Shown here: positions 1-64,000 of the stretch, in pieces | Position numbering within the stretch: the stretch's first letter is position 1 | Layout of the letters: each line of letters opens with the position of its first letter | Source of the DNA: Methanolinea mesophila | Lineage (GTDB): Archaea > Halobacteriota > Methanomicrobia > Methanomicrobiales > Methanospirillaceae | Length of the DNA: 64,000 bases | Direction: 5' to 3' | Assembly: GCF_017873855.1 (NCBI RefSeq) | Contig: NZ_JAGGKR010000001.1 | Coordinates: 496,001 to 560,000 of the forward strand | Made by a program: the position numbers and the translations under genes | The notes under the pieces: generated by a model | Database searches by the model: none | What the model saw: only the letters and a program-made list of their open reading frames with translations | What the model was told of the DNA's origin: nothing

Positions 1-243
1 GGACTGCATTTCCATGATGTCAAGAAACTGATCGCCGTGCTGAACGAGCTCGTGGACAAGGAGAACACCGTGGTGGTGATCGAGCACAACCTCGATATCA
101 TCAAGTCCGCGGACCACATTATCGACCTCGGGCCCGAAGGCGGCGATGCGGGGGGCTACGTGGTGGCCACAGGGACCCCGGAGGAGGTGGCCGCAGATGA
201 TAAAAGCCATACCGGTGCATTCCTCAGAAGGATGCTTGCCTGA
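1..243 (+). CDS. uvrA: Excinuclease ABC subunit A, C-terminal end (partial)
   Basis: Only the last 80 codons are in the window; the frame is open from base 1. UvrA is the damage-recognition ABC-type ATPase of nucleotide excision repair and loads UvrB onto DNA. The visible part is the end of the second ATPase domain: the H-loop VIEHNLD, then the typical tail [12 protein letters not shown] and VATGTPEEV. The next gene, uvrC, starts 2 bases after the stop and uvrB overlaps uvrC, so the three repair subunits form one transcription unit in the order A-C-B. The start lies outside the window. Confidence 0.97.
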
Positions 244-245
244 AT

Positions 246-1796
246 ATGATAGAATATTCAACCCTGCCCGCCGAGCCCGGCTGTTACCTCTTCAAGGATA
301 AAAACGGTGCCATAATCTACGTAGGGAAGGCAAAAAACCTCAAAAAAAGGGTCGCTTCCTATTTCCAGAAACGGGACCACGACAAAAAGACCCGGAAAAT
401 GCTCTCGCTCGCCGAATCGCTCGATTACCTGGTCACCGCCAACGAGGTCGAGGCCCTGATCCTGGAAAACAGCCTGATCAAGACCAACCATCCCAGATTC
501 AACATCAACCTGCGGGATGCGAAGCAGTACGCCTATATCCAGTTCACCGACGATCCATTTCCCCGGGTGTGCATCGCGCGAAGGTCTGAGGGAAAGGGAC
601 AGTTCTTCGGGCCCTTCGTCTCCGCCGCAGAACGCGATTACGTCCTTTCCGTGGTAAAACGGATATTCCGTCTGAGGACCTGCAAGAGACTGACCGGGCG
701 CGCCTGCCTCCGGTATCATATCCATACCTGCAGCGCACCCTGCAGAGGGATGATCGACCAGGATGCATATCGCGAGCAGGTGAAAAGGGCCTCGATGGTG
801 CTGAAGGGGAGGAGCAGGGACCTGATCGGAGAACTCCGCCAGGAGATGGCGGCATGCGCGGAGAGCCAGGATTACGAGCGGGCCATGGTACTGAGAGATC
901 AGACCCAGGCAATCGAACGGCTCTCGGGGAAGCAGGACATGGCCCGGCAGGTGCAGGGAGACGAGGACATTATCCATTACCTTGCGCACGCGGGAAACAT
1001 CTATCTCATGCTTTTCCAGGTGCATCACGGGACTCTGATCAATAAGAAGGAGTACATTTTCGAAGAGACCCCCGATATGCTCGAGGAGTTCCTCGTGCAG
1101 TATTACGGGGAAAACCCGGTTCCTTCCGACCTCATCCTTCCCTCCGAGGTGGATGCCACCCTCGAAGAGTACCTTGCCGTCCAGCGCGGTAAGAAGGTCA
1201 CGATCACGGTACCGAAAATTGGCGCCAAGAAGAGGCTCCTGGACCTGGTCGAGAAGAACATCGAGATCTCGTTCTTCGGGGACCGGATCAAGCTCGAGGA
1301 ACTCCAGGAGAAACTTGCCCTGGACACCCTGCCGGAGGTCATCGAGTGCTTCGACATCTCCCATATCTCGGGTACCGCGGTAGCGGGATCCATGGTCCAG
1401 TTCCGGAACGGCAAACCGGACAAGCGGAATTATCGCAGGTTCCGGATCAAGACCGTGGAAGGGATCGACGACTTCTCCGCAATCGCCGAGGTGGTAAAGC
1501 GAAGGTACTCGCGTCTCAAGAAAGAGCACGGCACGCTCCCCGACCTCGTGGTGATCGACGGAGGAAAAGGGCAGCTGTCTGCTGCCCGGAAAGAATTGAA
1601 GGCCCTGGATCTCCCCCTCCCGATCATCGGCCTTGCGAAGAAAGAGGAACAGGTCTTCGTGCCCGGTCACTCGCACCCGCTCTCCCTCGAAAAGAAGGAG
1701 AAGGCGTCCCTGTTCCTCCAGGAGATCCGGGACGAGGCACACCGGTTCGCCATCTCCTACCACCACCTGCTGCGAAGAAAAGAGGTGCGGCAATGA
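246..1796 (+). CDS. uvrC: Excinuclease ABC subunit C, short form without C-terminal HhH
   Basis: UvrC is the nuclease that cuts on both sides of a lesion held by UvrB. The N-terminal GIY-YIG nuclease domain is seen at residues 10-90 (GCYLFKDKNG, IIYVGKAKNL), a UVR-type UvrB-binding helix pair near 190-225 (YERAMVLRDQ), and the RNase H-like 5'-incision domain near 365-500 (CFDISHISG, VIDGGKGQL, EIRDEAHRFAI). The protein is 516 residues and stops right after the RNase H-like domain, so the C-terminal tandem helix-hairpin-helix of the roughly 600-residue bacterial proteins is missing. The ATG is 2 bases after the uvrA stop. The TGA overlaps the uvrB ATG by 4 bases, implying translational coupling. 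Confidence 0.96.
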   Translation: MIEYSTLPAEPGCYLFKDKNGAIIYVGKAKNLKKRVASYFQKRDHDKKTRKMLSLAESLDYLVTANEVEALILENSLIKTNHPRFNINLRDAKQYAYIQFTDDPFPRVCIARRSEGKGQFFGPFVSAAERDYVLSVVKRIFRLRTCKRLTGRACLRYHIHTCSAPCRGMIDQDAYREQVKRASMVLKGRSRDLIGELRQEMAACAESQDYERAMVLRDQTQAIERLSGKQDMARQVQGDEDIIHYLAHAGNIYLMLFQVHHGTLINKKEYIFEETPDMLEEFLVQYYGENPVPSDLILPSEVDATLEEYLAVQRGKKVTITVPKIGAKKRLLDLVEKNIEISFFGDRIKLEELQEKLALDTLPEVIECFDISHISGTAVAGSMVQFRNGKPDKRNYRRFRIKTVEGIDDFSAIAEVVKRRYSRLKKEHGTLPDLVVIDGGKGQLSAARKELKALDLPLPIIGLAKKEEQVFVPGHSHPLSLEKKEKASLFLQEIRDEAHRFAISYHHLLRRKEVRQ

Positions 1797-3730
1797 CGGA
1801 ATTCAACCTGAAATCGGAGTTTTCCCCCAGGGGTTCGCAGCCTGAAGCCATCCGAAAACTTGTCGACGGGGTAAGCGCCGGACTCCGCTGCCAGACCCTG
1901 CTGGGGGTGACGGGGTCGGGCAAGACTTTCACCATGGCGAACGTCATCCGGCAGGCCGGGCGCCCTGCCCTGGTAATCGCGCACAACAAGACCCTGGCGG
2001 CACAGTTGTACAACGAGTTCCGCGAATTCTTCCCGGACAACCGGGTGGAATATTTCGTCTCGTATTATGATTATTACCAGCCGGAGTCCTATATCCCCCA
2101 GAAGGACCAGTACATCGAGAAGGATGCCCAGATCAACCCCAAGATCGAGCAGATGCGGCTCTCTGCCACCGCGTCGCTGCTTTCCAGAAGGGACGTGATC
2201 GTGGTTGCGTCCGTTTCCTGCATCTACGGGCTCGGCCGGCCGGAGCATTTCCGGAATATGGGGTTCGAGCTGAAAGAGGGAGACCAATTTTCAAGGAAAG
2301 ATATCCTGGAACGGCTGATATCGAGCCAGTATGAGCGAAACGACCTGGAGCTCATGCCCGGGAGGTTCCGGGTCCGGGGGGATACCATCGACCTCATCCC
2401 CGGGTACTTCAACGACATCATCAGGATCGAACTCTTTGGCGACCGGATCGAACGGATCCTCGAAGTTGAGAAGGCGACCGGGAAGGTGACCGAGAGGATG
2501 AGTTACTTCTATGTCTTCCCCGCACGGCACTATGTCATCCCGGTCGAGGTCCAGAAAAAGGCTCTCGAATCAATTCGCGAGGAGCTGGAAGAGCGGCTCC
2601 CGCACCTGGGAATGTTGGAGGCCCACCGGCTCGAACAGCGGACACGGTACGACATTGAGATGATCGAGGAGACGGGGAGCTGCAAGGGTATCGAGAACTA
2701 TTCCCGCCATTTCGATTTCCGGAAACCGGGGGAGAAACCGTACTGTCTCCTGGACTATTTCCCGCCCGATTTCCTGATGTTCATCGACGAGAGCCACCAG
2801 ACCATCCCCCAGCTCCACGGGATGTACCGCGGGGACCGTTCCCGGAAGAATGCGCTGGTGGAGTATGGGTTCCGCCTTCCCTCTGCCTACGACAACAGGC
2901 CCCTGAAGTTCGACGAGTTTGAGAGATACATGCGGCAGGTTATCTTTGTCTCGGCTACTCCCGGTGACTATGAGCTCTCCAGCTCAGGCCAGGCGGTGGA
3001 GCAGATCATCAGGCCGACGGGGCTGGTAGATCCCGAGGTCGAAGTGCGAAAGACCGAAGGGCAGACGGAAGATGTAATCCGGGAGATCCGGAGGACGGTT
3101 GCCCGCGGGGACCGGGTCCTGCTCACCACGCTTACCAAGAAACTCGCGGAGGAGCTGACCGAGTACCTCGCCGAGCAGGGTATCCGCACCCGTTACCTGC
3201 ACTCGGAGATCGATACCCTGGAACGGACCGAGATCATCCGTGAACTCCGGTTAGGAAATTTCGACGTCCTTGTGGGGATCAACCTCCTCCGTGAGGGGCT
3301 GGATATCCCCGAGGTCGGGTTCATCGGGATCCTCGACGCAGACAAAGAGGGCTTCCTCCGGGACGCCCGCAGCCTCATCCAGATCATCGGTCGGGCAGCC
3401 CGGAACGTGAACTCGCTGGTGGTGCTCTATGCGGACAACATCACCGGGTCGATCAGGGACGCGCTTTCGGAAACGAAGAGGAGGAGGGAGCTGCAGTTAC
3501 AGTATAACCTCGCGCACGAGATCGTTCCCCGGACCATTATAAAACCGGTACGGAAGAAAGAGGTCGAGATCAAGGATACCAGGCATATCCCGAAGAAGGA
3601 GATCCCGGATCTCATCATCGAAATGGAGGCAGGGATGCAAAGAGCGGCTGAACGGCTGGACTTTGAAGAAGCGATCCGGCTGCGGGACCAGGTCAGGAGC
3701 CTTCGGGAGCGTATCGGACAGTCCCAATAA
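1793..3730 (+). CDS. uvrB: Excinuclease ABC subunit B
   Basis: UvrB is the helicase-like damage-verification subunit of the UvrABC repair complex. The 645-residue product carries Walker A GVTGSGKT near residue 38, the beta-hairpin region YDYYQPESYIP near 90, the Walker B box FIDESH near 330, helicase motif VI IIGRAARN near 532, and the C-terminal UVR domain (ERLDFEEAIRLRD) that binds UvrC. Length is normal. The ATG at 1793 overlaps the uvrC stop (ATGA). The frame is open further upstream, but that stretch lies inside uvrC and does not resemble UvrB. Nothing follows on this strand for 450 bases, so this is the end of the uvr operon. Confidence 0.98.
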   Translation: MTEFNLKSEFSPRGSQPEAIRKLVDGVSAGLRCQTLLGVTGSGKTFTMANVIRQAGRPALVIAHNKTLAAQLYNEFREFFPDNRVEYFVSYYDYYQPESYIPQKDQYIEKDAQINPKIEQMRLSATASLLSRRDVIVVASVSCIYGLGRPEHFRNMGFELKEGDQFSRKDILERLISSQYERNDLELMPGRFRVRGDTIDLIPGYFNDIIRIELFGDRIERILEVEKATGKVTERMSYFYVFPARHYVIPVEVQKKALESIREELEERLPHLGMLEAHRLEQRTRYDIEMIEETGSCKGIENYSRHFDFRKPGEKPYCLLDYFPPDFLMFIDESHQTIPQLHGMYRGDRSRKNALVEYGFRLPSAYDNRPLKFDEFERYMRQVIFVSATPGDYELSSSGQAVEQIIRPTGLVDPEVEVRKTEGQTEDVIREIRRTVARGDRVLLTTLTKKLAEELTEYLAEQGIRTRYLHSEIDTLERTEIIRELRLGNFDVLVGINLLREGLDIPEVGFIGILDADKEGFLRDARSLIQIIGRAARNVNSLVVLYADNITGSIRDALSETKRRRELQLQYNLAHEIVPRTIIKPVRKKEVEIKDTRHIPKKEIPDLIIEMEAGMQRAAERLDFEEAIRLRDQVRSLRERIGQSQ

Positions 3731-4180
3731 GAGAGCAGGAGCAGGGATGGAGGAAGGAAAATCTTGGGTCCGCAGGAGAATTTCGATGCTCTGGCACTTT
3801 CAAGAATCTTCACATTTCGGGCGTAAGATCTTCCACTTCCCCATATTCACCACACCAGAATGAGAGGAAGTCGCATCATGCCGCACATGTAGCGGTGTTC
3901 TTCGTATAGGTTATCCCTTATGTCCAGGATATCCCTTGGCACTTCACACAATCGAAGGAGCACGGGATCTCGACAGAATTAATCAGGTCCGGTTTCGTCT
4001 TTCAACCGTAGTGCCAGTTCAACAACTGTTTTTGGAATTACCCGGAGGGATCAACTTTCCGGCCGGATTCGTATCATCCGAAGACTAATTAAAAAATCCG
4101 TGAGTAAACGGTAAATTCCGGACCAGGTCAATCAGGTCCCGCAAATTCTAAAAAAATAACTGAAAGGTGAGAGAAAGAGA
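3731..4180. other. 450-base gap between convergent genes
   Basis: This lies between the uvrB stop and the stop of the large surface protein on the other strand. I find no convincing gene. Around 3922-3939 a short piece (GTCCAGGATATCCCTTGG) resembles the CCAGG-ATATC arm of the intergenic repeat family described elsewhere in the window. It could be a decayed copy, but the match is too short to claim. Confidence 0.5.
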
Positions 4181-7100
4181 TCAGGGGAAAGAAAGGACCC
4201 TGATAAAGTTGGTCTTGGTCGCCATGCTGGAACCGAAATCATCGGTAACCGTGAGGGCGACCGTATAGTTGCCCGGGCTGTTATAGGTGTGGACTACGTT
4301 CTTCTCGGCCGGGTTGGTCACTTCCTGGAACTGCCCGTCGCCGAAGGTCCAGAACCAGCGGTTGGGTTCACCGATACTGGTATCCATGAACAGCACCGTG
4401 AGGGGTACCGATCCCTGGGTCGGCGTTGCATCGAAGTTTGCCTCGAGCGGGTTTGTGACGACAATGGTCTGCGAGGTCGCACTGGTGCCCGAGAGCCCGG
4501 TCACGGTGAGGGTGATGGTGTAATTGCCTGCCACGGGGTAGTTGTGGATCGGGTTCCGGTCGGTGGAGATGTACCCGTCACCGAACTGCCATGTCCAGCG
4601 GAGCGGTCTGTCGGTCGAGGTGTCGGTGAATGCAACCGAGAGCGGTGCGGTGTTATCGGGGTTGCTGGTGGTGTAGGTAAACGCCGCCTGCAGCCCTTCC
4701 TGCACATTGATATACCTGTTCTTGGTCTCCGTGCTCATCCCCGACGGGTTGGATGCAATCAGCTGGACGCTGTAGGTCCCGGCCTGGGTATAGACGTGGA
4801 CCGGGTTCTGGTCGGTGGACATTCCTCCGTCGCCGAAGCTCCAGGTCCAGTTGGTCGGGTCACCGGTGGACTGGTCCAGGAACTGAACTGCAAGCGGTGA
4901 CATTCCCGCGGTGGTGTTGGCGGTGAATGCCGCGACCGGCAGAGACCTGACAGTTATCAGACTGTATTTGGTGAGCGTATCGGCTCCCGCCGGGTTAAGG
5001 ACGGTCAGGCTGACGTTGTATACGCCGGCTTTGGTGTAGAGGTGATAGGGGTTCTGCTGTATGGAGAAGCTGCCGTCACCGAACTTCCAGGTCCACTTGG
5101 TCGGGTTGCCGTCCGATGTGTCGGTGAAGTGGACCAGGAGCGGCGCCGTGCCGTCGGTGGGGGCCGCGGTGAAGTTGGCGATCGGCCGGGTCACCACGGT
5201 GATGTAGTCGTACTTCGTCACGGTGTCGGACCCGCCTGCGTTGAACACGGTGAGGGTGACGTTATAGACGCCCGGTGCGTTGTAGGTGTGGACCGGGTTC
5301 TGCTCGTAGATCCCGGCGAGCGTGCCGTCGCCGAAGTCCCAGACCCAGACCGTGGGGCCGTTCAGCGAGTCATCCGTAAACTGTACCGTGAGCGGCACTG
5401 TTCCCAGCGTGGGGTTCCCGGTGAACGCGGCAACCGGCGGGGGCGGGGTGATGGTGAACCCGTTGGGCAGGGATCCCGATTTGCCGTCGGTGTTGGTCAC
5501 AACCACGTTCCACAGCCCGGTCATCGCACCGGACAGGTCGACCGTGCAGTTGATCAGGGTCGGGCTCTGGACGGTGACATGCGTGGCGACGATATCAGGC
5601 TGCCCGGTCCGGGTCAGTTTCACTGTGGCTCCGGAGAGGAACCCGGTACCCTGCAGGCTGCCGATATCGAGCGAGCGGTCGTTCGGGCCCTTGTTCGGTG
5701 AGATCGAGGTCACCGTGGGCGCGGGGTTCTGAACCGTGAACCCGGCCGGCAGCGTGCCGGACTGGCCGTCATCGTTCCTGACCACGACGTCCCACGGACC
5801 GGTCACGGCACCGGCGAGGTTGAAGGTGCAGGTGATCTTCCCCCGATGGACCACGGTCACGTTGGTCGCGGTGATATCTGACTGGTTTACCTTCTCCAGG
5901 GTAACCGTCGCACCGTTTCTGAACGCGGTTCCCGCGAGGTCGGTGATGAACACCGGGCCGTTATTGATCCCGGTCGCCGGGGTTATCGAGGTCACCGTAG
6001 GCGCCGGGTACTTCACAACAAACCCGTTGTTGAGCGTTCCCAGCTGCCCGTCATCATTGGTCACTACCACGGTCCATGGCCCTACAACCGCTCCGGTCAG
6101 GTCGAAGTCGCAGGTGATCTGGCTGCCGCTGACCCTGGTCACGTTGGTCGCAACGATCGTAGGTTCACCGGCTTTGGTGAGGTTCACCGTAACGCCCGGC
6201 TCGAACCCGCTTCCGGCGAGGTCGGTGATGGACACGGTCTGGAAGGTTATGCCCTGATCAGGGGTTATCGAGGTGATCGAAGGTGCCTGCGGGTAGTATA
6301 CGATAAATCCGTCGGGCAGCGTTGCTGACTTGCCGTCAATGTTCTCCACTACCACATCCCATGGCCCGACCTTCGCCCCGGTCAGGTCGAAGAAACATAT
6401 GATCTTGGTGCTGGTTACCACCAGGCCCTGGCCAACAATATCAGATTCGCCTGTTTTGGTCAGCTTCGCCGTGATCCCCGGCAGGAACCCGGTCCCGGAG
6501 AGGTTAAGGATCGGTACCAGTCCGTTATTTGTCCCATAGGTGGGGTCGATACCCGTAAGGGTGGGCGCCGGGTTGGTCACGTTGAACCCGTTCGTCAGTG
6601 TCCCGGTGAGACCGTCGGGGTTCTCCACCGTCACGTCCCAGGAGCCGGTCGCGACGCCAGTGATGTCAAAGGTGCAGGTGATCGAGGTCGGGTTGACCAC
6701 GGTCAGGCCGGTGGCCACAATATCGGGCTGTCCGGTCATGGAGAGCTTCGCGGTTGCACCAGGTAAAAATCCGGTCCCTGCGAGATCGCTGATGTATGCC
6801 GGTGCGGTGTTCACACCCTCGGACGGGGTGAGCATGGTGACCGTAGGCGCGGGGTTGGTGATATTGAACCCGTCGACGAGCGTGGCCGACTGGGCATCGG
6901 TATTCTCCACGGTCACGTTCCAGAGACCGGCAGCCGCATTGGTGATATCGAGGGTGCAGGTAATGGTCGTCGAATTCACCACGGTCACGCCGGTGGCGAC
7001 GATGTCCGGCTCTCCCGTGCGGGTGAGCGTAACGGTCGCTCCGGTTACGAACCCGGTCCCTTCAAGGTCAGTAACCGCCACGGGCCCGGTGTTTACCCCG

Positions 7101-8332
7101 GTATCAGGTGTTATTGAAACGAGCGTCGGCGGAGGATTGGTCACGGTAAAAGCCGCCGGTAGGGTTCCGGACTGGCCGTCGTTATTGGTAACCACCACAT
7201 CCCACGCACCGGTCGCCACACCGGTCAGGTCGAAGGTCGCATTGACCTGCGTTCCGCTCACCCGTATAACGTTCGTTCCCGGGATGTCCGGCTGTCCGGA
7301 CATGGTGAGGTTAACCGTGAGGTTGTTCTCAAAGCCCGTACCGCTGATGTCCGGAATGACGATAGGCCCGTCATTCACGCCGGTCGCCGGCGTAATCCCG
7401 GTCACCATAGGGGCCTGCGGATAGTATATGGTAAATGCACCCGCGAGCGTCCCATTCTGGCCGTCGGGGTTGTCCACTACCACGTTCCAGACACCCACCG
7501 GCTTGCCGGTAAGGTCAAAGAAACAGAGAATTTTGTTCGGTTGGACGATCGGGCCATTTATAGTCGCAATCGGGGTCTCTCCGGTCTTGACCAGGGTGAC
7601 GATCGCTCCGTTCATGAAGTTCGCACCCGCAAGATCGGTGATCCCTATCACGCCGTTGTTGATCCCGCTCGAGGGGGTAATACTGGTGATCACCGGCGGT
7701 GGATACGTTACCCTGAACGCATTCGGCAGTGTCACGCTCTGGCCGTCGCCATTGGTCAGGACCAGGTCGTAAAGGCCTTCATTCCGGCCATTGAGATCGA
7801 ACGTGCAGGCGATATCGGACGCGTTTCCAGTCACGCCGGTCCCCACTATGGTCCCATAGGTAACGTTCGTCAGGTTCACCGACGGCGAATAGAAGTTCGC
7901 TCCTGATATGGAGACTCCCACGCTGCCCGTGTTGATCCCCGAGGCGGGAACTATCCCGTAGAGATAGGGCGGCGGGTTCATGATCGTGAACCCGTTCGGC
8001 AGTACCGCACTGGTCACGTTCGTGGGGTCATTTACCACCACGTTCCAGGGGCCGTACTGCTTCCCGGTGAGGTCCATCACGCAGGTTATCCTGGTGGGAT
8101 CGGCCACGGTCACATACATACCCGGAATGTCCGGGTATCCGGTACGGTTCAGAAGTACCGTCGCATCCATCGGAAAATCGGTACCTGATAAATTCGTTAT
8201 GAACACGGTCCCGTTGTTAAGTCCCGTTGCGGGAGTGATGCCGTTCAGGCTGAGCGCAGCCGATACCGGCACCCCTACCAGCACCAGGAGCAATAAAGGA
8301 ACCGCGTACTTCACTACTCTTGAATGGTTCAT
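4181..8332 (-). CDS. Large secreted surface protein: 10 TIG-like + 5 PKD repeats
   Basis: This predicted 1383-residue exported protein starts with a signal peptide (about residues 1-26, hydrophobic core LLLLVLVGVP, then SAA). Ten repeats of about 93 residues follow, each opening with a variant of ITPATGxNNG and ending near GxWNVVVxNxDGQSGTLPxGF; these read as IPT/TIG-like immunoglobulin folds. From about residue 965 there are five PKD domains with the hallmark WxFGDG (VWDFGDG, TWKFGDG, TWSFGDG, TWQFGDG, FWTFGDG). There is no C-terminal membrane anchor or sorting motif; it ends FIRVLSFP. Such proteins are typically cell-surface or adhesion proteins in methanogens; ligand and role are unknown. 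Many N-x-S/T sites suit glycosylation. It stands alone, with AT-rich DNA containing TATA-like boxes upstream. Confidence 0.9.
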   Translation of the reverse strand: MNHSRVVKYAVPLLLLVLVGVPVSAALSLNGITPATGLNNGTVFITNLSGTDFPMDATVLLNRTGYPDIPGMYVTVADPTRITCVMDLTGKQYGPWNVVVNDPTNVTSAVLPNGFTIMNPPPYLYGIVPASGINTGSVGVSISGANFYSPSVNLTNVTYGTIVGTGVTGNASDIACTFDLNGRNEGLYDLVLTNGDGQSVTLPNAFRVTYPPPVITSITPSSGINNGVIGITDLAGANFMNGAIVTLVKTGETPIATINGPIVQPNKILCFFDLTGKPVGVWNVVVDNPDGQNGTLAGAFTIYYPQAPMVTGITPATGVNDGPIVIPDISGTGFENNLTVNLTMSGQPDIPGTNVIRVSGTQVNATFDLTGVATGAWDVVVTNNDGQSGTLPAAFTVTNPPPTLVSITPDTGVNTGPVAVTDLEGTGFVTGATVTLTRTGEPDIVATGVTVVNSTTITCTLDITNAAAGLWNVTVENTDAQSATLVDGFNITNPAPTVTMLTPSEGVNTAPAYISDLAGTGFLPGATAKLSMTGQPDIVATGLTVVNPTSITCTFDITGVATGSWDVTVENPDGLTGTLTNGFNVTNPAPTLTGIDPTYGTNNGLVPILNLSGTGFLPGITAKLTKTGESDIVGQGLVVTSTKIICFFDLTGAKVGPWDVVVENIDGKSATLPDGFIVYYPQAPSITSITPDQGITFQTVSITDLAGSGFEPGVTVNLTKAGEPTIVATNVTRVSGSQITCDFDLTGAVVGPWTVVVTNDDGQLGTLNNGFVVKYPAPTVTSITPATGINNGPVFITDLAGTAFRNGATVTLEKVNQSDITATNVTVVHRGKITCTFNLAGAVTGPWDVVVRNDDGQSGTLPAGFTVQNPAPTVTSISPNKGPNDRSLDIGSLQGTGFLSGATVKLTRTGQPDIVATHVTVQSPTLINCTVDLSGAMTGLWNVVVTNTDGKSGSLPNGFTITPPPPVAAFTGNPTLGTVPLTVQFTDDSLNGPTVWVWDFGDGTLAGIYEQNPVHTYNAPGVYNVTLTVFNAGGSDTVTKYDYITVVTRPIANFTAAPTDGTAPLLVHFTDTSDGNPTKWTWKFGDGSFSIQQNPYHLYTKAGVYNVSLTVLNPAGADTLTKYSLITVRSLPVAAFTANTTAGMSPLAVQFLDQSTGDPTNWTWSFGDGGMSTDQNPVHVYTQAGTYSVQLIASNPSGMSTETKNRYINVQEGLQAAFTYTTSNPDNTAPLSVAFTDTSTDRPLRWTWQFGDGYISTDRNPIHNYPVAGNYTITLTVTGLSGTSATSQTIVVTNPLEANFDATPTQGSVPLTVLFMDTSIGEPNRWFWTFGDGQFQEVTNPAEKNVVHTYNSPGNYTVALTVTDDFGSSMATKTNFIRVLSFP

Positions 8333-9180
8333 GGGTCACCTCAGTTGCAACTTACATTTCCATGGTTTGATTGCGAAATAAGATTGAATTCAAACCTCAT
8401 TTCGCCATTATAAATATATTCAACAATACGTCTATTGTAACCTATTTAAATCTTTCCCAAAAATACAACAATTTTAATGGGTTATTTCAGGGTATCACCT
8501 CTCCATTCGCGACCAATTACAGTACCAGACCCCTCCTCATCTCCTCCCGCAGGATGATGACCCCATCTCCTGATGTTTGAAATAAACACCCCGGTAAATT
8601 GTTTTTGGTTTATATTTTGGAATAGCTTAACATGATAAACGGGAAAAATTACCCCTTGCGGTGGGTATACTAAGATCCAAATGCAAAAAGACCGATTGTC
8701 CGGAAAAAAACTTCATAACGGATGTTTATATATTCAATAGTACTGCGCTCCCCAAAGAGCATCTTAAGCCCCTAAAGGTTTATATTCCTGGACCTCTTCA
8801 TTTCGAACCTGATATATAGAAGCTTAACCTTTGAAAAAAGTATCTTGCAGTCGTACCCTGAACGTCAAAATAACTCATCAATCGATATTTACTCGTTCAC
8901 ACTGGCATAAAAACTCACTTTCTTAATATATGATCTGCTTAACACTTCCCGCGGGTTATTGGAGCTAAAGGTTCCTTTACCCCCGGTGTCCACGGCACGA
9001 TACATCAGGTTCCGGATGGTGGTCTTCCTGCACGGAAAAAATGAATCGATTAGGACCGTGACGGAGAATTCACGACCCTCCTGTCCCGGAACAGTTCCGT
9101 GAATACGTTACAGCCGGTTTGCGGGTCTCTTCTTTATAACCCTGCAAATTCCGGATTTCCCGGATCAGCCCGAAAAAAGG
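8333..9180. other. 848-base AT-rich gap with several TATA-like boxes
   Basis: This region separates the divergent-side start of the surface protein from the stop of the M42 peptidase. Just upstream of 8332 the minus strand has TATA-like tracts (within 8406-8416 and 8443-8450), suitable for the surface-protein promoter. Further in, the plus strand carries three GTTTATAT-like boxes (around 8610, 8725 and 8778) with no gene behind them. On the minus strand about 72 codons are open from roughly 9105 to a stop at 8889 with no start codon at the upstream end; it could be a decayed gene fragment. I recognise no RNA gene here. Confidence 0.45.
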
Positions 9181-10218
9181 TTAGAGTTTGGGCTTGACCT
9201 TCAGTGCCTGGACCAGGAGCCGGACACCCGCCTCGATGTCTTTCACGTCCAGCACTTCCACCGGAGAATGAATGTAACGGGTCGGGATAGAGAGGGTGGT
9301 GCTCGGGATCCCTCCTTTTTCGAGATGGATCGCAGTCGCATCGGTGGTCCCTCCGCTCCCCACCTCGAGCTGAACGGGGATGTCATGATCCGCCGCCGTC
9401 TTACGGAGCCAGTCCACCATGCTCCGGCTCGCGATCAGTCCTCTCCCGCTTGCATCCATTATGGTGATAATCGGGCCCTTTCCCATCTCCACCGGTACGT
9501 CATTTTTATCTATACCCGGATGATCCCCGGGAAATGTCACATCGGTCGCCACCGCGCAGTCCGGCGAGATGGAAAAGGCGCTTGTTTTCGCCCCCTTCAA
9601 CCCGACTTCTTCCTGCACGGTGAAGACGCCGAAGATGGTATACGGTGATTTCACCTCCTGCAGGGTCCGGATCAACATCGCCACTCCAGCCCGGTTGTCG
9701 AAGGCCTTTCCGGTAATCCTCCCGTTCGCAAGATCCGCGACCTGGCGGTCGATGGTGACGGGCGTCCCGATCTCGACTCCCAGGGCGAGCGCATCCTCTT
9801 TGCTGGTCGCACCCGCGTCGATGAAGAGATCTTCTATCTTCGGCATCTTTTTCCGCTCTTCTTCATCCATTTTGTGAGGAGGTTTCCCCCCCAGCACACC
9901 GGAAACAGGTCCCTTCGTGCCGTGAAGTATTACCCTCTGATTATAGAGGGTGGGGTTATACCATCCCCCCAGGGCGACGAACCTGATGAAGCCCTTGTCA
10001 TCTATGGATTTTACCGCCAGTCCGATCTCGTCTGCATGGGCGGCGAGCATGATCCGGAAGTCGTTTCCTTTCTTTACGGTGATCAGGTTGCCGAGCGGGT
10101 CGGTGTACATCTCATCAACATGTTTTTTCAACTCTTTTTTTACGATGTTGAGAACACTTCCCTCGCTGCCGGAAACCCCGTGCGCATTGGAGAGCATGCG
10201 TAGTAGTTCATGAACCAT
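9181..10218 (-). CDS. M42 family metallo-aminopeptidase
   Basis: This is a cytosolic co-catalytic (usually Zn/Co) aminopeptidase of the M42/TET family, which forms large shells that trim peptides released by proteases. The 345-residue product has the full ligand set: H61 and D63 in AAHADEIG, D174 in FDNRAG, catalytic and metal glutamates E203/E204 in VQEEVGL, D226 in ATDVTFPG and H317 in RYIHSPVE. The family was once annotated as endoglucanase or cellulase, which is misleading. The start ATG lies 3 bases after the stop of the aminotransferase, so the two are probably co-transcribed. Confidence 0.93.
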   Translation of the reverse strand: MVHELLRMLSNAHGVSGSEGSVLNIVKKELKKHVDEMYTDPLGNLITVKKGNDFRIMLAAHADEIGLAVKSIDDKGFIRFVALGGWYNPTLYNQRVILHGTKGPVSGVLGGKPPHKMDEEERKKMPKIEDLFIDAGATSKEDALALGVEIGTPVTIDRQVADLANGRITGKAFDNRAGVAMLIRTLQEVKSPYTIFGVFTVQEEVGLKGAKTSAFSISPDCAVATDVTFPGDHPGIDKNDVPVEMGKGPIITIMDASGRGLIASRSMVDWLRKTAADHDIPVQLEVGSGGTTDATAIHLEKGGIPSTTLSIPTRYIHSPVEVLDVKDIEAGVRLLVQALKVKPKL

Positions 10219-10221
10219 CGA

Positions 10222-11331
10222 TTACTCCTCCATAACACTGCCGATTCTGTCCACGGCCTGTTGCAGCACCTGTCGCGACGCCGCATAACTGAAACGTGCA
10301 TAATCCGGTGCATTACATCCGAATGCTGTGCCGGGCACGATGACGACACCCGCTGCGAGAACCCTTTCCAGGAGTGCAGGGGACATAGGCGAGAAGATAT
10401 AGAATGCTCCCTCGGGGAGGGGGAAGTCTATACCGAGGCCCTTTAACCCGGAATACAGCAGGTCCCTCCTGGCCTGGTATTCGGTCCGCATCTCCTCCAC
10501 GCATCCCTGGTTTCCCGTATAAGCGGCCAGGGCGGCATATTGTGAGATCGATGTGGCGCAGGCCTGGCAATACTGGTGAACCTTGAGGCACTGGTCGGTA
10601 TACTCTTTCGGGCCCGCGAGGTAACCGATTCGCCAGCCTGTCATAGCATAGGTCTTGCTGGTTGCATTGACCGTGATGACGTCCTCCCCGAAGCGTGCCG
10701 CGCTCGTGTGGTGTGCACCGTAAATAAAATGTTCATATACCTCGTCGCTGACCACGGTCACTCCCGCGTCGTTGGCATACTCCACGATCGCCCTTATAGA
10801 ATCTTCCGGTTCGACCGCACCGGTGGGATTTGCAGGGGAGTTTAATACAAAGATTCTCGCCCCGTCCATCAGCTCCTTTGCTGCTTCCACGTTGATGTGG
10901 AACTTACCGTCAAGGGGAACACCCACCGGGCACCCTCCCGCAAGCGTCGCAAGGGATGCGTAGGACACGAAACCCGGGTCCTGGAATAACACCCTGTCTC
11001 CCTCTTCCACCAGTGCATGCATGATGATATGCAGCGCCTCGCTCGCACCTGCGGTGACGATAATCTGATCGGGGGCGTATGCGAGCCCGTTCTCCCGGGC
11101 AAACTTGGCGCTGATAGCCTCGCGCAGTTCCGGGATCCCGGTATTCGGGGTATACCCGGTTTTCCCTTCCCTTATCGCGGCAATAGCCGCCTGTTTGATA
11201 TGTTCCGGGGTGTCGAAGTCCGGCTGCCCGAGACCTAGGTTGATGGACCATGGCCCGGCCGCTTCGAACAGTTTTCTTATCCCGGAGATCTCTATTCCAC
11301 GGCATCTTTTGGTACACCTGTATGGCTCCAT
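10222..11331 (-). CDS. Class I/II PLP aminotransferase (aspartate-aminotransferase-like)
   Basis: Fold-type I aminotransferase of 369 residues. Visible motifs are the substrate loop LGLGQPDFDTP near 33-41, NSPANPTG near 164-171 with the PLP-binding Asn, D196 in VVSDEVYE, the Schiff-base lysine K226 in SKTYAMTGWRIGY, and R234. It probably transfers amino groups between aspartate or an aromatic/branched amino acid and 2-oxoglutarate; the sequence does not settle the substrate. It lies between the hexuloisomerase upstream (10-base gap) and the M42 peptidase downstream (3-base gap) on the same strand, consistent with a three-gene operon. Confidence 0.93.
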   Translation of the reverse strand: MEPYRCTKRCRGIEISGIRKLFEAAGPWSINLGLGQPDFDTPEHIKQAAIAAIREGKTGYTPNTGIPELREAISAKFARENGLAYAPDQIIVTAGASEALHIIMHALVEEGDRVLFQDPGFVSYASLATLAGGCPVGVPLDGKFHINVEAAKELMDGARIFVLNSPANPTGAVEPEDSIRAIVEYANDAGVTVVSDEVYEHFIYGAHHTSAARFGEDVITVNATSKTYAMTGWRIGYLAGPKEYTDQCLKVHQYCQACATSISQYAALAAYTGNQGCVEEMRTEYQARRDLLYSGLKGLGIDFPLPEGAFYIFSPMSPALLERVLAAGVVIVPGTAFGCNAPDYARFSYAASRQVLQQAVDRIGSVMEE

Positions 11332-11341
11332 TCATTCCACC

Positions 11342-11941
11342 TCATTCGATATTGGCATGCCTTGTCTTCAGGTCCTTCTCTTCCATCCGGGTGATCTCCA
11401 TCAGCCGCGAGATGATGGCATCGGCAAAGACCATTGAGGCGGTCTCGAAGATTGTCCCGAGCGGCGCGAACGACTTGTGTTCTCCCATCATCTGCCGGAT
11501 CTCGAACTCCGCCGTGTCGTCCTTCACCGCGTCCCTCTGGGACTCGATGATCACCACCGAGTCGGATATCTGTGCGATTTTCGAGGACTTGTCGGAAGAG
11601 ATCAACGCGAGCCTGCCTCCGATGTCCTTTGCCGTCTCTGCGATATCCGCCACGGTCTTGGTCTTCCCCGAACCCGAGAAGACCACCATGAGGTCTCCCT
11701 GTTTCATTGCCGGGGTGATTGTCTCTCCCACCACATACGCCTGGAACCCAAGGTGCATCAGGCGCATTGCAAATGCCTTCGCCACCAGTCCCGAGCGTCC
11801 GGCACCCATCACATAGATCCTTCTGGCTTTCAGAATTTCGTCAAGAAACCGCGTTATTTCCTCGTCAGAGAGAGAATCTGCGATTTTTTTAATCTTGGAC
11901 GACATCAGCCGCATCATATCCTGAACCCGGTGATCCACCAT
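11342..11941 (-). CDS. hxlB: 6-phospho-3-hexuloisomerase (SIS domain)
   Basis: SIS-fold sugar-phosphate isomerase that interconverts fructose 6-phosphate and 3-hexulose 6-phosphate. In archaea without the oxidative pentose pathway, the reverse ribulose-monophosphate route uses this step to make ribulose 5-phosphate. The 199-residue product has the SIS motifs GAGRSG at 46-51 and SGSGKT at 89-94, and a C-terminal EIRQMMGEHKSFAPLGTIFE-type ending. I start it at the ATG at 11941 because this gives the usual family length and a TATA-like box (TTTATG, about 11975-11980) lies some 37 bases upstream. The frame is open to 12226 but that extension is unlike the family and overlaps the divergent methylase gene. 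Confidence 0.9.
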   Translation of the reverse strand: MVDHRVQDMMRLMSSKIKKIADSLSDEEITRFLDEILKARRIYVMGAGRSGLVAKAFAMRLMHLGFQAYVVGETITPAMKQGDLMVVFSGSGKTKTVADIAETAKDIGGRLALISSDKSSKIAQISDSVVIIESQRDAVKDDTAEFEIRQMMGEHKSFAPLGTIFETASMVFADAIISRLMEITRMEEKDLKTRHANIE

Positions 11942-12148
11942 ACTCTGCTCCCACTCATTCTTCAATCCGCCAGCACATAAATCTACCAAGAGTCGTGAAC
12001 GAAAGTCCGTTATCCTCCCGTGTGACTCCAAACTGCTATTAATGACCGCGGATAGAGTTGTAATAGAGACCCATGACCCCCGGGCGGGAAAAATGAACAC
12101 CATGCCTGTCTGTCGGGTCTTAACAGGACCGAGTTCCCGGAAACGATC

Positions 12149-12946
12149 ATGACCCTCCCTGTCCCCTACTTCTCCCGCGACGGATTCACCCTCTATCACG
12201 GTGATTGCATCGATATCCTCGGCCACCTCCCCGCGGGATCGGTGGATCTCATCTTTGCCGATCCGCCGTATAATCTTTCGAACGGGGGGTTCACCTGCAA
12301 AAGCGGGAAGAGAGCGTCGGTGGACAAGGGACCCTGGGATGTGAGTGCAGGGATTAAGGAAGACTTCTCATTCCACCTCGCCTGGATCGGCGCCTGTCGC
12401 AGGGTGCTGAAGGACCATGGAACCATCTGGATAAGCGGGACCTACCATTCGGCCTACGCATGCGGATTTGCTCTTCAGATGCTCGGGTTTCACATCCTGA
12501 ACGATATCTGCTGGTTCAAGCCCAACGCGCCGCCGAACCTGAGCGGACGATTCTTCACGGCCAGCCATGAATCTCTCATATGGGCAAGGAAATCGAAAGA
12601 TTCTCCGCATTACTTCAATTACAGTCTGATGAAATCGGGAGAGTGGGAGGAGGACAGCATGAAACGCCCGGGGAAACAGATGCGAAGCGTATGGAGCATC
12701 CCTTCGCCCAAGGGAGAGGAGAAAAGGCAGGGTAAACACCCGACACAGAAACCCTGCGCCCTTCTCCGAAGAGTACTCCTCGCCTGCTCCCGGGAAGGGG
12801 ACGTTGTCCTTGACCCCTTTACCGGAAGCTCCACCACGGGCATCGCGGCGGCCGTGCTCGGGAGGACCTTTATCGGGATAGACTCTTCCGTGGAATACCT
12901 GGATCTCTCGATCCGCAGATACTCTGATCTGGGCGTTTTGGAATGA
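12149..12946 (+). CDS. DNA adenine methyltransferase, DpnA-like (solitary)
   Basis: Type II-like N6-adenine methylase of the beta class, 265 residues. The catalytic DPPY is early (residues 38-41, ADPPYNLSNGG), followed by a variable target region, KHPTQKP near 198 and the SAM-binding motif DPFTGSSTTG near 221. Order and wording closely match the DpnA (M2.DpnII) and CcrM/HinfM-like groups. The SVDKGPWD and APNLSGRFFTASHES-like stretches recall DpnA, so GATC is a reasonable guess at the target, by inference. No restriction endonuclease gene is beside it. It is divergent from hxlB with a 207-base shared upstream region. Confidence 0.88.
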   Translation: MTLPVPYFSRDGFTLYHGDCIDILGHLPAGSVDLIFADPPYNLSNGGFTCKSGKRASVDKGPWDVSAGIKEDFSFHLAWIGACRRVLKDHGTIWISGTYHSAYACGFALQMLGFHILNDICWFKPNAPPNLSGRFFTASHESLIWARKSKDSPHYFNYSLMKSGEWEEDSMKRPGKQMRSVWSIPSPKGEEKRQGKHPTQKPCALLRRVLLACSREGDVVLDPFTGSSTTGIAAAVLGRTFIGIDSSVEYLDLSIRRYSDLGVLE

Positions 12947-13004
12947 TTCAGGCGCGGTGAACCATTTTAAGGTCGCACGCGTACAGTATTGCGGTGTTGG
13001 CCTG

Positions 13005-14285
13005 ATGCCGCCTGATCCCGGACCCCGCGAGAGGACATGCCTGCTGATAGATGCAGAGCTGCCGTACCTTCTGGAACTGTACCGTCATCTGCACCGGAAC
13101 CCCGAACTTTCCGGGATGGAGGAAAAGACCGCAGCGACCCTGGCCCGGGAACTGGAATCGGTGGGGGTCGAGGTGATTTCAAACCTGGGAGGGCATGGCG
13201 TGGCGGGGATTCTCCGCAACGGTACCGGTCCGGTCGTTCTTGTCAGGGCGGATATGGATGCACTCCCCATCGAAGAGGAGACCGGCCTCCCGTATGCAAG
13301 TGTTGTTCGGACCACGGATAGCACAGGGGCGCCCGTGGGAGTGATGCATGCCTGCGGGCATGACATCCATATGGCGGTACTGGTAGGAATCGCAAGGATC
13401 TTTTCCAGGATGCGGGACCGGTGGGGGGGAACCCTGGTCTTCGTGGGGCAGCCCTCGGAGGAAATGGTCTCCGGTGCAAAAAAAATGGTGGATGAAGGTC
13501 TTTACACCCGGGTCCCCCATCCCGACGCAGCCCTCGCTCTCCACGTGGGCCCGGACCTCCCCCCAGGCGTTATTGGGTACCGGGAGGGGATCTTCTCGGC
13601 CGGGGCGGATTCGATCGATATCGAGGTACGGGGCATCGGAGGGCATGCCGCGCATCCCGACCAGACCCGCGACCCTGTCGTGATCTCCGCCACGATGATC
13701 CTTGCATTCCAGACGATCATCACCAGGGAAATTCCCCCGAACGAGTTTGCCATCCTGACCGTGGCATCGGTCCACGGGGGGACGAAACACAATGCAATCC
13801 CCGACCAGGTGGACCTTCAGGCAAATATTCGTTACTTCAAGCCCGAAATCAGGGAACTTCTTCTCGAGGCAATCCGAAGGGTGGCGAATGGCGTGGCCCT
13901 GGCGGCAGGGGTTCCCGCGGACAGGATGCCGGTTGTCCGGGTAGAGACCGAATCGGTCCTCCCACTGGTCAACGACCCCGGGCTCTCGGAGAGGATCGCC
14001 CTTGCGTTCATCAGGAATCTTGGGAAAGACAGGGTGAAAAAGATCGAACCTCTCTCGGGGAGCGAGGATTTCGGATTTTTCGGGATGGTCCGGCCGCCCG
14101 TCCCCTTGTGCTATTTCCGGATCGGGACGGGAAGCAGTCCGGTCGAAGGCCAGGGGCAGGCATACCTGCACAGCAGCCGTTTTGCCCCGGACCCGGGCCC
14201 GGCCATCGTGTCCGGTCTTGAGGCGATGTGCATCGCGCTGCTGGAACTTACGGGAATACCCGATCAGCAGACATCCGAACCCTGA
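13005..14285 (+). CDS. M20 family amidohydrolase / peptidase
   Basis: Zn-dependent amidohydrolase of the M20D group (hippurate hydrolase, N-acyl-amino-acid or IAA-amino-acid hydrolase). It has ADMDALPIEEETG, the ligand pair MHACGHDIHM, catalytic QPSEEMVSGAKKM, the dimerisation domain with GIGGHAAHP, and GSEDFGFF near the C-terminus. The substrate cannot be read from sequence. The start is uncertain: the frame is open from a GTG at 12957, but the ATG at 13005 gives 426 residues and sits about 40 bases after an AT-rich TTTTAA tract, consistent with a leaderless transcript. Its last 22 bases overlap the end of the convergent gene on the other strand. Confidence 0.9.
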   Translation: MPPDPGPRERTCLLIDAELPYLLELYRHLHRNPELSGMEEKTAATLARELESVGVEVISNLGGHGVAGILRNGTGPVVLVRADMDALPIEEETGLPYASVVRTTDSTGAPVGVMHACGHDIHMAVLVGIARIFSRMRDRWGGTLVFVGQPSEEMVSGAKKMVDEGLYTRVPHPDAALALHVGPDLPPGVIGYREGIFSAGADSIDIEVRGIGGHAAHPDQTRDPVVISATMILAFQTIITREIPPNEFAILTVASVHGGTKHNAIPDQVDLQANIRYFKPEIRELLLEAIRRVANGVALAAGVPADRMPVVRVETESVLPLVNDPGLSERIALAFIRNLGKDRVKKIEPLSGSEDFGFFGMVRPPVPLCYFRIGTGSSPVEGQGQAYLHSSRFAPDPGPAIVSGLEAMCIALLELTGIPDQQTSEP

Positions 14286-15778
14286 TAGTGCTCGATCTCC
14301 CCCCAGGGGACAAGCTTCTTTCCTGATATCACCGATACCGGGCCGTGCCCGCCGCAGATCAGGCAGGGGCGATCCGATCCCGGTACTTCCTGGCTGGTGG
14401 CTTCTGCGAGCTCGAGGAGCGCCCGCCGCTCCTTCTTTGCAAGATCGCTGTCCACGTTCACCGAGGTTACCAGAAACACCGCGAGGGAATTATAGGTCGC
14501 CCGTTCGGGGGTAAGATATTCGAAGTTGATCACGGTATCGGAAGTGAAAAGGAGGCCGACACGGGGAGAATAGACGAATATCATGCCATGGGTATGGCCT
14601 CCCATACCTTCGAGTATCTCGAATTCAACACCGGCAAGCGTGAACGTGGAGACTACAGGGAAGATCCCCCGCATGGAAAGCGGGACGGTGGGGACGACCT
14701 GGATCTCCTCCGACGGCGCAAACCCTGAGAACAGGTTGATCATGGTGGTGTATACCTCTTCGAGGATCGATTCCTCGCTCCTTGAACCATACGCACGATT
14801 CGCAACCCTGATGATGTCCAGCGTACCGGGGTGCATCAATGCAGGGACCCGGTAGTGCGACCCTGCCCCGCAGTGGTCCGCATCTGCATGAGTAATAATG
14901 ATCCGGGAGAGATGCTTCAGTGCATCAGGGGCATACTGGCGGATCATCGCGGAAATTTCCGGATAGTAAATACCATACCCTGTGTCTATCATCACCGCTT
15001 CCCCGGCGGCTTCAAGTATGAACACGTTCCCTCCGCAGGGCGGCTGGAAACAGGATACGGTGATCCCCCCGCCCGCCGGAATTATCTGAACGTCGGCATA
15101 AAATTTCGACCCTGTCGTCGCTTTTAATGACCTGCCCGTGACCAGGACGCTCTCGAACGCTTTCTTCGGGTCCTGCCCCAGGTTCATCAGCTCCTGGGCG
15201 ATATGATTGATATCCCCAAGCAGCTGCATCAGGAAACGGTCCTCGGAATCCCCGATAATCTCCCGGATATTCTGTGCGAAGCGGAGGTAAAAGACCGTGT
15301 CATCGAGGTGCAGCCCCGAGTTGTCGTATTCGATGATCTCGATCCGGTAGCGGGATTTCAGTTGATCGAGGAGCCGGTCCGCACCGGCATTGTCTTCAAG
15401 ATTGAGACTTATGGTAAGCCTGTCCGGGTGCCGGCCTTTATCATCGAAATCGATGAACGCGATATTTGCCTTGCAGGCGGTCGTATAGTGGAGGAAGTCG
15501 GAGAGTGCTCCGGGCCGGTGAGAGATATACACATAGAACTTGAGAAAACTCAGCGGTTTTAAAGAAGACTGCAGGTATCCTATTGCGTTCAGTTCTTCGG
15601 TCATCCGCTGGTAGGAGTCTTGGTCTGCCGTCACCTCAAAAAATACGGTGTAGGGGTCTATTCTCCGATCAAACTGTATCCGATTGATATTTCCGGAGTA
15701 ACGGGTGATTATTTCCGCTGCCCTGTGCAACGATCCGGGCTGATCCGGTACTCTGGCAATGAACGAGCGTTTTTCCAT
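14264..15778 (-). CDS. Two ACT domains fused to a metallo-beta-lactamase fold
   Basis: This 504-residue protein has an unusual layout. Residues 1-72 (IARVPDQPGSLHRAAEII) and 78-150 (VYISHRPGALSDFLHY) read as two ACT domains, which usually bind amino acids. Residues 155-220 form a helical linker. Residues 230-500 form a metallo-beta-lactamase domain: HADADHCG at 297-304 (the second histidine of HxHxDH is Asp), GGHTHG, the metal aspartate in LFTSDTVI, and a last histidine in ICGGHG. A ligand-controlled hydrolase or oxidoreductase is plausible, but no substrate can be named. It is monocistronic and converges on the M20 gene with a 22-base overlap. Confidence 0.82.
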   Translation of the reverse strand: MEKRSFIARVPDQPGSLHRAAEIITRYSGNINRIQFDRRIDPYTVFFEVTADQDSYQRMTEELNAIGYLQSSLKPLSFLKFYVYISHRPGALSDFLHYTTACKANIAFIDFDDKGRHPDRLTISLNLEDNAGADRLLDQLKSRYRIEIIEYDNSGLHLDDTVFYLRFAQNIREIIGDSEDRFLMQLLGDINHIAQELMNLGQDPKKAFESVLVTGRSLKATTGSKFYADVQIIPAGGGITVSCFQPPCGGNVFILEAAGEAVMIDTGYGIYYPEISAMIRQYAPDALKHLSRIIITHADADHCGAGSHYRVPALMHPGTLDIIRVANRAYGSRSEESILEEVYTTMINLFSGFAPSEEIQVVPTVPLSMRGIFPVVSTFTLAGVEFEILEGMGGHTHGMIFVYSPRVGLLFTSDTVINFEYLTPERATYNSLAVFLVTSVNVDSDLAKKERRALLELAEATSQEVPGSDRPCLICGGHGPVSVISGKKLVPWGEIEHYQGSDVC

Positions 15779-15929
15779 TCTGGCACCCTGTAAATTGGTC
15801 AGGGGGTACTATTGGGGGTGTCGTTCCATCAAAGTTCCCCATCCGGGAGAGAGTTTATATTCAGTGGTGTGAATTGTTTTTACTATACGGTTCCCTTCGG
15901 GGGGGGAATTCCAAAATACCAGGATTTCT

Positions 15930-16724
15930 ATGCAGCATCAGCAGGTATTTGTGGTGGATGACGATCCCATAGTGGCAAATCTCATTGAATTACGGCTGAA
16001 AAAGATGGGGTACGGGGTCTCGGGAGTCTCCCACAATGGTACGGATGCGCTGGAGAAGATCCGCGGGTGCCACACGGATGTAGTGATCATGGACATCAAC
16101 CTTCCCGGGTCGCTTGACGGTATCCAGACTGCAGGCAAGATCGCGGCATCCCATGATATCCCGGTTGTGTATCTCACCGGAGACCAGAATCCGACTACGT
16201 TCGAACGGGCGAAGTCCGGTTCGGAATGCCAGTACCTGGTAAAACCGTTCAAGGACTCCGACCTTCACATTGCGATCCAGCTCGCGATATCGCGGCACGA
16301 CATATTCAAGGAGGTGAGCAGGCAGAACCGGTTCTGCCAGAGTATCCTCTCGAGCGTGAGTGACGGGATCATCGCCACCGATACGGAAGGCTTCGTATCC
16401 TTCATGAACCCGGCTGCCCAGGTGCTTACGGGAGTCCAGAGTATATCGGGGAGAAAAACACATGTCCGGGAGCTGGTCTCCATCATCAGCAACGGGAACG
16501 GGCAGGCCATGGAGAACCCGGTCGATCTTGTAACAAGGACCGCGGATATCGCCGGGTTCCCGCAGGATGCAGTCCTTATCAACCACAACCGCGAGAAGAT
16601 CCATGTCGACGGCTGGGCAGGTCCCTTGTACGACGAGAAAGGAAATCCCAAAGGGATTCTCCTCTATATCTCCCCGAAACCAAGAAAAAACCTGTTAAAA
16701 TTTACCGGGAAGGTGCTCTATTAA
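15930..16724 (+). CDS. Response-regulator receiver + PAS protein, no kinase or DNA-binding output
   Basis: This 264-residue signalling protein has a CheY-like receiver at residues 1-120: acidic pocket D10-D12, phospho-acceptor D55 in VVIMDINLPG, Thr in VVYLTGD, Lys in LVKPF. A PAS domain follows at about 135-255 (SDGIIATDTEGFVSFMNPAA). No histidine-kinase, HTH or enzymatic domain follows, so it may act as a phospho-relay or protein-interaction partner of a kinase encoded elsewhere. Such receiver-PAS proteins are numerous in Methanomicrobiales. TATA-like tracts lie upstream (around 15853-15862 and 15879-15890). A strong hairpin directly follows the stop. Confidence 0.9.
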   Translation: MQHQQVFVVDDDPIVANLIELRLKKMGYGVSGVSHNGTDALEKIRGCHTDVVIMDINLPGSLDGIQTAGKIAASHDIPVVYLTGDQNPTTFERAKSGSECQYLVKPFKDSDLHIAIQLAISRHDIFKEVSRQNRFCQSILSSVSDGIIATDTEGFVSFMNPAAQVLTGVQSISGRKTHVRELVSIISNGNGQAMENPVDLVTRTADIAGFPQDAVLINHNREKIHVDGWAGPLYDEKGNPKGILLYISPKPRKNLLKFTGKVLY

Positions 16725-16729
16725 GTGTA

Positions 16730-16755
16730 CCCGACCGATCGCTTTTTCGGTCGGG
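16730..16755 (+). terminator. Hairpin after the receiver-PAS gene
   Basis: A perfect 9-bp stem (CCCGACCGA at 16730-16738 with TCGGTCGGG at 16747-16755) with a T-rich loop starts 5 bases after the stop codon. It probably terminates or stabilises the 3' end of the transcript. Confidence 0.55.
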
Positions 16756-16900
16756 AAGGTCTTTCGGCGAAACGCCGGCAGAATACCTGGACATTTCTTT
16801 GGAGTCCCGGGTTGATTCCCAAGGGGGTCCTTCTTACCGGGCCCTGCGGACATCCCGATGCCATATGTCGTGAAAAACAGACTACAGTGGCTAAAAATGG

Positions 16901-16927
16901 AAAATACGAGTATTTTTCAATAAAAAA
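16901..16927 (-). terminator. T-run and hairpin after the 101-residue gene
   Basis: On the minus strand the stop codon of the small gene at 16936 is followed by a T6 run (16922-16927), then a short A/T hairpin (AAAATAC/GTATTTTT, 16901-16917). This fits a T-rich archaeal terminator for the Mrp operon. Confidence 0.45.
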
Positions 16928-16935
16928 GATTGAGG

Positions 16936-17241
16936 CTATTCCGAGTCAGTTTCGTGCACGATCATCAGCGAACCATAGATGATCTTCTCCAGCACCTGTG
17001 CAACGTACTTAATCTGCTGAGCCCGTTCCAGGTCCTCGTTCCTGTGGATATCCGCATGGATCTGGATCCTTACAAGGGCAAAACGCAGCCGGTCGAGGGT
17101 CTCATCGTCCATCCGGGACGCCTCCCGGTACACGGGCTCAACAATATCCGGCAGGATGCGGACATTTTCGAGCGCAGGGCCTATTATCTTGTAAATTTCC
17201 AGAGGCTCTTCGCGCCCGGCAAGAACCGCGGTGTAGTCCAT
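16936..17241 (-). CDS. Small protein of unknown function, coupled to the Nbp35/Mrp ATPase
   Basis: I do not recognise this 101-residue protein. It is predicted to be largely helical, charged and soluble (sample: MDDETLDRLRFALVRIQIHA), with no cysteines and no signal peptide. The ATG at 17241 directly abuts the stop of the Mrp-type ATPase (17242-17244), so it is almost certainly co-translated with it and may assist Fe-S cluster work or simply share the promoter. Codon use and GC content resemble the neighbours. It looks like a conserved lineage-specific gene rather than a chance frame because of its position and its own downstream T-run. Confidence 0.7.
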   Translation of the reverse strand: MDYTAVLAGREEPLEIYKIIGPALENVRILPDIVEPVYREASRMDDETLDRLRFALVRIQIHADIHRNEDLERAQQIKYVAQVLEKIIYGSLMIVHETDSE

Positions 17242-18129
17242 CTACTCCTCGACGACCCTGATCAGCGACTCCATTACCTTGTCCACGCTCTTCCAGGTGG
17301 GACTCGCCATGCTCCGGAGGATAAACGGCCTCCCCTCGTCTCCTGCTTTCCTGATCTCGGGGTCGAGGGGAATGCTGCCAAGGTACGGCACGTCCAGTTC
17401 CTTGGCGATCCTCTCTCCTCCGCCCTGGCCGAAAAGGTCGATCTCTTCCTTGCAGTGCGGGCAGATCATCACGCTCATATTCTCGACGATCCCAATCACC
17501 GGGACTTCAAGCCTCTCTACGAACTTTGCAGCCTTGAGCGCGTCCATGGTAGCGACATCCTGTGGTGTGGTGACGATCACCGCACCCCGAACATTGGGGG
17601 CGAGCTGGACCACGGTCAGGGCTTCGTCACCGGTGCCCGGGGGCAGATCAACGACCAGGAAATCAAGGGCCCCCCAGTCGACGTCCTCCAGGAACTGCTG
17701 GATCGCACTCATCTTCATCGGGCCCCTCCAGATCACCGGGGTGCTGGTATCAGGCAGGAGGAATGCCATCGAGATGACACTCAGATTCCCTGTTACCCTC
17801 ACCGGCTCTATCTTGTTACCCACTGTGGTCAACCGGTGGCTCTCGATTCCCAGCATCTTGGGAATGTTGGGGCCGTGAATATCGAGGTCAAGGAGGCCGA
17901 CCTTGAACCCATGGGTCGAAAGTGCATAAGCAAGGTTTACCGAGACCGTAGACTTCCCTACACCTCCCTTTCCGGAGAGCACCATGATCACGTGCTTCAC
18001 ATCGATCTTTGCTTTCGGGGGAAGACTCATCGACTTTGCCTGGGGATTTCCTGCGCTCGGACAGGATTCGGCGGACTTGCAGCCCTCGCACGTACCCGGG
18101 CATTCCTCTTCGTTTGCGTTACCGGCCAT
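17242..18129 (-). CDS. Nbp35/Mrp family Fe-S cluster carrier P-loop ATPase
   Basis: Cytosolic P-loop ATPase of the Mrp/Nbp35/ApbC group, which bind and pass on [4Fe-4S] clusters. The 295-residue product has an N-terminal cysteine cluster (C10, C14, C17, C23: CPGTCEGCKSAESC) as in Nbp35, the deviant Walker A SGKGGVGKST near 52-61, Walker B VVDLPPGTGDE, and a CxxC pair in MICPHCKEE near 222-225 that would bridge the dimer. Methanogens need large amounts of Fe-S protein, fitting this role. Promoter and a possible operator lie just upstream (18145-18166). The 101-residue unknown gene follows with no gap. Confidence 0.94.
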   Translation of the reverse strand: MAGNANEEECPGTCEGCKSAESCPSAGNPQAKSMSLPPKAKIDVKHVIMVLSGKGGVGKSTVSVNLAYALSTHGFKVGLLDLDIHGPNIPKMLGIESHRLTTVGNKIEPVRVTGNLSVISMAFLLPDTSTPVIWRGPMKMSAIQQFLEDVDWGALDFLVVDLPPGTGDEALTVVQLAPNVRGAVIVTTPQDVATMDALKAAKFVERLEVPVIGIVENMSVMICPHCKEEIDLFGQGGGERIAKELDVPYLGSIPLDPEIRKAGDEGRPFILRSMASPTWKSVDKVMESLIRVVEE

Positions 18130-18144
18130 AAAAAATCACATCCT

Positions 18145-18166
18145 ATCGGTTAGTACCGATATATAT
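18145..18166 (-). promoter_or_regulatory. TATA box and dyad upstream of the Nbp35/Mrp gene
   Basis: Reading toward the gene on the minus strand, a TATATAT tract (about 18160-18166) is followed at once by a perfect 6-bp dyad with a 4-base spacer, ATCGGT-TAGT-ACCGAT (18145-18160). The dyad lies between the TATA box and the start codon at 18129, where a repressor would block the polymerase. Further TACCGA-like half-sites appear at about 18190-18195 and 18213-18218. This suggests a specific operator; the regulator is unknown. Confidence 0.5.
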
Positions 18167-18240
18167 TCGATCAAAAAACTTAAAGAGTATACCGATGCTG
18201 CAATAAAACGTAGTACCGTCGATCCGAGTGACCGCGGGTT

Positions 18241-18672
18241 TCAGCGTTTCACCGCATCGTCAAGGATCCGGTTGCAGAGCGCGTCCATCCTTCGTATCAG
18301 GGGATTTTCCCTGGGGACAGAACGATACTCCACATTCTGGAACATTCCTTCACGCTCTTTGACCCTCCGGTACAGTGGGAGGAGATGAGCGGCCCTGACC
18401 GCGTAGCGACCGTTAAGTTGCCGGATGACGAGCTCGCTGTCGGAAAAGACCGTAACCGATCCGTGAGAGAATCGTGCCCCGGCGTCGAGCGCCGCTATGA
18501 CCGCCTGGTATTCCGCCTCGTTGTTCGTTGCCTTTCCCAGGAATTTTCCCGTTTCATCAAGTATCCTGTCCCGATCGCAGACGAGGTAGGCATACGCGGA
18601 GGGGCCGGGGTTCCCCCTGGACGCTCCGTCGGTATAACAGGTCAGCCCCGGATCTTCGTTCGTCAGGTTCAT
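18241..18672 (-). CDS. Ribonuclease H-like protein (RNase HI, archaeal/RVT_3 type)
   Basis: Single-domain RNase HI fold of 143 residues, acting on RNA in RNA:DNA hybrids. The catalytic acidic set is visible: D15 in CYTDGASRGNPGP, E52 in NNEAEYQ, D78 in VFSDSELV, and D130 in RRMDALCN. This is the short archaeal/plant-like form in which the last Asp follows a -RMDxLCN- helix. It is monocistronic, read away from the following PEBP gene. Confidence 0.9.
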   Translation of the reverse strand: MNLTNEDPGLTCYTDGASRGNPGPSAYAYLVCDRDRILDETGKFLGKATNNEAEYQAVIAALDAGARFSHGSVTVFSDSELVIRQLNGRYAVRAAHLLPLYRRVKEREGMFQNVEYRSVPRENPLIRRMDALCNRILDDAVKR

Positions 18673-18772
18673 CTACAACATGAGGGAATTGAACCGTTTT
18701 TAGGGTTCCGGAACCCTGCCGGAGGGACACGGGTGAACGACCGATGCATTTTAGAACAGGGACACGGTACTG

Positions 18773-19231
18773 ATGGGTATGAAACCACTCGTGGTGCGGC
18801 TTCCTTTTCTCGAGTTTCCTCCGGATCACACCTGCGACGGAGGGGATCGTTCTCCTGAGATCCGCCTTTCGGGACTCGACGCCCAATCGATCGCGATAAT
18901 GGCTGTAAATCCTTTTCAGCCGTCATGCTGCTCGTTTTCCCCCTGGATCATCTGGAATATCGAACCCATGGAAGAGATCCCCGCGGGCATCCCGAAGGAG
19001 ATGGTGGTGACCCACCCCATCAATGCAGTGCAGGGAATGAACGACTTCGGAAAGATGGGGTACTCAGGCCCGTGTCCCCCGCACGGGGCGACTCACCGTT
19101 ATGCGTTCAAGGTATACGGGCTGGACAGCATGCTGGACCTGGAACCGGGCTCCCCGAAGAATGCCCTGATCGAGGCCATGCAGGGCCATGTCCTCCAGTA
19201 CGGAGAAACAATGGCGCTGTACACCCGGTGA
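18773..19231 (+). CDS. PEBP/YbhB-family protein, copy 1 with degenerate ligand site
   Basis: Phosphatidylethanolamine-binding-protein (RKIP/YbhB) fold, 152 residues. The family frame is clear (HTCDGGDRSPEIRLSG, SPWIIWNIEP, GKMGYSGPCPPHGATHRYAFKVYGLD). However, the hallmark DPDAP-like segment reads VNPFQPS and the usual THW is SPW, so the acidic and histidine residues that form the anion pocket are lost. The downstream paralogue at 19383 keeps them. The product probably binds something else or is regulatory. A second ATG two codons in (18779) is an alternative start. No signal peptide. Confidence 0.85.
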   Translation: MGMKPLVVRLPFLEFPPDHTCDGGDRSPEIRLSGLDAQSIAIMAVNPFQPSCCSFSPWIIWNIEPMEEIPAGIPKEMVVTHPINAVQGMNDFGKMGYSGPCPPHGATHRYAFKVYGLDSMLDLEPGSPKNALIEAMQGHVLQYGETMALYTR

Positions 19232-19382
19232 ACTGTCCGGGAGAGGAGATACGGTGACAGTCATCCCCAAAAACGAGCCGGTCCCGTAATGCCTGTCAGG
19301 TTCTCTTGAGGATCCGGGAATTGAAAATAAAAGGAAACATTCATTTCGACTGAATTTGAACCGAAGTGCAGAGTGAAATGAT

Positions 19383-19838
19383 ATGGAAAATCTCTCCATA
19401 AAATTCCAGGCAGTGAATCTCCCGGTACTGCACACCTGCGACGGGGAGGATCTCTCCCCTCCGTTCGAGGTGTCGGGTATCGATACGAATCGGGTGGTCA
19501 CCATCGCAGTAGTGATGAGTGATCCCGACGCATCCGGAGGCTTTACTCACTGGGTGATCTGGAACCTGAAACCCCACGGAAAGGTCCCCGCCGCGATCCC
19601 CCCGGAACCCGTGGTCATGACACCCGTGGAAGCGATCCAGGGGAAAAATTCCTACGGGCTTATCGGGTACAGCGGGCCCTGTCCACCGCAGGGTCAGACC
19701 CACCGTTATGATTTCAAGGTCTACGGCCTGGACACCACTCTGGGACTGGCCCCCGGGGCGACGAAACCCGAACTGCTGAAGGCAATCGAAGGACACGTCG
19801 TCCAGTACGGGGAAGGATTCGTCGTGTACGGTAAATAA
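19383..19838 (+). CDS. PEBP/YbhB-family protein, copy 2 with intact motif
   Basis: This is the second of two tandem PEBP-family genes, 151 residues. It carries the complete signature SDPDASGGFTHWVIWNL and the second block GKNSYGLIGYSGPCPPQGQTHRYDFKVYGLD. Family members bind phosphorylated small molecules or lipids, and bacterial/archaeal YbhB proteins have no settled substrate. The two copies are separated by 151 bases with no recognised feature and align over their full length, indicating tandem duplication followed by divergence of the first copy. Confidence 0.92.
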   Translation: MENLSIKFQAVNLPVLHTCDGEDLSPPFEVSGIDTNRVVTIAVVMSDPDASGGFTHWVIWNLKPHGKVPAAIPPEPVVMTPVEAIQGKNSYGLIGYSGPCPPQGQTHRYDFKVYGLDTTLGLAPGATKPELLKAIEGHVVQYGEGFVVYGK

Positions 19839-19879
19839 GAACCACACGCGACGGTTTCAACGAATCCGGGTTTGCCTGA

Positions 19880-21343
19880 ATGGAGCATTGGTCGTCACGA
19901 ACCGGGTTCATCCTCGCGGCCATCGGTTCGGCGGTAGGTATAGGAAATATCTGGCGTTTTTCTTCTGTAGTCGGCCAGAACGGGGGTGGGGCATATCTCA
20001 TCCCGTATATCGCCGCGTGTTTTCTCGTTGCTGCACCACTGATGATCCTCGAGATCACTGTCGGTCGTTATTACCTCGCCGATGTGGTAACCTGTTTCCG
20101 GAAGATCGATGAACGGTTCAAGATAGCCGGCTGGCTGGTTGTGGGAATCGTATTTCTTGTTCTCTCCTACTACCTGGTCATTACCGGGTGGACACTGGGG
20201 TTTGTCATGCTTTCCGTTGCCCACACCGGCGAAAATTTCGGCGACTTCATCTCGGGAGCAACCCCGGTATATCTTTTCCTGGCCTGTGCCGTGATCGCAG
20301 GTGTCGTGGTGGCAGGAGGAGTGAGGAAAGGGATCGAACGCGTATCCATCCTTCTTGTCCCCTTCATCTTCATTATACTGGCCGGGCTTCTGGTATACTC
20401 CGCGAGCCTGCCGGGCTTCGGACAGGGATTGACATACTTTCTTTCTCCGGATTTCTCGGTGCTCTCTAACCCGCTCCTCTGGAGTGCCGCGTTCGGGCAG
20501 GCGTTCTTCTCGCTCTCGGTCGGCCAGGGGATTCTGATCACCTACGGGGCGTATCTTTCTAGAAGTGTCGATGTGGCCCGCTCATCGATCATCATCGTCC
20601 TCGCCGATCTCTGCGTCTCGCTTATGGCGGGAATCACTATCTTCTCCCTGGTGTTCACCTTCGGGCTCGAACCAGGGATGGGAGCGACACTTGCGTTTTC
20701 CACAATTCCAAAAGCGTTCGCGTCCATCCCTTTCGGAAATATACTTTCTTTCGGGTTCTTTGTGCTCCTGTTCTTCGCAGCCCTCACCTCCGCCATCTCC
20801 ATGCTCGAGGTGAGCGTGGCCGCATTTACCCGGAGTTTCGGACTTTCACGGGTCAGAGCCGCCGGGTTGCTCGTGACCATGCTTGTCATCGTGGGCCTTC
20901 CTTCCGCCGCAAGTTACAGTTCCCTCGGTTTCTCCCTGAACGGAATCCGGTTCCTGGATTTTATGGACGAAACCGTGGGGACGCTGGGAATCCCGGTCGC
21001 CGCGATGATCACTTCGATAGCATTTTCATGGTTCATGGACCGGAAGGTGCTCGAAGGGGAACTGATGACGTACCGTGGCCTGAGAAGAATTATAATTCCG
21101 GCGTGCAGGTATGTCATACCTGTCGTGCTGGCGGGATCGATTGGTGCTCGTCTCGTGCTCAACCGGGATTATCCCGCGTGGCATGTGATCCCGGGGGCTC
21201 CTTTCCCCGGGAATCTCATTCAGGGGGCCGGTACATTCCTGATACTGGGGGGCATTCTTCTCGTAATTTTCATAAGCTGCAGGCTCTCCGGGTGCAGCTG
21301 GGTCCGGAAATTACCGTTCTTTGGAGAGAAAAAGGCCCCCTGA
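19880..21343 (+). CDS. Neurotransmitter:sodium symporter (SNF) family transporter
   Basis: Polytopic membrane protein of 487 residues, LeuT-fold. The N-terminal signature WSSRTGFILAAIGSAVGIG followed by NIWRFSSVVGQNGGGAYLIPY marks TM1, including the unwound Na+/substrate site. About eleven to twelve hydrophobic segments can be counted. Archaeal and bacterial members import amino acids or related compounds with Na+; the substrate here is unknown. The ATG at 19880 follows the PEBP copy 2 stop by 41 bases on the same strand. The C-terminus ends in a basic tail after a last hydrophobic helix. Confidence 0.93.
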   Translation: MEHWSSRTGFILAAIGSAVGIGNIWRFSSVVGQNGGGAYLIPYIAACFLVAAPLMILEITVGRYYLADVVTCFRKIDERFKIAGWLVVGIVFLVLSYYLVITGWTLGFVMLSVAHTGENFGDFISGATPVYLFLACAVIAGVVVAGGVRKGIERVSILLVPFIFIILAGLLVYSASLPGFGQGLTYFLSPDFSVLSNPLLWSAAFGQAFFSLSVGQGILITYGAYLSRSVDVARSSIIIVLADLCVSLMAGITIFSLVFTFGLEPGMGATLAFSTIPKAFASIPFGNILSFGFFVLLFFAALTSAISMLEVSVAAFTRSFGLSRVRAAGLLVTMLVIVGLPSAASYSSLGFSLNGIRFLDFMDETVGTLGIPVAAMITSIAFSWFMDRKVLEGELMTYRGLRRIIIPACRYVIPVVLAGSIGARLVLNRDYPAWHVIPGAPFPGNLIQGAGTFLILGGILLVIFISCRLSGCSWVRKLPFFGEKKAP

Positions 21344-21421
21344 TGTCCCGATTAACTCCTCCACGCCGGTTCCTGCGCTATTCCACATCTTCATATACTG
21401 CCAGCAGAAAAATTATGCACT

Positions 21422-22171
21422 ATGGAAAAGCGGGATCTGGCGATCGTAATAGCAGCCCTTGCGATAGTCATCGTCCTGGCGCTGGTCGTCAAACCCGCAC
21501 TCACCGGGAAACCACCGGACCTGAGCATCCCGATTCCGGGCACCGAACCTACGCCGAGCCCTACGCCCACGCTCCCGGACTGGGCGAAAGATTACTATGC
21601 ATCGTCAACCACATCGGCTACGCCCGTCCCTACCCCCTCGCCGACCTGGAGCGGGCAGTCGCAGACCCTGGGGATTGTGGGACCCGGCAGCACCCCCGAA
21701 CCCACCCTCTCCCATAGCCGGCTGCCGGAAGAGCCCACGCCTGTGCCCGAAAAAATGCTTGTCTACGCTACCATAGACGGGAATTACGGCGGAATGACCG
21801 AGAATATCTCTATGCCCTTCCCGTATTGGGAACTCCAGTACACAGTTGAGCCCTGGGACCGTTTTGTCGGGGTTACGGAGTCCAAAGCAGGGGGGATTGC
21901 CAGCTCTATGGGAACCCAGGTGTTCCCGTCCTTTTCCATCGAGGTCCGGGATGCTTCAGATCCCGATCGGGTCATCCGGACCATCGAACCCGCGGGAGGG
22001 CTCGACCCTGATCTCTGGGGGAGGGGGGATGATTACGATCCGCGTCCCTGGGTCGAGAAGTTCTATGAAGGGACCTCGAGGGGGTCCTATTACTTCGTCA
22101 TTAAGCCGCATATGATCCGGTCATATCACATAGAAATCCTGGTACCCGAACGATACCTTGGAAATTACTAG
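21422..22171 (+). CDS. Membrane-anchored extracellular protein with Pro/Thr-rich linker, unknown
   Basis: I do not recognise the family. The 249-residue product has one N-terminal hydrophobic helix (residues 6-27) with no lipobox cysteine, so it is an uncleaved signal anchor or signal peptide. A long low-complexity linker rich in Pro, Thr and Ser (about 30-105, PTPSPTPT-like) follows, then a globular domain of about 140 residues with many aromatics (PYWELQYTVEPWDRFVG, YYFVIKPHMIRSYHIEILVP). The layout, anchor-linker-domain, matches many methanogen envelope proteins and the lipoprotein at 46750 in this window. It stands alone, 78 bases after the symporter. Confidence 0.8.
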   Translation: MEKRDLAIVIAALAIVIVLALVVKPALTGKPPDLSIPIPGTEPTPSPTPTLPDWAKDYYASSTTSATPVPTPSPTWSGQSQTLGIVGPGSTPEPTLSHSRLPEEPTPVPEKMLVYATIDGNYGGMTENISMPFPYWELQYTVEPWDRFVGVTESKAGGIASSMGTQVFPSFSIEVRDASDPDRVIRTIEPAGGLDPDLWGRGDDYDPRPWVEKFYEGTSRGSYYFVIKPHMIRSYHIEILVPERYLGNY

Positions 22172-22276
22172 CCTGTATCCCACCTGGGGAGATCAGACCG
22201 GGAAAAAAAGAATTTGTATTCTGTATCCCGGGGACGGCTTGATATCCCGTCCCCTTCGCCGCGGGTTCTTTAACGG

Positions 22277-22660
22277 TTATTCGAGGTCCAGTTTCCTCTT
22301 GCCCATCGATTCGATGTAGGGAATCTCTTTTCCGACCTCTACGGCAGCAGTCTTGTCTGCGGGAATCTCGATCTCGAAATTGGTGAACTCTTTCATGTCC
22401 ATCAACGTCGCAGTCGTCCCTGCCACCGTGATCACCTGCCCGCTTTTCCTTTCTACCACCGGGATGTAGGTCTTTGCCGAGACTGGCTGGACGATGGAGC
22501 GCTTGACTCCGTCAAAGATCCCCACCGCATCTATACGCGCCTTTGCCGCGCCATGCTTGCCGGGCTTCGAGACCGAGATGGACAGTATCTTGCAGGGCTC
22601 TTCTTCAATGACCATGTAGCGGCCTTCCTTGAGTTTGCCTATTTCTGTTTGTTCTTTCAT
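22277..22660 (-). CDS. eif5A: Translation initiation factor 5A (aIF5A)
   Basis: Archaeal eIF5A, the elongation/termination helper that rescues ribosomes stalled on proline-rich stretches and is modified with hypusine or deoxyhypusine. The modification loop SKPGKHGAAK is intact, with the target lysine at K35. The rest is the usual SH3-like plus OB-fold pair, 127 residues. I choose the ATG at 22660 (MKEQTEIGKL) as the start. A GTG three codons upstream is in frame but less likely. TATA-like tracts lie in the short divergent region shared with the phosphatase gene. Confidence 0.96.
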   Translation of the reverse strand: MKEQTEIGKLKEGRYMVIEEEPCKILSISVSKPGKHGAAKARIDAVGIFDGVKRSIVQPVSAKTYIPVVERKSGQVITVAGTTATLMDMKEFTNFEIEIPADKTAAVEVGKEIPYIESMGKRKLDLE

Positions 22661-22747
22661 TGTATTCACGCTCGCTCACAAACGCAGTAGTAATTTATCA
22701 TAACCAGATTACATAAATACACCGTAGGAACGCACCGGTTTGATACC

Positions 22748-23524
22748 ATGGAATTCCTCTCCTCGTGTGAAGAAATGGCGGCATTGGTGCAGGATGCGAT
22801 AGAGGATCTTGCCGGGAGGCCTGCAGGCGGGGAAGTCGTGGGGATGGGTGCTGACGGCACGCCGACCAAGAAGATCGACCTGGTTGCGGAAGACTGCATT
22901 GTATCCTACCTGGAAGATCATCCCCTGTGCAGGACCCTGATTAGCGAAGAAGCAGGGATCGTGTCCATGAAGGGGGATGCCGGGACCATCTTCCTCGACC
23001 CGGTGGACGGGACGTTCAACGCAGTTGCGGGGATTCCCTTCTATGCGCTTTCCCTTGCATATGCCGAACACGGCAGGGTCGAGAAAGCATTCGTGAAAAA
23101 CCTTGCAATCGGGGAGACTTTCACAGCGGTAAGGGGAAAGGGGTCTTTTATGGACGGGTCCCCGATCAGGGTCTCCGCGACCTCCCACCTGGACCGCAGT
23201 GCCATGAGCATCTACGGGAGGAAGTTTGATCCCCGGAGGATGACACCACTTGGCCAGAAGATACGGAGGTGGCGTCTCCTGGGAGCGTCCGCACTCGAGT
23301 TATGCTACCTTGGATGCGGAAGGATAGACGGGTTCATCGATCTTCGCGGAACCCTCCGGGTAACCGACGCCGCGGGAGGTATGCTGGTATGTACGGAAGC
23401 GGGAGGGGTTGTCAGCGATCTCGAGGGGTCGCCCCTGTTCTTCCCCGACGAGGTGACCATTGGAAAATGCATGGTGGCGACCAACGGCACCCTGCACGGC
23501 AAAGTAATCGAGTACCTGAGGTAA
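22748..23524 (+). CDS. suhB: Inositol-monophosphatase-family phosphatase (FBPase/IMPase or NADP phosphatase)
   Basis: Mg2+-dependent, Li+-sensitive phosphatase superfamily, 258 residues. Motifs: [14 protein letters not shown] (E67/E68), the core LDPVDGTFN (D84, D87), and the C-terminal [15 protein letters not shown]. Archaeal members hydrolyse fructose 1,6-bisphosphate and inositol 1-phosphate. In Methanocaldococcus jannaschii a related domain is fused to NAD kinase and removes the 2'-phosphate of NADP. Here NAD kinase starts 5 bases downstream, so NADP phosphatase activity is a real alternative, inferred from context. Confidence 0.9.
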
Positions 23525-23529
23525 CACCC

Positions 23530-24345
23530 ATGCGATTTCTGCTTGTCTCACGGATAGACACTACGGACGCACTCAGATATACCCTGGAACTCGGCGATCT
23601 CCTCTCCGGAGCAGGCCACGAGGTTCAGTATGAGCAGAACACCGCCAGAACAGCAGGTCTCCCCTCCGGAATGGCATTTCCGGATGCCGATGCCGATATT
23701 ATCGCCACGGTAGGAGGAGACGGTACCATTCTTCTCGCGGTCCAGAGCCTGCGCCGGCAGATCCCCGTCATAGGGATAAACTGGGGCGAGGTAGGCTTCC
23801 TGGCAGACCTTGAACCCGAAGAGGCGAGTCCTTTTTTGCTCTCATTGCAACCGGATTTTCCTGTGGAAAAGAGGATGCGTATCTCGCTCTCCATGGACGG
23901 GAAGGAACTCGGAGAAGCACTGAACGAGGCCCTCATCGTCACCAGTCGTCCGGCCAAGATGCTTCGGTTTCTCGTAATGGTAGATGGAAACCCCGCAGAA
24001 AGGTTCCGCGCGGACGGCCTTCTGATCAGCACCCCTACGGGCTCGACGGCATATGCGATGAGTGCCGGGGGGCCGATTGTCGACCCCCGTATCGAAGGAA
24101 TCCTGCTCGTGCCCCTGGCACCCTACCTTCTTTCCTCCCGTCCCCACCTTATCAGCAGCGGCCGTTCCCTCGAGATCCGGTTGGAGAGTGCGAAACCCGC
24201 CAACCTTGTGATCGACGGTCAGTCCACCATCGTTGTGGGCGAGAATGCATCCATATCCGTCACGAAATCCGTGAACCCGGCATTATTCGTCACGACCGGG
24301 AAGAACTTCTTTGAAAAGGTGGACCGGAAGCTCAGGCGACTTTGA
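23530..24345 (+). CDS. nadK: NAD kinase (ATP/polyphosphate)
   Basis: Phosphorylates NAD to NADP. The 271-residue product has the nucleotide-binding GGDGT at 62-66, the NEALI segment, and the signature [20 protein letters not shown] near 163-180. The frame is open further upstream, but the ATG at 23530 gives the family's normal start (MRFLLVSR) and follows the phosphatase stop by 5 bases, so the two are one operon. Together the pair could set the NAD/NADP balance, by analogy with the fused archaeal enzyme. Confidence 0.95.
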
Positions 24346-24416
24346 GCCTGGGGTCTTATGCGCATATGAGAGTTATTATCACTCCTGCCGGGTATACCGT
24401 GCAGTGGTGACAAGTG

Positions 24417-25133
24417 ATGGATCAGACTATCCGGACCGATTTTAATTATGCGGAGGCATCCGCCGCGCTGAAAACGGCACTAGGATTGAAGACTTCTCCG
24501 GTCGCGATAAAGCTCGCCACAAGCAGGGCCGATATCCCCGAGGGCATGGAAAAATTCGAGGGAACAGTGAGGCACTGCCAGATGGTGAGTATCGCCCGGA
24601 AAGAAGGCAGGGCATTCTATGCAACCGTGGACAACCACGAATGCATGGGCGGTGCCTGGGCGCTCGGCCTCCGGGAGATCACCGAGACCCTGAAAACCGG
24701 ACATTTTTACTTCAAACTGGGCAAATACGAGAGCACTGCGGCATGTAAAAGGACCATCGACAAAATTCCCCACGTTGAATCGGGTGCAACATTCGCAACA
24801 CTCTACGCCCCCCTTGAAAAAACCAGTTTCTCGCCTCACATCGTACTAATCGTCGCCCCCCCCCGGACCATGCTCAAACTCGCACAGGCAAGCCTGTTCA
24901 AATACGGTGGAAGGATAGTCTCGGAATTTTCGGGTATCCAGTCCGTCTGCTCCGATACCACCGCCCAGACCTACCTGACCGGGAAACCGAATTACAGCCT
25001 GGGGTGCGACGGTTCCAGAAAATTCTCGGGAATCGAGGATGACGAGATGGTGATGGGGTTCCCGATCGAGATGCTCACGGATATGGTGGATGCCGTCCGG
25101 GTGGTCACCGCTGCTCCAGGCTCAAAAAAATAA
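24417..25133 (+). CDS. DUF169 family protein
   Basis: This 238-residue cytosolic protein belongs to the DUF169 (COG2043) family, common in methanogens and anaerobes, function not established. Conserved cysteine-containing stretches are visible: RHCQMVS, NHECMGGAWALG, STAACKRT, SVCSDTT, LGCDGSR. They could bind a metal or Fe-S cluster, by inference. The ATG at 24417 is preceded by an in-frame GTG at 24414; the difference is one residue. It stands alone, and a T10 run begins at the base after the stop codon. Confidence 0.88.
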   Translation: MDQTIRTDFNYAEASAALKTALGLKTSPVAIKLATSRADIPEGMEKFEGTVRHCQMVSIARKEGRAFYATVDNHECMGGAWALGLREITETLKTGHFYFKLGKYESTAACKRTIDKIPHVESGATFATLYAPLEKTSFSPHIVLIVAPPRTMLKLAQASLFKYGGRIVSEFSGIQSVCSDTTAQTYLTGKPNYSLGCDGSRKFSGIEDDEMVMGFPIEMLTDMVDAVRVVTAAPGSKK

Positions 25134-25143
25134 TTTTTTTTTT
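25134..25143 (+). terminator. T10 run directly after the DUF169 stop
   Basis: Ten consecutive T residues begin at the base after the stop codon and a second T-run follows near 25150. This is typical for archaeal transcription termination. Confidence 0.65.
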
Positions 25144-25235
25144 CGTCGAATTTTTCCCGCCCCGTAATTCGAGACGGGCCAACGATAAACATTTTTTTGT
25201 TTTGCCCGCATAGAGCCAGGAAAGATAATTCGCAT

Positions 25236-25460
25236 GATATGACGCTCCCTGGGCTGCGCCCCGCCGCGGGCGTCCCAAAAGGATAGGCTGTGACTGTCGT
25301 ATGCTCACGATCCAGTACGATTGATAGCGGGAGTACACTGCCCGTTCTCTATTGAATCATTCCGGCGCTCCGGAGCGGATTTAACCTTTTTCCCGGGATA
25401 TCGCGACGGGGGCTGCCGGAGACGCGGGGGTGGAGCCCCGGGAACATCAAACAGTAAGAA
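25236..25460. repeat. Intergenic palindromic repeat, locus A
   Basis: Two GC-rich arms lie in the gap between DUF169 and the convergent PP2C gene. The left arm (25236-25299) contains GATATGACGC, GGGCTGCGCCCCGCCGCGGG and GACTGTCG. The right arm (25393-25460) contains GGGATATCGCGACGGGGGCT, then AGCCCCGGGAAC and CAGTAAGA. Both arms match those at locus B (46447-46688) in order and orientation, with similar spacing. The right arm is followed by AAAAAGCC as at locus B. No coding potential is evident in this 365-base gap. Confidence 0.65.
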
Positions 25461-25498
25461 TGTAGAAAAAGCCAGTTTTTCGTTACCGTTTTTCCCTT

Positions 25499-26236
25499 TT
25501 AATGCGTTTCCCGTTTTGCCGCCGCAACGGTCACGTTGTCCCTGCTTGTCCGCAGCGCATCATGGACGAGTGCCTCGCAGAGATGGGAGAACGGGACAGT
25601 TCCTGAAATTTGCGCTATCTCAGCGTCGGAGAGCCCGTCGATCAAGCCGTCGGAGCAGAGCATTAAAAGATCTTCATCGTTCATCCGGAGGTCGTAGAGA
25701 TCAGGGGAATCCCCCGGACGCCCCGCGATACGGGTGACGATATTTTTCATCGGATGACGGTTCGCCTCCTCGAGCGTGAGAATGCCCCGTGAGACCATCT
25801 CCATGACCCTCGAATGATCGACGGAGAGCCGGACCGCTCCTTCAGGTCCGATGGAATATGCCCTGCTGTCACCCAGGTTTCCAAGTATCCCGTGCCCTTC
25901 CTCGCGGATAAGGGCGGCCACCAGGGTGGTCCCCATGCCCTGCCATGCGGGTGTCGCGATGCCGCGGGAAAACACTTCATTGTCGGCGGAAGAGAACCCC
26001 TTCTTCATTATAATCCGTAAAACACCGTGATCCGGGTCCGGGGAGTCCGCGAGACCCCGCCCGACTGCACGATGAAGCTCCTCCAACGCCAATGCACTCG
26101 CGATATCACCCGCGGGATGACCTCCAAGACCGTCTGCGACCGCGATGAGGGTGAGGCCCTGAGGAAACTTCCATACCCCGCACGCATCCTCGTTCCTGGG
26201 ACGGATGCCACGGTCGGTCAAAAAACAGGTCTTCAT
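25499..26236 (-). CDS. PP2C-type protein serine/threonine phosphatase
   Basis: Metal-dependent phosphatase of the PPM/PP2C (Stp1/PrpC) family, 245 residues, cytosolic. Motifs: TDRGIRPRNEDA (metal ligands E16/D17), AVADGLGGHPAG (D35), MGTTLVAA, NLGDSRAY, SVDHS, LMLCSDGLIDG and SRDNVTV with the last Asp. It would reverse Ser/Thr phosphorylation by Hanks-type kinases, but no kinase is adjacent. I start it at the ATG at 26236 because GGGGTGA lies 5 bases upstream as a ribosome site; a GTG at 26245 is in frame. It converges with the DUF169 gene across repeat locus A. Confidence 0.92.
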   Translation of the reverse strand: MKTCFLTDRGIRPRNEDACGVWKFPQGLTLIAVADGLGGHPAGDIASALALEELHRAVGRGLADSPDPDHGVLRIIMKKGFSSADNEVFSRGIATPAWQGMGTTLVAALIREEGHGILGNLGDSRAYSIGPEGAVRLSVDHSRVMEMVSRGILTLEEANRHPMKNIVTRIAGRPGDSPDLYDLRMNDEDLLMLCSDGLIDGLSDAEIAQISGTVPFSHLCEALVHDALRTSRDNVTVAAAKRETH

Positions 26237-26338
26237 ATGATTCACCCCGGCGAGGACATATGCCTCATTCGACGGTCAGGGGTATTGATGTATTCGAAAT
26301 TATAAATTTATGCCCGGGAAGACCGGAAAAACGGGCGC

Positions 26339-27298
26339 TCAGTTCTTTTCGAGGACAAGGATCCTTCTCGTCAGGCTCTTATGGACGCGCTGTCCGTATG
26401 AGTCCACGATCCTGAATTTTCCCATGGCAAGGTCGCGAATGTCCCGGTGAGTCACCAACACCACCCTCTTTCCTGGTTTTAGCACTCTCCTCATCTCGGT
26501 GAGCGAATCATTATAGAGGGACTCAATGCTCGAGGCTGCGATGCAGACCGACTGCCCGTACGGCAGGTCTGTAACGATCGCATCGAATGTACCGTCCCGA
26601 AACGGCAGGTCTGTGGAATCAGCGATAACCAGTTCCGCCGAAGGAACGTTCATCCTGCTCCCCTTCACCATCAGGGGATCGATATCGCTTCCCACTGACG
26701 ATGCCCCGATCATCACTCCTTCCAGGACGATCCCCCCGGTTCCGCTGAAAGGGTCGAGCATCAGTTCGCCGGGCAGGACCCCGGAAATATTCACCAGGGC
26801 CCGTGCCGTCAGGGGCATCATAACCCCGGGATGGAAGAAAGGACGATCTCCGGGGCGCCTCCTAGAGAACGAACCACGGTCGATGGCGAAGAGCACACGA
26901 CCGAAGTAGCAGGTGTCGCCCGAGAGGACCGCCCGGTATTCTTCCTCCGGGTGATCGAGAGAAACCTTCCCGTGTATCTGGGAACCTATCTCACGTTCCA
27001 GTTCCTGGCGGGAATCTTCCATCAGGCTTCCCTCTATCTTCTTGACCCTCCCTGAAAACGAGCGGGATGTTGCGATATCCAGTTCCCCGAGCATTTTCCG
27101 GAACGCCTTCCTGTTTGCGGGGCATTGCCCGAGATATTCGATCACCACGTGGGTCAACGCCAGCCTTCTCGCCCTGTCCGTGTCGGCACAATCCCCTACC
27201 ACCACCTGGGGCCTCCGCTCGAGGATACGGGCGCAGGAGGCCACCTCGGCCGCCGGAAGTTCGGGGTGTTCCCCGGAGAGCTCGAAGATCAGCTTCAT
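26339..27298 (-). CDS. trmG10: tRNA (guanine10-N2)-dimethyltransferase, Trm-G10 type
   Basis: THUMP-domain plus Rossmann-fold SAM methyltransferase that makes N2,N2-dimethylguanosine at tRNA position 10 in archaea. The N-terminal half (residues 1-150) is the NFLD/THUMP tRNA-binding module. The catalytic half has SAM motif I LDPFSGTGGIVLEG near 181 and the catalytic TDLPYG near 245 (the D/NPPY equivalent), followed by a MRRVLKPGKRVVLVTH strand. The 319-residue length is normal. It is transcribed away from the PfpI gene. Confidence 0.92.
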   Translation of the reverse strand: MKLIFELSGEHPELPAAEVASCARILERRPQVVVGDCADTDRARRLALTHVVIEYLGQCPANRKAFRKMLGELDIATSRSFSGRVKKIEGSLMEDSRQELEREIGSQIHGKVSLDHPEEEYRAVLSGDTCYFGRVLFAIDRGSFSRRRPGDRPFFHPGVMMPLTARALVNISGVLPGELMLDPFSGTGGIVLEGVMIGASSVGSDIDPLMVKGSRMNVPSAELVIADSTDLPFRDGTFDAIVTDLPYGQSVCIAASSIESLYNDSLTEMRRVLKPGKRVVLVTHRDIRDLAMGKFRIVDSYGQRVHKSLTRRILVLEKN

Positions 27299-27413
27299 TC
27301 CATCTCAATTGGGGTCAAATATTCAAATATCTGTGTTTCGTGCAGCATCAGTGACGAAGGATTTATTCATGGACGGGATATAGGGGGTGCCGTAGAGAAA
27401 AGGAGGTACCAGG

Positions 27414-27932
27414 ATGAGTAAGATCGCGGTGCTGATCGCCGATATGTTCGAAGACGTTGAGTATGCAGAACCCGCGGAAGGCTTTAAAAAGGCCGGGCAT
27501 ACCCTGATCCACGTGGGTCTCAAACCGGGGGCTGTCGTCCGGGGAAAACACAACAGGGAAAAGGTGCTCATCGACCGCTCGGCGGATGACGTACACGTCG
27601 CCGAGTTCGACGCCCTGTTCATCCCCGGGGGGTACTCTCCCGACGGGCTTCGCGCCCATCCCGGGCCTGTGAAATTCGTGAAGGACTTTGTCGAATCGGG
27701 GAAACCTGTTATGGGGATATGCCACGCGGCCCAACTCCTGATTACTGCGCAGGTCCTCGGGGGTAGGAGAGTTACCGGATGGGTCTCAATTGTCCAGGAC
27801 ATAAAAAATGCAGGGGCTGATTACGTGGACCAGGCGGTAGTTGAGGACGGCAACCTCCTCTTCTCCCGTAACCCCGGGGATATCCCCCGTTTCATCGAGG
27901 CCTCGCTCAGGAAAATGAAGGAAGCGGGATGA
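27414..27932 (+). CDS. DJ-1/PfpI family protein (deglycase/protease type)
   Basis: Cytosolic DJ-1/PfpI superfamily protein, 172 residues. The nucleophile elbow is GICHAAQLL with C103 and H104; the conserved glutamates sit in FEDVEY (13 and 16); PGGYSPDGLR is the typical loop. Members have been reported as peptidase, chaperone or methylglyoxal/protein deglycase; function here is inferred as stress protection. A strong ribosome site (GGAGGT, 7 bases before the ATG) supports the start. It lies between two genes on the opposite strand and converges with dnaJ. Confidence 0.93.
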   Translation: MSKIAVLIADMFEDVEYAEPAEGFKKAGHTLIHVGLKPGAVVRGKHNREKVLIDRSADDVHVAEFDALFIPGGYSPDGLRAHPGPVKFVKDFVESGKPVMGICHAAQLLITAQVLGGRRVTGWVSIVQDIKNAGADYVDQAVVEDGNLLFSRNPGDIPRFIEASLRKMKEAG

Positions 27933-27944
27933 TCTACGGGAGAC

Positions 27945-29075
27945 CTACTTCTTCCCTTTCAGCCCGCTGAAAAATCCCTTTTTATGCTCCAGGGGACGGT
28001 TCCCTTCCAACTCCATGATCCGTTCATAGAGTTCCTTCTGTTCCCCCGAAACGTTCTTCGGGGTAACGATCTTCACCCTCACCAGCAGGTCACCCGGTTT
28101 GGCCCGCCTCCTGACCCCTTCACCCGGGATCTTGAGGGCCGTGTTGTGCTGGATCCCTGCCGGGATATTCAGCTCCACCTGGCGTTTATCGATGGTCTCG
28201 ACCTCGGTTACCGATCCGAGCACCGCCTGCGCAGGGGAGACCGCGACGATGGTCTCCAGGTTGTCCCCGTGACGGGTGAACCTGTCGTGCGGCCTCACAT
28301 AGACCTCGATGAAGAGGTCCCCGTTCGGTGCCCCGTAATCCCCGGCTTCACCGTAACCTTCCATACGGAGCCTCATCCCGCTCTCGATACCGGCCGGGAC
28401 ATGGACCGAGACCTTTCGCTTCACCTGGGTATGGCCGGTTCCCTTGCACTCGGGGCACCTCTTCTCCGGGACCCTGCCCCGCCCGTGGCACTCGGTACAG
28501 GTGCTCATCCTCACGAACTGGCCGAAGATGGTCTGGCTCATCTGGCGCATCTGTCCGGTCCCCCCGCACCGGGTACACGTGATCAGCTTCTTGGTCTCGC
28601 TCCCGGTCCCGTTGCAGGCAGGACACGCCTCGGAATGGGTGACCTCGATCTCACGGTCCGTCCCGAAGACCGCATCGTCCAGGTTGATCTGGATCTTCAT
28701 GAGCAGGTCATGGCCCGGTTGCGGGCCGCTCTGCTGGCGCCCTCCGAAACCCCCGCCGAAGAAGTCGAAGATATCCCCGAAGCCGCTGAAATCTGCGGAG
28801 AAGCCTCCTCCTCCGAAGCCGCCGCCCCCGGTGTAAGACCCCCTCGAGGCGTTGGTATAGGTGTCGTGGCCCATATGGTCGTACTGGGCCCGTTTCTGCG
28901 AATCTGAGAGCACCTGGTAGGCCTCGTTGATCTGCTTGAACTTTTCTTCCGCACCCGGTTCCTTGCACACATCGGGGTGATACTTCCTCGCCAGGTTGCG
29001 GTACGCCTTTTTTATCTCTTTCTCGTCAGCGTTCCGCGGAACTCCGAGGGTCTCGTAGTAGTCTCCCGATGGCAT
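27945..29075 (-). CDS. dnaJ: Chaperone protein DnaJ
   Basis: Class A J-protein (Hsp40) that delivers unfolded clients to DnaK and stimulates its ATPase. It has the N-terminal J domain with HPD at 33-35, a Gly/Phe-rich linker (FGGGFGG), four zinc repeats [24 protein letters not shown] and CPECKGTG, and the C-terminal client-binding beta domains. I use the ATG at 29075 ([11 protein letters not shown], 376 residues), 5 bases after the dnaK stop. A GTG at 29084 overlapping that stop is an alternative. Third gene of grpE-dnaK-dnaJ. Confidence 0.96.
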
Positions 29076-29080
29076 GGAGT

Positions 29081-30934
29081 TCACTCATCTTTTACCTTGA
29101 AGTCGGCGTCCACCACATTGTCCTGGTTCCCGGTATCGCCCCCGGGGCCGCCCGCCCCGCCCGTCGCCTGGGCCTGCTGCGCCTGCTGTTCGGCCTGGAC
29201 TTTCTGGTAGATTTTGGTGGTGACGGCATAGATCGCCTCGGTCAGCGCTTCCATCTGCTTTTTTATCTCGTCGCTGTTATCGGACTCGAGCGCTTTTTTG
29301 ACCTCCGCAACCCCGCTCTCTATCTTCTCCCGGTCGGCGGGCTCGATCTTGTCCCCGCTCTCCTTGAGCATCTTTTCTGCGGAGAAGACCGCGGTGTCGG
29401 CCATGTTGCGCAGTTCTATCTCTTCTTTCTTCTTCGCGTCTTCCTGCTCGAACTGTTTCGAGTTCTCAACCATCCTCTTGATCTCGTCTTCGGAGAGTTT
29501 CCGGTCGCCCTTGATGGTGATTGCCTGCTGGTTCCCGGTTCCCAGGTCTTTTGCAGATACGTGCAGGATACCGTTGGCATCGATATCGAAGGTCACCTCG
29601 ATCTGGGGAATGCCCCGTGGAGCCGGGGGTATCCCGGTAAGCTGGAACTTGCCCAGGGTGAAATTATCTTTGGCAAGTGCCCGCTCGCCCTGTACCACAT
29701 GGATCTCCACACTGGTCTGGCCGTCGGCTGCAGTGCTGAAGATCTGACTCTTCCTCGTGGGAATGGTGGTGTTTCTCTCGATAAGCTTTGTCGCGATACC
29801 GCCCAGGGTCTCGATCCCCAGGGTGAGCGGGGTTACATCGAGGAGCACAATATCCTTCGTCTCGCCGGTGAGCACTGCGCCCTGGATTGCTGCCCCGAGC
29901 GCCACGCATTCGTCCGGATTGATCCCTTTGTCCGGCTCCTTGCCCATGATCTTCTTCACGGTCTCCTGGACCAGAGGGACCCGGGTCGACCCGCCGACCA
30001 GCAGTACGTGGTCTATCTTCTCGGGGGTAAGCTTTGAATCGGAGAGGGCCTGTTTCACGGGCCCTACCGTGGATTCCACCAGGTCACCGATCAACTGTTC
30101 GAGTTTCGCCCTGGTGAGGTCGATATCGAGGAACTTGGGTCCCGTGGGACCGGTCGTGATATAGGGGAGGTTGATGTTGGTTTTGCTCTTCTGGGAGAGC
30201 TCGATCTTCGCGTTCTCGGACGCGTCTCTTAACCGCTGCATCGCGATGGGATCGGTCTTGAGGTCGATGCCTTCCTTTTTCCTGAATTCTTCGACCAGGT
30301 AGTCCATCACCCGCTTGTCGAAATCGTCTCCGCCCAGGAAATTGTTGCCCGAGGTAGCCTTTACCTCGAAGACGCCGTCGCCGAGGGTCAGGATGGAGAC
30401 GTCGAAGGTCCCGCCGCCGAGGTCGTACACCAGGACCGTGACGTCGTGCTCCTTATCTATGCCGTACGCGAGTGCGCTCGCGGTGGGTTCGTTGATGATC
30501 CGCAATACCTCGAGACCCGCGATCTCCCCGGCGTCCTTGGTCGCCTGCCGCTGGGCGTCGTTGAAGTAAGCGGGAACGGTGATGACCGCCTTTTTGATCT
30601 TCTCCCCGAGATACGCCTCGGCATCTATCTTCATCTTCTGGAGGATCATTGCCGAGATCTCCTGGGGGGTATACTGTTTCTCGTCGATCTTCACCTTCTC
30701 GCCCGAACCCATCTTCCTCTTGATGGACTGTATGGTACGTCCGGGGTTGGTGATGGCCTGCCGCCTGGCCAGGCTCCCGACGAGACGCTCGCCGTCCTTG
30801 GTGAAGGCGACCACCGAGGGAGTGGTCCGCTGTCCTTCCGCGTTGGGGATCACCGTGGGTTTTCCTGCCTCCATTATCGCCATGCAGGAGAAGGTGGTCC
30901 CCAGATCGATTCCGAGCACTTTTTCCGTTGCCAT
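29081..30934 (-). CDS. dnaK: Chaperone protein DnaK (Hsp70)
   Basis: Hsp70 chaperone of 617 residues. The ATPase domain begins [13 protein letters not shown], with [12 protein letters not shown] and [11 protein letters not shown]; the linker [15 protein letters not shown] joins it to the substrate domain; a helical lid with a Gln/Ala/Gly-rich tail ends in [11 protein letters not shown]. The ATG at 30934 lies 1 base after the grpE stop. The frame runs 14 codons further upstream, but that part lies inside grpE. Archaeal DnaK systems are regarded as acquired from bacteria, and this one coexists with a thermosome at 48.3-49.9 kb. Confidence 0.98.
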
Positions 30935-30935
30935 A

Positions 30936-31463
30936 TCACTCACACTCTTTTCCTTTCGAGACTGCAACCTTCGCACATCTGATGACCTTATCGTGCATCC
31001 TGTAGCCCTGGCAGACCTGGTCGATCACCACGCCCTCGTCATGATCCGAGGGCACGTATGCGATCGCCTCATGTTCGGCAGGATTGAACTTCCTGCCCCT
31101 GGACTCTATCCTGGTAATGCCGTGGCGCTCGAGCACCGCGTCGAAGAGCTTGCTGATCTGCTCCAGCCCTTCCCGTACGGCGCCGTTCTCGGCAGATAAG
31201 GCACGTTCGAAATTATCCGCCACTTCAAGGAGTTCGATCGCGAATTCCTCGATGGCAAACCTTACACGCTGGTCGAGATCCCGGGAGACCCGCCTCTGGT
31301 AATTTTCAAAATCCGCGGCGAGCCGGAGAAATCGATCGTTAAGGTCATCGTATCTCTTCTGCATCTCATCCGGTGCGGGAGAGCTCTCCGGCGATTCTTC
31401 CCTGGAAACCGATTCTTTTTTCGTTTCAGGGTTCACTGGAGCCCCCTCTTCTGATTGCGTCAT
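30936..31463 (-). CDS. grpE: Nucleotide exchange factor GrpE
   Basis: Releases ADP from DnaK to restart its cycle. The 175-residue product has a charged Ser/Pro/Glu-rich N-terminus, a long coiled-coil (about 34-80, [16 protein letters not shown]), and the C-terminal beta domain ([31 protein letters not shown]-like, ending [13 protein letters not shown]). It is first in the operon; a clear TATA box lies 35 bases before the ATG, so heat-shock control, if present, acts there. Confidence 0.96.
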
Positions 31464-31493
31464 ACGATGATCAGTATCTATTGCATTGTGGTT

Positions 31494-31506
31494 CTATAAA
31501 TAATTT
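31494..31506 (-). promoter_or_regulatory. TATA box of the grpE-dnaK-dnaJ operon
   Basis: On the minus strand AAATTATTTATAG, preceded by a purine-rich BRE-like GA, is centred about 36 bases before the grpE ATG. This spacing predicts a transcript start about 10 bases ahead of the ATG. Confidence 0.6.
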
Positions 31507-31574
31507 CTGATATTTCGAAAAAGGGAAATCAAACCAAATGTGAGTTTATTATCAAAATGAAGGCTGAAAATAAC

Positions 31575-32939
31575 CTATTTGCGGCGGTATGATCTCTTTT
31601 TTGACACCGCGGGAGCCGCTTCACGCATCTTGGGGGGGAGGACGTCCCACCGCCAGAGCCCGCAGGAGAAGAACTGCTCGGGATGATGTTTTCCCTTGTA
31701 GTACTCCTTCAGAAACTCGATCCAAAGAGAGTACAGCTCGGGATGAATCGATTTCACATGCTCCGATTCGCTCTCAAGCATCGCGGGACACATCCAGCAC
31801 CCTACCCGCTCGAACCCCATCTCATACAGGGGATTTACCGGGAGTTCCCGCCACCATATGTAGAGAAATACCTCGAGCGCACGCCAGTTCCGTATCGGGG
31901 AGATGTTCACCTGTGCCGGGTTGAACGGGTTGACCGCAACCGGGGGGAGGTTCGCCCGGGCAAACGATTCGTACCACCGGTTACCCTGGACCGTTACGCA
32001 CGGACCGGTTTTTTTCCGCCATTCCTTGACCGGTTCGAGCTTGAGGCATTCGCAGCACCAGCGCTTGTCCTTCTTCGGGGGGCCCGCTTTCCGCACTTCC
32101 TTCCAGAAATCACCCCCGAAAAGCCGGACCTGGAGGTCATGACGGGACACGAACTCAAGGGTTTCCGGAAATTCAAGACCCGTATTGACGAAATATGCAG
32201 TGGTGATCCCGGCCCGCCGGGCGAGCTCGAGGGCCACCGTACTGTCCTTCCCTCCTGAGAACGAGACATTTGCCTCCGGCCGGTCATGCATGTGCTGCCT
32301 GATGAACCGTACCGCGTTCCGCTCGAGGTTATGGAGGTGATACCGGTTGCGTTCGACCACGAGATCCCATCCGGGATCTGCCTCCTCGCGAGGCTGAATG
32401 ACGCCGATCTGTTTGATCCGGACGAAACCTCCGGATAATTGTCCCACGCCGTGGAGTTTTCCGGATCTGACGACCACACTGCCGTCTGCAAGCGACGTTC
32501 CTACGGCGACTTTCTTCCCCCCGATTCGCTTACCGGGATGCGTTCCCGGTTCACCGATATCCACGATTCCTTTCGTTATCCAGGGGAGGATCGCCGGAAG
32601 TCCCTCGAATGCGAGGTCAAAGGAGTAGGTCCTGCCGAAGGGATCGAATGAGAGCCAGCCGAGACGGGTCCCGTTGGCGATTACCAGGTCTTTCCTGTCG
32701 GTCCCGCCGGTCTTGTTCAGCAGGATGATCCTCGGGATTCTGGCGACCCCGAACCTTTTCGCGATCAGGGAGCGGATGATCTCCATGTCCGCGGAAAGCG
32801 CAGGCCGTACGTCGTACGGCTGGAGGAGCTCGAGCGGGATCCCCTCCGCTCCGCACCCGCAGGTCCTCCCGATCAGCGGGACGTTGCATTCCCTGCACCA
32901 GTACAACAGCTTCTTTACCGGCGGCTCTCTCATTTCCAT
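31575..32939 (-). CDS. Zn-ribbon + PUA + PAPS-reductase-like PP-loop protein
   Basis: This 454-residue archaeal protein is of the type annotated as phosphoadenosine-phosphosulfate reductase. Residues 14-30 form a zinc ribbon (WCRECNVPLIGRTCGCG). A PUA-like RNA-binding domain is likely around 120-195 (GEPGTHPGKRIGGKKVAVG). The PP-loop ATP site is FSGGKDSTVA near 229, with conserved cysteines later (WCCECLKLEPV, VGCWMCPAM) that may hold an Fe-S cluster. Ribbon plus PUA points to RNA modification, perhaps thiolation, rather than sulfate assimilation; this is inference. It is monocistronic. AAGGTAG before the ATG is a possible ribosome site. Confidence 0.85.
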   Translation of the reverse strand: MEMREPPVKKLLYWCRECNVPLIGRTCGCGAEGIPLELLQPYDVRPALSADMEIIRSLIAKRFGVARIPRIILLNKTGGTDRKDLVIANGTRLGWLSFDPFGRTYSFDLAFEGLPAILPWITKGIVDIGEPGTHPGKRIGGKKVAVGTSLADGSVVVRSGKLHGVGQLSGGFVRIKQIGVIQPREEADPGWDLVVERNRYHLHNLERNAVRFIRQHMHDRPEANVSFSGGKDSTVALELARRAGITTAYFVNTGLEFPETLEFVSRHDLQVRLFGGDFWKEVRKAGPPKKDKRWCCECLKLEPVKEWRKKTGPCVTVQGNRWYESFARANLPPVAVNPFNPAQVNISPIRNWRALEVFLYIWWRELPVNPLYEMGFERVGCWMCPAMLESESEHVKSIHPELYSLWIEFLKEYYKGKHHPEQFFSCGLWRWDVLPPKMREAAPAVSKKRSYRRK

Positions 32940-33038
32940 ACTACCTTGCGCAGGTGAGCGGATAAGAATTCACCATGGGGACCATCAATCACACGGGACA
33001 GGGTCAGGCTCATTATCTCCCGCTGCCCATTACACCTC

Positions 33039-34523
33039 ATGAAGTGGGCACTGCTTTCTGTCTGGGACAAGACAGGAATTATCGAACTCGCCGGCTCCCT
33101 GGCATCCCGCGGGGTGGGGATCCTCAGTTCGGGCGGCACAGGAAGAGCCCTCCAGACCGCAGGGATTCCCTACACTGAGGTATCCGAATATACCGGGTTT
33201 CCGGAGATGATGGACGGGAGGGTGAAGACCCTCCACCCCCGCGTCCATGGAGGACTCCTCGGCCGGCGGGGAATCGACGACTCGGTCATGGAACAACACG
33301 GCATCCGCCCCATCGACCTTCTGGTGGTGAACCTCTACCCCTTCGAGGAGATGGCGAAGAGCGGAAAAGGGCTGGATGAACTGGTCGAGTACATCGATAT
33401 CGGTGGACCGGCCATGATCCGCGCCGGAGCAAAGAATTTCCGGGACGTGGCGGTGCTGGTCGACCCGAACGATTACGGCATGGTAGGGGAGGCGCTCGAT
33501 TCCGGAGGGTTCCTTCCCGAACAGAAACTCGCCCTCGCAAGGAAGGCGTTCGCCAGGACCGCCGCGTACGACGCGGCTATCAGCAATTACCTCTATGGCC
33601 TCGACGATATGTTCCCGGCGGTCTACACGGTGCAGCTCACCCACGGGAGGAGACTCCGCTACGGAGAGAACCCCCACCAGCAGGCTGCGGTCTACGGCTC
33701 AGGCGGGGTGGCCCTCCAGACCCCCCTCCAGGGAAAGGAGATGTCGTACAACAATTATCTCGACCTCCACGCCGCCTGCGGACTCCTGAGGGAGTTCGAT
33801 CAGCCCGCGGCGGTAATCGTGAAACATAACAACCCCTGCGGCGTCTCCACCGGGGAGTTCATCTACGACGCGTATGTAGACGCCAGGGAGGTGGACCCTG
33901 TCTCGGCGTACGGGTCGGTGGTCGCGTTGAACAGGGAGGTCGGCGCGAAACTCGCCGAAGAGATCTGCGGGACGTTCGTCGAGGTGATCTGCGCCGAATC
34001 GTTCACCCCCGAAGCACTCCGGATAATGTCCCGGAAGGAAAACATGCGAGTGCTCGCGCTCCCACCACCGGTCGGCGGAAACGAGATCAGGACCATCGAC
34101 GGCGGGGCGCTGGTCCAGCACACTCCCCCGTACCAGGAGCACTGGAAGGTCATCACCGACAGGGATGCGACCGAGGAGGAGATGAAAGCGCTCCGTCTCG
34201 CCTGGAAGGTCTGCAAGCACACGCGGAGCAACACCATCATATTCGCCAACGCGAAGAAAGTCCTCGGGATCGGCGCCGGGCAGATGAGCCGGGTGGACGC
34301 GGCGAAAATTGCCATTGACAAGGCGCTCTATCCCCTTAAAGGCTCTGCGGTGGCCTCGGACGCATTTCTCCCGTTCCCGGATACGCTCGAAATTGCCGCC
34401 GCTGCCGGGGCAACAGCCCTTGTGCAGCCGGGCGGATCGATCCGGGACCAGGAAGTCATTGCCGCGGCTAACAGGCTTAATATGGCAATGATCTTCACCG
34501 GAATCCGCTATTTCCGTCACTGA
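33039..34523 (+). CDS. purH: Bifunctional AICAR formyltransferase / IMP cyclohydrolase
   Basis: PurH performs the last two steps of purine synthesis: formylation of AICAR using 10-formyl-tetrahydrofolate and ring closure to IMP. The 494-residue product has the N-terminal MGS-like cyclohydrolase domain (SVWDKTGIIELAG, LLSSGGTGR-type, MDGRVKTLHPRVHGG) and the C-terminal transformylase with VKHNNPCGVS near 261 and SDAFLPFPDTLEIAA. Many methanogens use PurP and PurO instead, so a full PurH here is informative. It is divergent from the PP-loop gene, with a T-rich terminator after the stop. Confidence 0.97.
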   Translation: MKWALLSVWDKTGIIELAGSLASRGVGILSSGGTGRALQTAGIPYTEVSEYTGFPEMMDGRVKTLHPRVHGGLLGRRGIDDSVMEQHGIRPIDLLVVNLYPFEEMAKSGKGLDELVEYIDIGGPAMIRAGAKNFRDVAVLVDPNDYGMVGEALDSGGFLPEQKLALARKAFARTAAYDAAISNYLYGLDDMFPAVYTVQLTHGRRLRYGENPHQQAAVYGSGGVALQTPLQGKEMSYNNYLDLHAACGLLREFDQPAAVIVKHNNPCGVSTGEFIYDAYVDAREVDPVSAYGSVVALNREVGAKLAEEICGTFVEVICAESFTPEALRIMSRKENMRVLALPPPVGGNEIRTIDGGALVQHTPPYQEHWKVITDRDATEEEMKALRLAWKVCKHTRSNTIIFANAKKVLGIGAGQMSRVDAAKIAIDKALYPLKGSAVASDAFLPFPDTLEIAAAAGATALVQPGGSIRDQEVIAAANRLNMAMIFTGIRYFRH

Positions 34524-34544
34524 CGGGAAAGATCAGACCTCACA

Positions 34545-34554
34545 TTTTTTATTT
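34545..34554 (+). terminator. T-rich terminator after purH
   Basis: A TTTTTTATTTT tract starts about 20 bases after the stop codon; the DNA between the two has no gene. Confidence 0.45.
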
Positions 34555-34588
34555 TCCTACACTGAATTCTCCCGGGAAGGTGAATAGT

Positions 34589-35287
34589 ATGGAATACGGT
34601 TCGATGATCGGGAGTTCGATGGAGTATGCGAAAGACGCAGTATGGGGAAAATGGACCCGATGGGTTCTGCTGGTAATTTCCACGATAATTTTCCCCCTGA
34701 TACTGGGGTATATCATGGAGATTTATCGGGGTGCGACACCCGCGCCGGAGATGGAACACTGGGGCAAAAAATTCATTGACGGGCTGAAATTCTTAGTAGC
34801 TGCCCTTATATATGCCATACCGGTCCTGATTGTTATCTTCCTTTTCATCGGGATCGCAATCCTGGCCTTTATGCCGTTCTCCTCGACCATGGGATACACG
34901 CCCATGAACCCGGCCCTGATCGCCGGTGCCATCGCGGGGGTTATCGTCGGGATCATAATCGCGATCGTCGTGGGGATCCTGGTCACCCTCTTCTCCACCA
35001 TTGGGCTTGTCAGGATGGCGAGAGAAGACCGGTTCGGAGAAGCGTTCAATTTTGGTGCGATTCTGGCAACAATCCGCCGGATCGGGTGGGGGAATTACAT
35101 TGTCGCACTCATCGTGCTCTGGATCATTTCGCTCATCCTCGGACTGATCCTGGGCGCTCTCGCCGCCATTCCGTTTATCGGCTGGCTTATCTGGCTGTTC
35201 CTGTTCCCGCTCCTCCTGATCTTCGAATCGCGCTATGTTACACAGATATACGATGCAGCGGGACCTGAGACAAAATCAAAAGAGTGA
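34589..35287 (+). CDS. DUF4013 family multi-pass membrane protein
   Basis: Membrane protein of 232 residues with about five to six hydrophobic segments, many Gly/Ile/Ala-rich (IAGAIAGVIVGIIIAIVVGILV), and a soluble N-terminus. It resembles the DUF4013 family, widespread in methanogens, with no known role. I start it at the ATG at 34589 because GGAAGGTGA lies 6 bases upstream; a GTG at 34580 is in frame within that site. It stands alone after purH and converges with the TM2 gene; a T6 run (35313-35318) follows. Confidence 0.85.
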   Translation: MEYGSMIGSSMEYAKDAVWGKWTRWVLLVISTIIFPLILGYIMEIYRGATPAPEMEHWGKKFIDGLKFLVAALIYAIPVLIVIFLFIGIAILAFMPFSSTMGYTPMNPALIAGAIAGVIVGIIIAIVVGILVTLFSTIGLVRMAREDRFGEAFNFGAILATIRRIGWGNYIVALIVLWIISLILGLILGALAAIPFIGWLIWLFLFPLLLIFESRYVTQIYDAAGPETKSKE

Positions 35288-35312
35288 CCGGAATTGTAAC
35301 ACTTATCAATCC

Positions 35313-35318
35313 TTTTTT
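35313..35318 (+). terminator. T6 run after the DUF4013 gene
   Basis: A CCTTTTTTATTTG tract begins about 25 bases after the stop and is the only candidate end signal in the short convergent gap. Confidence 0.4.
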
Positions 35319-35409
35319 ATTTGATTCCGGGAAGAATCAACTGCCACTCTGAATGGGGATCTCCCGTGATCCCGAAAAAGGAGTTCCTGGAATGTAAATT
35401 TTCCTGTAT

Positions 35410-35685
35410 TCACATAACCTGTGAATCCAGGTTTTTTTCCATTTCCTCATTGATCTTCTTGGCAGAGGTGTACGCATCGTACATCCCGAAAATCCAGACG
35501 ATTATTCCCGGAACGATAAAGAGCGCGAATCCGACCAGCTCGGCAAAAAGCAGGAGAATCCCTTTCAGGTATTGCCCGTTATAGAACTGCCCCAGGCCCG
35601 AGAGGATCAATGAAAGGATCAGGGCTACAACCGGGTTCTTTTGTGGTTTTTTATTCTGGATGACATTCTCAGATTCCGCTTCCAT
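35410..35685 (-). CDS. TM2-domain small membrane protein
   Basis: This 91-residue membrane protein has two hydrophobic segments joined by a short turn and the TM2-family signature GLGQFYNGQYLKG. A polar, Lys/Glu-rich N-terminus (KKPQKNP) and C-terminus (DAYTSAKKINEEMEKN) would both face the cytoplasm. TM2 proteins have no agreed function. It is convergent with the DUF4013 membrane protein. Confidence 0.88.
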   Translation of the reverse strand: MEAESENVIQNKKPQKNPVVALILSLILSGLGQFYNGQYLKGILLLFAELVGFALFIVPGIIVWIFGMYDAYTSAKKINEEMEKNLDSQVM

Positions 35686-35813
35686 ATACTGTCCTCAACG
35701 CTGAACCATTACTGATAAAAATTAATTAACTTTTGCCACGGTTTTCACACATGCGCCGTGATACTGGTAAAAATATCTGCCGATGTCCTCAAAAAATTGT
35801 AAAACACACGAGA

Positions 35814-35824
35814 TTATTTATATT
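35814..35824 (+). promoter_or_regulatory. TATA box of the citramalate/branched-chain operon
   Basis: TTATTTATATT lies about 40 bases before the ATG at 35860. A ribosome site (GGTGG) sits 6 bases before that ATG. Together they mark 35860 as the original start codon of the operon's first gene, although it is now out of frame. Confidence 0.6.
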
Positions 35825-35859
35825 CTCCCTTCCAAACTGAATGACGTGGTGGAATTTCC

Positions 35860-37363
35860 ATGACAGATCGTTTTATTCTCTGAAAAGCTGCGCTTTTTTG
35901 ACACCACCTTACGGGACGGTGAACAAACTCCCGGAGTATCGTTAAATCCTGCAGAAAAGCTCGAGATCGCAGCCAAGCTGGCTGAAGTCGGGGTCCATGT
36001 CATCGAGGTGGGATCTGCTGCGGCATCCGAGGGAGAGCGGGATGCATTGCGTCTCATATCCGATGCAGGCCTGAACGCCGAGATCTGCACGTACGTACGT
36101 GCGGTGAACCAGGACATCGACTTTGCCGCGGATTACGGCGCAGATTCCGTTCATCTGGTCATCCCGGTGAGCGACCTGCATATCCAGAAGAAGATGCGGA
36201 AGACAAGGGCCCAGATCTGCGAGATGGCGTTCTCCGCGGTGAGTTATGCCCGGGACCGCGGGCTTATCGTGGAGCTCTCCGGGGAGGACGCGTCGCGTGC
36301 GGACCCGGCTTTTATCCGCGAGATCTACCGGGGGGGTATCGAACGGGGAGCACAAAGGCTCTGTTTCTGTGATACCGTGGGCCTGATGACCCCGGAGAGG
36401 GCGGCTGAGATCATTCCCTCCCTGTGCCTCGCCCCCCTGAGCATTCATTGCCACGACGACCTCGGGGTTGCCATGGCAAACACCCTTGCGGCGTTGAAGG
36501 CAGGGGCAAGTGCGGCGCACGTCACGGTCAACGGCCTCGGCGAGCGTGCCGGGAACACGCCTCTTGAAGAACTGGTGATGGCCCTCGAGGTGCTGTACCG
36601 CTACCCGACCGGGATCCGGACCGAGGAACTCTATCCCCTCTCCACACTGGTCTCACGCCTTACGGGGGTACCGTTACCCACCAACAAGGCGGTGGTGGGT
36701 GAGATGGCCTTTACCCACGAGAGCGGGATCCATGCACACGGGGTATTACGGGAACCGAGTACCTACGAACCGGTCCGCCCGGAGCTTATCGGAAGGAAAC
36801 GCAGGATCCTGCTCGGAAAACACAGCGGTTCGGCCGCCGTGGAAGCAGCCCTGCACGAGATGAAGTATCGTCCCGAAGAAGGACAGTTAAAAGAGATCCT
36901 CAAGCGGATCAAGACTCTCGGCGACCAGGGGAAGCGGGTCACCGACGCCGACCTCATGGCTATCGCGGAGGCGGTCATGGCGATAGAATGCAAACCCCTC
37001 CTGAAGGTCCGCCAGTTCACGGTGGTAAGCGGGAGCAACGTGATTCCCACGGCCTCGGTCACCATGGTGGTCAAGGGTGAGGAGATCACCGGGGCCGCCA
37101 CCGGTACGGGCCCCGTCGACGCGGCCATGGAGGCATTGCGGAAGTCGGTGGCCGCAGTCGCGGACATCAGGCTCGAGGAGTACCACGTGGACGCAATCCG
37201 TGGCGGAACCGATGCAATGGTGGACGTTACAGTAAGATTAAGTAAAGACGGCAAGATAATTACCTCCAGAGGCGCACGCACGGACATCATAATGGCCAGT
37301 GTTGAAGCAGTGATCGCCGGAATGAACAGATTGTTGAGGGAAGAGGATGAAAACCGGAGCTAA
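35860..37363 (+). CDS. cimA: (R)-citramalate / 2-isopropylmalate synthase family, with frameshift near the start
   Basis: DRE-TIM metallolyase that condenses acetyl-CoA with a 2-oxo acid. The frame is intact from about 35864 to 37363 and begins with the first-strand motif RFFDTTLRDGEQTPGVSL. It also has IEVGSAAASEGERDA, LIVELSGEDASRAD, the metal ligands IHCHDDLG, and a C-terminal regulatory domain. Wording is closest to archaeal citramalate synthase, fitting ilvB-ilvN downstream (isoleucine route); isopropylmalate synthase is the alternative. The frame has no ATG, GTG or TTG before position 36008, which is inside the catalytic domain. The promoter-proximal ATG (35860) is one base out of phase and meets TGA at 35881. 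Removing one T from TTTT at 35871-35874 restores MTDRLFSEKLRFFDTT. Confidence 0.85.
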
Positions 37364-39023
37364 AATCCTGATTGAAAGCCTGCAGCGTGAGGGAGTCGAG
37401 ACACTCTTCGGGTATCCCGGAGGGGTGGTGCTTCCCATCTACGACGAGCTTTTCGATTCGCCGCTGAACCACATCCTGGTTCGGCATGAACAGGCAGCGG
37501 CACACGCTGCCGACGGATATGCAAGGGCGAGCGGAAAGGTAGGCGTATGCCTGGCTACTTCGGGACCCGGCGCCTGCAACCTGGTAACCGGTATCGCCAC
37601 CGCGTACATGGATTCAATCCCCGTGGTGGCTCTTACCGGACAGGTCCCTACCAGCCTGCTCGGGAACGACGCCTTCCAGGAGTCCGATATCACCGGCATC
37701 ACCCTGCCGGTCACCAAACATAATTACCTTGTAAAAAGGACCGAGGATCTCGGCCATGTGGTGAAGGAGGCATTCTATATCTCCAATACCGGCAGGAAGG
37801 GGCCGGTCCTGATCGACCTCCCGAAGGACGTGAGTACCAAGGAGATCGAGTACGAGTTCCCTGAGAACGACGAACTGGTGCTTCGGGGGTACCAACCGAC
37901 CTACAGGGGACACGCCCGGCAGATCGAGAAAGCCCTGGAACTTATTGCACTCGCGGAACGACCCCTCATCTATGCGGGAGGCGGAGTAATTAGTTCGGAT
38001 GCCTCCCGGGAGCTGGTCCAGTTCGCGGAGATGCTCCAGATCCCGGTGACAACGACCCTGATGGGGCTCGGTGCGATACCCTGCGACCATCCCCTGAACC
38101 TGGGGATGCTCGGGATGCACGGCACCCAGTACGCCAATTATGCGGTCACCGAGTGCGACCTGTTATTCAGTGTCGGGGTCAGGTTCGACGACCGGGTGAC
38201 GGGAAAGATCGAGACATTCGCATCCCGTGCACAGGTCATCCACGTCGACATTGATCCTGCGGAGATCGGCAAGAACAAAAAGGTCGACGTGCCCATCGTC
38301 GGGGACGCCAAGGGCGTGCTCGCGGATATGTGTGCCAGGATCCAGAAGAAGGCGGGATACCAGAATTGGATCTCCAGGATTAACTCCTGGAAGCAGAAGT
38401 ATCCCATGCGGTTCCGCGAGGACGGGCACCTTCGGCCCCAGATGATCATACGGGAGCTCTCCGACCTCCTTGCGGGTGAAGGTATCGTGGTGAGCGAAGT
38501 GGGCCAGAACCAGATGTGGACCGCCCAGTACTTCTGCTTTAAGAAGCCCCGCACCTGGATCACCTCGGGCGGCCTCGGGACCATGGGTTACGGGTTCCCG
38601 GCCGCAATGGGGGCGCATTTTGCGAGGCCCGATCAGCCGGTCTTCGACATCGCCGGCGACGGGAGTTTCCAGATGAACATCCAGGAACTCGGTACCGTCT
38701 CCCACAACCGTATCCCGGTCAAAGTCGCGGTCCTCAACAACATGTTCCTCGGGATGGTCCGGCAATGGCAGGAGCTTTTCCACAACCGCCGTTACTCCTT
38801 TACCGAGCTCCCCCCGGTTGACTTCGTCAAGATCGCAAACGCCTACGGGGTTGACGGAATGCGGGTCGACTCCCCCGACCAGGTCAGGGAAGCCTTAAAG
38901 ACCGCGATCGAGACCGAAGGTCCCTTCGTGCTGGATTTCAGGATCGAGCGGGAAGAGAACGTGTTTCCCATGGTGCCCGCAGGGGCGGCGATCAACGAGA
39001 TGATCGGGGGGTGCCAGGAATGA
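37347..39023 (+). CDS. ilvB: Acetolactate synthase, large (catalytic) subunit
   Basis: ThDP- and FAD-dependent synthase making 2-acetolactate or 2-aceto-2-hydroxybutyrate, the first common step to valine, leucine and isoleucine. The 558-residue product has the catalytic glutamate E48 in VRHEQAAAHAADGYA, FAD/ThDP domains, the ThDP-Mg motif GDGSFQMNIQELGT near 438-451 with VAVLNN, and MVRQWQELF typical of AHAS. The ATG lies 17 bases before the end of the upstream synthase, and the stop overlaps the ilvN ATG, so the three genes are tightly coupled. Confidence 0.97.
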   Translation: MKTGAKILIESLQREGVETLFGYPGGVVLPIYDELFDSPLNHILVRHEQAAAHAADGYARASGKVGVCLATSGPGACNLVTGIATAYMDSIPVVALTGQVPTSLLGNDAFQESDITGITLPVTKHNYLVKRTEDLGHVVKEAFYISNTGRKGPVLIDLPKDVSTKEIEYEFPENDELVLRGYQPTYRGHARQIEKALELIALAERPLIYAGGGVISSDASRELVQFAEMLQIPVTTTLMGLGAIPCDHPLNLGMLGMHGTQYANYAVTECDLLFSVGVRFDDRVTGKIETFASRAQVIHVDIDPAEIGKNKKVDVPIVGDAKGVLADMCARIQKKAGYQNWISRINSWKQKYPMRFREDGHLRPQMIIRELSDLLAGEGIVVSEVGQNQMWTAQYFCFKKPRTWITSGGLGTMGYGFPAAMGAHFARPDQPVFDIAGDGSFQMNIQELGTVSHNRIPVKVAVLNNMFLGMVRQWQELFHNRRYSFTELPPVDFVKIANAYGVDGMRVDSPDQVREALKTAIETEGPFVLDFRIEREENVFPMVPAGAAINEMIGGCQE

Positions 39024-39523
39024 AACCCCATACCCTGAGCGTGCTGGTGGAAAACAAAGCCGGGGTTTTGTCCCGGGTTACCGGGCTGTTCAGCCGGCGG
39101 GGTTTCAATATCGAGAGCCTTGCAGTGGGCACCTGCGAAGAGCCGGGGATGAGCCGGATCACCATCGTGTGCATCGGGGACGATGCCCAGATCGAACAGG
39201 TGATGAAACAGCTGAACAAGCTGATCGAGGTGATCAAAGTCTCGGACATCTCCGATATGGACCGGGTGGAGCGCGAACTCGCGCTCATCAAGGTACATGC
39301 GGAGCCTGGTTCGGGACGTGCTGAAGTTATGCAGATCGCCACTATCTTCCGGGCCCAGATCATCGACGTGGGAACAAAAACCGTTGTGCTCTCGGTCGCG
39401 GGTGATACCGAGAAGATAGACGCACTGGAGACCCTGCTCCGGCAGTACGGGGTGAAGGAGTTCATCCGGACAGGAAAGATCGCGCTGCTCCGGGGTTCGA
39501 AGACGGTGAAGAGCAGCAAGTAA
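39020..39523 (+). CDS. ilvN: Acetolactate synthase, small (regulatory) subunit
   Basis: The regulatory subunit activates IlvB and gives feedback inhibition by valine. The 167-residue product has an N-terminal ACT domain (TLSVLVENKAGVLSRVTGLFSRRG, FNIESLAVG) and the usual second domain ending in a Lys/Ser tail. I take the ATG at 39020, which overlaps the ilvB stop as ATGA. The operon ends here; ketol-acid reductoisomerase (ilvC), often next, is not in this window. The end-joining operon ends in opposite orientation 37 bases further on. Confidence 0.96.
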   Translation: MKPHTLSVLVENKAGVLSRVTGLFSRRGFNIESLAVGTCEEPGMSRITIVCIGDDAQIEQVMKQLNKLIEVIKVSDISDMDRVERELALIKVHAEPGSGRAEVMQIATIFRAQIIDVGTKTVVLSVAGDTEKIDALETLLRQYGVKEFIRTGKIALLRGSKTVKSSK

Positions 39524-39559
39524 TGCCTTTCTTATCGGGGGCAGCGCAACGCCCCCGGT

Positions 39560-40972
39560 TCAATCCTTTCCTTTCAGCAGCAGCCAGTCGTTCTCACCCG
39601 CCTTCCTGAACCTGACAAGCACGAAGAGGCCGCTGATCCGTTCTCCTTTCATCACCACCTCGATCTTGTCCTCGTTCCATTCGAGCGGCTCGTAGAAGCC
39701 CCGGTCCCATATCCCGACCTCGCCAGCGCCGTACTGTCCCCGGGGAATGGTCCCCTCGAAGTCCGCGTACTCGAGCGGGTGGTCCTCCGTACGTATGGCA
39801 AGGTTCCTGATACCTGTTTTTTCAGGGATCCCCTTGGGGACCGCCCAGGATTTGAGCACCCCGTCCCGCTCGAGCCGCAGGTCGAAGTGGTGGGTGGACG
39901 CATAGTGCTCCTGCACGACAAAACGCGGGTGTCCGGCCTTCGTCTTTCCGATCTCCCCCCCGGGTTCGGGAGTCTCGTCGAAATTCCTCTTTTTCCGATA
40001 GTCATCGAGTTCCATCTGTGCATTCCTCTTTTCCAGTTGATCTAGCCCGCATTCTTCCGGCCTTTTATCCGGCCGCCGCCGTATAAAACGGGGAGCCCGG
40101 AGCATTCCTCCCCTGGTAACCGCCGTGTAGGCGACCTCGCAGACCATACCCGCCCCTACCCACCAAACCCCCGGTCCAGCGCCGGGGAGCGGGGAACCCG
40201 GACCGTAATCGTTGAGCTCCTGGAGGATCTCTTCGCGTTCCTCAATGGAAAACCCTGTTCCCACCTTCCCTATGTAGACAGGAGAACCGTGATCGTAGAG
40301 GCCCAGTATTAGTGCACCGAACGTCGATCTGCGCTCTCCCTGCCCCGGGGTGTAGCCAAGGACCACACAGTCGCAGGTGAGGATATTTTTTATCTTCAGC
40401 CAGTTGTCGCTCCTGATTCCGGGTTCGTAGACACTCGTCTTCTTCTTGGCGATGATCCCTTCGATTCCTTCCCCGCTCACCACCTCGAAGTACTCCTTCC
40501 CCTTCGTGTCGACGGGACGGGACAGGACCACGTGCGGCCCTTCCCGCACCTCGCGGGCAAGCAGCTCCTTTCGCCTTGTAAGGGGGAGCGCGATAAGGGA
40601 TTTCCCGCGGCACTCCAGGAGGTCGAATACGATGTAGGTTACCGGCAATACCCGTGAGAGCGCCGCGATATCTTCAGGGGAGGTCTTCTGGGCCCGTTGC
40701 AGGAGGGACTGGAAATCGGGCCTGCCTTCCCTCATTGCCACCACCTCACCGTCCAGCACGCTCGATTCCGGGGCAAGTCCGGTGATCTCCCCGATTTCGG
40801 GGAACACCCCCGAGAGGTCACGTCCGTTCCTGCTGGAAAGGCCGAACTCTCCGTGAGGGCCGATGAAACAGATCGCCCGGATACCGTCCCACTTTATCTC
40901 AAAGAGCCAGTCCGGAGAACTGAAGGGTGCATCCGCATCGCGGGCGAGCATCGGGACGTAACGTTCGCTCAT
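39560..40972 (-). CDS. ligD: LigD-type ATP-dependent DNA ligase with C-terminal 3'-phosphoesterase
   Basis: End-joining ligase, 470 residues. Residues 1-310 are the nucleotidyltransferase and OB domains of a LigD-type ligase: AMP-attachment lysine K27 in FEIKWDGIRA, LDGEVVAM, VFDLLECRGK, EGIIAKKKTSVYEPG and WLKIKN. Residues 338-470 are a phosphoesterase (PE) domain that trims 3' ends, with the Mn-site residues H356, H362, D364 (QEHYASTHHFDLRLERDG) and H398 (EDHPLEYADFEG). Domain order is Lig-PE, whereas bacterial LigD usually has PE before Lig. Its ATG overlaps the ku stop (ATGA). Last gene of the pol-ku-lig operon. Confidence 0.94.
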   Translation of the reverse strand: MSERYVPMLARDADAPFSSPDWLFEIKWDGIRAICFIGPHGEFGLSSRNGRDLSGVFPEIGEITGLAPESSVLDGEVVAMREGRPDFQSLLQRAQKTSPEDIAALSRVLPVTYIVFDLLECRGKSLIALPLTRRKELLAREVREGPHVVLSRPVDTKGKEYFEVVSGEGIEGIIAKKKTSVYEPGIRSDNWLKIKNILTCDCVVLGYTPGQGERRSTFGALILGLYDHGSPVYIGKVGTGFSIEEREEILQELNDYGPGSPLPGAGPGVWWVGAGMVCEVAYTAVTRGGMLRAPRFIRRRPDKRPEECGLDQLEKRNAQMELDDYRKKRNFDETPEPGGEIGKTKAGHPRFVVQEHYASTHHFDLRLERDGVLKSWAVPKGIPEKTGIRNLAIRTEDHPLEYADFEGTIPRGQYGAGEVGIWDRGFYEPLEWNEDKIEVVMKGERISGLFVLVRFRKAGENDWLLLKGKD

Positions 40973-41769
40973 TGGTGTTGAAGCCTGGCGAGCGTCTCCT
41001 GCAGGGCATCCATCAGTTCTCTTGCCTCTTCTGCGGCAGGTTTCTCGACAGTCACCGTTTTTCCCTCCATCTTCTTCTGGATCAGGTCCTTCAACCGATC
41101 GCGGTAGGTGTCCTGGAAATCCGCAATATCGAACTCACCGGTGAGGTCGCCGATGATCTTCCCCGCTATGCCGAGCTCTTTTTCCGGAGGTTCGGACAGC
41201 TTCTGGATCTCTTCGAGATCGGGCGGGTTCACGATCTCGTCCGCGTAGTGTAATGTGGTAAGGATTAGAGCCTCGTGATACTCCCGTACCACCGCGGGGT
41301 ATTCCTTCGTCCGGAGCGTTATCATTCCCACGCCCGCCCGTCCCATGCTACGGAACGAAGAGAGCAGGAGGGAATACGCTTCATCGTTGCCGTCGGGAAC
41401 GAGCAGGTAGCTCCTGTTGAAGAATACGGGATCGATAGAGAGGGAATACACGAATTTATCCAGCCTGATCTTTCTGTCCGAATCGGGTTTCACGGCATCG
41501 AGTTCTTCGTTCTCGAATACCACGTACTCGTCTTTTCGTACCTCGAACCCTCTCACGATATCTTCCCAGGGGACGACCTGGTTGTCCCTGGTACAGACCC
41601 GCTGGTACTGGATCGGCTGGCCGTCGGCCCTGTGCAGAAGCCGGAACGAGACCGAATGGTCCCGGACCATGGTAAGAAGTTTGACCGGGACGTTCACGAG
41701 TCCTATGCTTATCGACCCGGTCCATATCGGGCGATGCGGGATCCTGGGGGCTGATTTGTCTGCGGGCAT
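40969..41769 (-). CDS. ku: Ku homodimer DNA end-binding protein
   Basis: Prokaryotic Ku core protein, 266 residues, which forms a ring on double-strand ends and recruits the LigD enzymes. Visible: WTGSISIGLVNVPVKL at the start, LHRADGQPIQYQRVC, EVRKDEYVVFENEELDA, SIDPVFFNRSYLLVPD and the arm region LTTLHYADEI. There is no extended basic C-terminal tail. It lies between polymerase and ligase, 1 base after the former and overlapping the latter by 4 bases. Ku is rare in archaea, so this operon is probably acquired by transfer. Confidence 0.95.
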   Translation of the reverse strand: MPADKSAPRIPHRPIWTGSISIGLVNVPVKLLTMVRDHSVSFRLLHRADGQPIQYQRVCTRDNQVVPWEDIVRGFEVRKDEYVVFENEELDAVKPDSDRKIRLDKFVYSLSIDPVFFNRSYLLVPDGNDEAYSLLLSSFRSMGRAGVGMITLRTKEYPAVVREYHEALILTTLHYADEIVNPPDLEEIQKLSEPPEKELGIAGKIIGDLTGEFDIADFQDTYRDRLKDLIQKKMEGKTVTVEKPAAEEARELMDALQETLARLQHQ

Positions 41770-41770
41770 G

Positions 41771-42631
41771 TCATTTCACCGGAATATCCTGTCGATCGTC
41801 GAAGATCCCGTTCCAGGGGTCTATCGTCCTGGAAATCACCGTTGCAATATTAAAATCTTCGGGTTTTAACGAAGCGGACACTTCGTCCCAGGAGATCGGA
41901 CACGAGACCGAGGCCGCCGGTACCGGGCGGAGAGAATAGGGGCAGGCCATGGTCTTCCAGGAGGTATTCTGGAGGTAGTCCACGAACACCGTACCCGGGT
42001 CCCGTGAACGGGGGAACTCCGACACGATCCATTCGTGCTCGCGGGAAAGGAGGATGCCGGTCGCATGGACGAAATTCCGTACCTCGTTGAAATTATAGCC
42101 TTCCTTGAGCGGGACCACCACGTGGAGCCCTTTCTTCCCCGACGTCTTCACGTAACCCCGAATCCCGAGACCCTCCAGTACATCCCTGAGTTCAGCGGTG
42201 ACCCTGACTGCCTCCTGTATCCCGAACGGTGGTTCCGGGTCTATATCGAAGAGTGCAAAGTCGGGCATTTCCGGTTCATTTGCAGGAGAAAGAGTGATGT
42301 TAAGCTCGATCGCGGCTAGGTTGGCGAGCCATATCAGGGTATCGAGGCGGTCACATACAATGTAGCGGACAACTTTTCCCGTGTGTCCGGATCGATGGGC
42401 GGAAAGGGTCACCCAGTCTGGGGTCTCCCGGGGGGCGTTCTTTTCAAAAAAACCCTGGTGGTCGATCCCGTCGGGAAACCGGTTCAGGATAACGGGCCTG
42501 CCGGAAAGAAAGGGAAGCATTTTCGGGGCGATCCTGATGTAATACTCGATGATCTCTTTTTTTGTAAGCGCGAGCTCAGGATAGAGCACCTTTTCAAGGT
42601 TGCTGAGTACGACTCTTCCGATCCTGCTCAT
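41771..42631 (-). CDS. LigD-type primase-polymerase (end-joining polymerase)
   Basis: Stand-alone LigD polymerase domain of the archaeo-eukaryotic primase superfamily, 286 residues, which fills gaps at broken ends with preference for ribonucleotides. Seen: MSRIGRVVLSNLEKVLYP, LTKKEIIEYY, the catalytic pair D129/D131 in FDIDPEPP, TSGKKGLHVVVPL with H170, and the third carboxylate D218 in VFVDYLQNT. The ATG at 42631 with GGGTG upstream fits the family start; the open frame before it has no family features. It is first in the operon and divergent from the glycan genes. Confidence 0.93.
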   Translation of the reverse strand: MSRIGRVVLSNLEKVLYPELALTKKEIIEYYIRIAPKMLPFLSGRPVILNRFPDGIDHQGFFEKNAPRETPDWVTLSAHRSGHTGKVVRYIVCDRLDTLIWLANLAAIELNITLSPANEPEMPDFALFDIDPEPPFGIQEAVRVTAELRDVLEGLGIRGYVKTSGKKGLHVVVPLKEGYNFNEVRNFVHATGILLSREHEWIVSEFPRSRDPGTVFVDYLQNTSWKTMACPYSLRPVPAASVSCPISWDEVSASLKPEDFNIATVISRTIDPWNGIFDDRQDIPVK

Positions 42632-42801
42632 GGGGCACCCGCTTCCGCGTGTCCGGTCATCCTGCAATGAATAGCCGCTGCCAAACCTGATAAAGATCGG
42701 TTCCCGGGGGGCATGGGGTGAGTCCCGCCCCGCATGGAAAGGAAGCGGGGTTTCCGGAAGGACGGTCAATCATATAAGGCGGCGCTGCGAACTAATAAGA
42801 A

Positions 42802-44118
42802 GTGAAAACTGTCATTCTGGGGGGCGGTCTTACCGGGGTTACCCTCTCCCGCCTGCTCACGGAAACGGGTGACGAGGTGACCGTCCTCGAGGCGGCGTCC
42901 CGGATCGGGGGACTCTGCCGTTCAAGGACCGAACAAGGGTTCACCTTCGACGCGGGAGGCTCCCATATCATATTTTCCAGGGATTGCGAGGTCCTTTCGT
43001 TCATGGTCGACGCCCTCCGGGGTAACCGGAACGAACGCATCCGAAATACCAAAATATTCTACAAAGGGCGCTATGTCAAGTATCCATTCGAGAACGGCCT
43101 CGCCGGTCTTCCGAAGGACGATCTGTTCTTCTGCATCAATGAGTTCATAAAAACTCTGATCGCCGAGGAGAAAGGAGAACTTGCCCCCCCCGAAAATTTC
43201 AGGGACTGGATCTACTTCACTTTCGGAAAGGGGATCGCCGAGTGTTACATGGTCCCCTATAACGAGAAGATATGGAACTTCCCTGTCGGTAAGATGTCGC
43301 ACCACTGGGTGGAGGGGCGTGTACCGCGACCACCGGTCGAAGACGTGATCAAGTCGGCGATAGGGATCGAGACCGAAGGGTACACGCACCAGGCGGTCTT
43401 TACCTATCCCGTCACCGGGGGGATCGAGGCGGTGATCAGGGCGATCGCAGAGCCGGTCCGCGAGACGATACGCACCAATTTCCCCGTAAGATCGGTAAAG
43501 AGAGAGGACGACGAATGGGTTATCGGGGACGGAGATTCAGAAATCCGGGCGGAACGGCTGATCAGCACTATTCCCCTTCAAAATCTCATCCCCGCCCTGA
43601 ACGATGTACCCCTGACCGTTGCGGAGGCGGTAAAGAACCTGAAGTACAACTCGGTCGCCTGCATATTCATAGGGATCCGGGGCGAAGTCCCTCCCTATTC
43701 CTGGGTGTATCTCCCCGACCCCGAGACGGGACTCATGAACAGGATCTCGTTCCCGTCTAATTATTCTCCAGGAGTCGCCCCGGAAGGACACGGTTCGATC
43801 CTTGCAGAGATTACCTACAACGAAGGCGATGCGGTCTCCCTCATGTCGGACCAGGATCTGATCTCGCATGTCACGCTGTCGCTGGAAAAGATGGGCGTGA
43901 TTGATCGCACCCGGGTGGTATACTCCGGGGTCGAGCGGCAGGAATTTGCGTACGTAGTCTACGACCTGGACTATCAGAAAAATATCAGGATAATCAGGGA
44001 TTATTTCGACCGGGTCGGAATCGACCTGGTGGGACGGTTCTCACAGTTCGAATACCTGAACATGGATGGTTGTATTAGGAGCGCCATGAATTACGCAGGA
44101 AACCTGGCATGCAGGTAA
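42802..44118 (+). CDS. FAD-dependent oxidoreductase/mutase, UDP-galactopyranose-mutase or amine-oxidase-like
   Basis: Flavoprotein of 438 residues with an N-terminal dinucleotide-binding fold (VILGGGLTGVTLSRLL, then EAASRIGGLCRS) and AGGSHIIF. The family includes UDP-galactopyranose mutases, protoporphyrinogen oxidases and related sugar-nucleotide enzymes. The two glycosyltransferases that follow with overlaps favour a role in surface-glycan precursor synthesis, by inference. It begins with GTG (42802); a TATA-like ATATAAGG lies about 25-30 bases before it, suggesting a nearly leaderless transcript. The stop overlaps the next gene by 10 bases. Confidence 0.85.
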   Translation: MKTVILGGGLTGVTLSRLLTETGDEVTVLEAASRIGGLCRSRTEQGFTFDAGGSHIIFSRDCEVLSFMVDALRGNRNERIRNTKIFYKGRYVKYPFENGLAGLPKDDLFFCINEFIKTLIAEEKGELAPPENFRDWIYFTFGKGIAECYMVPYNEKIWNFPVGKMSHHWVEGRVPRPPVEDVIKSAIGIETEGYTHQAVFTYPVTGGIEAVIRAIAEPVRETIRTNFPVRSVKREDDEWVIGDGDSEIRAERLISTIPLQNLIPALNDVPLTVAEAVKNLKYNSVACIFIGIRGEVPPYSWVYLPDPETGLMNRISFPSNYSPGVAPEGHGSILAEITYNEGDAVSLMSDQDLISHVTLSLEKMGVIDRTRVVYSGVERQEFAYVVYDLDYQKNIRIIRDYFDRVGIDLVGRFSQFEYLNMDGCIRSAMNYAGNLACR

Positions 44119-45086
44119 ATTTTTACGTTGAAGACCTGCTCTTCTTCAAGTACATCGGATGTGCCACGGTTGCCCGCACCCTTTATAAAGAACTCGTCGG
44201 ATCCAACGAGATCGAGATCACCTGGAAGAAACGGGATACGCACATGGACCTCGTCCACTACCACACGTTCGGCCCGCTCGCCATGTTCAACCGGAGGATC
44301 AATAAGGGAAGGAACCTTCTCACCGCACATTCCACTCCCCGGATCAATGAGGGGAATATCGCCCTCGCGAAAGTGATAAACCGACGTTATCCCAAGATTT
44401 ACCGTAAATTCGACCACATCATCACCATATCGGAACCCTGCCACCGGGAAGTGACCGAGATGGTCCCGGACATGCCGGTAACCATGATCCCGAACGGGGT
44501 CAACAGGGAACAATTCCGAAGGGACGATGAGAAAAGGAGGCTCTTTCGGGAGCGCTACAATATCCCGGAAGATGCGGAAGTGGTCCTCTCGGTGGCCCAG
44601 CTTACTCCCCGTAAGGGGCTCTACGATTTCCTCGCCCTCTCCAGGGCCTGTCCCGACAAGGTATTCGTGTGGGTCGGCGGATTCCCGTACGGTGCCCTTT
44701 CGAAGGACTACCGGAAGATAAAAGTCCTGAAACGGAGATGCGGGATGAATGTCATATTCACGGGATACGTGGACGAGATCGTAAAGGCCTACTCGGCAGC
44801 GGACATCTTCATCATGCCGTCCTATGCGGAGACATTCGGGCTGGTCATCCTAGAAGCGCTCTCCTGCGGGCTCCCGGTCATTGCCCGCGATATCCCGGAG
44901 TTCCATGACATATTCGACCAGCGGATCCTGTTCTTCGGGGATCGGCAGACCGCAGCGTCGCTCCTCGAAGACAGGTCCTCGCTGCAGGCCTGTGCCTCCC
45001 GCGCCCGCGATTACACTACACAGTTCGACATCCGGGATATCGGACAGCGACACCTGAAATTGTATCACGAGCTGATAGAAGAATGA
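44109..45086 (+). CDS. Glycosyltransferase family 4 (GT-B)
   Basis: GT4-type retaining glycosyltransferase, 325 residues, cytosolic or membrane-associated. The acceptor half has HYHTFGPLAMF and IITISEPCHREV; the hinge VTMIPNGVN; the nucleotide-sugar half VVLSVAQLTPRKGLYDFL, VIFTGYVDEI, and the signature MPSYAETFGLVILEALSCG followed by LPVIARDIPEF (catalytic E-x7-E motif). Donor and acceptor are unknown. It overlaps the flavoprotein by 10 bases and the GT2 gene by 4 (ATGA), so the three are one operon. Confidence 0.93.
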   Translation: MQVNFYVEDLLFFKYIGCATVARTLYKELVGSNEIEITWKKRDTHMDLVHYHTFGPLAMFNRRINKGRNLLTAHSTPRINEGNIALAKVINRRYPKIYRKFDHIITISEPCHREVTEMVPDMPVTMIPNGVNREQFRRDDEKRRLFRERYNIPEDAEVVLSVAQLTPRKGLYDFLALSRACPDKVFVWVGGFPYGALSKDYRKIKVLKRRCGMNVIFTGYVDEIVKAYSAADIFIMPSYAETFGLVILEALSCGLPVIARDIPEFHDIFDQRILFFGDRQTAASLLEDRSSLQACASRARDYTTQFDIRDIGQRHLKLYHELIEE

Positions 45087-45784
45087 TATCGGTAATTATC
45101 CCCTCGTTTAACGAAGAGGCGAACATCGCCAGTTGCCTTGAGTCGCTCTCCCGGCAGACCATCCCCCGGGACCAGTATGAGATCATCGTGGTGGACGGGG
45201 ACTCGCACGACCGTACCAGGGAGATTGCAGAGCAGTACGCGGACCTGGTCTTCATCCAGACCAGCAGGAAGGTGGGAGGGGCCCGGAACGACGGAGTACT
45301 CAGGGCAAAGGGCGAGATTGTCGCCACCACCGATGCGGACTGCTTCATCCCTCCCGACTGGATAGAACGGATCGGAAAAGACTTCATGCGTTACCCGGAG
45401 GTGGTCCAGCTCTACGGTCCGGTATACCCGAGAGAACCGGGGATAAAAAACTGGATTTCGCTCGCTCTTGCGAACACCTTCTCCCGTCTCGGCTACTATA
45501 CCAATACCCTTTTCTATACTCTCGGGGCCAACACCGCGTTTCGTAAAGCCGCCTTCATGAAAGCAGGCATGTACAGGACGATCGATGCGGGGGACGACCT
45601 GGAGATCGCACGGCGTATGCGAACCCTGGGAAAGGTTCTCTTCGACAACAAACTCAGGGTTGGGTTTTCCATGCGTCGTTACCAGCAGTTCGGGACACTG
45701 AAGTCCCTGTGGGAATGGATCTACATCGTTCTCCACGGGGGAGAGGCGGAAGATGTCTCCTATACCCGGCGAGAGTACAAATAA
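45083..45784 (+). CDS. Glycosyltransferase family 2 (GT-A)
   Basis: Inverting GT2 enzyme, 233 residues. Start MISVIIPSFNEEANIASCL, the donor-binding VVDGDSHDRTREIA, the metal motif TTDADC (D-x-D), and AGDDLEIARRMRTLG in the acceptor region are visible. There is no transmembrane tail. Together with the GT4 and flavoprotein genes it would build a cell-surface glycan or glycolipid. The stop is followed by a short gap with a good ribosome site for the thioesterase gene. Confidence 0.93.
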   Translation: MISVIIPSFNEEANIASCLESLSRQTIPRDQYEIIVVDGDSHDRTREIAEQYADLVFIQTSRKVGGARNDGVLRAKGEIVATTDADCFIPPDWIERIGKDFMRYPEVVQLYGPVYPREPGIKNWISLALANTFSRLGYYTNTLFYTLGANTAFRKAAFMKAGMYRTIDAGDDLEIARRMRTLGKVLFDNKLRVGFSMRRYQQFGTLKSLWEWIYIVLHGGEAEDVSYTRREYK

Positions 45785-45820
45785 CCCTGTGTTCCTCATC
45801 CCTCCCGGAGGTGCTTCAGA

Positions 45821-46246
45821 ATGACCCCGGGAACAAACAACGAGCGGGAGCGGAACAGGAAGTCCCTGACAGACGAGTTCAACCGCAGCGAGTTCGCCAG
45901 GCTGCTGGGAATGGTGGTGATGGATACCTGGGAAGGGGGAGTTAGGGTGAGGATGGATGTGACCGGAAAGAGAAACTCCCGTGGAAATGTCCATGGAGGT
46001 GCAATATTTTCTCTTGCGGATCAGGCGTTCGGGCTCGCCGCAAACCTGGAGGACGACCAGGTGGCCACCTCGGCCCATATCAATTATCTCTCTCCGGCGG
46101 GGGACCACCTGGAAGCGGTCGCAGAGCGTGTCGGGGGGAACGCACTCAATACCTTGTACCGGGTAACCGTCTATGAAGGTGAACGGGTTATCGCCACGTT
46201 CGAGGGTGTAGGGATACGGATGAAGCGTACGGCGCGGGGCAAGTAA
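45821..46246 (+). CDS. PaaI-type hotdog-fold thioesterase
   Basis: Acyl-CoA thioesterase of the PaaI/4HBT family, 141 residues, cytosolic. The catalytic region is NVHGGAIFSLADQAFG with N56, H58-G59-G60 and D67. The N-terminal 15 residues are charged and poorly conserved, and a later start cannot be excluded. GGAGGTG lies 7 bases before the ATG. It follows the glycosyltransferases by 36 bases and may be co-transcribed; no functional link is evident. Confidence 0.92.
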   Translation: MTPGTNNERERNRKSLTDEFNRSEFARLLGMVVMDTWEGGVRVRMDVTGKRNSRGNVHGGAIFSLADQAFGLAANLEDDQVATSAHINYLSPAGDHLEAVAERVGGNALNTLYRVTVYEGERVIATFEGVGIRMKRTARGK

Positions 46247-46749
46247 CGCGTCATATCCCGGAGTGGATCCCACCCCCGATATCACCGGATCAGCGGATAA
46301 TTTGTTCGCACCGGAAGAGTGTAATACCCCGGCGTAAAACCGTAGGGGTCAGGCATATCATTCCCGAACATCGGGAAACACGCGGTCGTTCATTAGATTC
46401 CGCTCTGTTGACAGCCTCTATCTCCATCATTTATGAGTGTTTTTTCAAGGCTTTGCCAGGGGTAGTACAAATCTATGGCATATGACGCGCCAGGGGCTCT
46501 GCCCCGCCGCTGCGGCGCCCCAACGGGATATGCCTGGACTGTCGCAGGGGCAGAATCTTGTTTCAAATTGACATTCAAACGAATTCTGCCGAAGGTAGAC
46601 ATTTGCCAGGATATCGCGCCGGGGGCTGCCGCAGTGGCGGGGGCGCCCCCCCCAAGAACGTCGCGCAGTAAGGATATCAAAAAGCCTTAAATTCGAAAAA
46701 TACCGGCCTAAAACTGTTTATGGCACTGCCAGACAGACAAAAAAAGGAT
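46247..46749. other. 503-base gap between convergent genes, holding repeat locus B
   Basis: Between the thioesterase and the convergent lipoprotein gene I see no gene. The right half is occupied by the palindromic repeat at 46447-46688. The left half (46247-46446) contains scattered short pieces such as GGCATATCATTCCCGAACAT that resemble the repeat but are too short to assign. Confidence 0.55.
46447..46688. repeat. Intergenic palindromic repeat, locus B (best copy)
   Basis: A near-palindromic element of 242 bp. Outer ends AAGGCTTT (46447-46454) and AAAGCCTT (46681-46688) are exact inverted repeats. Middle arms CGGGATATGCCTGG (46524-46537) and CCAGGATATCGCG (46606-46618) are near-inverse. The inner pair GGCAGAAT (46549-46556) and ATTCTGCC (46583-46590) is exact. 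All pairs share an axis near 46569, so the element could fold as one long hairpin. The GC-rich tracts GGGGCTCTGCCCCGCC and GCCGCAGTGGCGGGGGCG fall between the outer and middle arms. Copies with the same arms lie at 25236-25460, 48031-48215 and 57805-57962. Confidence 0.7.
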
Positions 46750-47265
46750 TTAGCTGTAGGTCCTGAATGCCAGGTCCTGGTCGTAGATCAGGTACCGTTT
46801 CCCGTCTGACATCTGTGCAACCACTTTCACGTTGTCGACTCCCCGGGTGCCGAGGATATCGATCTTGTCGTTCACCTGGGGTCGGGTGAGCCTGTCAACC
46901 ACCACGGTCCCATCGGATCTTGCGACAATTATATCCAGCCATTGCAGGAAATTGATCCCCGCTCCGCCTCGGAAACTGACGGTGATGTACGGCTCGGTCG
47001 AGACGGTGTTCCTTGTTACCTGGACCTCGACTTTCTGCCCGGTCGGCATCGGGGTGGTGAGGTAATCAGGTATCTCGATTACCGCAGTCGGCACGGTGGT
47101 CGGGGCGGTGGTCGGCACGGTGGTCATCACCGTGGTCTGGGTCGTGGGAGGGACGGTCGTGGCTACCGTCGTGGCCGGCCCGGACGTGGGCGAGGTGCAC
47201 CCTGCGGCGAGGAGCAGCCCGAAGAGCGCACAACAGACCAGGATAATTCCAATCCTCATCTTCAT
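46750..47265 (-). CDS. Lipoprotein with Thr-rich linker, unknown function
   Basis: Predicted lipoprotein of 171 residues: a hydrophobic signal (residues 5-20) ends in the lipobox LAAGC with C23 as the lipidated residue. A Thr/Pro/Val-rich linker of repeating TTVPT units (about 24-62) follows, then a small beta-rich domain (TVSFRGGAGINFLQWLDIIVARSD). The domain is not one I can name; similar small lipoproteins recur in Methanomicrobiales. A TATA-like CTTATAAT lies about 25 bases upstream (47285-47293). Confidence 0.83.
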   Translation of the reverse strand: MKMRIGIILVCCALFGLLLAAGCTSPTSGPATTVATTVPPTTQTTVMTTVPTTAPTTVPTAVIEIPDYLTTPMPTGQKVEVQVTRNTVSTEPYITVSFRGGAGINFLQWLDIIVARSDGTVVVDRLTRPQVNDKIDILGTRGVDNVKVVAQMSDGKRYLIYDQDLAFRTYS

Positions 47266-47500
47266 GCGGTACTATAAGCGCCCCGATTATAAGAGGTTTC
47301 TCGGAACCGGCAGGATCCTTTTCCCCGCCGGAACTTCCTGTCCTGATGTGCGCTCACTTTTCCCGCATCCTGTAAATCTGATTCGGAACAGACCTTATTT
47401 CGCCATTGAGCGCCATTATTTTCGCCCGAGCTAAGAGTCCTGTAAGGAAGAGAAGGCAGGTGAGCCTGAACCCGCATCGGACTGAAAAGAAATAAACTGA

Positions 47501-47585
47501 CGCCGAGGGGGAGATTTGAACTCCCGAGGCGCAGGGCGCCAATGGTTTTCGAGACCATCGCCTTCCCGGACTAGACTACCTCGGC
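47501..47585 (-). tRNA. tRNA-Ser(CGA)
   Basis: On the minus strand the 85-nt RNA has a 7-bp acceptor stem GCCGAGG/CCTCGGC, a D arm, anticodon stem-loop ATGGT-CTCGAAA-ACCAT (anticodon CGA, reading UCG serine codons), a long class II variable arm (GGCGCCCTGCGCC), and a T arm with GTTCAAATC. The discriminator base is G as expected for serine. CCA is not encoded, and no intron is seen. Confidence 0.95.
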
Positions 47586-47618
47586 CCGATGAGAGTAGCT
47601 ATTTTGCCTCCCGATTCG

Positions 47619-47624
47619 TATAAT
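47619..47624 (-). promoter_or_regulatory. TATA box for tRNA-Ser
   Basis: ATTATA on the minus strand lies about 35 bases before the tRNA 5' end, the usual archaeal tRNA promoter position. The same 50-base gap must also serve the divergent small gene at 47636. Confidence 0.5.
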
Positions 47625-47635
47625 GCTATCGAAGC

Positions 47636-47842
47636 ATGCCCTGCTGCAGGTTTGTTCTGATGCCCGGCGGAGAGGTCCTCGACCGTGAGATCCGGCCAGG
47701 TGAGACGTACGAGGAGGCCCTCCTCGCCCTTGGGATCATCCCGGACATCGTGCTCATATTTTATCGCGGGAAAAGCCTCCCCCAGGATAAAACCATCGAG
47801 GAGGATATGGTGGAGATCGTGGAGACCTGTTCGAGAGGGTGA
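47636..47842 (+). CDS. Small ThiS/MoaD-like beta-grasp protein without diglycine end
   Basis: This 68-residue protein has the length and pattern of the ubiquitin-like ThiS/MoaD sulfur carriers: a first beta hairpin (RFVLMPGGEVLDREI), a helix (TYEEALLALGI), and a final hairpin (IVLIFYRGKSLPQDKTIEEDMVEIVETC). The C-terminus is CSRG rather than the GG needed for adenylation and thiocarboxylate formation, so it may not act as a sulfur carrier. No ThiF/MoeB-type activating enzyme is nearby. The start is near a TATTTTG tract, consistent with a leaderless transcript. Family assignment is by fold pattern only. Confidence 0.65.
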   Translation: MPCCRFVLMPGGEVLDREIRPGETYEEALLALGIIPDIVLIFYRGKSLPQDKTIEEDMVEIVETCSRG

Positions 47843-48305
47843 ATTTTTTCAGGTCCCTTTAGGTTGAAAACCGGGGGCGAGGCTGTTGAAGAATTACATT
47901 CCCACCCTCGATAATCCGGTCATTTCCGCGGATATCCTCTGCGGATGCATCACAGGGGCTGGGTGTCAGTCTCGAGAGAGCCTGAACTAATTTAATCAAA
48001 TAGAATATCACTTTCGTCTCGCGAACGCCAGAGGATGGTTCCGCCGCCCCCGAAGGGCGCCCCGGCGGCGGATCAAGAACCTGAGCTAATAATATGGTAA
48101 GAAAAATGCCATTCGGTTTGGAAAGATAATTCCGGTACTCGATTGTCCACGGATATCCTCTGCGGGGCGCCGCAGCGGCGGGGCGACAGCCCCGGGAGCG
48201 TCCGCATTTCCATTACAAGAAAAAAAATACATTCGTTGATAAGGAACGAAATTTGTCTTGTCAGAATTGTAATTATTTTTCTCAAAAAATAATTTTTATC
48301 CGGAG
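47843..48305. other. 463-base gap between convergent genes, holding repeat locus D
   Basis: Between the small beta-grasp gene and the thermosome stop I see no gene. The gap contains the palindromic repeat parts listed at 47929-48215. The remainder is AT-rich, including a TTTTTCTCAAAAAATAATTTTT stretch next to the thermosome stop that probably ends that transcript. Confidence 0.55.
47929..48215. repeat. Intergenic palindromic repeat, locus D
   Basis: It contains an exact 16-base direct repeat CGGATATCCTCTGCGG at 47929-47944 and 48150-48165. The second copy continues as GGGCGCCGCAGCGGCGGGGC (48164 on), which is the reverse complement of the left arm of locus B apart from a few bases. A further GC hairpin, CCGCCGCCCCCGAAGGGCGC, lies at 48041-48060. 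The gap seems to hold at least two partial copies of the family. Confidence 0.6.
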
Positions 48306-49901
48306 TTATGCACCGGGCATCGGAGGAGCACCCGCGCTGCGGGTGATCATCATGTCGTCCACTCGGAGGAGGAGGGAGGCCGCTTCGGTCGCACTCTGGA
48401 TTGACTGGCGCTTGGATCGCTGGGGTTCGATTACCCCGTTCTTCAGCATGTCCACGATCTTCCCGGTGTAGACATCCAGACCGGCATACTTCTCGCCTTT
48501 CTGGTGGGCATTCTTCAGGTCAACCAGCTTGTCGATGGGGTGGAACCCCGAGTTCTCCGCGAGCGTAACAGGGATAACCTCGAATGCGGAAGCGTAGGCC
48601 TCAATGGCGAGCTGCTCCCTTCCACCGACGGCCGCTGCGTAATCCCTGACTCGCATAAGTATCTCGGTCTCCACCGATGCGCCGCCGACCACGAGCTTTC
48701 CGTCCTCCATCGAGTCCATGACCACGCTGGTACCGTCGACGACCGCCCGCTCGAGCTCGTCCAGAAGGTATTCGGTCGAGCCGCGAAGGAGAATAGTGAC
48801 GGCTTTGGGATTATCGCACCCGGAGACCTTGATGATATCCAGGTCTTCCAGCTGCTCCACGGTCTCGGCCTTGCCAAGCGCATCGGGGGTGAGATCCTCG
48901 ACCTTGTTCACGATCTGTGCGCAGAGTGCCTTTGCCGCGTACTTCATGTCCTTCTCGGGAACGTCCTCGACGGCGAACACCCCGTTTTTCGCAAGGAAAA
49001 ACTGGACCGGGTCGGCGATCCCCTTCTGGCAGAAGAGCACGTTCGCACCCGCCGCGATGACCGCGTCCGAGAACTTCTTCAGGGTCTCCCGCTCCTGGGC
49101 GGAGAATGCTTCCATCTGCTGGCTGGAAGAGATCCGGATCTTTGCCTTGGTCTGGGTCTTCTTGATCTCCATCGGGCTTGCGATGAGGGCGACCTTTGCG
49201 TTCTTGACCTTGCGGGGCATGTCCTCGGAGACCCTGCTCTTGTCGATGACCAGTCCCCGGACCAGCTCCGCGTCGTCCATGGTCTCGCCCTTCTGCTTCT
49301 TGATCATCACGTTGTCTTCGTCGGCGGTGACCTTCCCGTCCTCTTTCTCGGCGATGGCCATCACGGCGTCCACCACGATACCGTTCAGGCTGCCCTTCAC
49401 CGACTCGATGGACTTCCCGGTCATGGCCGTGTCGGCGATCATGATCAGTTTCTCACGGTCGAAGGGATCGATCTCGATGGTCAGGTCGTCGAGGATCTCC
49501 ATGGCCTTCTTCATCCCCAGGCGGTAGCCCTGTGCGATGACAGTCGGATGGATCTTCTTCTCGATCAGCTGTTCGGCCTTCTCCATCATGGACCCGACCA
49601 GCACCACGGCGGTAGTGGTGCCGTCTCCCACTTCGTTGTCCTGGGCTTCGGCCACCTCGATGACCATCTTTGCACCCGGGTGCTGGACCGATATCTCGGA
49701 GAGAATCGTGGCGCCGTCGTTGGTGACCGTCACGTCACCGGTGCCGGAGACCAGCATCTTGTCCATACCCCGGGGGCCGAGGGTGGTGCGGACCGCACTG
49801 GCGATGGCCTTTGCCGCCGCAATATTCGAGCGCTGGGCTTCAAGGCCCCTGTTCCGGTCCACGTTGTCCTTCAGGATAATGATCGGTTGTCCTCCTAGCA
49901 T
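48306..49901 (-). CDS. thsA: Thermosome subunit (group II chaperonin)
   Basis: ATP-driven double-ring chaperonin (CCT/TCP-1 type), 531 residues, cytosolic. Signatures: [12 protein letters not shown], the ATPase [19 protein letters not shown], the apical protrusion region, and [17 protein letters not shown] with the C-terminal ATP-site aspartate in the VDLKNAHQ region. The tail ends [14 protein letters not shown]. The ATG at 49901 with GGAGGAT just upstream is the start; an in-frame TTG four codons earlier is within that site. It is monocistronic. Confidence 0.98.
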
Positions 49902-49938
49902 AATATCCTCCAATGTTGTAAAAGATGGAATTGAACTT

Positions 49939-49950
49939 CTATATAAATTA
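49939..49950 (-). promoter_or_regulatory. TATA box of the thermosome gene
   Basis: TAATTTATATAG on the minus strand lies about 43 bases before the ATG, predicting a transcript start about 17 bases upstream of it. Confidence 0.6.
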
Positions 49951-49982
49951 GTCTATTTTGAGGCTTCCCAAAAAAAGCCCTT

Positions 49983-50603
49983 TCAATCGATACGGGATAT
50001 TTTGAAGAGCGAATAGACCGGAACTCCCTCGACGTCCTTGATACCGCGCTTATCGAAGATCACCCAGATCGCGAGTGGTACAGCTCCATGCTTGCGAAGA
50101 TAGCGCACCACCTCCTGCATGGTCTTCCCCGAGGTGATCACGTCATCGACCACGATGCAGCGCTCGCCGGCGATATTCGCAAAATTACCGCTGATCGATC
50201 CCAGCGGCGGGTCCGAGGTGCTGTGCTTGGCCGGGTGATAAATCGCGAGCTTCGCGTCCTCTTCCACGGCGATGAGCGTGGCCATGGGTATCCCGGAGAT
50301 CGCGATCCCCACGATGGTCGACGGGTAATTCTCAACCGGGGTCTCTTCCTTCCCCACGTCCCTGGCTGCGGTATAATACCGCTTCTGCATCATCATCGCC
50401 AGATCGTCAAGCAGGGGGCCCTGTCCGCTCACCATGCTCCAGTCGATATGGACATCTTTCGGGATCTGGGCTCCTTTCTGCTGGGTGAGGAGCCAGGTCA
50501 CCGTCTCCATGGAAAGGGAGAGCTCATCCGCGATCTGCCCCGGGCTGTGGCCCTCAGAAAGAAGCATCTGTGCCTTTTGTATCAGCTCTTCGAGCGATGA
50601 CAT
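49983..50603 (-). CDS. gfcR: Orotate-phosphoribosyltransferase-like regulator (GfcR type)
   Basis: This 206-residue protein combines an N-terminal helix-turn-helix (about 1-45, [30 protein letters not shown]) with a type I PRTase domain having the PRPP loop [14 protein letters not shown] near 146. It matches the archaeal PyrE-like group, whose haloarchaeal member GfcR controls sugar-degradation genes. A regulator sensing PRPP or a phosphosugar is the likely role. It is last in the prs-rtcA-nob1 operon, 21 bases after nob1, so it sits beside the PRPP-synthesis gene. Confidence 0.9.
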
Positions 50604-50624
50604 GAGAAAAACAAGGTGTCTCGG

Positions 50625-51080
50625 CTATTTAAGTTTTCTTTTGATTTGTGCGCCGCAAACCGGACATTCACCCGGTTCCCGGTAATATCTTCCGCATCCT
50701 GCGCACCGATACTTCCACTGCACCTTCGCCGCCCTGCGCTGCAGGATCGGATGGACCTCGATTCCCAGTTTCTTTGCCACGTTCTGGACCGCAAAGTCAT
50801 CGGTGCAGATATCTCCCCCGATCTCCAGCGCCAGGGCCAGCACGGCCTCATCCACGGGAGAGAGCACTCCACGGTCCCCGGTCTTAGTCGCGGCGATCTT
50901 CACCTTTTCGATCGATTCGTCTCCCGGCTGGAGTACCCTGAGTCCCTGATGTTCCAGGAGATCAAACCTGCATTTCGCCTGCAGATCCCGCAGTTCTTCC
51001 ACGACACCCGGGACGGAATAGAGCTCGCCGGAAAATGAGATATCCAGGAAAAATGCTCCCGCATCGAGGACACGTTTCAT
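50625..51080 (-). CDS. nob1: Endonuclease Nob1 (16S rRNA 3'-end maturation)
   Basis: PIN-domain endonuclease with a C-terminal zinc ribbon, 151 residues, which cuts pre-16S rRNA at the mature 3' end. PIN acidic residues are seen at D6 (RVLDAGAFF), in SPVDEAVLALALE and in ICTDDFAVQNVA. The ribbon is CAGCGRYYREPGECPVCG. Its ATG overlaps the rtcA stop by 4 bases. Confidence 0.93.
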   Translation of the reverse strand: MKRVLDAGAFFLDISFSGELYSVPGVVEELRDLQAKCRFDLLEHQGLRVLQPGDESIEKVKIAATKTGDRGVLSPVDEAVLALALEIGGDICTDDFAVQNVAKKLGIEVHPILQRRAAKVQWKYRCAGCGRYYREPGECPVCGAQIKRKLK

Positions 51081-52060
51081 CTCCGCACCTCGGCAGTACC
51101 TTCGGGATCCTCACTGACCCGGAGGGGGAGGCCGAATTGTTCCAATAGCCAGAGCATTGTTCTTGAATGCAGGGTGAGTGGTACGGTGATGAACCGCCCT
51201 CCGTACACGGCCACGTACGGCATGAGCTGATCGGCAAGGTGGCGGTCCGCCCCCCCCGGCGGGTCCAGTTCTGCTATCAGTGCATCGGCGGCTGCAGTTC
51301 CCACCTGCTCTGCAGGAAGTCCCCGGCGCCCCAGTGCCGTGCCTCCTTTGGAGTCCTGCCAGACCGTGCACGACGTGCCTGTCGAGGGGCCGCTTCTCCG
51401 GTCGAAAATGACAGGATACTCGAGTCCGGTATATCGTGCGAGACGCTCCGCCGCGGATACCCCCTGCCGGGCGGCCACGTGTTCCGGAAGATTGGCGGAA
51501 CAGGAGATCACTCCCCTGGATTCTCCGGAAGGGATTGCCATCGGGGTCAGCGCGGACGGGCGGACCGTGATCCTTACCTTCCCCCCTCCGGCGGGGTAAT
51601 AGCCCCTCTGCAGGATTTCCACGGTCACCTCGGCCCCGCAGGCTTTGAGGACAGGGAGAAAGACCCGGGTGAAGTAATCGATCGTGGGACTTTTCCGGAC
51701 CTCAGTCCCCCCGGTTATGGAGAGCGATGCACCCGAACGGAGGGCGACAAAAAGCCAGGCCTGGAGGACCAGGGGAATACTCCCTGCGGTACCGATATCG
51801 ATATCCTGGTCGCGGCGGACCGGGTTGCCGGGTGTGAACTCAAGCAGGCTGCTCGTCGGACTGCACCCTTTCACCGTCGCACCGCACAGCCCTGCTACAG
51901 CGCGGACCGCACTGCAGTGCTGGGGAGCCAGCCCGGGTCGCGCTCTACCGCCGCGGACCCTGTCGATCGTGACCGGTATACCGGTCACCGCGGATAGTGC
52001 GACGGACGTGCGGACTATCTGTCCTCCCCCCTCCATCATGGACCCGTCGATTCGGAGCAT
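51077..52060 (-). CDS. rtcA: RNA 3'-terminal phosphate cyclase
   Basis: Converts RNA 3'-phosphate to a 2',3'-cyclic phosphate using ATP, 327 residues. Visible: IDGSMMEGGGQIVRTSVALS, VRGGRARPGLAPQHCSAVRA, and the C-terminal histidine segment TLHSRTMLWLLEQFG that carries the AMP-accepting His. The ATG at 52060 overlaps the prs stop by 1 base; the longer open frame lies inside prs. No RtcB gene is visible nearby. Confidence 0.94.
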   Translation of the reverse strand: MLRIDGSMMEGGGQIVRTSVALSAVTGIPVTIDRVRGGRARPGLAPQHCSAVRAVAGLCGATVKGCSPTSSLLEFTPGNPVRRDQDIDIGTAGSIPLVLQAWLFVALRSGASLSITGGTEVRKSPTIDYFTRVFLPVLKACGAEVTVEILQRGYYPAGGGKVRITVRPSALTPMAIPSGESRGVISCSANLPEHVAARQGVSAAERLARYTGLEYPVIFDRRSGPSTGTSCTVWQDSKGGTALGRRGLPAEQVGTAAADALIAELDPPGGADRHLADQLMPYVAVYGGRFITVPLTLHSRTMLWLLEQFGLPLRVSEDPEGTAEVRR

Positions 52061-52905
52061 CAGGCTGTGATCTCCGCGGCAAGGCGTTTTGCCGCAGAAT
52101 AACAACTGCAACCCCGTTCGATCGTGTCGCTGCACGCCACATCAAGGATCCCGGCAGCCCGAAGGTGGGTATACGCTCCCCCGGACAGCACCCCGTGCAC
52201 GCACACCGCATGGATGCTTCGTGCACCCTGGTCCGCGAGCATCCCTGCCGCAGTCGCAAGGGTGCCCCCGGTCGATATGATATCGTCCACGATCACCACG
52301 GTCCTCCCTTCCGCACAGAGCGATTTGGGCTTCATAGTGACCTCTTCTCCGGAATGCCGGGTTTTTTGCAGGTGATCCGCATCCCAGCGGCCGGACTGGG
52401 CTACGGCTTTGCCGAACCGGGCCGCACCCTCATCGGGCGCCAGGACGAGGGGGTCGGCGAGCCCCATGGCTTTCAGGTACTCGCCCACATCCTCCGCGAG
52501 GGAAATATTCCGTGCGGGAATGGTGAAATGGTCCAGCACACTCTCTTCATGGATATTTACCGTGATGACCTCTTCAGCGACCGTGGAGAGCGCCCGGGCG
52601 ATCGCCCGGGCCGAGAGCGGTTCCCCGGGATGGAACTGTTTATCCTGTCGTGCGTAGCCCATGTAGGGAACCGCCAGGGTGCAGGACGACTCCCGGCATG
52701 CGTCGAGAAGGAGGAGGAGCTGGACCAGATCGTCATTACTGGTCACGCTGCCCACTACCACCGTCCGTTCGTCCAGTTGCCCTGCCCGGAGGTACAGCTC
52801 CCCGTCGGGGAAGCGGGAAAACCGCACGTCCACGAGACTGCATCCCAGCTCTCCTGCAAGCCTTGCAGCCAGGATTTGTGAAGATTCGGTGCTAATAACC
52901 CTCAT
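52060..52905 (-). CDS. prs: Ribose-phosphate pyrophosphokinase (class III PRPP synthase)
   Basis: Makes PRPP from ribose 5-phosphate and ATP, 281 residues. Motifs: FSRFPDGELYLR, YMGYARQDKQFHPGEPLSAR (ATP site), VNIHEESVLDHF, LAPDEGAARFG, and the PRPP loop VVIVDDIISTGGT. The start ATG is at 52905, close to a TTTAAGTA box (about 52928-52936). It leads the prs-rtcA-nob1-gfcR operon and is divergent from lonB. Confidence 0.96.
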   Translation of the reverse strand: MRVISTESSQILAARLAGELGCSLVDVRFSRFPDGELYLRAGQLDERTVVVGSVTSNDDLVQLLLLLDACRESSCTLAVPYMGYARQDKQFHPGEPLSARAIARALSTVAEEVITVNIHEESVLDHFTIPARNISLAEDVGEYLKAMGLADPLVLAPDEGAARFGKAVAQSGRWDADHLQKTRHSGEEVTMKPKSLCAEGRTVVIVDDIISTGGTLATAAGMLADQGARSIHAVCVHGVLSGGAYTHLRAAGILDVACSDTIERGCSCYSAAKRLAAEITA

Positions 52906-52947
52906 CCAATGCTACCTCATGCTGAAAGTACTTAAACCACCATGGAT

Positions 52948-52956
52948 AAATTATAT
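52948..52956 (+). promoter_or_regulatory. TATA box of the lonB operon
   Basis: AAATTATAT lies about 40 bases before the lonB ATG in the 86-base region shared with divergent prs. Confidence 0.5.
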
Positions 52957-52991
52957 CACTACCTGTAGCGTCCAGAGAGGTAAAATCAATA

Positions 52992-54899
52992 ATGGAATCA
53001 ACATTACATCCTGAGATCACGCAGCCCGATCTGCCATCGGATGAGGTCCCCGATTCCTCCTCCCTGATAGAAGTGCCGGCCAGGCTGATCGACCAGGTCA
53101 TCGGCCAGGAGCACGCAGTGGAGGTCATCGAGAAAGCCGCCATCCAGAGGCGGCACGTGATGATGATCGGGAGCCCGGGTACCGGAAAGTCCATGCTCGC
53201 CAAAGCCATGGCAGAACTCCTGCCCAAGGAGGATCTCCAGGATATCCTCGTATATCCCAACTCTGACGACTCGAACAACCCGGTTGTCCGGACCGTGCCT
53301 GCAGGGCGGGGAAAACAGATCGTCGCCGCCCACAAGGCAGAAGCCCGGAAGAAGATACAGTTTCGCAATACCCTGATGATGATTCTGATGATCGGGATCA
53401 TCGGTTATGCGTTCATCACCATGCAGTGGCTGATGGGGATCATCGCCGCGGCATTCGTGTTCATGGCGCTCCGCTACGCGACCCCGCGGGAAGAATCGAT
53501 GGTCCCGAAGCTCCTGGTATCGAACGATACCCATACGGTCGCACCTTTTATCGATGCCACCGGGTCCCATGCCGGGGCCCTCCTCGGCGACGTCCGGCAT
53601 GACCCGTTCCAGAGCGGCGGGCTGGAGACCCCCAGCCACGACCGCGTGGAGGCCGGAGCCATCCACAGGGCGCACCAGGGCGTCCTCTTCATCGACGAGA
53701 TCAACACCCTTACCCCGCACTCCCAGCAGAACCTGCTCACGGCACTCCAGGAAGGAGAGTTCCCCATCACGGGACAGAGCGAACGATCCTCGGGAGCCAT
53801 GGTGCGTACCGAACCGGTCCCCTGCAGGTTCGTGATGATCGCGGCGGGTAACCTGGATGCAATCCAGGGGATGCACCCCGCGCTCCGTTCGCGTATCCGG
53901 GGATACGGATATGAAGTGTACATGAGCGAAAGCATGCTGGACACCCCTGAGAACCGGGAGAAATTCATCCGTTTCATCGCCCAGGAAGTGAAGAACGACG
54001 GGAAGATCCCACACTTCGACCGCGGAGCGATGGACGAGGTTATCCGCGAGGCCCGGAGAAGGTCGAACCGGAAAGGCCACCTCACCCTGAAACTTCGTGA
54101 CATGGGCGGGCTGATCAGGGTGGCCGGCGACCTCGCCCGCCAGGAAGGCGCCGAGGTCACCACCGCCCAGCATGTTATCGCCGCGAAAGGAACCGCACGC
54201 TCCATCGAGGACCAGGTTTCGGACGAGTATATCCGCCGCAGCCGGGAGTATGAACTGACCGTCGTCGAGGGAACCCGGGTGGGACGGGTGAACGGACTCG
54301 CAGTAATGGGGAGCGATTCGGGCTCGGTGCTGCCGATTATGGCAGAAGTCACTCCCGCCCAGGGTGCGAGCGGCACGGTGATCGCCACGGGGATGCTCAA
54401 GGAGATCGCCCAGGAGTCCATCAAGAACGTGAGCGCAATCCTGAAGAAGTTCACCGGAAAGGACATCAAGAACATGGATATCCATATCCAGTTCATCGGG
54501 ACCTACGGCGGGGTGGAAGGCGATTCGGCGTCCATCAGTGTCGCTACCGCGGTGATCAGCGCCATCGAAGGTATCCCGGTACGCCAGGACATCGGTATGA
54601 CCGGCTCGCTCTCGGTCCGGGGGGACGTGCTCCCCGTGGGAGGGGTGACCTATAAGATCGAAGCGGCGGCAAAAGCCGGAATCAAGACGGTGCTTATACC
54701 CCGCTCAAACGTCGAGGATGTGCTCATCGAGGAACGGTACCAGGAGATGGTGACCATCATTCCGGTCGACTGTATCGAGGATGTCCTCAAAGTCGCCCTG
54801 GTTCCCGAGAACAATGAAGGTTTCCTCGCAAAGCTCCGGAAGATGGCATCCTCTGCCTCGGGCAGAGTGGGGACGGTAAGTCCCACCTCGGTTGCGTAG
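52992..54899 (+). CDS. lonB: Membrane-anchored ATP-dependent Lon protease (archaeal LonB)
   Basis: Archaeal LonB, 635 residues: AAA+ module with Walker A GSPGTGKS at 60-67 and Walker [11 protein letters not shown]. Two transmembrane helices are inserted within it (about 120-155, [14 protein letters not shown] and [13 protein letters not shown]), and a C-terminal Lon protease domain carries the catalytic Ser in EGDSAS near 512 and Lys in [14 protein letters not shown] near 554. It degrades misfolded and membrane proteins. The tldD ATG is 6 bases after its stop, so quality-control proteases are grouped in one operon. Confidence 0.97.
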
Positions 54900-54905
54900 A
54901 GTGAC

Positions 54906-56240
54906 ATGGCCGGAGAACGTGACGCCCGCTATTATGACATACGTCACGTGACCGGCAGGGTCACCCATATCGACATCGATAACGGCGCGGTCGAGTCGGC
55001 GGGCTCGTCTCTTTTCGACCACGCGGTGGTGAGAGTGCTCGGCCCCCGCGGATGGGGCATCCTCACCCTCGATAACTACCGGTGGCCCCGGGGGGAGCAA
55101 TTCGATGAACTTATCCGTTCCGCGCTCCGTCTCGCCAATCTTACCGGGGAGTACGTTGAGCTCGCTCCTGCGCCTCACAGGATACGGAAAGTCCCGGCGG
55201 TAAGAGAGGATCCGTCCGGGGTGAGCATGGAAGAGAAATCGGACCTGCTCGGTTCAATCGCCAGGGCCGCATCGCTTCCCGGGATCGTCAATACCAGGGC
55301 AAACTATATCGAAAGGACCGAAAACGTAAGATTTCTCGACAGCAGCGGTCATGAGTACGAATATTCCACCTGCAGGTCGGGTTTTTCGGTGCTCGCGGTA
55401 GCCCAGAGAAACGGGACCGTCCAGATGGGATACGAGCGCGAACATACCATCCGCGGGTTCGACCTCCGACACAAGGAAGATGCGGGACACAACGCCGCGA
55501 CGAGAGCCCTCCTGCTGCTGGACGCCATTCCCGCAAAAGGAGGGAGAATGAATGCGATCCTCGATCCCGAGCTCGCCGGCGTCTTTGCCCATGAGGCGGT
55601 CGGGCACGCGAGCGAAGGTGACCTGGTCCAGGAAGGCAACTCGGTGCTGAACGGCATGATAGGGACGCAGATAGGGAGCCCGCTGCTCACCATCGTGGAC
55701 GACCCCTCACTTCCCGAGTTCGGGTTCGAACCGGTGGATGCCGAGGGAAGCGCGGTGAAGAGGACGGAGATCATAAAATCCGGGGTGATGAACGCATATC
55801 TTCATTCCCGGGAAACCCTCAAAGCGGTGGGTTCTGGGATTGCAGGGCATGCGAGGGCGATGCCCGGGGAACCGCCGCTGGTCAGGATGAGCAACACGTT
55901 CGTCGAGAACGGGGATAGCTCGTTCGATGAGCTGATGGAGGAATGCAGGGACGGGATCCTGCTCAAAGGTTCCCGGGGAGGCCAGGTAGACCCGGGAAGG
56001 GGGGTGTTCCAGTTCAATGCCGAGTACGGATACCTGGTGCAGGCCGGGGAACTTGCGGGGATGGTACGGGACGTATCGCTTTCGGGCGAGATCCTCCACA
56101 CCCTCCACGCGATCCGCCGACTCGGCAACGACCGGGTCATGCATCAGGGATATTGCGGAAAAGGAGGGCAGAGCGTGCCGGTAAGCGACGGATCGCCCCA
56201 TCTCCTGCTTGAAGATGCGGTGGTGGGCGGCAGTGGATGA
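54906..56240 (+). CDS. tldD: Metalloprotease TldD
   Basis: Zn metalloprotease subunit of the TldD/TldE heterodimer, 444 residues, which degrades unfolded peptides and processes modified peptides in bacteria. The metal motif is HEAVGHASEGD near 229 (HExxxH form), with MPGEPPLVRMSNTF and GGQVDPGRGVFQF downstream. It lies 6 bases after lonB and its stop overlaps the tldE start by 8 bases. Confidence 0.95.
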   Translation: MAGERDARYYDIRHVTGRVTHIDIDNGAVESAGSSLFDHAVVRVLGPRGWGILTLDNYRWPRGEQFDELIRSALRLANLTGEYVELAPAPHRIRKVPAVREDPSGVSMEEKSDLLGSIARAASLPGIVNTRANYIERTENVRFLDSSGHEYEYSTCRSGFSVLAVAQRNGTVQMGYEREHTIRGFDLRHKEDAGHNAATRALLLLDAIPAKGGRMNAILDPELAGVFAHEAVGHASEGDLVQEGNSVLNGMIGTQIGSPLLTIVDDPSLPEFGFEPVDAEGSAVKRTEIIKSGVMNAYLHSRETLKAVGSGIAGHARAMPGEPPLVRMSNTFVENGDSSFDELMEECRDGILLKGSRGGQVDPGRGVFQFNAEYGYLVQAGELAGMVRDVSLSGEILHTLHAIRRLGNDRVMHQGYCGKGGQSVPVSDGSPHLLLEDAVVGGSG

Positions 56241-57519
56241 CCCGGAGAAGATCCTGAAGTACGGGTCAGGAAAAGCGGACGAGACAGAGGTATACTATGC
56301 CCGCGGCAGGACCATCTCCGCAGATCTGAAGCGGGACAAGGTGAGTGCCGCGGTGGAGTCGCAGTCCGCGGTCCTCACGGTCCGGGTGATCCTGCAGGGA
56401 AAGATCGGCACCTCGAGCACCAACGACCCGGGCCGGTGGAAGGACTGCTTCCATGCCGCCCTCGACGGCGCACATCTTGTCTCGGCGCAGCCCTGGAAAG
56501 GGCTTCCCGACCCCGTTCTCGGCGATCCTGCACCACTGGCCTTCGATCCCGATCTGCCCATGGACCCGCAGACAGTTCAGGATCTCCTGGGCGAGTTGAA
56601 AGCGGGGGCTGCTTCCTACAAGGACGTGGAGATCACTTCGGGTTCGGCAGAATTGTCAACGGGTGAGATACTGCTCATGAACAGCAGCGGGATCACATAC
56701 CGCCGTCCGGTGACTTCTGTCGGGGTATCCCTGGAGACCATCCGGGAACAGTCGACCGGGTACGAGTTCGACCATTCGGTGTATTTCGATATCGATGCCG
56801 GATCGGTTGGCGAAAAAGCCGCGGAACTTGCCCACAGGTCACATGGAGGAAAAGACATTCCTTCCGGGGAGTACGAGGTCGTGCTCTCGCCCATCGCACT
56901 TGCCCAGGTGCTGGGAGCGGTCGTGGTTCCCGCCCTGAACGGGAGGAATGTCAACGCGGGCAGGTCAAGGCTTGCAGGGCACCTCGGGGAGCAGATCGCG
57001 GACTCCTCGCTGAACCTTCTCGACGATCCGTTCCGCCCCAGGGCCCCGGGCAGCACGCGCTGGGATGCCGAGGGAGTACCCACGGAACCCGTTCATTTCA
57101 TCAGGGACGGGATCCTTGAATCGTTCTGCTACGACCTCAAGACCGCGTACCGGTACGATACCAGGTCGACGGGAAGCGCGGTCCGGGGCGGACCCGGGGG
57201 AGCCCCCTCCATCGGCCACCATAACCTGGTCCTCGATGGTCCCCGCGGGCCGTTGCTCGAAGATTCGGTGCTCTACATACGCGATGTGGTGGGTGCCCAT
57301 ACCGCAAACCCGATGAGCGGGGATTTCTCGGTGGAACTTTCGAATCCTTTCATGGCGAAAGACGGTGATTTCGAGCTTCCGGTACGAAAGGCGATGCTCT
57401 CCGGCAACGCGTTCGACATGCTGAACGACGTCGTGCGCATCTCCCCCGAGACCCGGAGCGTGGGGTCGATGATTTTACCCTCGATAAGGTTAAAGAATCA
57501 GAAAATCATTGTAAATTAG
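56233..57519 (+). CDS. tldE: TldE/PmbA, partner subunit of TldD
   Basis: Partner of TldD without the metal motif, 428 residues from the GTG at 56233. It lines the substrate channel of the heterodimer. Typical features are EVVLSPIALAQVLG, a DDPFRPRAPGSTRWDAEG segment, and IRDVVGAHTANPMSGDFSVE. The open frame runs to 56209, but the GTG at 56233, overlapping the tldD stop, gives a normal family start (DDPEKILKYGSGKADETEVY). The BofA-like gene follows after 2 bases. Confidence 0.92.
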   Translation: MDDPEKILKYGSGKADETEVYYARGRTISADLKRDKVSAAVESQSAVLTVRVILQGKIGTSSTNDPGRWKDCFHAALDGAHLVSAQPWKGLPDPVLGDPAPLAFDPDLPMDPQTVQDLLGELKAGAASYKDVEITSGSAELSTGEILLMNSSGITYRRPVTSVGVSLETIREQSTGYEFDHSVYFDIDAGSVGEKAAELAHRSHGGKDIPSGEYEVVLSPIALAQVLGAVVVPALNGRNVNAGRSRLAGHLGEQIADSSLNLLDDPFRPRAPGSTRWDAEGVPTEPVHFIRDGILESFCYDLKTAYRYDTRSTGSAVRGGPGGAPSIGHHNLVLDGPRGPLLEDSVLYIRDVVGAHTANPMSGDFSVELSNPFMAKDGDFELPVRKAMLSGNAFDMLNDVVRISPETRSVGSMILPSIRLKNQKIIVN

Positions 57520-57521
57520 GT

Positions 57522-57785
57522 ATGAATTTCGATCCGGCGCTCCTGATTGTCGCGGTCCTCATCGCCATCGTCCTCTTTCTCCTGCTGAAAGATATCACGA
57601 AACTTATCATCAACTCGATCCTCGGCATTCTCCTTCTGTTCATCGTCAATTACTTCGACCTGATGAGTTACCTGGGGCAACCGGACGTGAATATCGACGT
57701 CGTAACCGTACTCATGTGTGTTCTGGGTGGAATACCCGGCGCACTGCTGGTGATTATTCTCCAGGCACTCGGATACAGCGTATAA
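57522..57785 (+). CDS. BofA-like small membrane protein
   Basis: This 87-residue membrane protein has three hydrophobic segments (LLIVAVLIAIVLFLLL; LIINSILGILLLFIV; LMCVLGGIPGALLVIILQAL) and the family pattern of BofA, which in Bacillus inhibits the intramembrane protease SpoIVFB. Archaeal homologues exist with no known target. Its place right after the LonB and TldD/E protease genes suggests a role in proteolysis control, by inference. Confidence 0.85.
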   Translation: MNFDPALLIVAVLIAIVLFLLLKDITKLIINSILGILLLFIVNYFDLMSYLGQPDVNIDVVTVLMCVLGGIPGALLVIILQALGYSV

Positions 57786-57804
57786 TCCGCCCTCCTCTTT
57801 TACC

Positions 57805-57962
57805 GGATGCCTGAACTGTCGCAGAAGGATCTTTTTATTTATTTTATATCACGCGATATCGGCCGGGGGTTACACTTCGCCGATAATATCATACCGGGGG
57901 TGCCGCAGTGGCGGTGGTGAAGCCCCTAGGAACGTAAAATGTAAGATTTCAACAGAGCCCTA
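57805..57962. repeat. Intergenic palindromic repeat, locus C (partial)
   Basis: A left remnant GCCTGAACTGTCGCAG (57809-57824) matches the CCTGGACTGTCGCAG end of the left arm at locus B. The right arm (57885-57962) contains ATAATATCATACCGGGGGTG, GCCGCAGTGGCGG and AGCCCCTAGGAACGTA and ends in AGAGCCCTAAA. A second GATATCGGCCGGGGG lies at 57855-57869. The gap between the convergent bofA-like and KaiC-like genes holds nothing else. Confidence 0.6.
57832..57845 (+). terminator. T-rich terminator after the lonB-tldDE-bofA operon
   Basis: A TTTTTATTTATTTT tract 46 bases after the last stop follows the ACTGTCGCAG piece of repeat locus C. Confidence 0.45.
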
Positions 57963-57974
57963 AACAGGTCTGTT

Positions 57975-58673
57975 TCAGAAGACGTTCGCCTCGGTGTATA
58001 CGAGAACCTGGTCCTGCTGAATTTCATACGGTTTGATCTCCCTGGAGTGCGCGGACAACCTCATCTTCACTACTTCGAGGGCGAGGTGCACGTCGGTGAG
58101 GTCCGAGGGGCGGACGTAGCGGAGGAGGATCACCGTATCGGCAAGATATTCGATAAGGTTGTGCCTGCTGGAGAAAGGATTGTCCTTGTCGGTCTCGCTG
58201 GTGATGACGATGGTGCAGTGCTGCTCCCTGAGGGCCTCGACAAACCGGAACATCTCTCTTCTCCGGTCCGACGCCCGTTCAAAGAGGTCCTCGAAGAGGG
58301 AGACCGGATCGATCACCACCCGGGTCGCCCCGAGCTCGCGTACGAGTGTGGGAAGCTCGTTCTTGATCCGGTTTATCGCGAGGTTGAAATCCGAGGGATC
58401 CAGCTTGATTACCGTGAGGGCAGAATCTTTGTACGGGGTGATGTCCCAGTTTTTCTGTTTCATATAGAGATAGAGCCGGTCCTCCGCTTCTTCCAGGCTG
58501 ATGTAGATCGTTTTTTCCCCGTTTTTCAATCCCTCCCAGATGAACTGAAGCGCAAACGTGGTCTTGCCCGTGCCGTACGTCCCGATGATCGCGCAAATCG
58601 TTCCGGGAATAAGCCCGCCTCCCATCATCTGGTCCAGCCCTTCGATTCCTATCTTTACCCGGTCCCCGTTCAT
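57975..58673 (-). CDS. KaiC/RAD55-like ATPase, active P-loop
   Basis: RecA-superfamily ATPase of the single-domain KaiC-like (RAD55) group, 232 residues. It has GIEGLDQMMGGGLIPG, Walker A GTYGTGKT (31-38), YISLEEAEDRLY, and Walker B RVVIDPVSLFED. These proteins are often signalling or assembly switches; the closest functional cousin near secretion motors is FlaH of the archaellum. Its ATG overlaps the stop of the next gene upstream (ATGA), so the two are a coupled pair. Confidence 0.9.
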   Translation of the reverse strand: MNGDRVKIGIEGLDQMMGGGLIPGTICAIIGTYGTGKTTFALQFIWEGLKNGEKTIYISLEEAEDRLYLYMKQKNWDITPYKDSALTVIKLDPSDFNLAINRIKNELPTLVRELGATRVVIDPVSLFEDLFERASDRRREMFRFVEALREQHCTIVITSETDKDNPFSSRHNLIEYLADTVILLRYVRPSDLTDVHLALEVVKMRLSAHSREIKPYEIQQDQVLVYTEANVF

Positions 58674-59509
58674 ATGACCACCCTGATATTGCTCACCTCG
58701 AACCCGCCGGTGGATGAGATGCGCACGGCAAACTTCACCAGGTCCTTGTCCTCGAGGAACGGCATGAGTCCACGGAATTTATCGATGTGCATCACCCGCT
58801 GTCTCCTCGCCCCGGTGGTCTCTTCCCACCGGAACAGGAGGACGGCGTCCACTGCGTCGGCTATCTCGAGCTCCTGCCGGGGGTCGAGGATCCCCCGCGT
58901 GAGCAGGAGATACACGGTGCTTTCCCATTGCTTGGATATCCGCTGTATGCCTCGAAGCAGGGCGATAAGGTCGGTCCAATTTCCGGTCCCCGCATAGGAT
59001 GTGGCAAGGTCGGTGAGCGAATCGAGCACGATGAGACTCCCGGGGGGTATGTCGTTTAAGGAATCCGCAAGGTTTGCAAGCATCCCTTCACTCTCAGCTC
59101 TTTTCTGGAGACGGGATACGAGGTCGGTACCCGAATACCAGCCGACGGGGACTACGGTGGCATCGAAATACTGGGACGAGAGATCGAAAAATTCGATGCT
59201 GGGCAGGCCGGTTGACATGTCATGCCGGAAGGAGAACGTGATCTCTTCCTGGATGTCTTTCTTTGTTTTTGTGAATGAAATATACGAGATCCGACCTGGA
59301 CGGACCGTTTTCCCCGCCTGCACCCCCGGGGGAGGTGAAGCAAGCGCCAGGATGGAGCTGTAAACAAATTCCTGGCTTCCCGCACCTACATCGCCGAGCA
59401 GCAGGACCACCGACCCCGGCGGCATACCCCCCTCGAGAACCGGATCCAGGGAGGGTATCCCGGTCGGCATCCGCATCGGACCTGTGGTCTCCATTAGAAA
59501 TAACTCCAT
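58670..59509 (-). CDS. KaiC-like protein with degenerate Walker A
   Basis: This second RecA-fold, KaiC-like protein of 279 residues is the first gene of the pair. The fold markers are present (MPTGIPSLDPVLEGGMPPG, ISYISFTKTKKDIQ, Walker B SLIVLDSLTDLATS), but the P-loop reads GDVGAGSQEF (39-48). The Lys and Thr/Ser that hold ATP phosphates are replaced by Ser and Gln, so hydrolysis is unlikely. It probably pairs with the active partner encoded directly downstream. The divergent neighbour is a secretion ATPase. Start ATG 59509; an in-frame ATG at 59494 is possible. Confidence 0.82.
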   Translation of the reverse strand: MELFLMETTGPMRMPTGIPSLDPVLEGGMPPGSVVLLLGDVGAGSQEFVYSSILALASPPPGVQAGKTVRPGRISYISFTKTKKDIQEEITFSFRHDMSTGLPSIEFFDLSSQYFDATVVPVGWYSGTDLVSRLQKRAESEGMLANLADSLNDIPPGSLIVLDSLTDLATSYAGTGNWTDLIALLRGIQRISKQWESTVYLLLTRGILDPRQELEIADAVDAVLLFRWEETTGARRQRVMHIDKFRGLMPFLEDKDLVKFAVRISSTGGFEVSNIRVVI

Positions 59510-59668
59510 TCAAGAGATGAAGAGAAAAGCACTTCTATTTTTCGATGGATCGATGCTCCTTTCCGATATCCGGCCTTCCTCCAGGGAAAGAGTTTATTAA
59601 GTTAATCTGCAACATTTAAATCAAATCAGGCGTTTTCAAGGCCGGAAAGCGCGGAGTTCAGGTTTCGT

Positions 59669-61327
59669 ATGAAGGTTCCGGATATTAAAAGTCTCACAGC
59701 CGGGTTATCACCGAAGCCAGGCAAAGACGAGGCGACAACGCCCCCGCAGGATAAAAAAAATACTTTCTCGCTCACGAGGAAAAAGAGTGAAAAACATTAT
59801 CCAGAATACGACCCGGCAATCCATCCGCCCCTCGTAGAGGCAGAGGTCCCGCCGGAGTACGAAGAAGTGGAGCGGTACTGGGTCGAGACCGGCCGGTCGC
59901 TTATCATCATCGTAAGGAACACCCGCACGAATCAGCTCGAGTATCTTCTCTTCGAACCCGCGCTGTCAGAATTCGAGTACGAACTCCTGGAGAGGATCCA
60001 CGAAGACCTCAGGTCTGCCCTGATCCTCACGGACGAGGAGATCAAAAAGGAACGAAAGGAGCTTCTTACGGAGAAGATGTACATGCTCCTCCGGGAATAC
60101 GGCATCTCGCTTTCGGAGCCCTCACAGTTCAAGCTGCAGTATTTCCTTATACGAAATTTCCTTGGGTGGGGGAGGCTCGACCCCCTGATGAAAGACCGTT
60201 GGCTTGAGGATATCTCCTGCGACGGGAACATGATCCCCCTCTTCCTCTACCACCGTAAATACCGCAACATCAAGACGAACATCATGTTCGAGGAAGAGGT
60301 CCTCAATTCCCTCGCTATTACCCTCGCCCAGCGCTCGGGAAAGCATATCTCCACCGGCAACCCCATGCTCGATGCAACGCTGCCCGACGGGTCGAGGCTC
60401 CAGGTCACCCTGGGGACCGAGGTCACCACCAGGGGAACGTCGTTCACGATCCGGAAGTTCCGGGAAGACCCCTTTTCACCAGTCGAGCTGATCGAGAACG
60501 GGACGTTCTCCGCCGATGAACTGGTGTATTTCTGGATGGCTATCGAGAATAACAAGAGCCTCCTCTTTATCGGCGGCACCGCCTCGGGGAAGACTACCTC
60601 CTTAAACGCCGTCTCGCTTTTCATCCCCCCGATGGCCAAGGTGGTGAGCATCGAGGACACAAGGGAGATCACGCTCTACCACGAGAACTGGATCGCGAGC
60701 GTCACCCGGGAATCCGTGGCGGAAGGTTCAAACCTCATCGATATGTTCGACCTTCTCCGGTCCGCCATGAGGCAGCGGCCCGAGTATATCCTGGTCGGAG
60801 AGGTGCGGGGTCACGAGGCCCAGACCCTGTTCCAGGCGATGAACACCGGGCACACCACCTTCTCGACCATGCATGCCGGGAGCGTGGATGCCGCCATCCA
60901 CCGTCTGGAGAGCGAGCCGCTCCGCGTCCCCCGCAACATGGTTACCGCACTCGATATCGTGAGCGTGCAGGCATTGGTGTATGTGGGGAACCAGAGAGTG
61001 CGGCGGGCACTCGAAGTAGTGGAGATCGCAGGAATCGATCCGGCCACAGGGAATCTCCGGGTCAATACGGTCTTTACCTGGGACCCGGTCAAGGACACGT
61101 TCTCGTTTAAGGGGCGGTCGGGGGTTTATTCCGATATTGCCGAACGGAGAGGATGGAGCAGGGAGGCTATGGAACAGGAGATCGAGGTCCGTAAGAAGAT
61201 CCTCCTGGCCATGCAGGCACAGCGGATCATTGATTATATCAGCGTATCGCGGATCTTCCACACCTACTACATCGAACCCGAAAAGGTGCTCGGGTCAATG
61301 GACGACTTGAACAGGCTGTTGCAATGA
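59669..61327 (+). CDS. Type II/IV secretion (GspE/ArlI-type) motor ATPase
   Basis: Hexameric motor ATPase of the GspE/PilB/FlaI family, 552 residues. The N-terminal 60 residues are basic and low complexity. Further motifs are ISCDGNMIPLFLYHRKY, FTIRKFREDPFSP, Walker A GGTASGKTT (302-310), the Asp-box VVSIEDTREI, Walker B ILVGEVRGHEA, and the His box TGHTTFSTMHAG. It would power assembly of a type IV pilus-like structure or secretion. The membrane platform gene overlaps its stop by 4 bases. No pilin or prepilin peptidase gene is visible in the window. Confidence 0.95.
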   Translation: MKVPDIKSLTAGLSPKPGKDEATTPPQDKKNTFSLTRKKSEKHYPEYDPAIHPPLVEAEVPPEYEEVERYWVETGRSLIIIVRNTRTNQLEYLLFEPALSEFEYELLERIHEDLRSALILTDEEIKKERKELLTEKMYMLLREYGISLSEPSQFKLQYFLIRNFLGWGRLDPLMKDRWLEDISCDGNMIPLFLYHRKYRNIKTNIMFEEEVLNSLAITLAQRSGKHISTGNPMLDATLPDGSRLQVTLGTEVTTRGTSFTIRKFREDPFSPVELIENGTFSADELVYFWMAIENNKSLLFIGGTASGKTTSLNAVSLFIPPMAKVVSIEDTREITLYHENWIASVTRESVAEGSNLIDMFDLLRSAMRQRPEYILVGEVRGHEAQTLFQAMNTGHTTFSTMHAGSVDAAIHRLESEPLRVPRNMVTALDIVSVQALVYVGNQRVRRALEVVEIAGIDPATGNLRVNTVFTWDPVKDTFSFKGRSGVYSDIAERRGWSREAMEQEIEVRKKILLAMQAQRIIDYISVSRIFHTYYIEPEKVLGSMDDLNRLLQ

Positions 61328-63255
61328 ACTTTTTCGGACTCGTACACCGGTGGATTGAACGGGATCCCCTTCGGTACCAGCAGCTGCTGGGAAACATAAT
61401 ATCCGCCCGGATCGGGATGACCCTGGAACGTTACCTCACCCTCTCGATCCAGGTCTCTCTCCTTTCAGGGGTCGGGTTTGCAATATTCGGCTGGTGGATG
61501 GCCGGGATACTCTTTTCCAGTTCGTACACCCAGGGATATACCGGGATCTACAATATCCTGCAGGTACCCTTTCCCAGCATCCAGCCGTCACCGGGGATGC
61601 TTCTCTGGTGGCAGATCGCCGGGGCATTGTTCGCCTTCCTTCTGGGGTTCTTCTTCGTGTATTATATCGCCTTGAAATACCCCGGCATGCAGAAGAGCAG
61701 CAGGGCAACCAAGATCAACCTGACCATCCACAATGCGGTGGCCTACATGTACGCCATGCGGAAGGGAGGCGCGGAACTGATGGTAATATTCCGTTCTCTC
61801 TCGGAAAGCGCATCGATTTACGGCGAAGTTGCGATGGAGTTCCGACAGGTGGTCAGGGACGCGGATTTCTTCGGGTACGATGTGATCTCAGCCCTCCGTC
61901 ACCTGATGGAGACCACTCCCTCGGAGAAGATGAAGCAGTTCCTCGAGGACATGATCTCGGTAATCGAGAGCGGCGGGGATCTTGCCTCATTTCTGTCCAA
62001 CCGGGTCCGGCTTTTCCAGGAAGAGGCGCGATTCGAACAGAAACAGTTCCTGAACTTCCTCTCCCTTGTGGCGGAGTCCTACGTGACGCTCTTCGTTGCC
62101 GGACCTCTGTTCCTGATCATCATCATGGTGGTGATGGGACTGGTGGGCGGACTTGCCGCACTCCAGATGACCATGGTCGTGTACATGCTGCTCCCGATCG
62201 GCTCCACGATATTCATCGTCCTCATCGATATCATCTCCATCAAGAGCGAAATCGTCCAGCGCTACACTTTTGTAAAATGGCTCCACGAATATTCGGACGT
62301 CCGGGTTTTCAAGAAAACGGGGGAAGAGATCTTCTTCGCCAAGCTCGTCCGGTACGATCAGTTAAGGAATGTCAGGAATTTTCTCCGCCATCCCCTGCAG
62401 TTTTTTACCCGTCATTACAATGCCACCCTTTTAATAACCGTCCCGATCGCAGTTGCGTATATCGCCGCCGTACTGGTAATTACTCCCCATTACACGAACG
62501 TCGAGACCTATATCGACGTGATCGATGATCATCTCATAATTATCCTGCTCATCGTGCTTGTCCCGTACTCTGTATTCTATGAGTTGTGGCGAAGGAATAT
62601 CCAGGGAATGGAATCCCTGATCCCCGAGTTCCTGGAGCGGATGGCAGGTATAAACCAGGTCGGACTCACCATCGCCCAGGCGATCTCAATTATGGTAAAT
62701 ACCAACCTCGGGCTCCTTTCTTATGAGATAAGGAGAATCAAACGCGATATCGATTGGGGCGCGACGTTCTCTGATGCACTGCTCCGGTTCGAAGACAGGG
62801 TTCGGACACCCCTGATTGCCCGTACCGTGGTGTTAATCACAAAAGCAAGCAGGATGAGCGGTTCTATCGGGGATGTACTGGCTATCGCCGCGAGCGATGC
62901 CAAAATGACCGATACCCTGAAACGCGAGCGTCTCTCGGATATGTTCATCTATACCGCGATCATTTACCTCGCGTTCATCGTGTTCCTATTCGTGGTCGGA
63001 GTCATCTCAAGCCAGTTCATCCCCGTGCTCGGAACCATAAACACTTCCGGGGTCCCCACGGGGACCGGCCTTTCAGGTATCACTCCGATCGGTCTGCAAT
63101 CCATAAAAAGACTGATGTACCACGCAGTGCTGGTGCAGGCCCTGTTCTCAGGCCTTATCGCGGGCCAGATGGGAGAGGGGTCGCTCAAATCCGGACTGAA
63201 GCATTCCTGTATTATGCTGATCATCACCCTGCTGGTCTTCAACTATATCATTTGA
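61324..63255 (+). CDS. Secretion platform membrane protein with two T2SSF domains (TadC/ArlJ-type)
   Basis: Inner-membrane platform protein of 643 residues, partner of the motor ATPase. It contains two type II secretion F domains (around 150-300 with MRKGGAELMVIFRSLSES, and around 440-590 with MAGINQVGLTIAQAIS), each followed by paired hydrophobic helices, giving about nine membrane segments. Archaeal platforms of this double-F size belong to the TadC/archaellar ArlJ group. It overlaps the ATPase gene by 4 bases; the next gene starts 17 bases after its stop. Confidence 0.94.
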   Translation: MNFFGLVHRWIERDPLRYQQLLGNIISARIGMTLERYLTLSIQVSLLSGVGFAIFGWWMAGILFSSSYTQGYTGIYNILQVPFPSIQPSPGMLLWWQIAGALFAFLLGFFFVYYIALKYPGMQKSSRATKINLTIHNAVAYMYAMRKGGAELMVIFRSLSESASIYGEVAMEFRQVVRDADFFGYDVISALRHLMETTPSEKMKQFLEDMISVIESGGDLASFLSNRVRLFQEEARFEQKQFLNFLSLVAESYVTLFVAGPLFLIIIMVVMGLVGGLAALQMTMVVYMLLPIGSTIFIVLIDIISIKSEIVQRYTFVKWLHEYSDVRVFKKTGEEIFFAKLVRYDQLRNVRNFLRHPLQFFTRHYNATLLITVPIAVAYIAAVLVITPHYTNVETYIDVIDDHLIIILLIVLVPYSVFYELWRRNIQGMESLIPEFLERMAGINQVGLTIAQAISIMVNTNLGLLSYEIRRIKRDIDWGATFSDALLRFEDRVRTPLIARTVVLITKASRMSGSIGDVLAIAASDAKMTDTLKRERLSDMFIYTAIIYLAFIVFLFVVGVISSQFIPVLGTINTSGVPTGTGLSGITPIGLQSIKRLMYHAVLVQALFSGLIAGQMGEGSLKSGLKHSCIMLIITLLVFNYII

Positions 63256-63272
63256 GGGATTCGGAGGACCCG

Positions 63273-63785
63273 GTGAACCTGATGACAAAAAATTCTGATA
63301 TGGAGTTTCCGGGATGGCCTTCAGGTTCGGTGCTCCTGATAGAGGGCAGCGCCTCTTTCCTGGTCGTAGGCCTCGCAGGAGCAAGATTTCCTCTCTGCAT
63401 CGAGACGATGGAGGAAGAGTACTGCGAGACCGTAGATGCCCATCATCTTATCGCGGTATCCGCTCCCGAAGGCGGAGACTATTCGCCTGCACTCATGCTG
63501 ATGGAACTGGTGAGGAGCTACCGGTTTCCTCTGGTGGTACTCCCCCGGAACCATCCCGGATCCCGCAGGCTCCGGTACGTCGTCTCTGCCGGACCGGAGA
63601 TACTGCTCTCCTGCGGGATCTCTCGCGGTACACATCCCGAACAGCACCTGCTCTGTTCTTCTCCCGAACTGGCGGGAATAACCCTCCTGGCGGACGAAAA
63701 AAAGGTTACTGTCCGGAATATCCCTTCCGGAATAACCGCGGGGGTGAGGGCCCTGCCACTCCATGACCGCGGAGGCGTCGAATGA
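63273..63785 (+). CDS. Unknown 170-residue protein after the secretion platform
   Basis: I do not recognise this protein. It is soluble, without signal or membrane segments, and rich in beta/alpha alternation (SGSVLLIEGSASFLVVGLAG, HLIAVSAPEGGDYSPALMLM, RYVVSAGPEILLSCGI). It starts with GTG at 63273, chosen because GGAGG lies 5 bases upstream; an ATG at 63282 and an upstream TTG at 63252 are alternatives. The position suggests co-transcription with the motor and platform genes and a possible accessory role. The next gene is a separate unit with its own promoter region. Confidence 0.7.
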   Translation: MNLMTKNSDMEFPGWPSGSVLLIEGSASFLVVGLAGARFPLCIETMEEEYCETVDAHHLIAVSAPEGGDYSPALMLMELVRSYRFPLVVLPRNHPGSRRLRYVVSAGPEILLSCGISRGTHPEQHLLCSSPELAGITLLADEKKVTVRNIPSGITAGVRALPLHDRGGVE

Positions 63786-63956
63786 AAATTCTCGCCCTTT
63801 CTCATCATTTGATCGGAATGCCGTAAACCCGATTATTAAAATTTCTTCAGAAATTCGTTATTTCCCTTATCGGAGGCGTTTTCTGGATAAATTATAGAAC
63901 AACAGGTATAAGAACAATTCCTGTCAAATATTTGAATGCCGTGAGAGGAGGGTTGG

Positions 63957-64000
63957 ATGAAGACTGAGGTATTGCAACAGATCAAGAAGTCAGAAGAAGA
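63957..64000 (+). CDS. Probable A-type ATP synthase subunit H, N-terminus (partial)
   Basis: The last 44 bases open with MKTEVLQQIKKSEEE after a strong ribosome site (GAGGAGGG about 4 bases before the ATG). The charged helical start is what is expected for AhaH, the peripheral-stalk subunit that leads the archaeal A-type ATP synthase operon. Only 14 codons are visible, so the call is tentative. TATA-like AAATTATAG lies near 63889-63897. Confidence 0.5.
   Translation, partial: MKTEVLQQIKKSEE

Follow-up and report, generated by a model that had tools for sequence, protein, structure and literature searches.

A Pol-Ku-LIG-PE operon of Methanolinea mesophila as a distinct archaeal branch of prokaryotic non-homologous end joining

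The window, the whole stretch of 64,000 nucleotides of Methanolinea mesophila DNA analysed here, carries on its minus strand, between positions 39560 and 42631, an operon of three genes. These encode a primase-polymerase (Pol), a Ku protein, and a ligase fused to a 3'-phosphoesterase (LIG-PE; Table 1). The first-pass annotation had described three overlapping or abutting genes for Pol, Ku and Lig-PE, and open reading frames and domain profiles place them exactly there. Pol and Ku are one base apart, while Ku and LIG-PE share an ATGA, a junction kept in the window and in 16 of the 16 other fusion loci checked; this overlap is predicted to couple the translation of the two genes. The G+C content of the operon (0.56-0.60) is the same as that of its flanks. 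At its 3' end, a small G+C hairpin separates the operon from a convergent neighbour and is a possible terminator for both. The host genome (2.66 Mb in two contigs) has one PE, one Ku and two Pol of the non-homologous end-joining (NHEJ) type, as well as a replicative ligase. A second NHEJ-type LIG and POL pair lies on the contig C2 (L137, 8535-10471, plus strand) with neither Ku nor PE nearby, and in the tree its ligase falls among bacterial-type ligases.

Table 1. Features of the operon and its immediate surroundings (window coordinates).
Feature	Position	Strand	Basis
Pol, stand-alone LigD-type primase-polymerase, 286 aa	41771-42631	-	ORF, Pfam, NCBIfam
Ku core protein, 266 aa, bacterial type, minimal C-terminus	40969-41769	-	ORF, Pfam, NCBIfam
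LIG-PE fusion, 470 aa, PE C-terminal to ligase	39560-40972	-	ORF, Pfam, NCBIfam
LIG part, ATP-dependent ligase core (nucleotidyltransferase + OB), residues 1-309	40046-40972	-	PF01068, PF04679
Linker of LIG-PE, ~11 residues (310-320)	40013-40045	-	alignment + model
PE part, 3'-phosphoesterase, residues 321-470 + stop	39560-40012	-	PF13298, TIGR02777
Ku stop / LIG-PE start overlap, ATGA	40969-40972	-	sequence
Small G+C hairpin, arms 39536-39542 and 39551-39557 (candidate terminator)	39536-39557	.	read from sequence
Flanking gene read as ilvN (acetolactate synthase small subunit)	39011-39523	+	ORF, synteny
Flanking gene read as FAD/NAD-binding protein	42802-44118	+	ORF, synteny

All four domains score above curated profile cut-offs, which bears out the earlier claim that the four activities are present and split as Pol / Ku / Lig-PE. 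Pol matches LigD_Prim-Pol in Pfam (PF21686, 6.6e-78) and passes the curated NCBIfam cut-off for ligD_pol (TIGR02778), and its best solved relative is the NHEJ Pol of Methanocella paludicola (5dmu). Ku matches PF02735 in Pfam (8.4e-39), Ku_bact above its NCBIfam cut-off (TIGR02772, 6.3e-77), and the solved bacterial Ku 9vnq (8e-48). The LIG part is recognised by DNA_ligase_A_M (1.6e-34) and DNA_ligase_A_C (4.1e-19) in Pfam and by NHEJ_ligase_lig in NCBIfam (TIGR02779, 240.6 against a cut-off of 227.75), with the ligase of M. tuberculosis LigD (1vs0) as a solved relative. PE matches LigD_N at residues 354-454 (PF13298, 1.4e-37, Pfam) and LigD_PE_dom above its curated cut-off (TIGR02777, 4e-55, NCBIfam); its solved relatives are the archaeal 3p43 and 3p4h, the Pseudomonas 2lj6 and the Methanocella 5dmp. 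The window proteins all fall below the cut-offs of the full-length LigD models in NCBIfam (TIGR02776, NF007210, NF004628). As Pol has a gene of its own, this is not LigD in the strict sense, in which LIG and POL, usually with PE, share one polypeptide. Judged by sequence, Ku, Pol, PE and an NHEJ-type ATP-dependent ligase are all there, as expected of archaeo-prokaryotic NHEJ.

The domains and active-site residues are intact. Those named at the outset are found in Pol (D129/D131/D218), in the KWDG motif of the ligase (K27) and in PE (H356, H362, D364, H398), and the last four proved invariant when their conservation was checked across 17 homologues. In these 17 aligned fusions, which are 46-55% identical to the window protein, the PE metal site (H356/H362/D364), its phosphate site (R366/H398/Y402) and E336/E396 do not vary, and neither do the ligase nucleophile K27 and residues E76, E171, K176 and K193. 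Aligned with the Pseudomonas PE (2lj6), residues R329, E336, Q354, S375 and E396 correspond to R14, E21, Q40, S61 and E82. The 3'-phosphatase activity has been tied to PE residues 14, 15, 21 and 82 (PMC8656161); residue 15 is printed there as Arg and is Asp in 2lj6. The window PE has N330 in place of D15, at a position that is variable in the family. In an AlphaFold model of LIG-PE the domains are confident (pLDDT 86), their mutual placement is uncertain (pTM 0.59), and the linker is weak, a low-confidence helix (311-327) spanning it. A fold search confirmed the ligase fold and left the PE domain unplaced.

Bacterial LigD occurs as POL-PE-LIG in Mycobacterium, PE-LIG-POL in Pseudomonas and LIG-POL in Bacillus. 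The window set shares with it the three catalytic domain families and a Ku partner, but is spread over several polypeptides, with PE after LIG and Pol separate. The distinct LIG/PE proteins, a collection biased by the query, comprise 38 LIG-PE, 25 PE-LIG-POL, 22 PE-LIG and 17 POL-PE-LIG; all 38 LIG-PE proteins are archaeal, and the 64 with PE before LIG are bacterial except for a PE-LIG-POL on a viral contig (L196). Across 80 named loci, PE always comes first when PE and LIG are adjacent in bacteria, be they fused or in neighbouring genes, and LIG-PE is present in archaeal records only. A search of 656 bacterial genomes at 1e-60, a limit that could miss a divergent bacterial LIG-PE interrupted by a long linker, revealed no collinear LIG-PE; the genomes came from three phyla, namely those of a Chloroflexota, a Blastococcus/Actinomycetota and a Deltaproteobacteria record. 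In the borderline bacterial frames of 500-580 aa that were inspected, PE either preceded LIG or was absent from the frame, and there was no one-piece LIG-PE among the best-scoring plasmid (20) and phage (15) records listed. That LIG-PE might be an ordinary bacterial order is thus rejected for the bacteria sampled, PE coming first throughout, and the contrast with bacterial LigD drawn at the outset holds in every bacterium examined, the genomes sampled belonging to these three phyla, with no Bacillota among them.

A one-frame LIG-PE is carried by 14 of the 232 genomes of Methanomicrobiales, the order to which the window belongs, and by about 35 of the 257 genomes of the class Bathyarchaeia, which includes Candidatus Bathycorpusculum. 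Pol and Ku lie upstream at every LIG-PE locus opened where the contig was long enough, Pol being ~1.2 kb ahead of Ku in a few Bathyarchaeia. Ku had been called rare in archaea, which is true overall, yet it recurs in Methanomicrobiales and Bathyarchaeia. Published counts give Ku plus a LigD ligase in only 10 of 243 archaea (PMC7719229) and Ku in 19 archaeal entries, Methanolinea mesophila among them (PMC11936186). The literature searched gave no description of LIG-PE, although key older papers lie outside that search and an earlier mention is possible. The pathway itself is known, and the novelty is an archaeal-specific domain order within it.

The ligase domains of the LIG-PE proteins, that of the window included, form one clade (100/100), sister to the archaeal Ku-Lig ligases. 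The PE domains fall in a clade of archaeal PE (100/96) that is separate from almost all the bacterial ones, and support is 98 both for the Pol clade and for the Ku clade with its archaeal Ku-Lig outgroup. LIG, PE, Pol and Ku thus all belong to archaeal clades common to Bathyarchaeia and other Methanomicrobiales; transfer had been called likely at first, and a recent one from bacteria is not supported. A single clade for all operon-encoded archaeal PEs was rejected (p-AU 0.0008), because solo PEs fall among them. Either transfer between the two archaeal phyla (Bathyarchaeia / Methanomicrobiales) or deep ancestry with losses may account for the shared clades. Since LIG-PE was confined to archaea in the set collected and its ligases form one clade, the LIG-PE operon represents a separate, archaeal branch within the known archaeo-prokaryotic NHEJ and is no recent bacterial gift. 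Curated domain matches, invariant catalytic residues, the conserved Pol-Ku-LIG-PE order and the archaeal clades together make it highly probable that the window holds a complete NHEJ operon of this lineage.

Methanocella paludicola makes Pol, PE and Lig as individual polypeptides, and its enzymes have the required activities and a preference for RNA (PMC4797286). The window system resembles it in its four activities and stand-alone Pol, and the solved Methanocella Pol and PE are recognisable homologues. It differs in that the window Pol lies outside the Methanocella branch, which would define a Methanocella-type archaeal NHEJ: the M. paludicola Pol groups with the second Pol of the host, from C2 (support 99), and this second Pol reaches 320 bits to 5dmu, as against 184 for the window Pol. 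The Ku-Lig pairs of other Halobacteriota (family f9, L033-L054, for example) likewise have Ku followed by a LigD-type ligase of the sister clade, but there is no PE on that ligase, and no PE or Pol in the loci fetched. The orphan archaeal PEs of Korarchaeum and Methanosarcina type (3p43, 3p4h) are the closest solved structures to the window PE, but are unfused and without Ku; several of those in Methanomicrobiales occupy the chromosomal site of the window operon.

Both a role in end joining and any advantage gained by fusing PE to LIG are inferred, the working being drawn from characterised relatives. A Ku homodimer would hold the broken ends, while Pol would bridge them and fill gaps, preferring ribonucleotides and sometimes displacing a strand. 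PE would then remove surplus 3' ribonucleotides and 3' phosphates, and LIG would seal the nick. With PE fused to the end of LIG, healing and sealing would probably be delivered together, in equal numbers and on a flexible tether, Pol and Ku being separate proteins made from the same, presumably coupled, transcript.

Several other readings of the operon can be weighed against this one. It is very improbable that the operon stems from a recently acquired bacterial LigD whose domains have been shuffled. Published reconciliations do report that Ku and LigD have been exchanged across the bacterial-archaeal divide (PMC7719229), but the archaeal placement of all four proteins, a base composition matching the flanks, and relatives with PE or Pol-Ku-PE at the same chromosomal site largely refute such an origin. 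Only slightly less improbable is that LIG-PE, like mycobacterial LigC, has its main role in mending single-strand damage by excision or gap repair, with Ku and Pol only loosely involved. Many methanogens keep PE without Ku, so PE must have work outside NHEJ, and base excision repair is a published role of LigC and Prim-PolC (PMC5663958). This role fits poorly with an overlapping Pol-Ku-LIG-PE order and a Ku/LIG junction conserved across two archaeal phyla.

The first-pass annotation also proposed that, with the Lig-PE arrangement, ends may be trimmed and sealed in a different order. A PE tethered after the OB domain, and not before the nucleotidyltransferase, could in principle change which step comes first, and the strict partition of the two orders in the set collected (38 archaeal, 64 bacterial with the one viral contig) would agree with this. 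The proposal is weakened by linkers of 7 to >50 residues in 17 fusions, and by relatives in which LIG and PE are split. In the closest one, G1329 (identity 72% for Pol, 79% for Ku, 70% for LIG and 74% for PE), LIG and PE are separate genes with the junction TGA AACC ATG. In Bathycorpusculum (L114) they overlap as ATGA, differing from a fused sister by a small linker indel. Moreover, LIG-PE may merely reflect an ancestral gene order Ku-LIG-PE. Structure prediction, suggested as a check, gave confident domains and left their relative placement uncertain. An effect of the tether on the order of steps is therefore unlikely. As fused and split states and linker lengths vary while the Ku/LIG ATGA is constant, and as domain placement is uncertain, what matters is probably the co-production of LIG and PE and not a fixed geometry. 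The G1329 operon (L246, 6612-9774, plus strand) has a stop and a frame change in the linker and lies at another chromosomal site than that of the window. The L114 arrangement was considered as an ancestral unfused state and rejected, both its LIG and its PE nesting beside the fused sister; more probably the two were split secondarily, or the assembly is in error.

In the window, Pol-Ku-LIG-PE occupies the space between ilvN and the FAD/NAD-binding gene. The same ilvN-side site holds Pol-Ku-PE in G032, G024, G014 and G029 (both flanks are seen in G032 only, contig ends cutting some others) and PE alone in G008, G028, G036, G020, G304 and G013. In G014 and G032, the Pol-Ku-PE genomes that were checked, a ligase is present at another locus. 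As some relatives lack LIG at this site, and others lack all of Pol, Ku and LIG, the family can do without the pathway. At another site, in G1384 (L219, 4640-5235, plus strand), the first 30 Pol codons run directly into PE, and Ku and LIG are gone, a clear deletion remnant; a candidate ligase-linker vestige in it was equalled in 69 of 2000 shuffles. Reduction from the full operon is the simpler reading of these variants. Stepwise assembly around a resident PE is also conceivable, as no convincing deletion scars were found at the PE-only sites, and in the PE tree the solo PEs are intermingled with those from operons. With Pol-Ku-PE or PE alone kept at the same site by relatives, some orphan PEs of methanogens are probably relics of such operons by reduction. 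Between Ku and PE in G014 lies a 36-bp tandem repeat of 9.2 copies (L141, 5648-5979), each unit of which reproduces part of the opening codons of PE.

A 2021 review credits the complete archaeal NHEJ set to Methanocella paludicola only (PMC8708640). The lineage described here reaches far past that single species, the complete set, with a domain order of its own, recurring in dozens of genomes from two groups of archaea. A broader proposal, that LIG-PE marks a long-established NHEJ branch of Methanomicrobiales and Bathyarchaeia, and that the orphan PEs of many methanogens are remnants of such operons that have shed Pol, Ku and LIG, is tentative, with somewhat less than an even chance of being right. 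The fused, split, ligase-less and PE-only versions, several of them at one site, form a natural comparative series, suited to asking what effect the PE-ligase tether has and for what reason PE by itself is retained in some methanogens.

Two other fusions were seen along the way. A KU-LIG fusion of ~665 aa with a conserved C-terminal stretch, for which a limited literature search gave no description, is found in three genomes of the phylum of the window (family f10): G111, G126 and G220 (L276, 3791-5794, plus strand; L274, 1340-3352, minus strand; L275, 2788-4776, plus strand). In G043, a genome of the order of the window (Methanomicrobiales), POL is fused ahead of PE (L253, 8328-10175, minus strand), and the 17 kb fetched contain no Ku or ligase.
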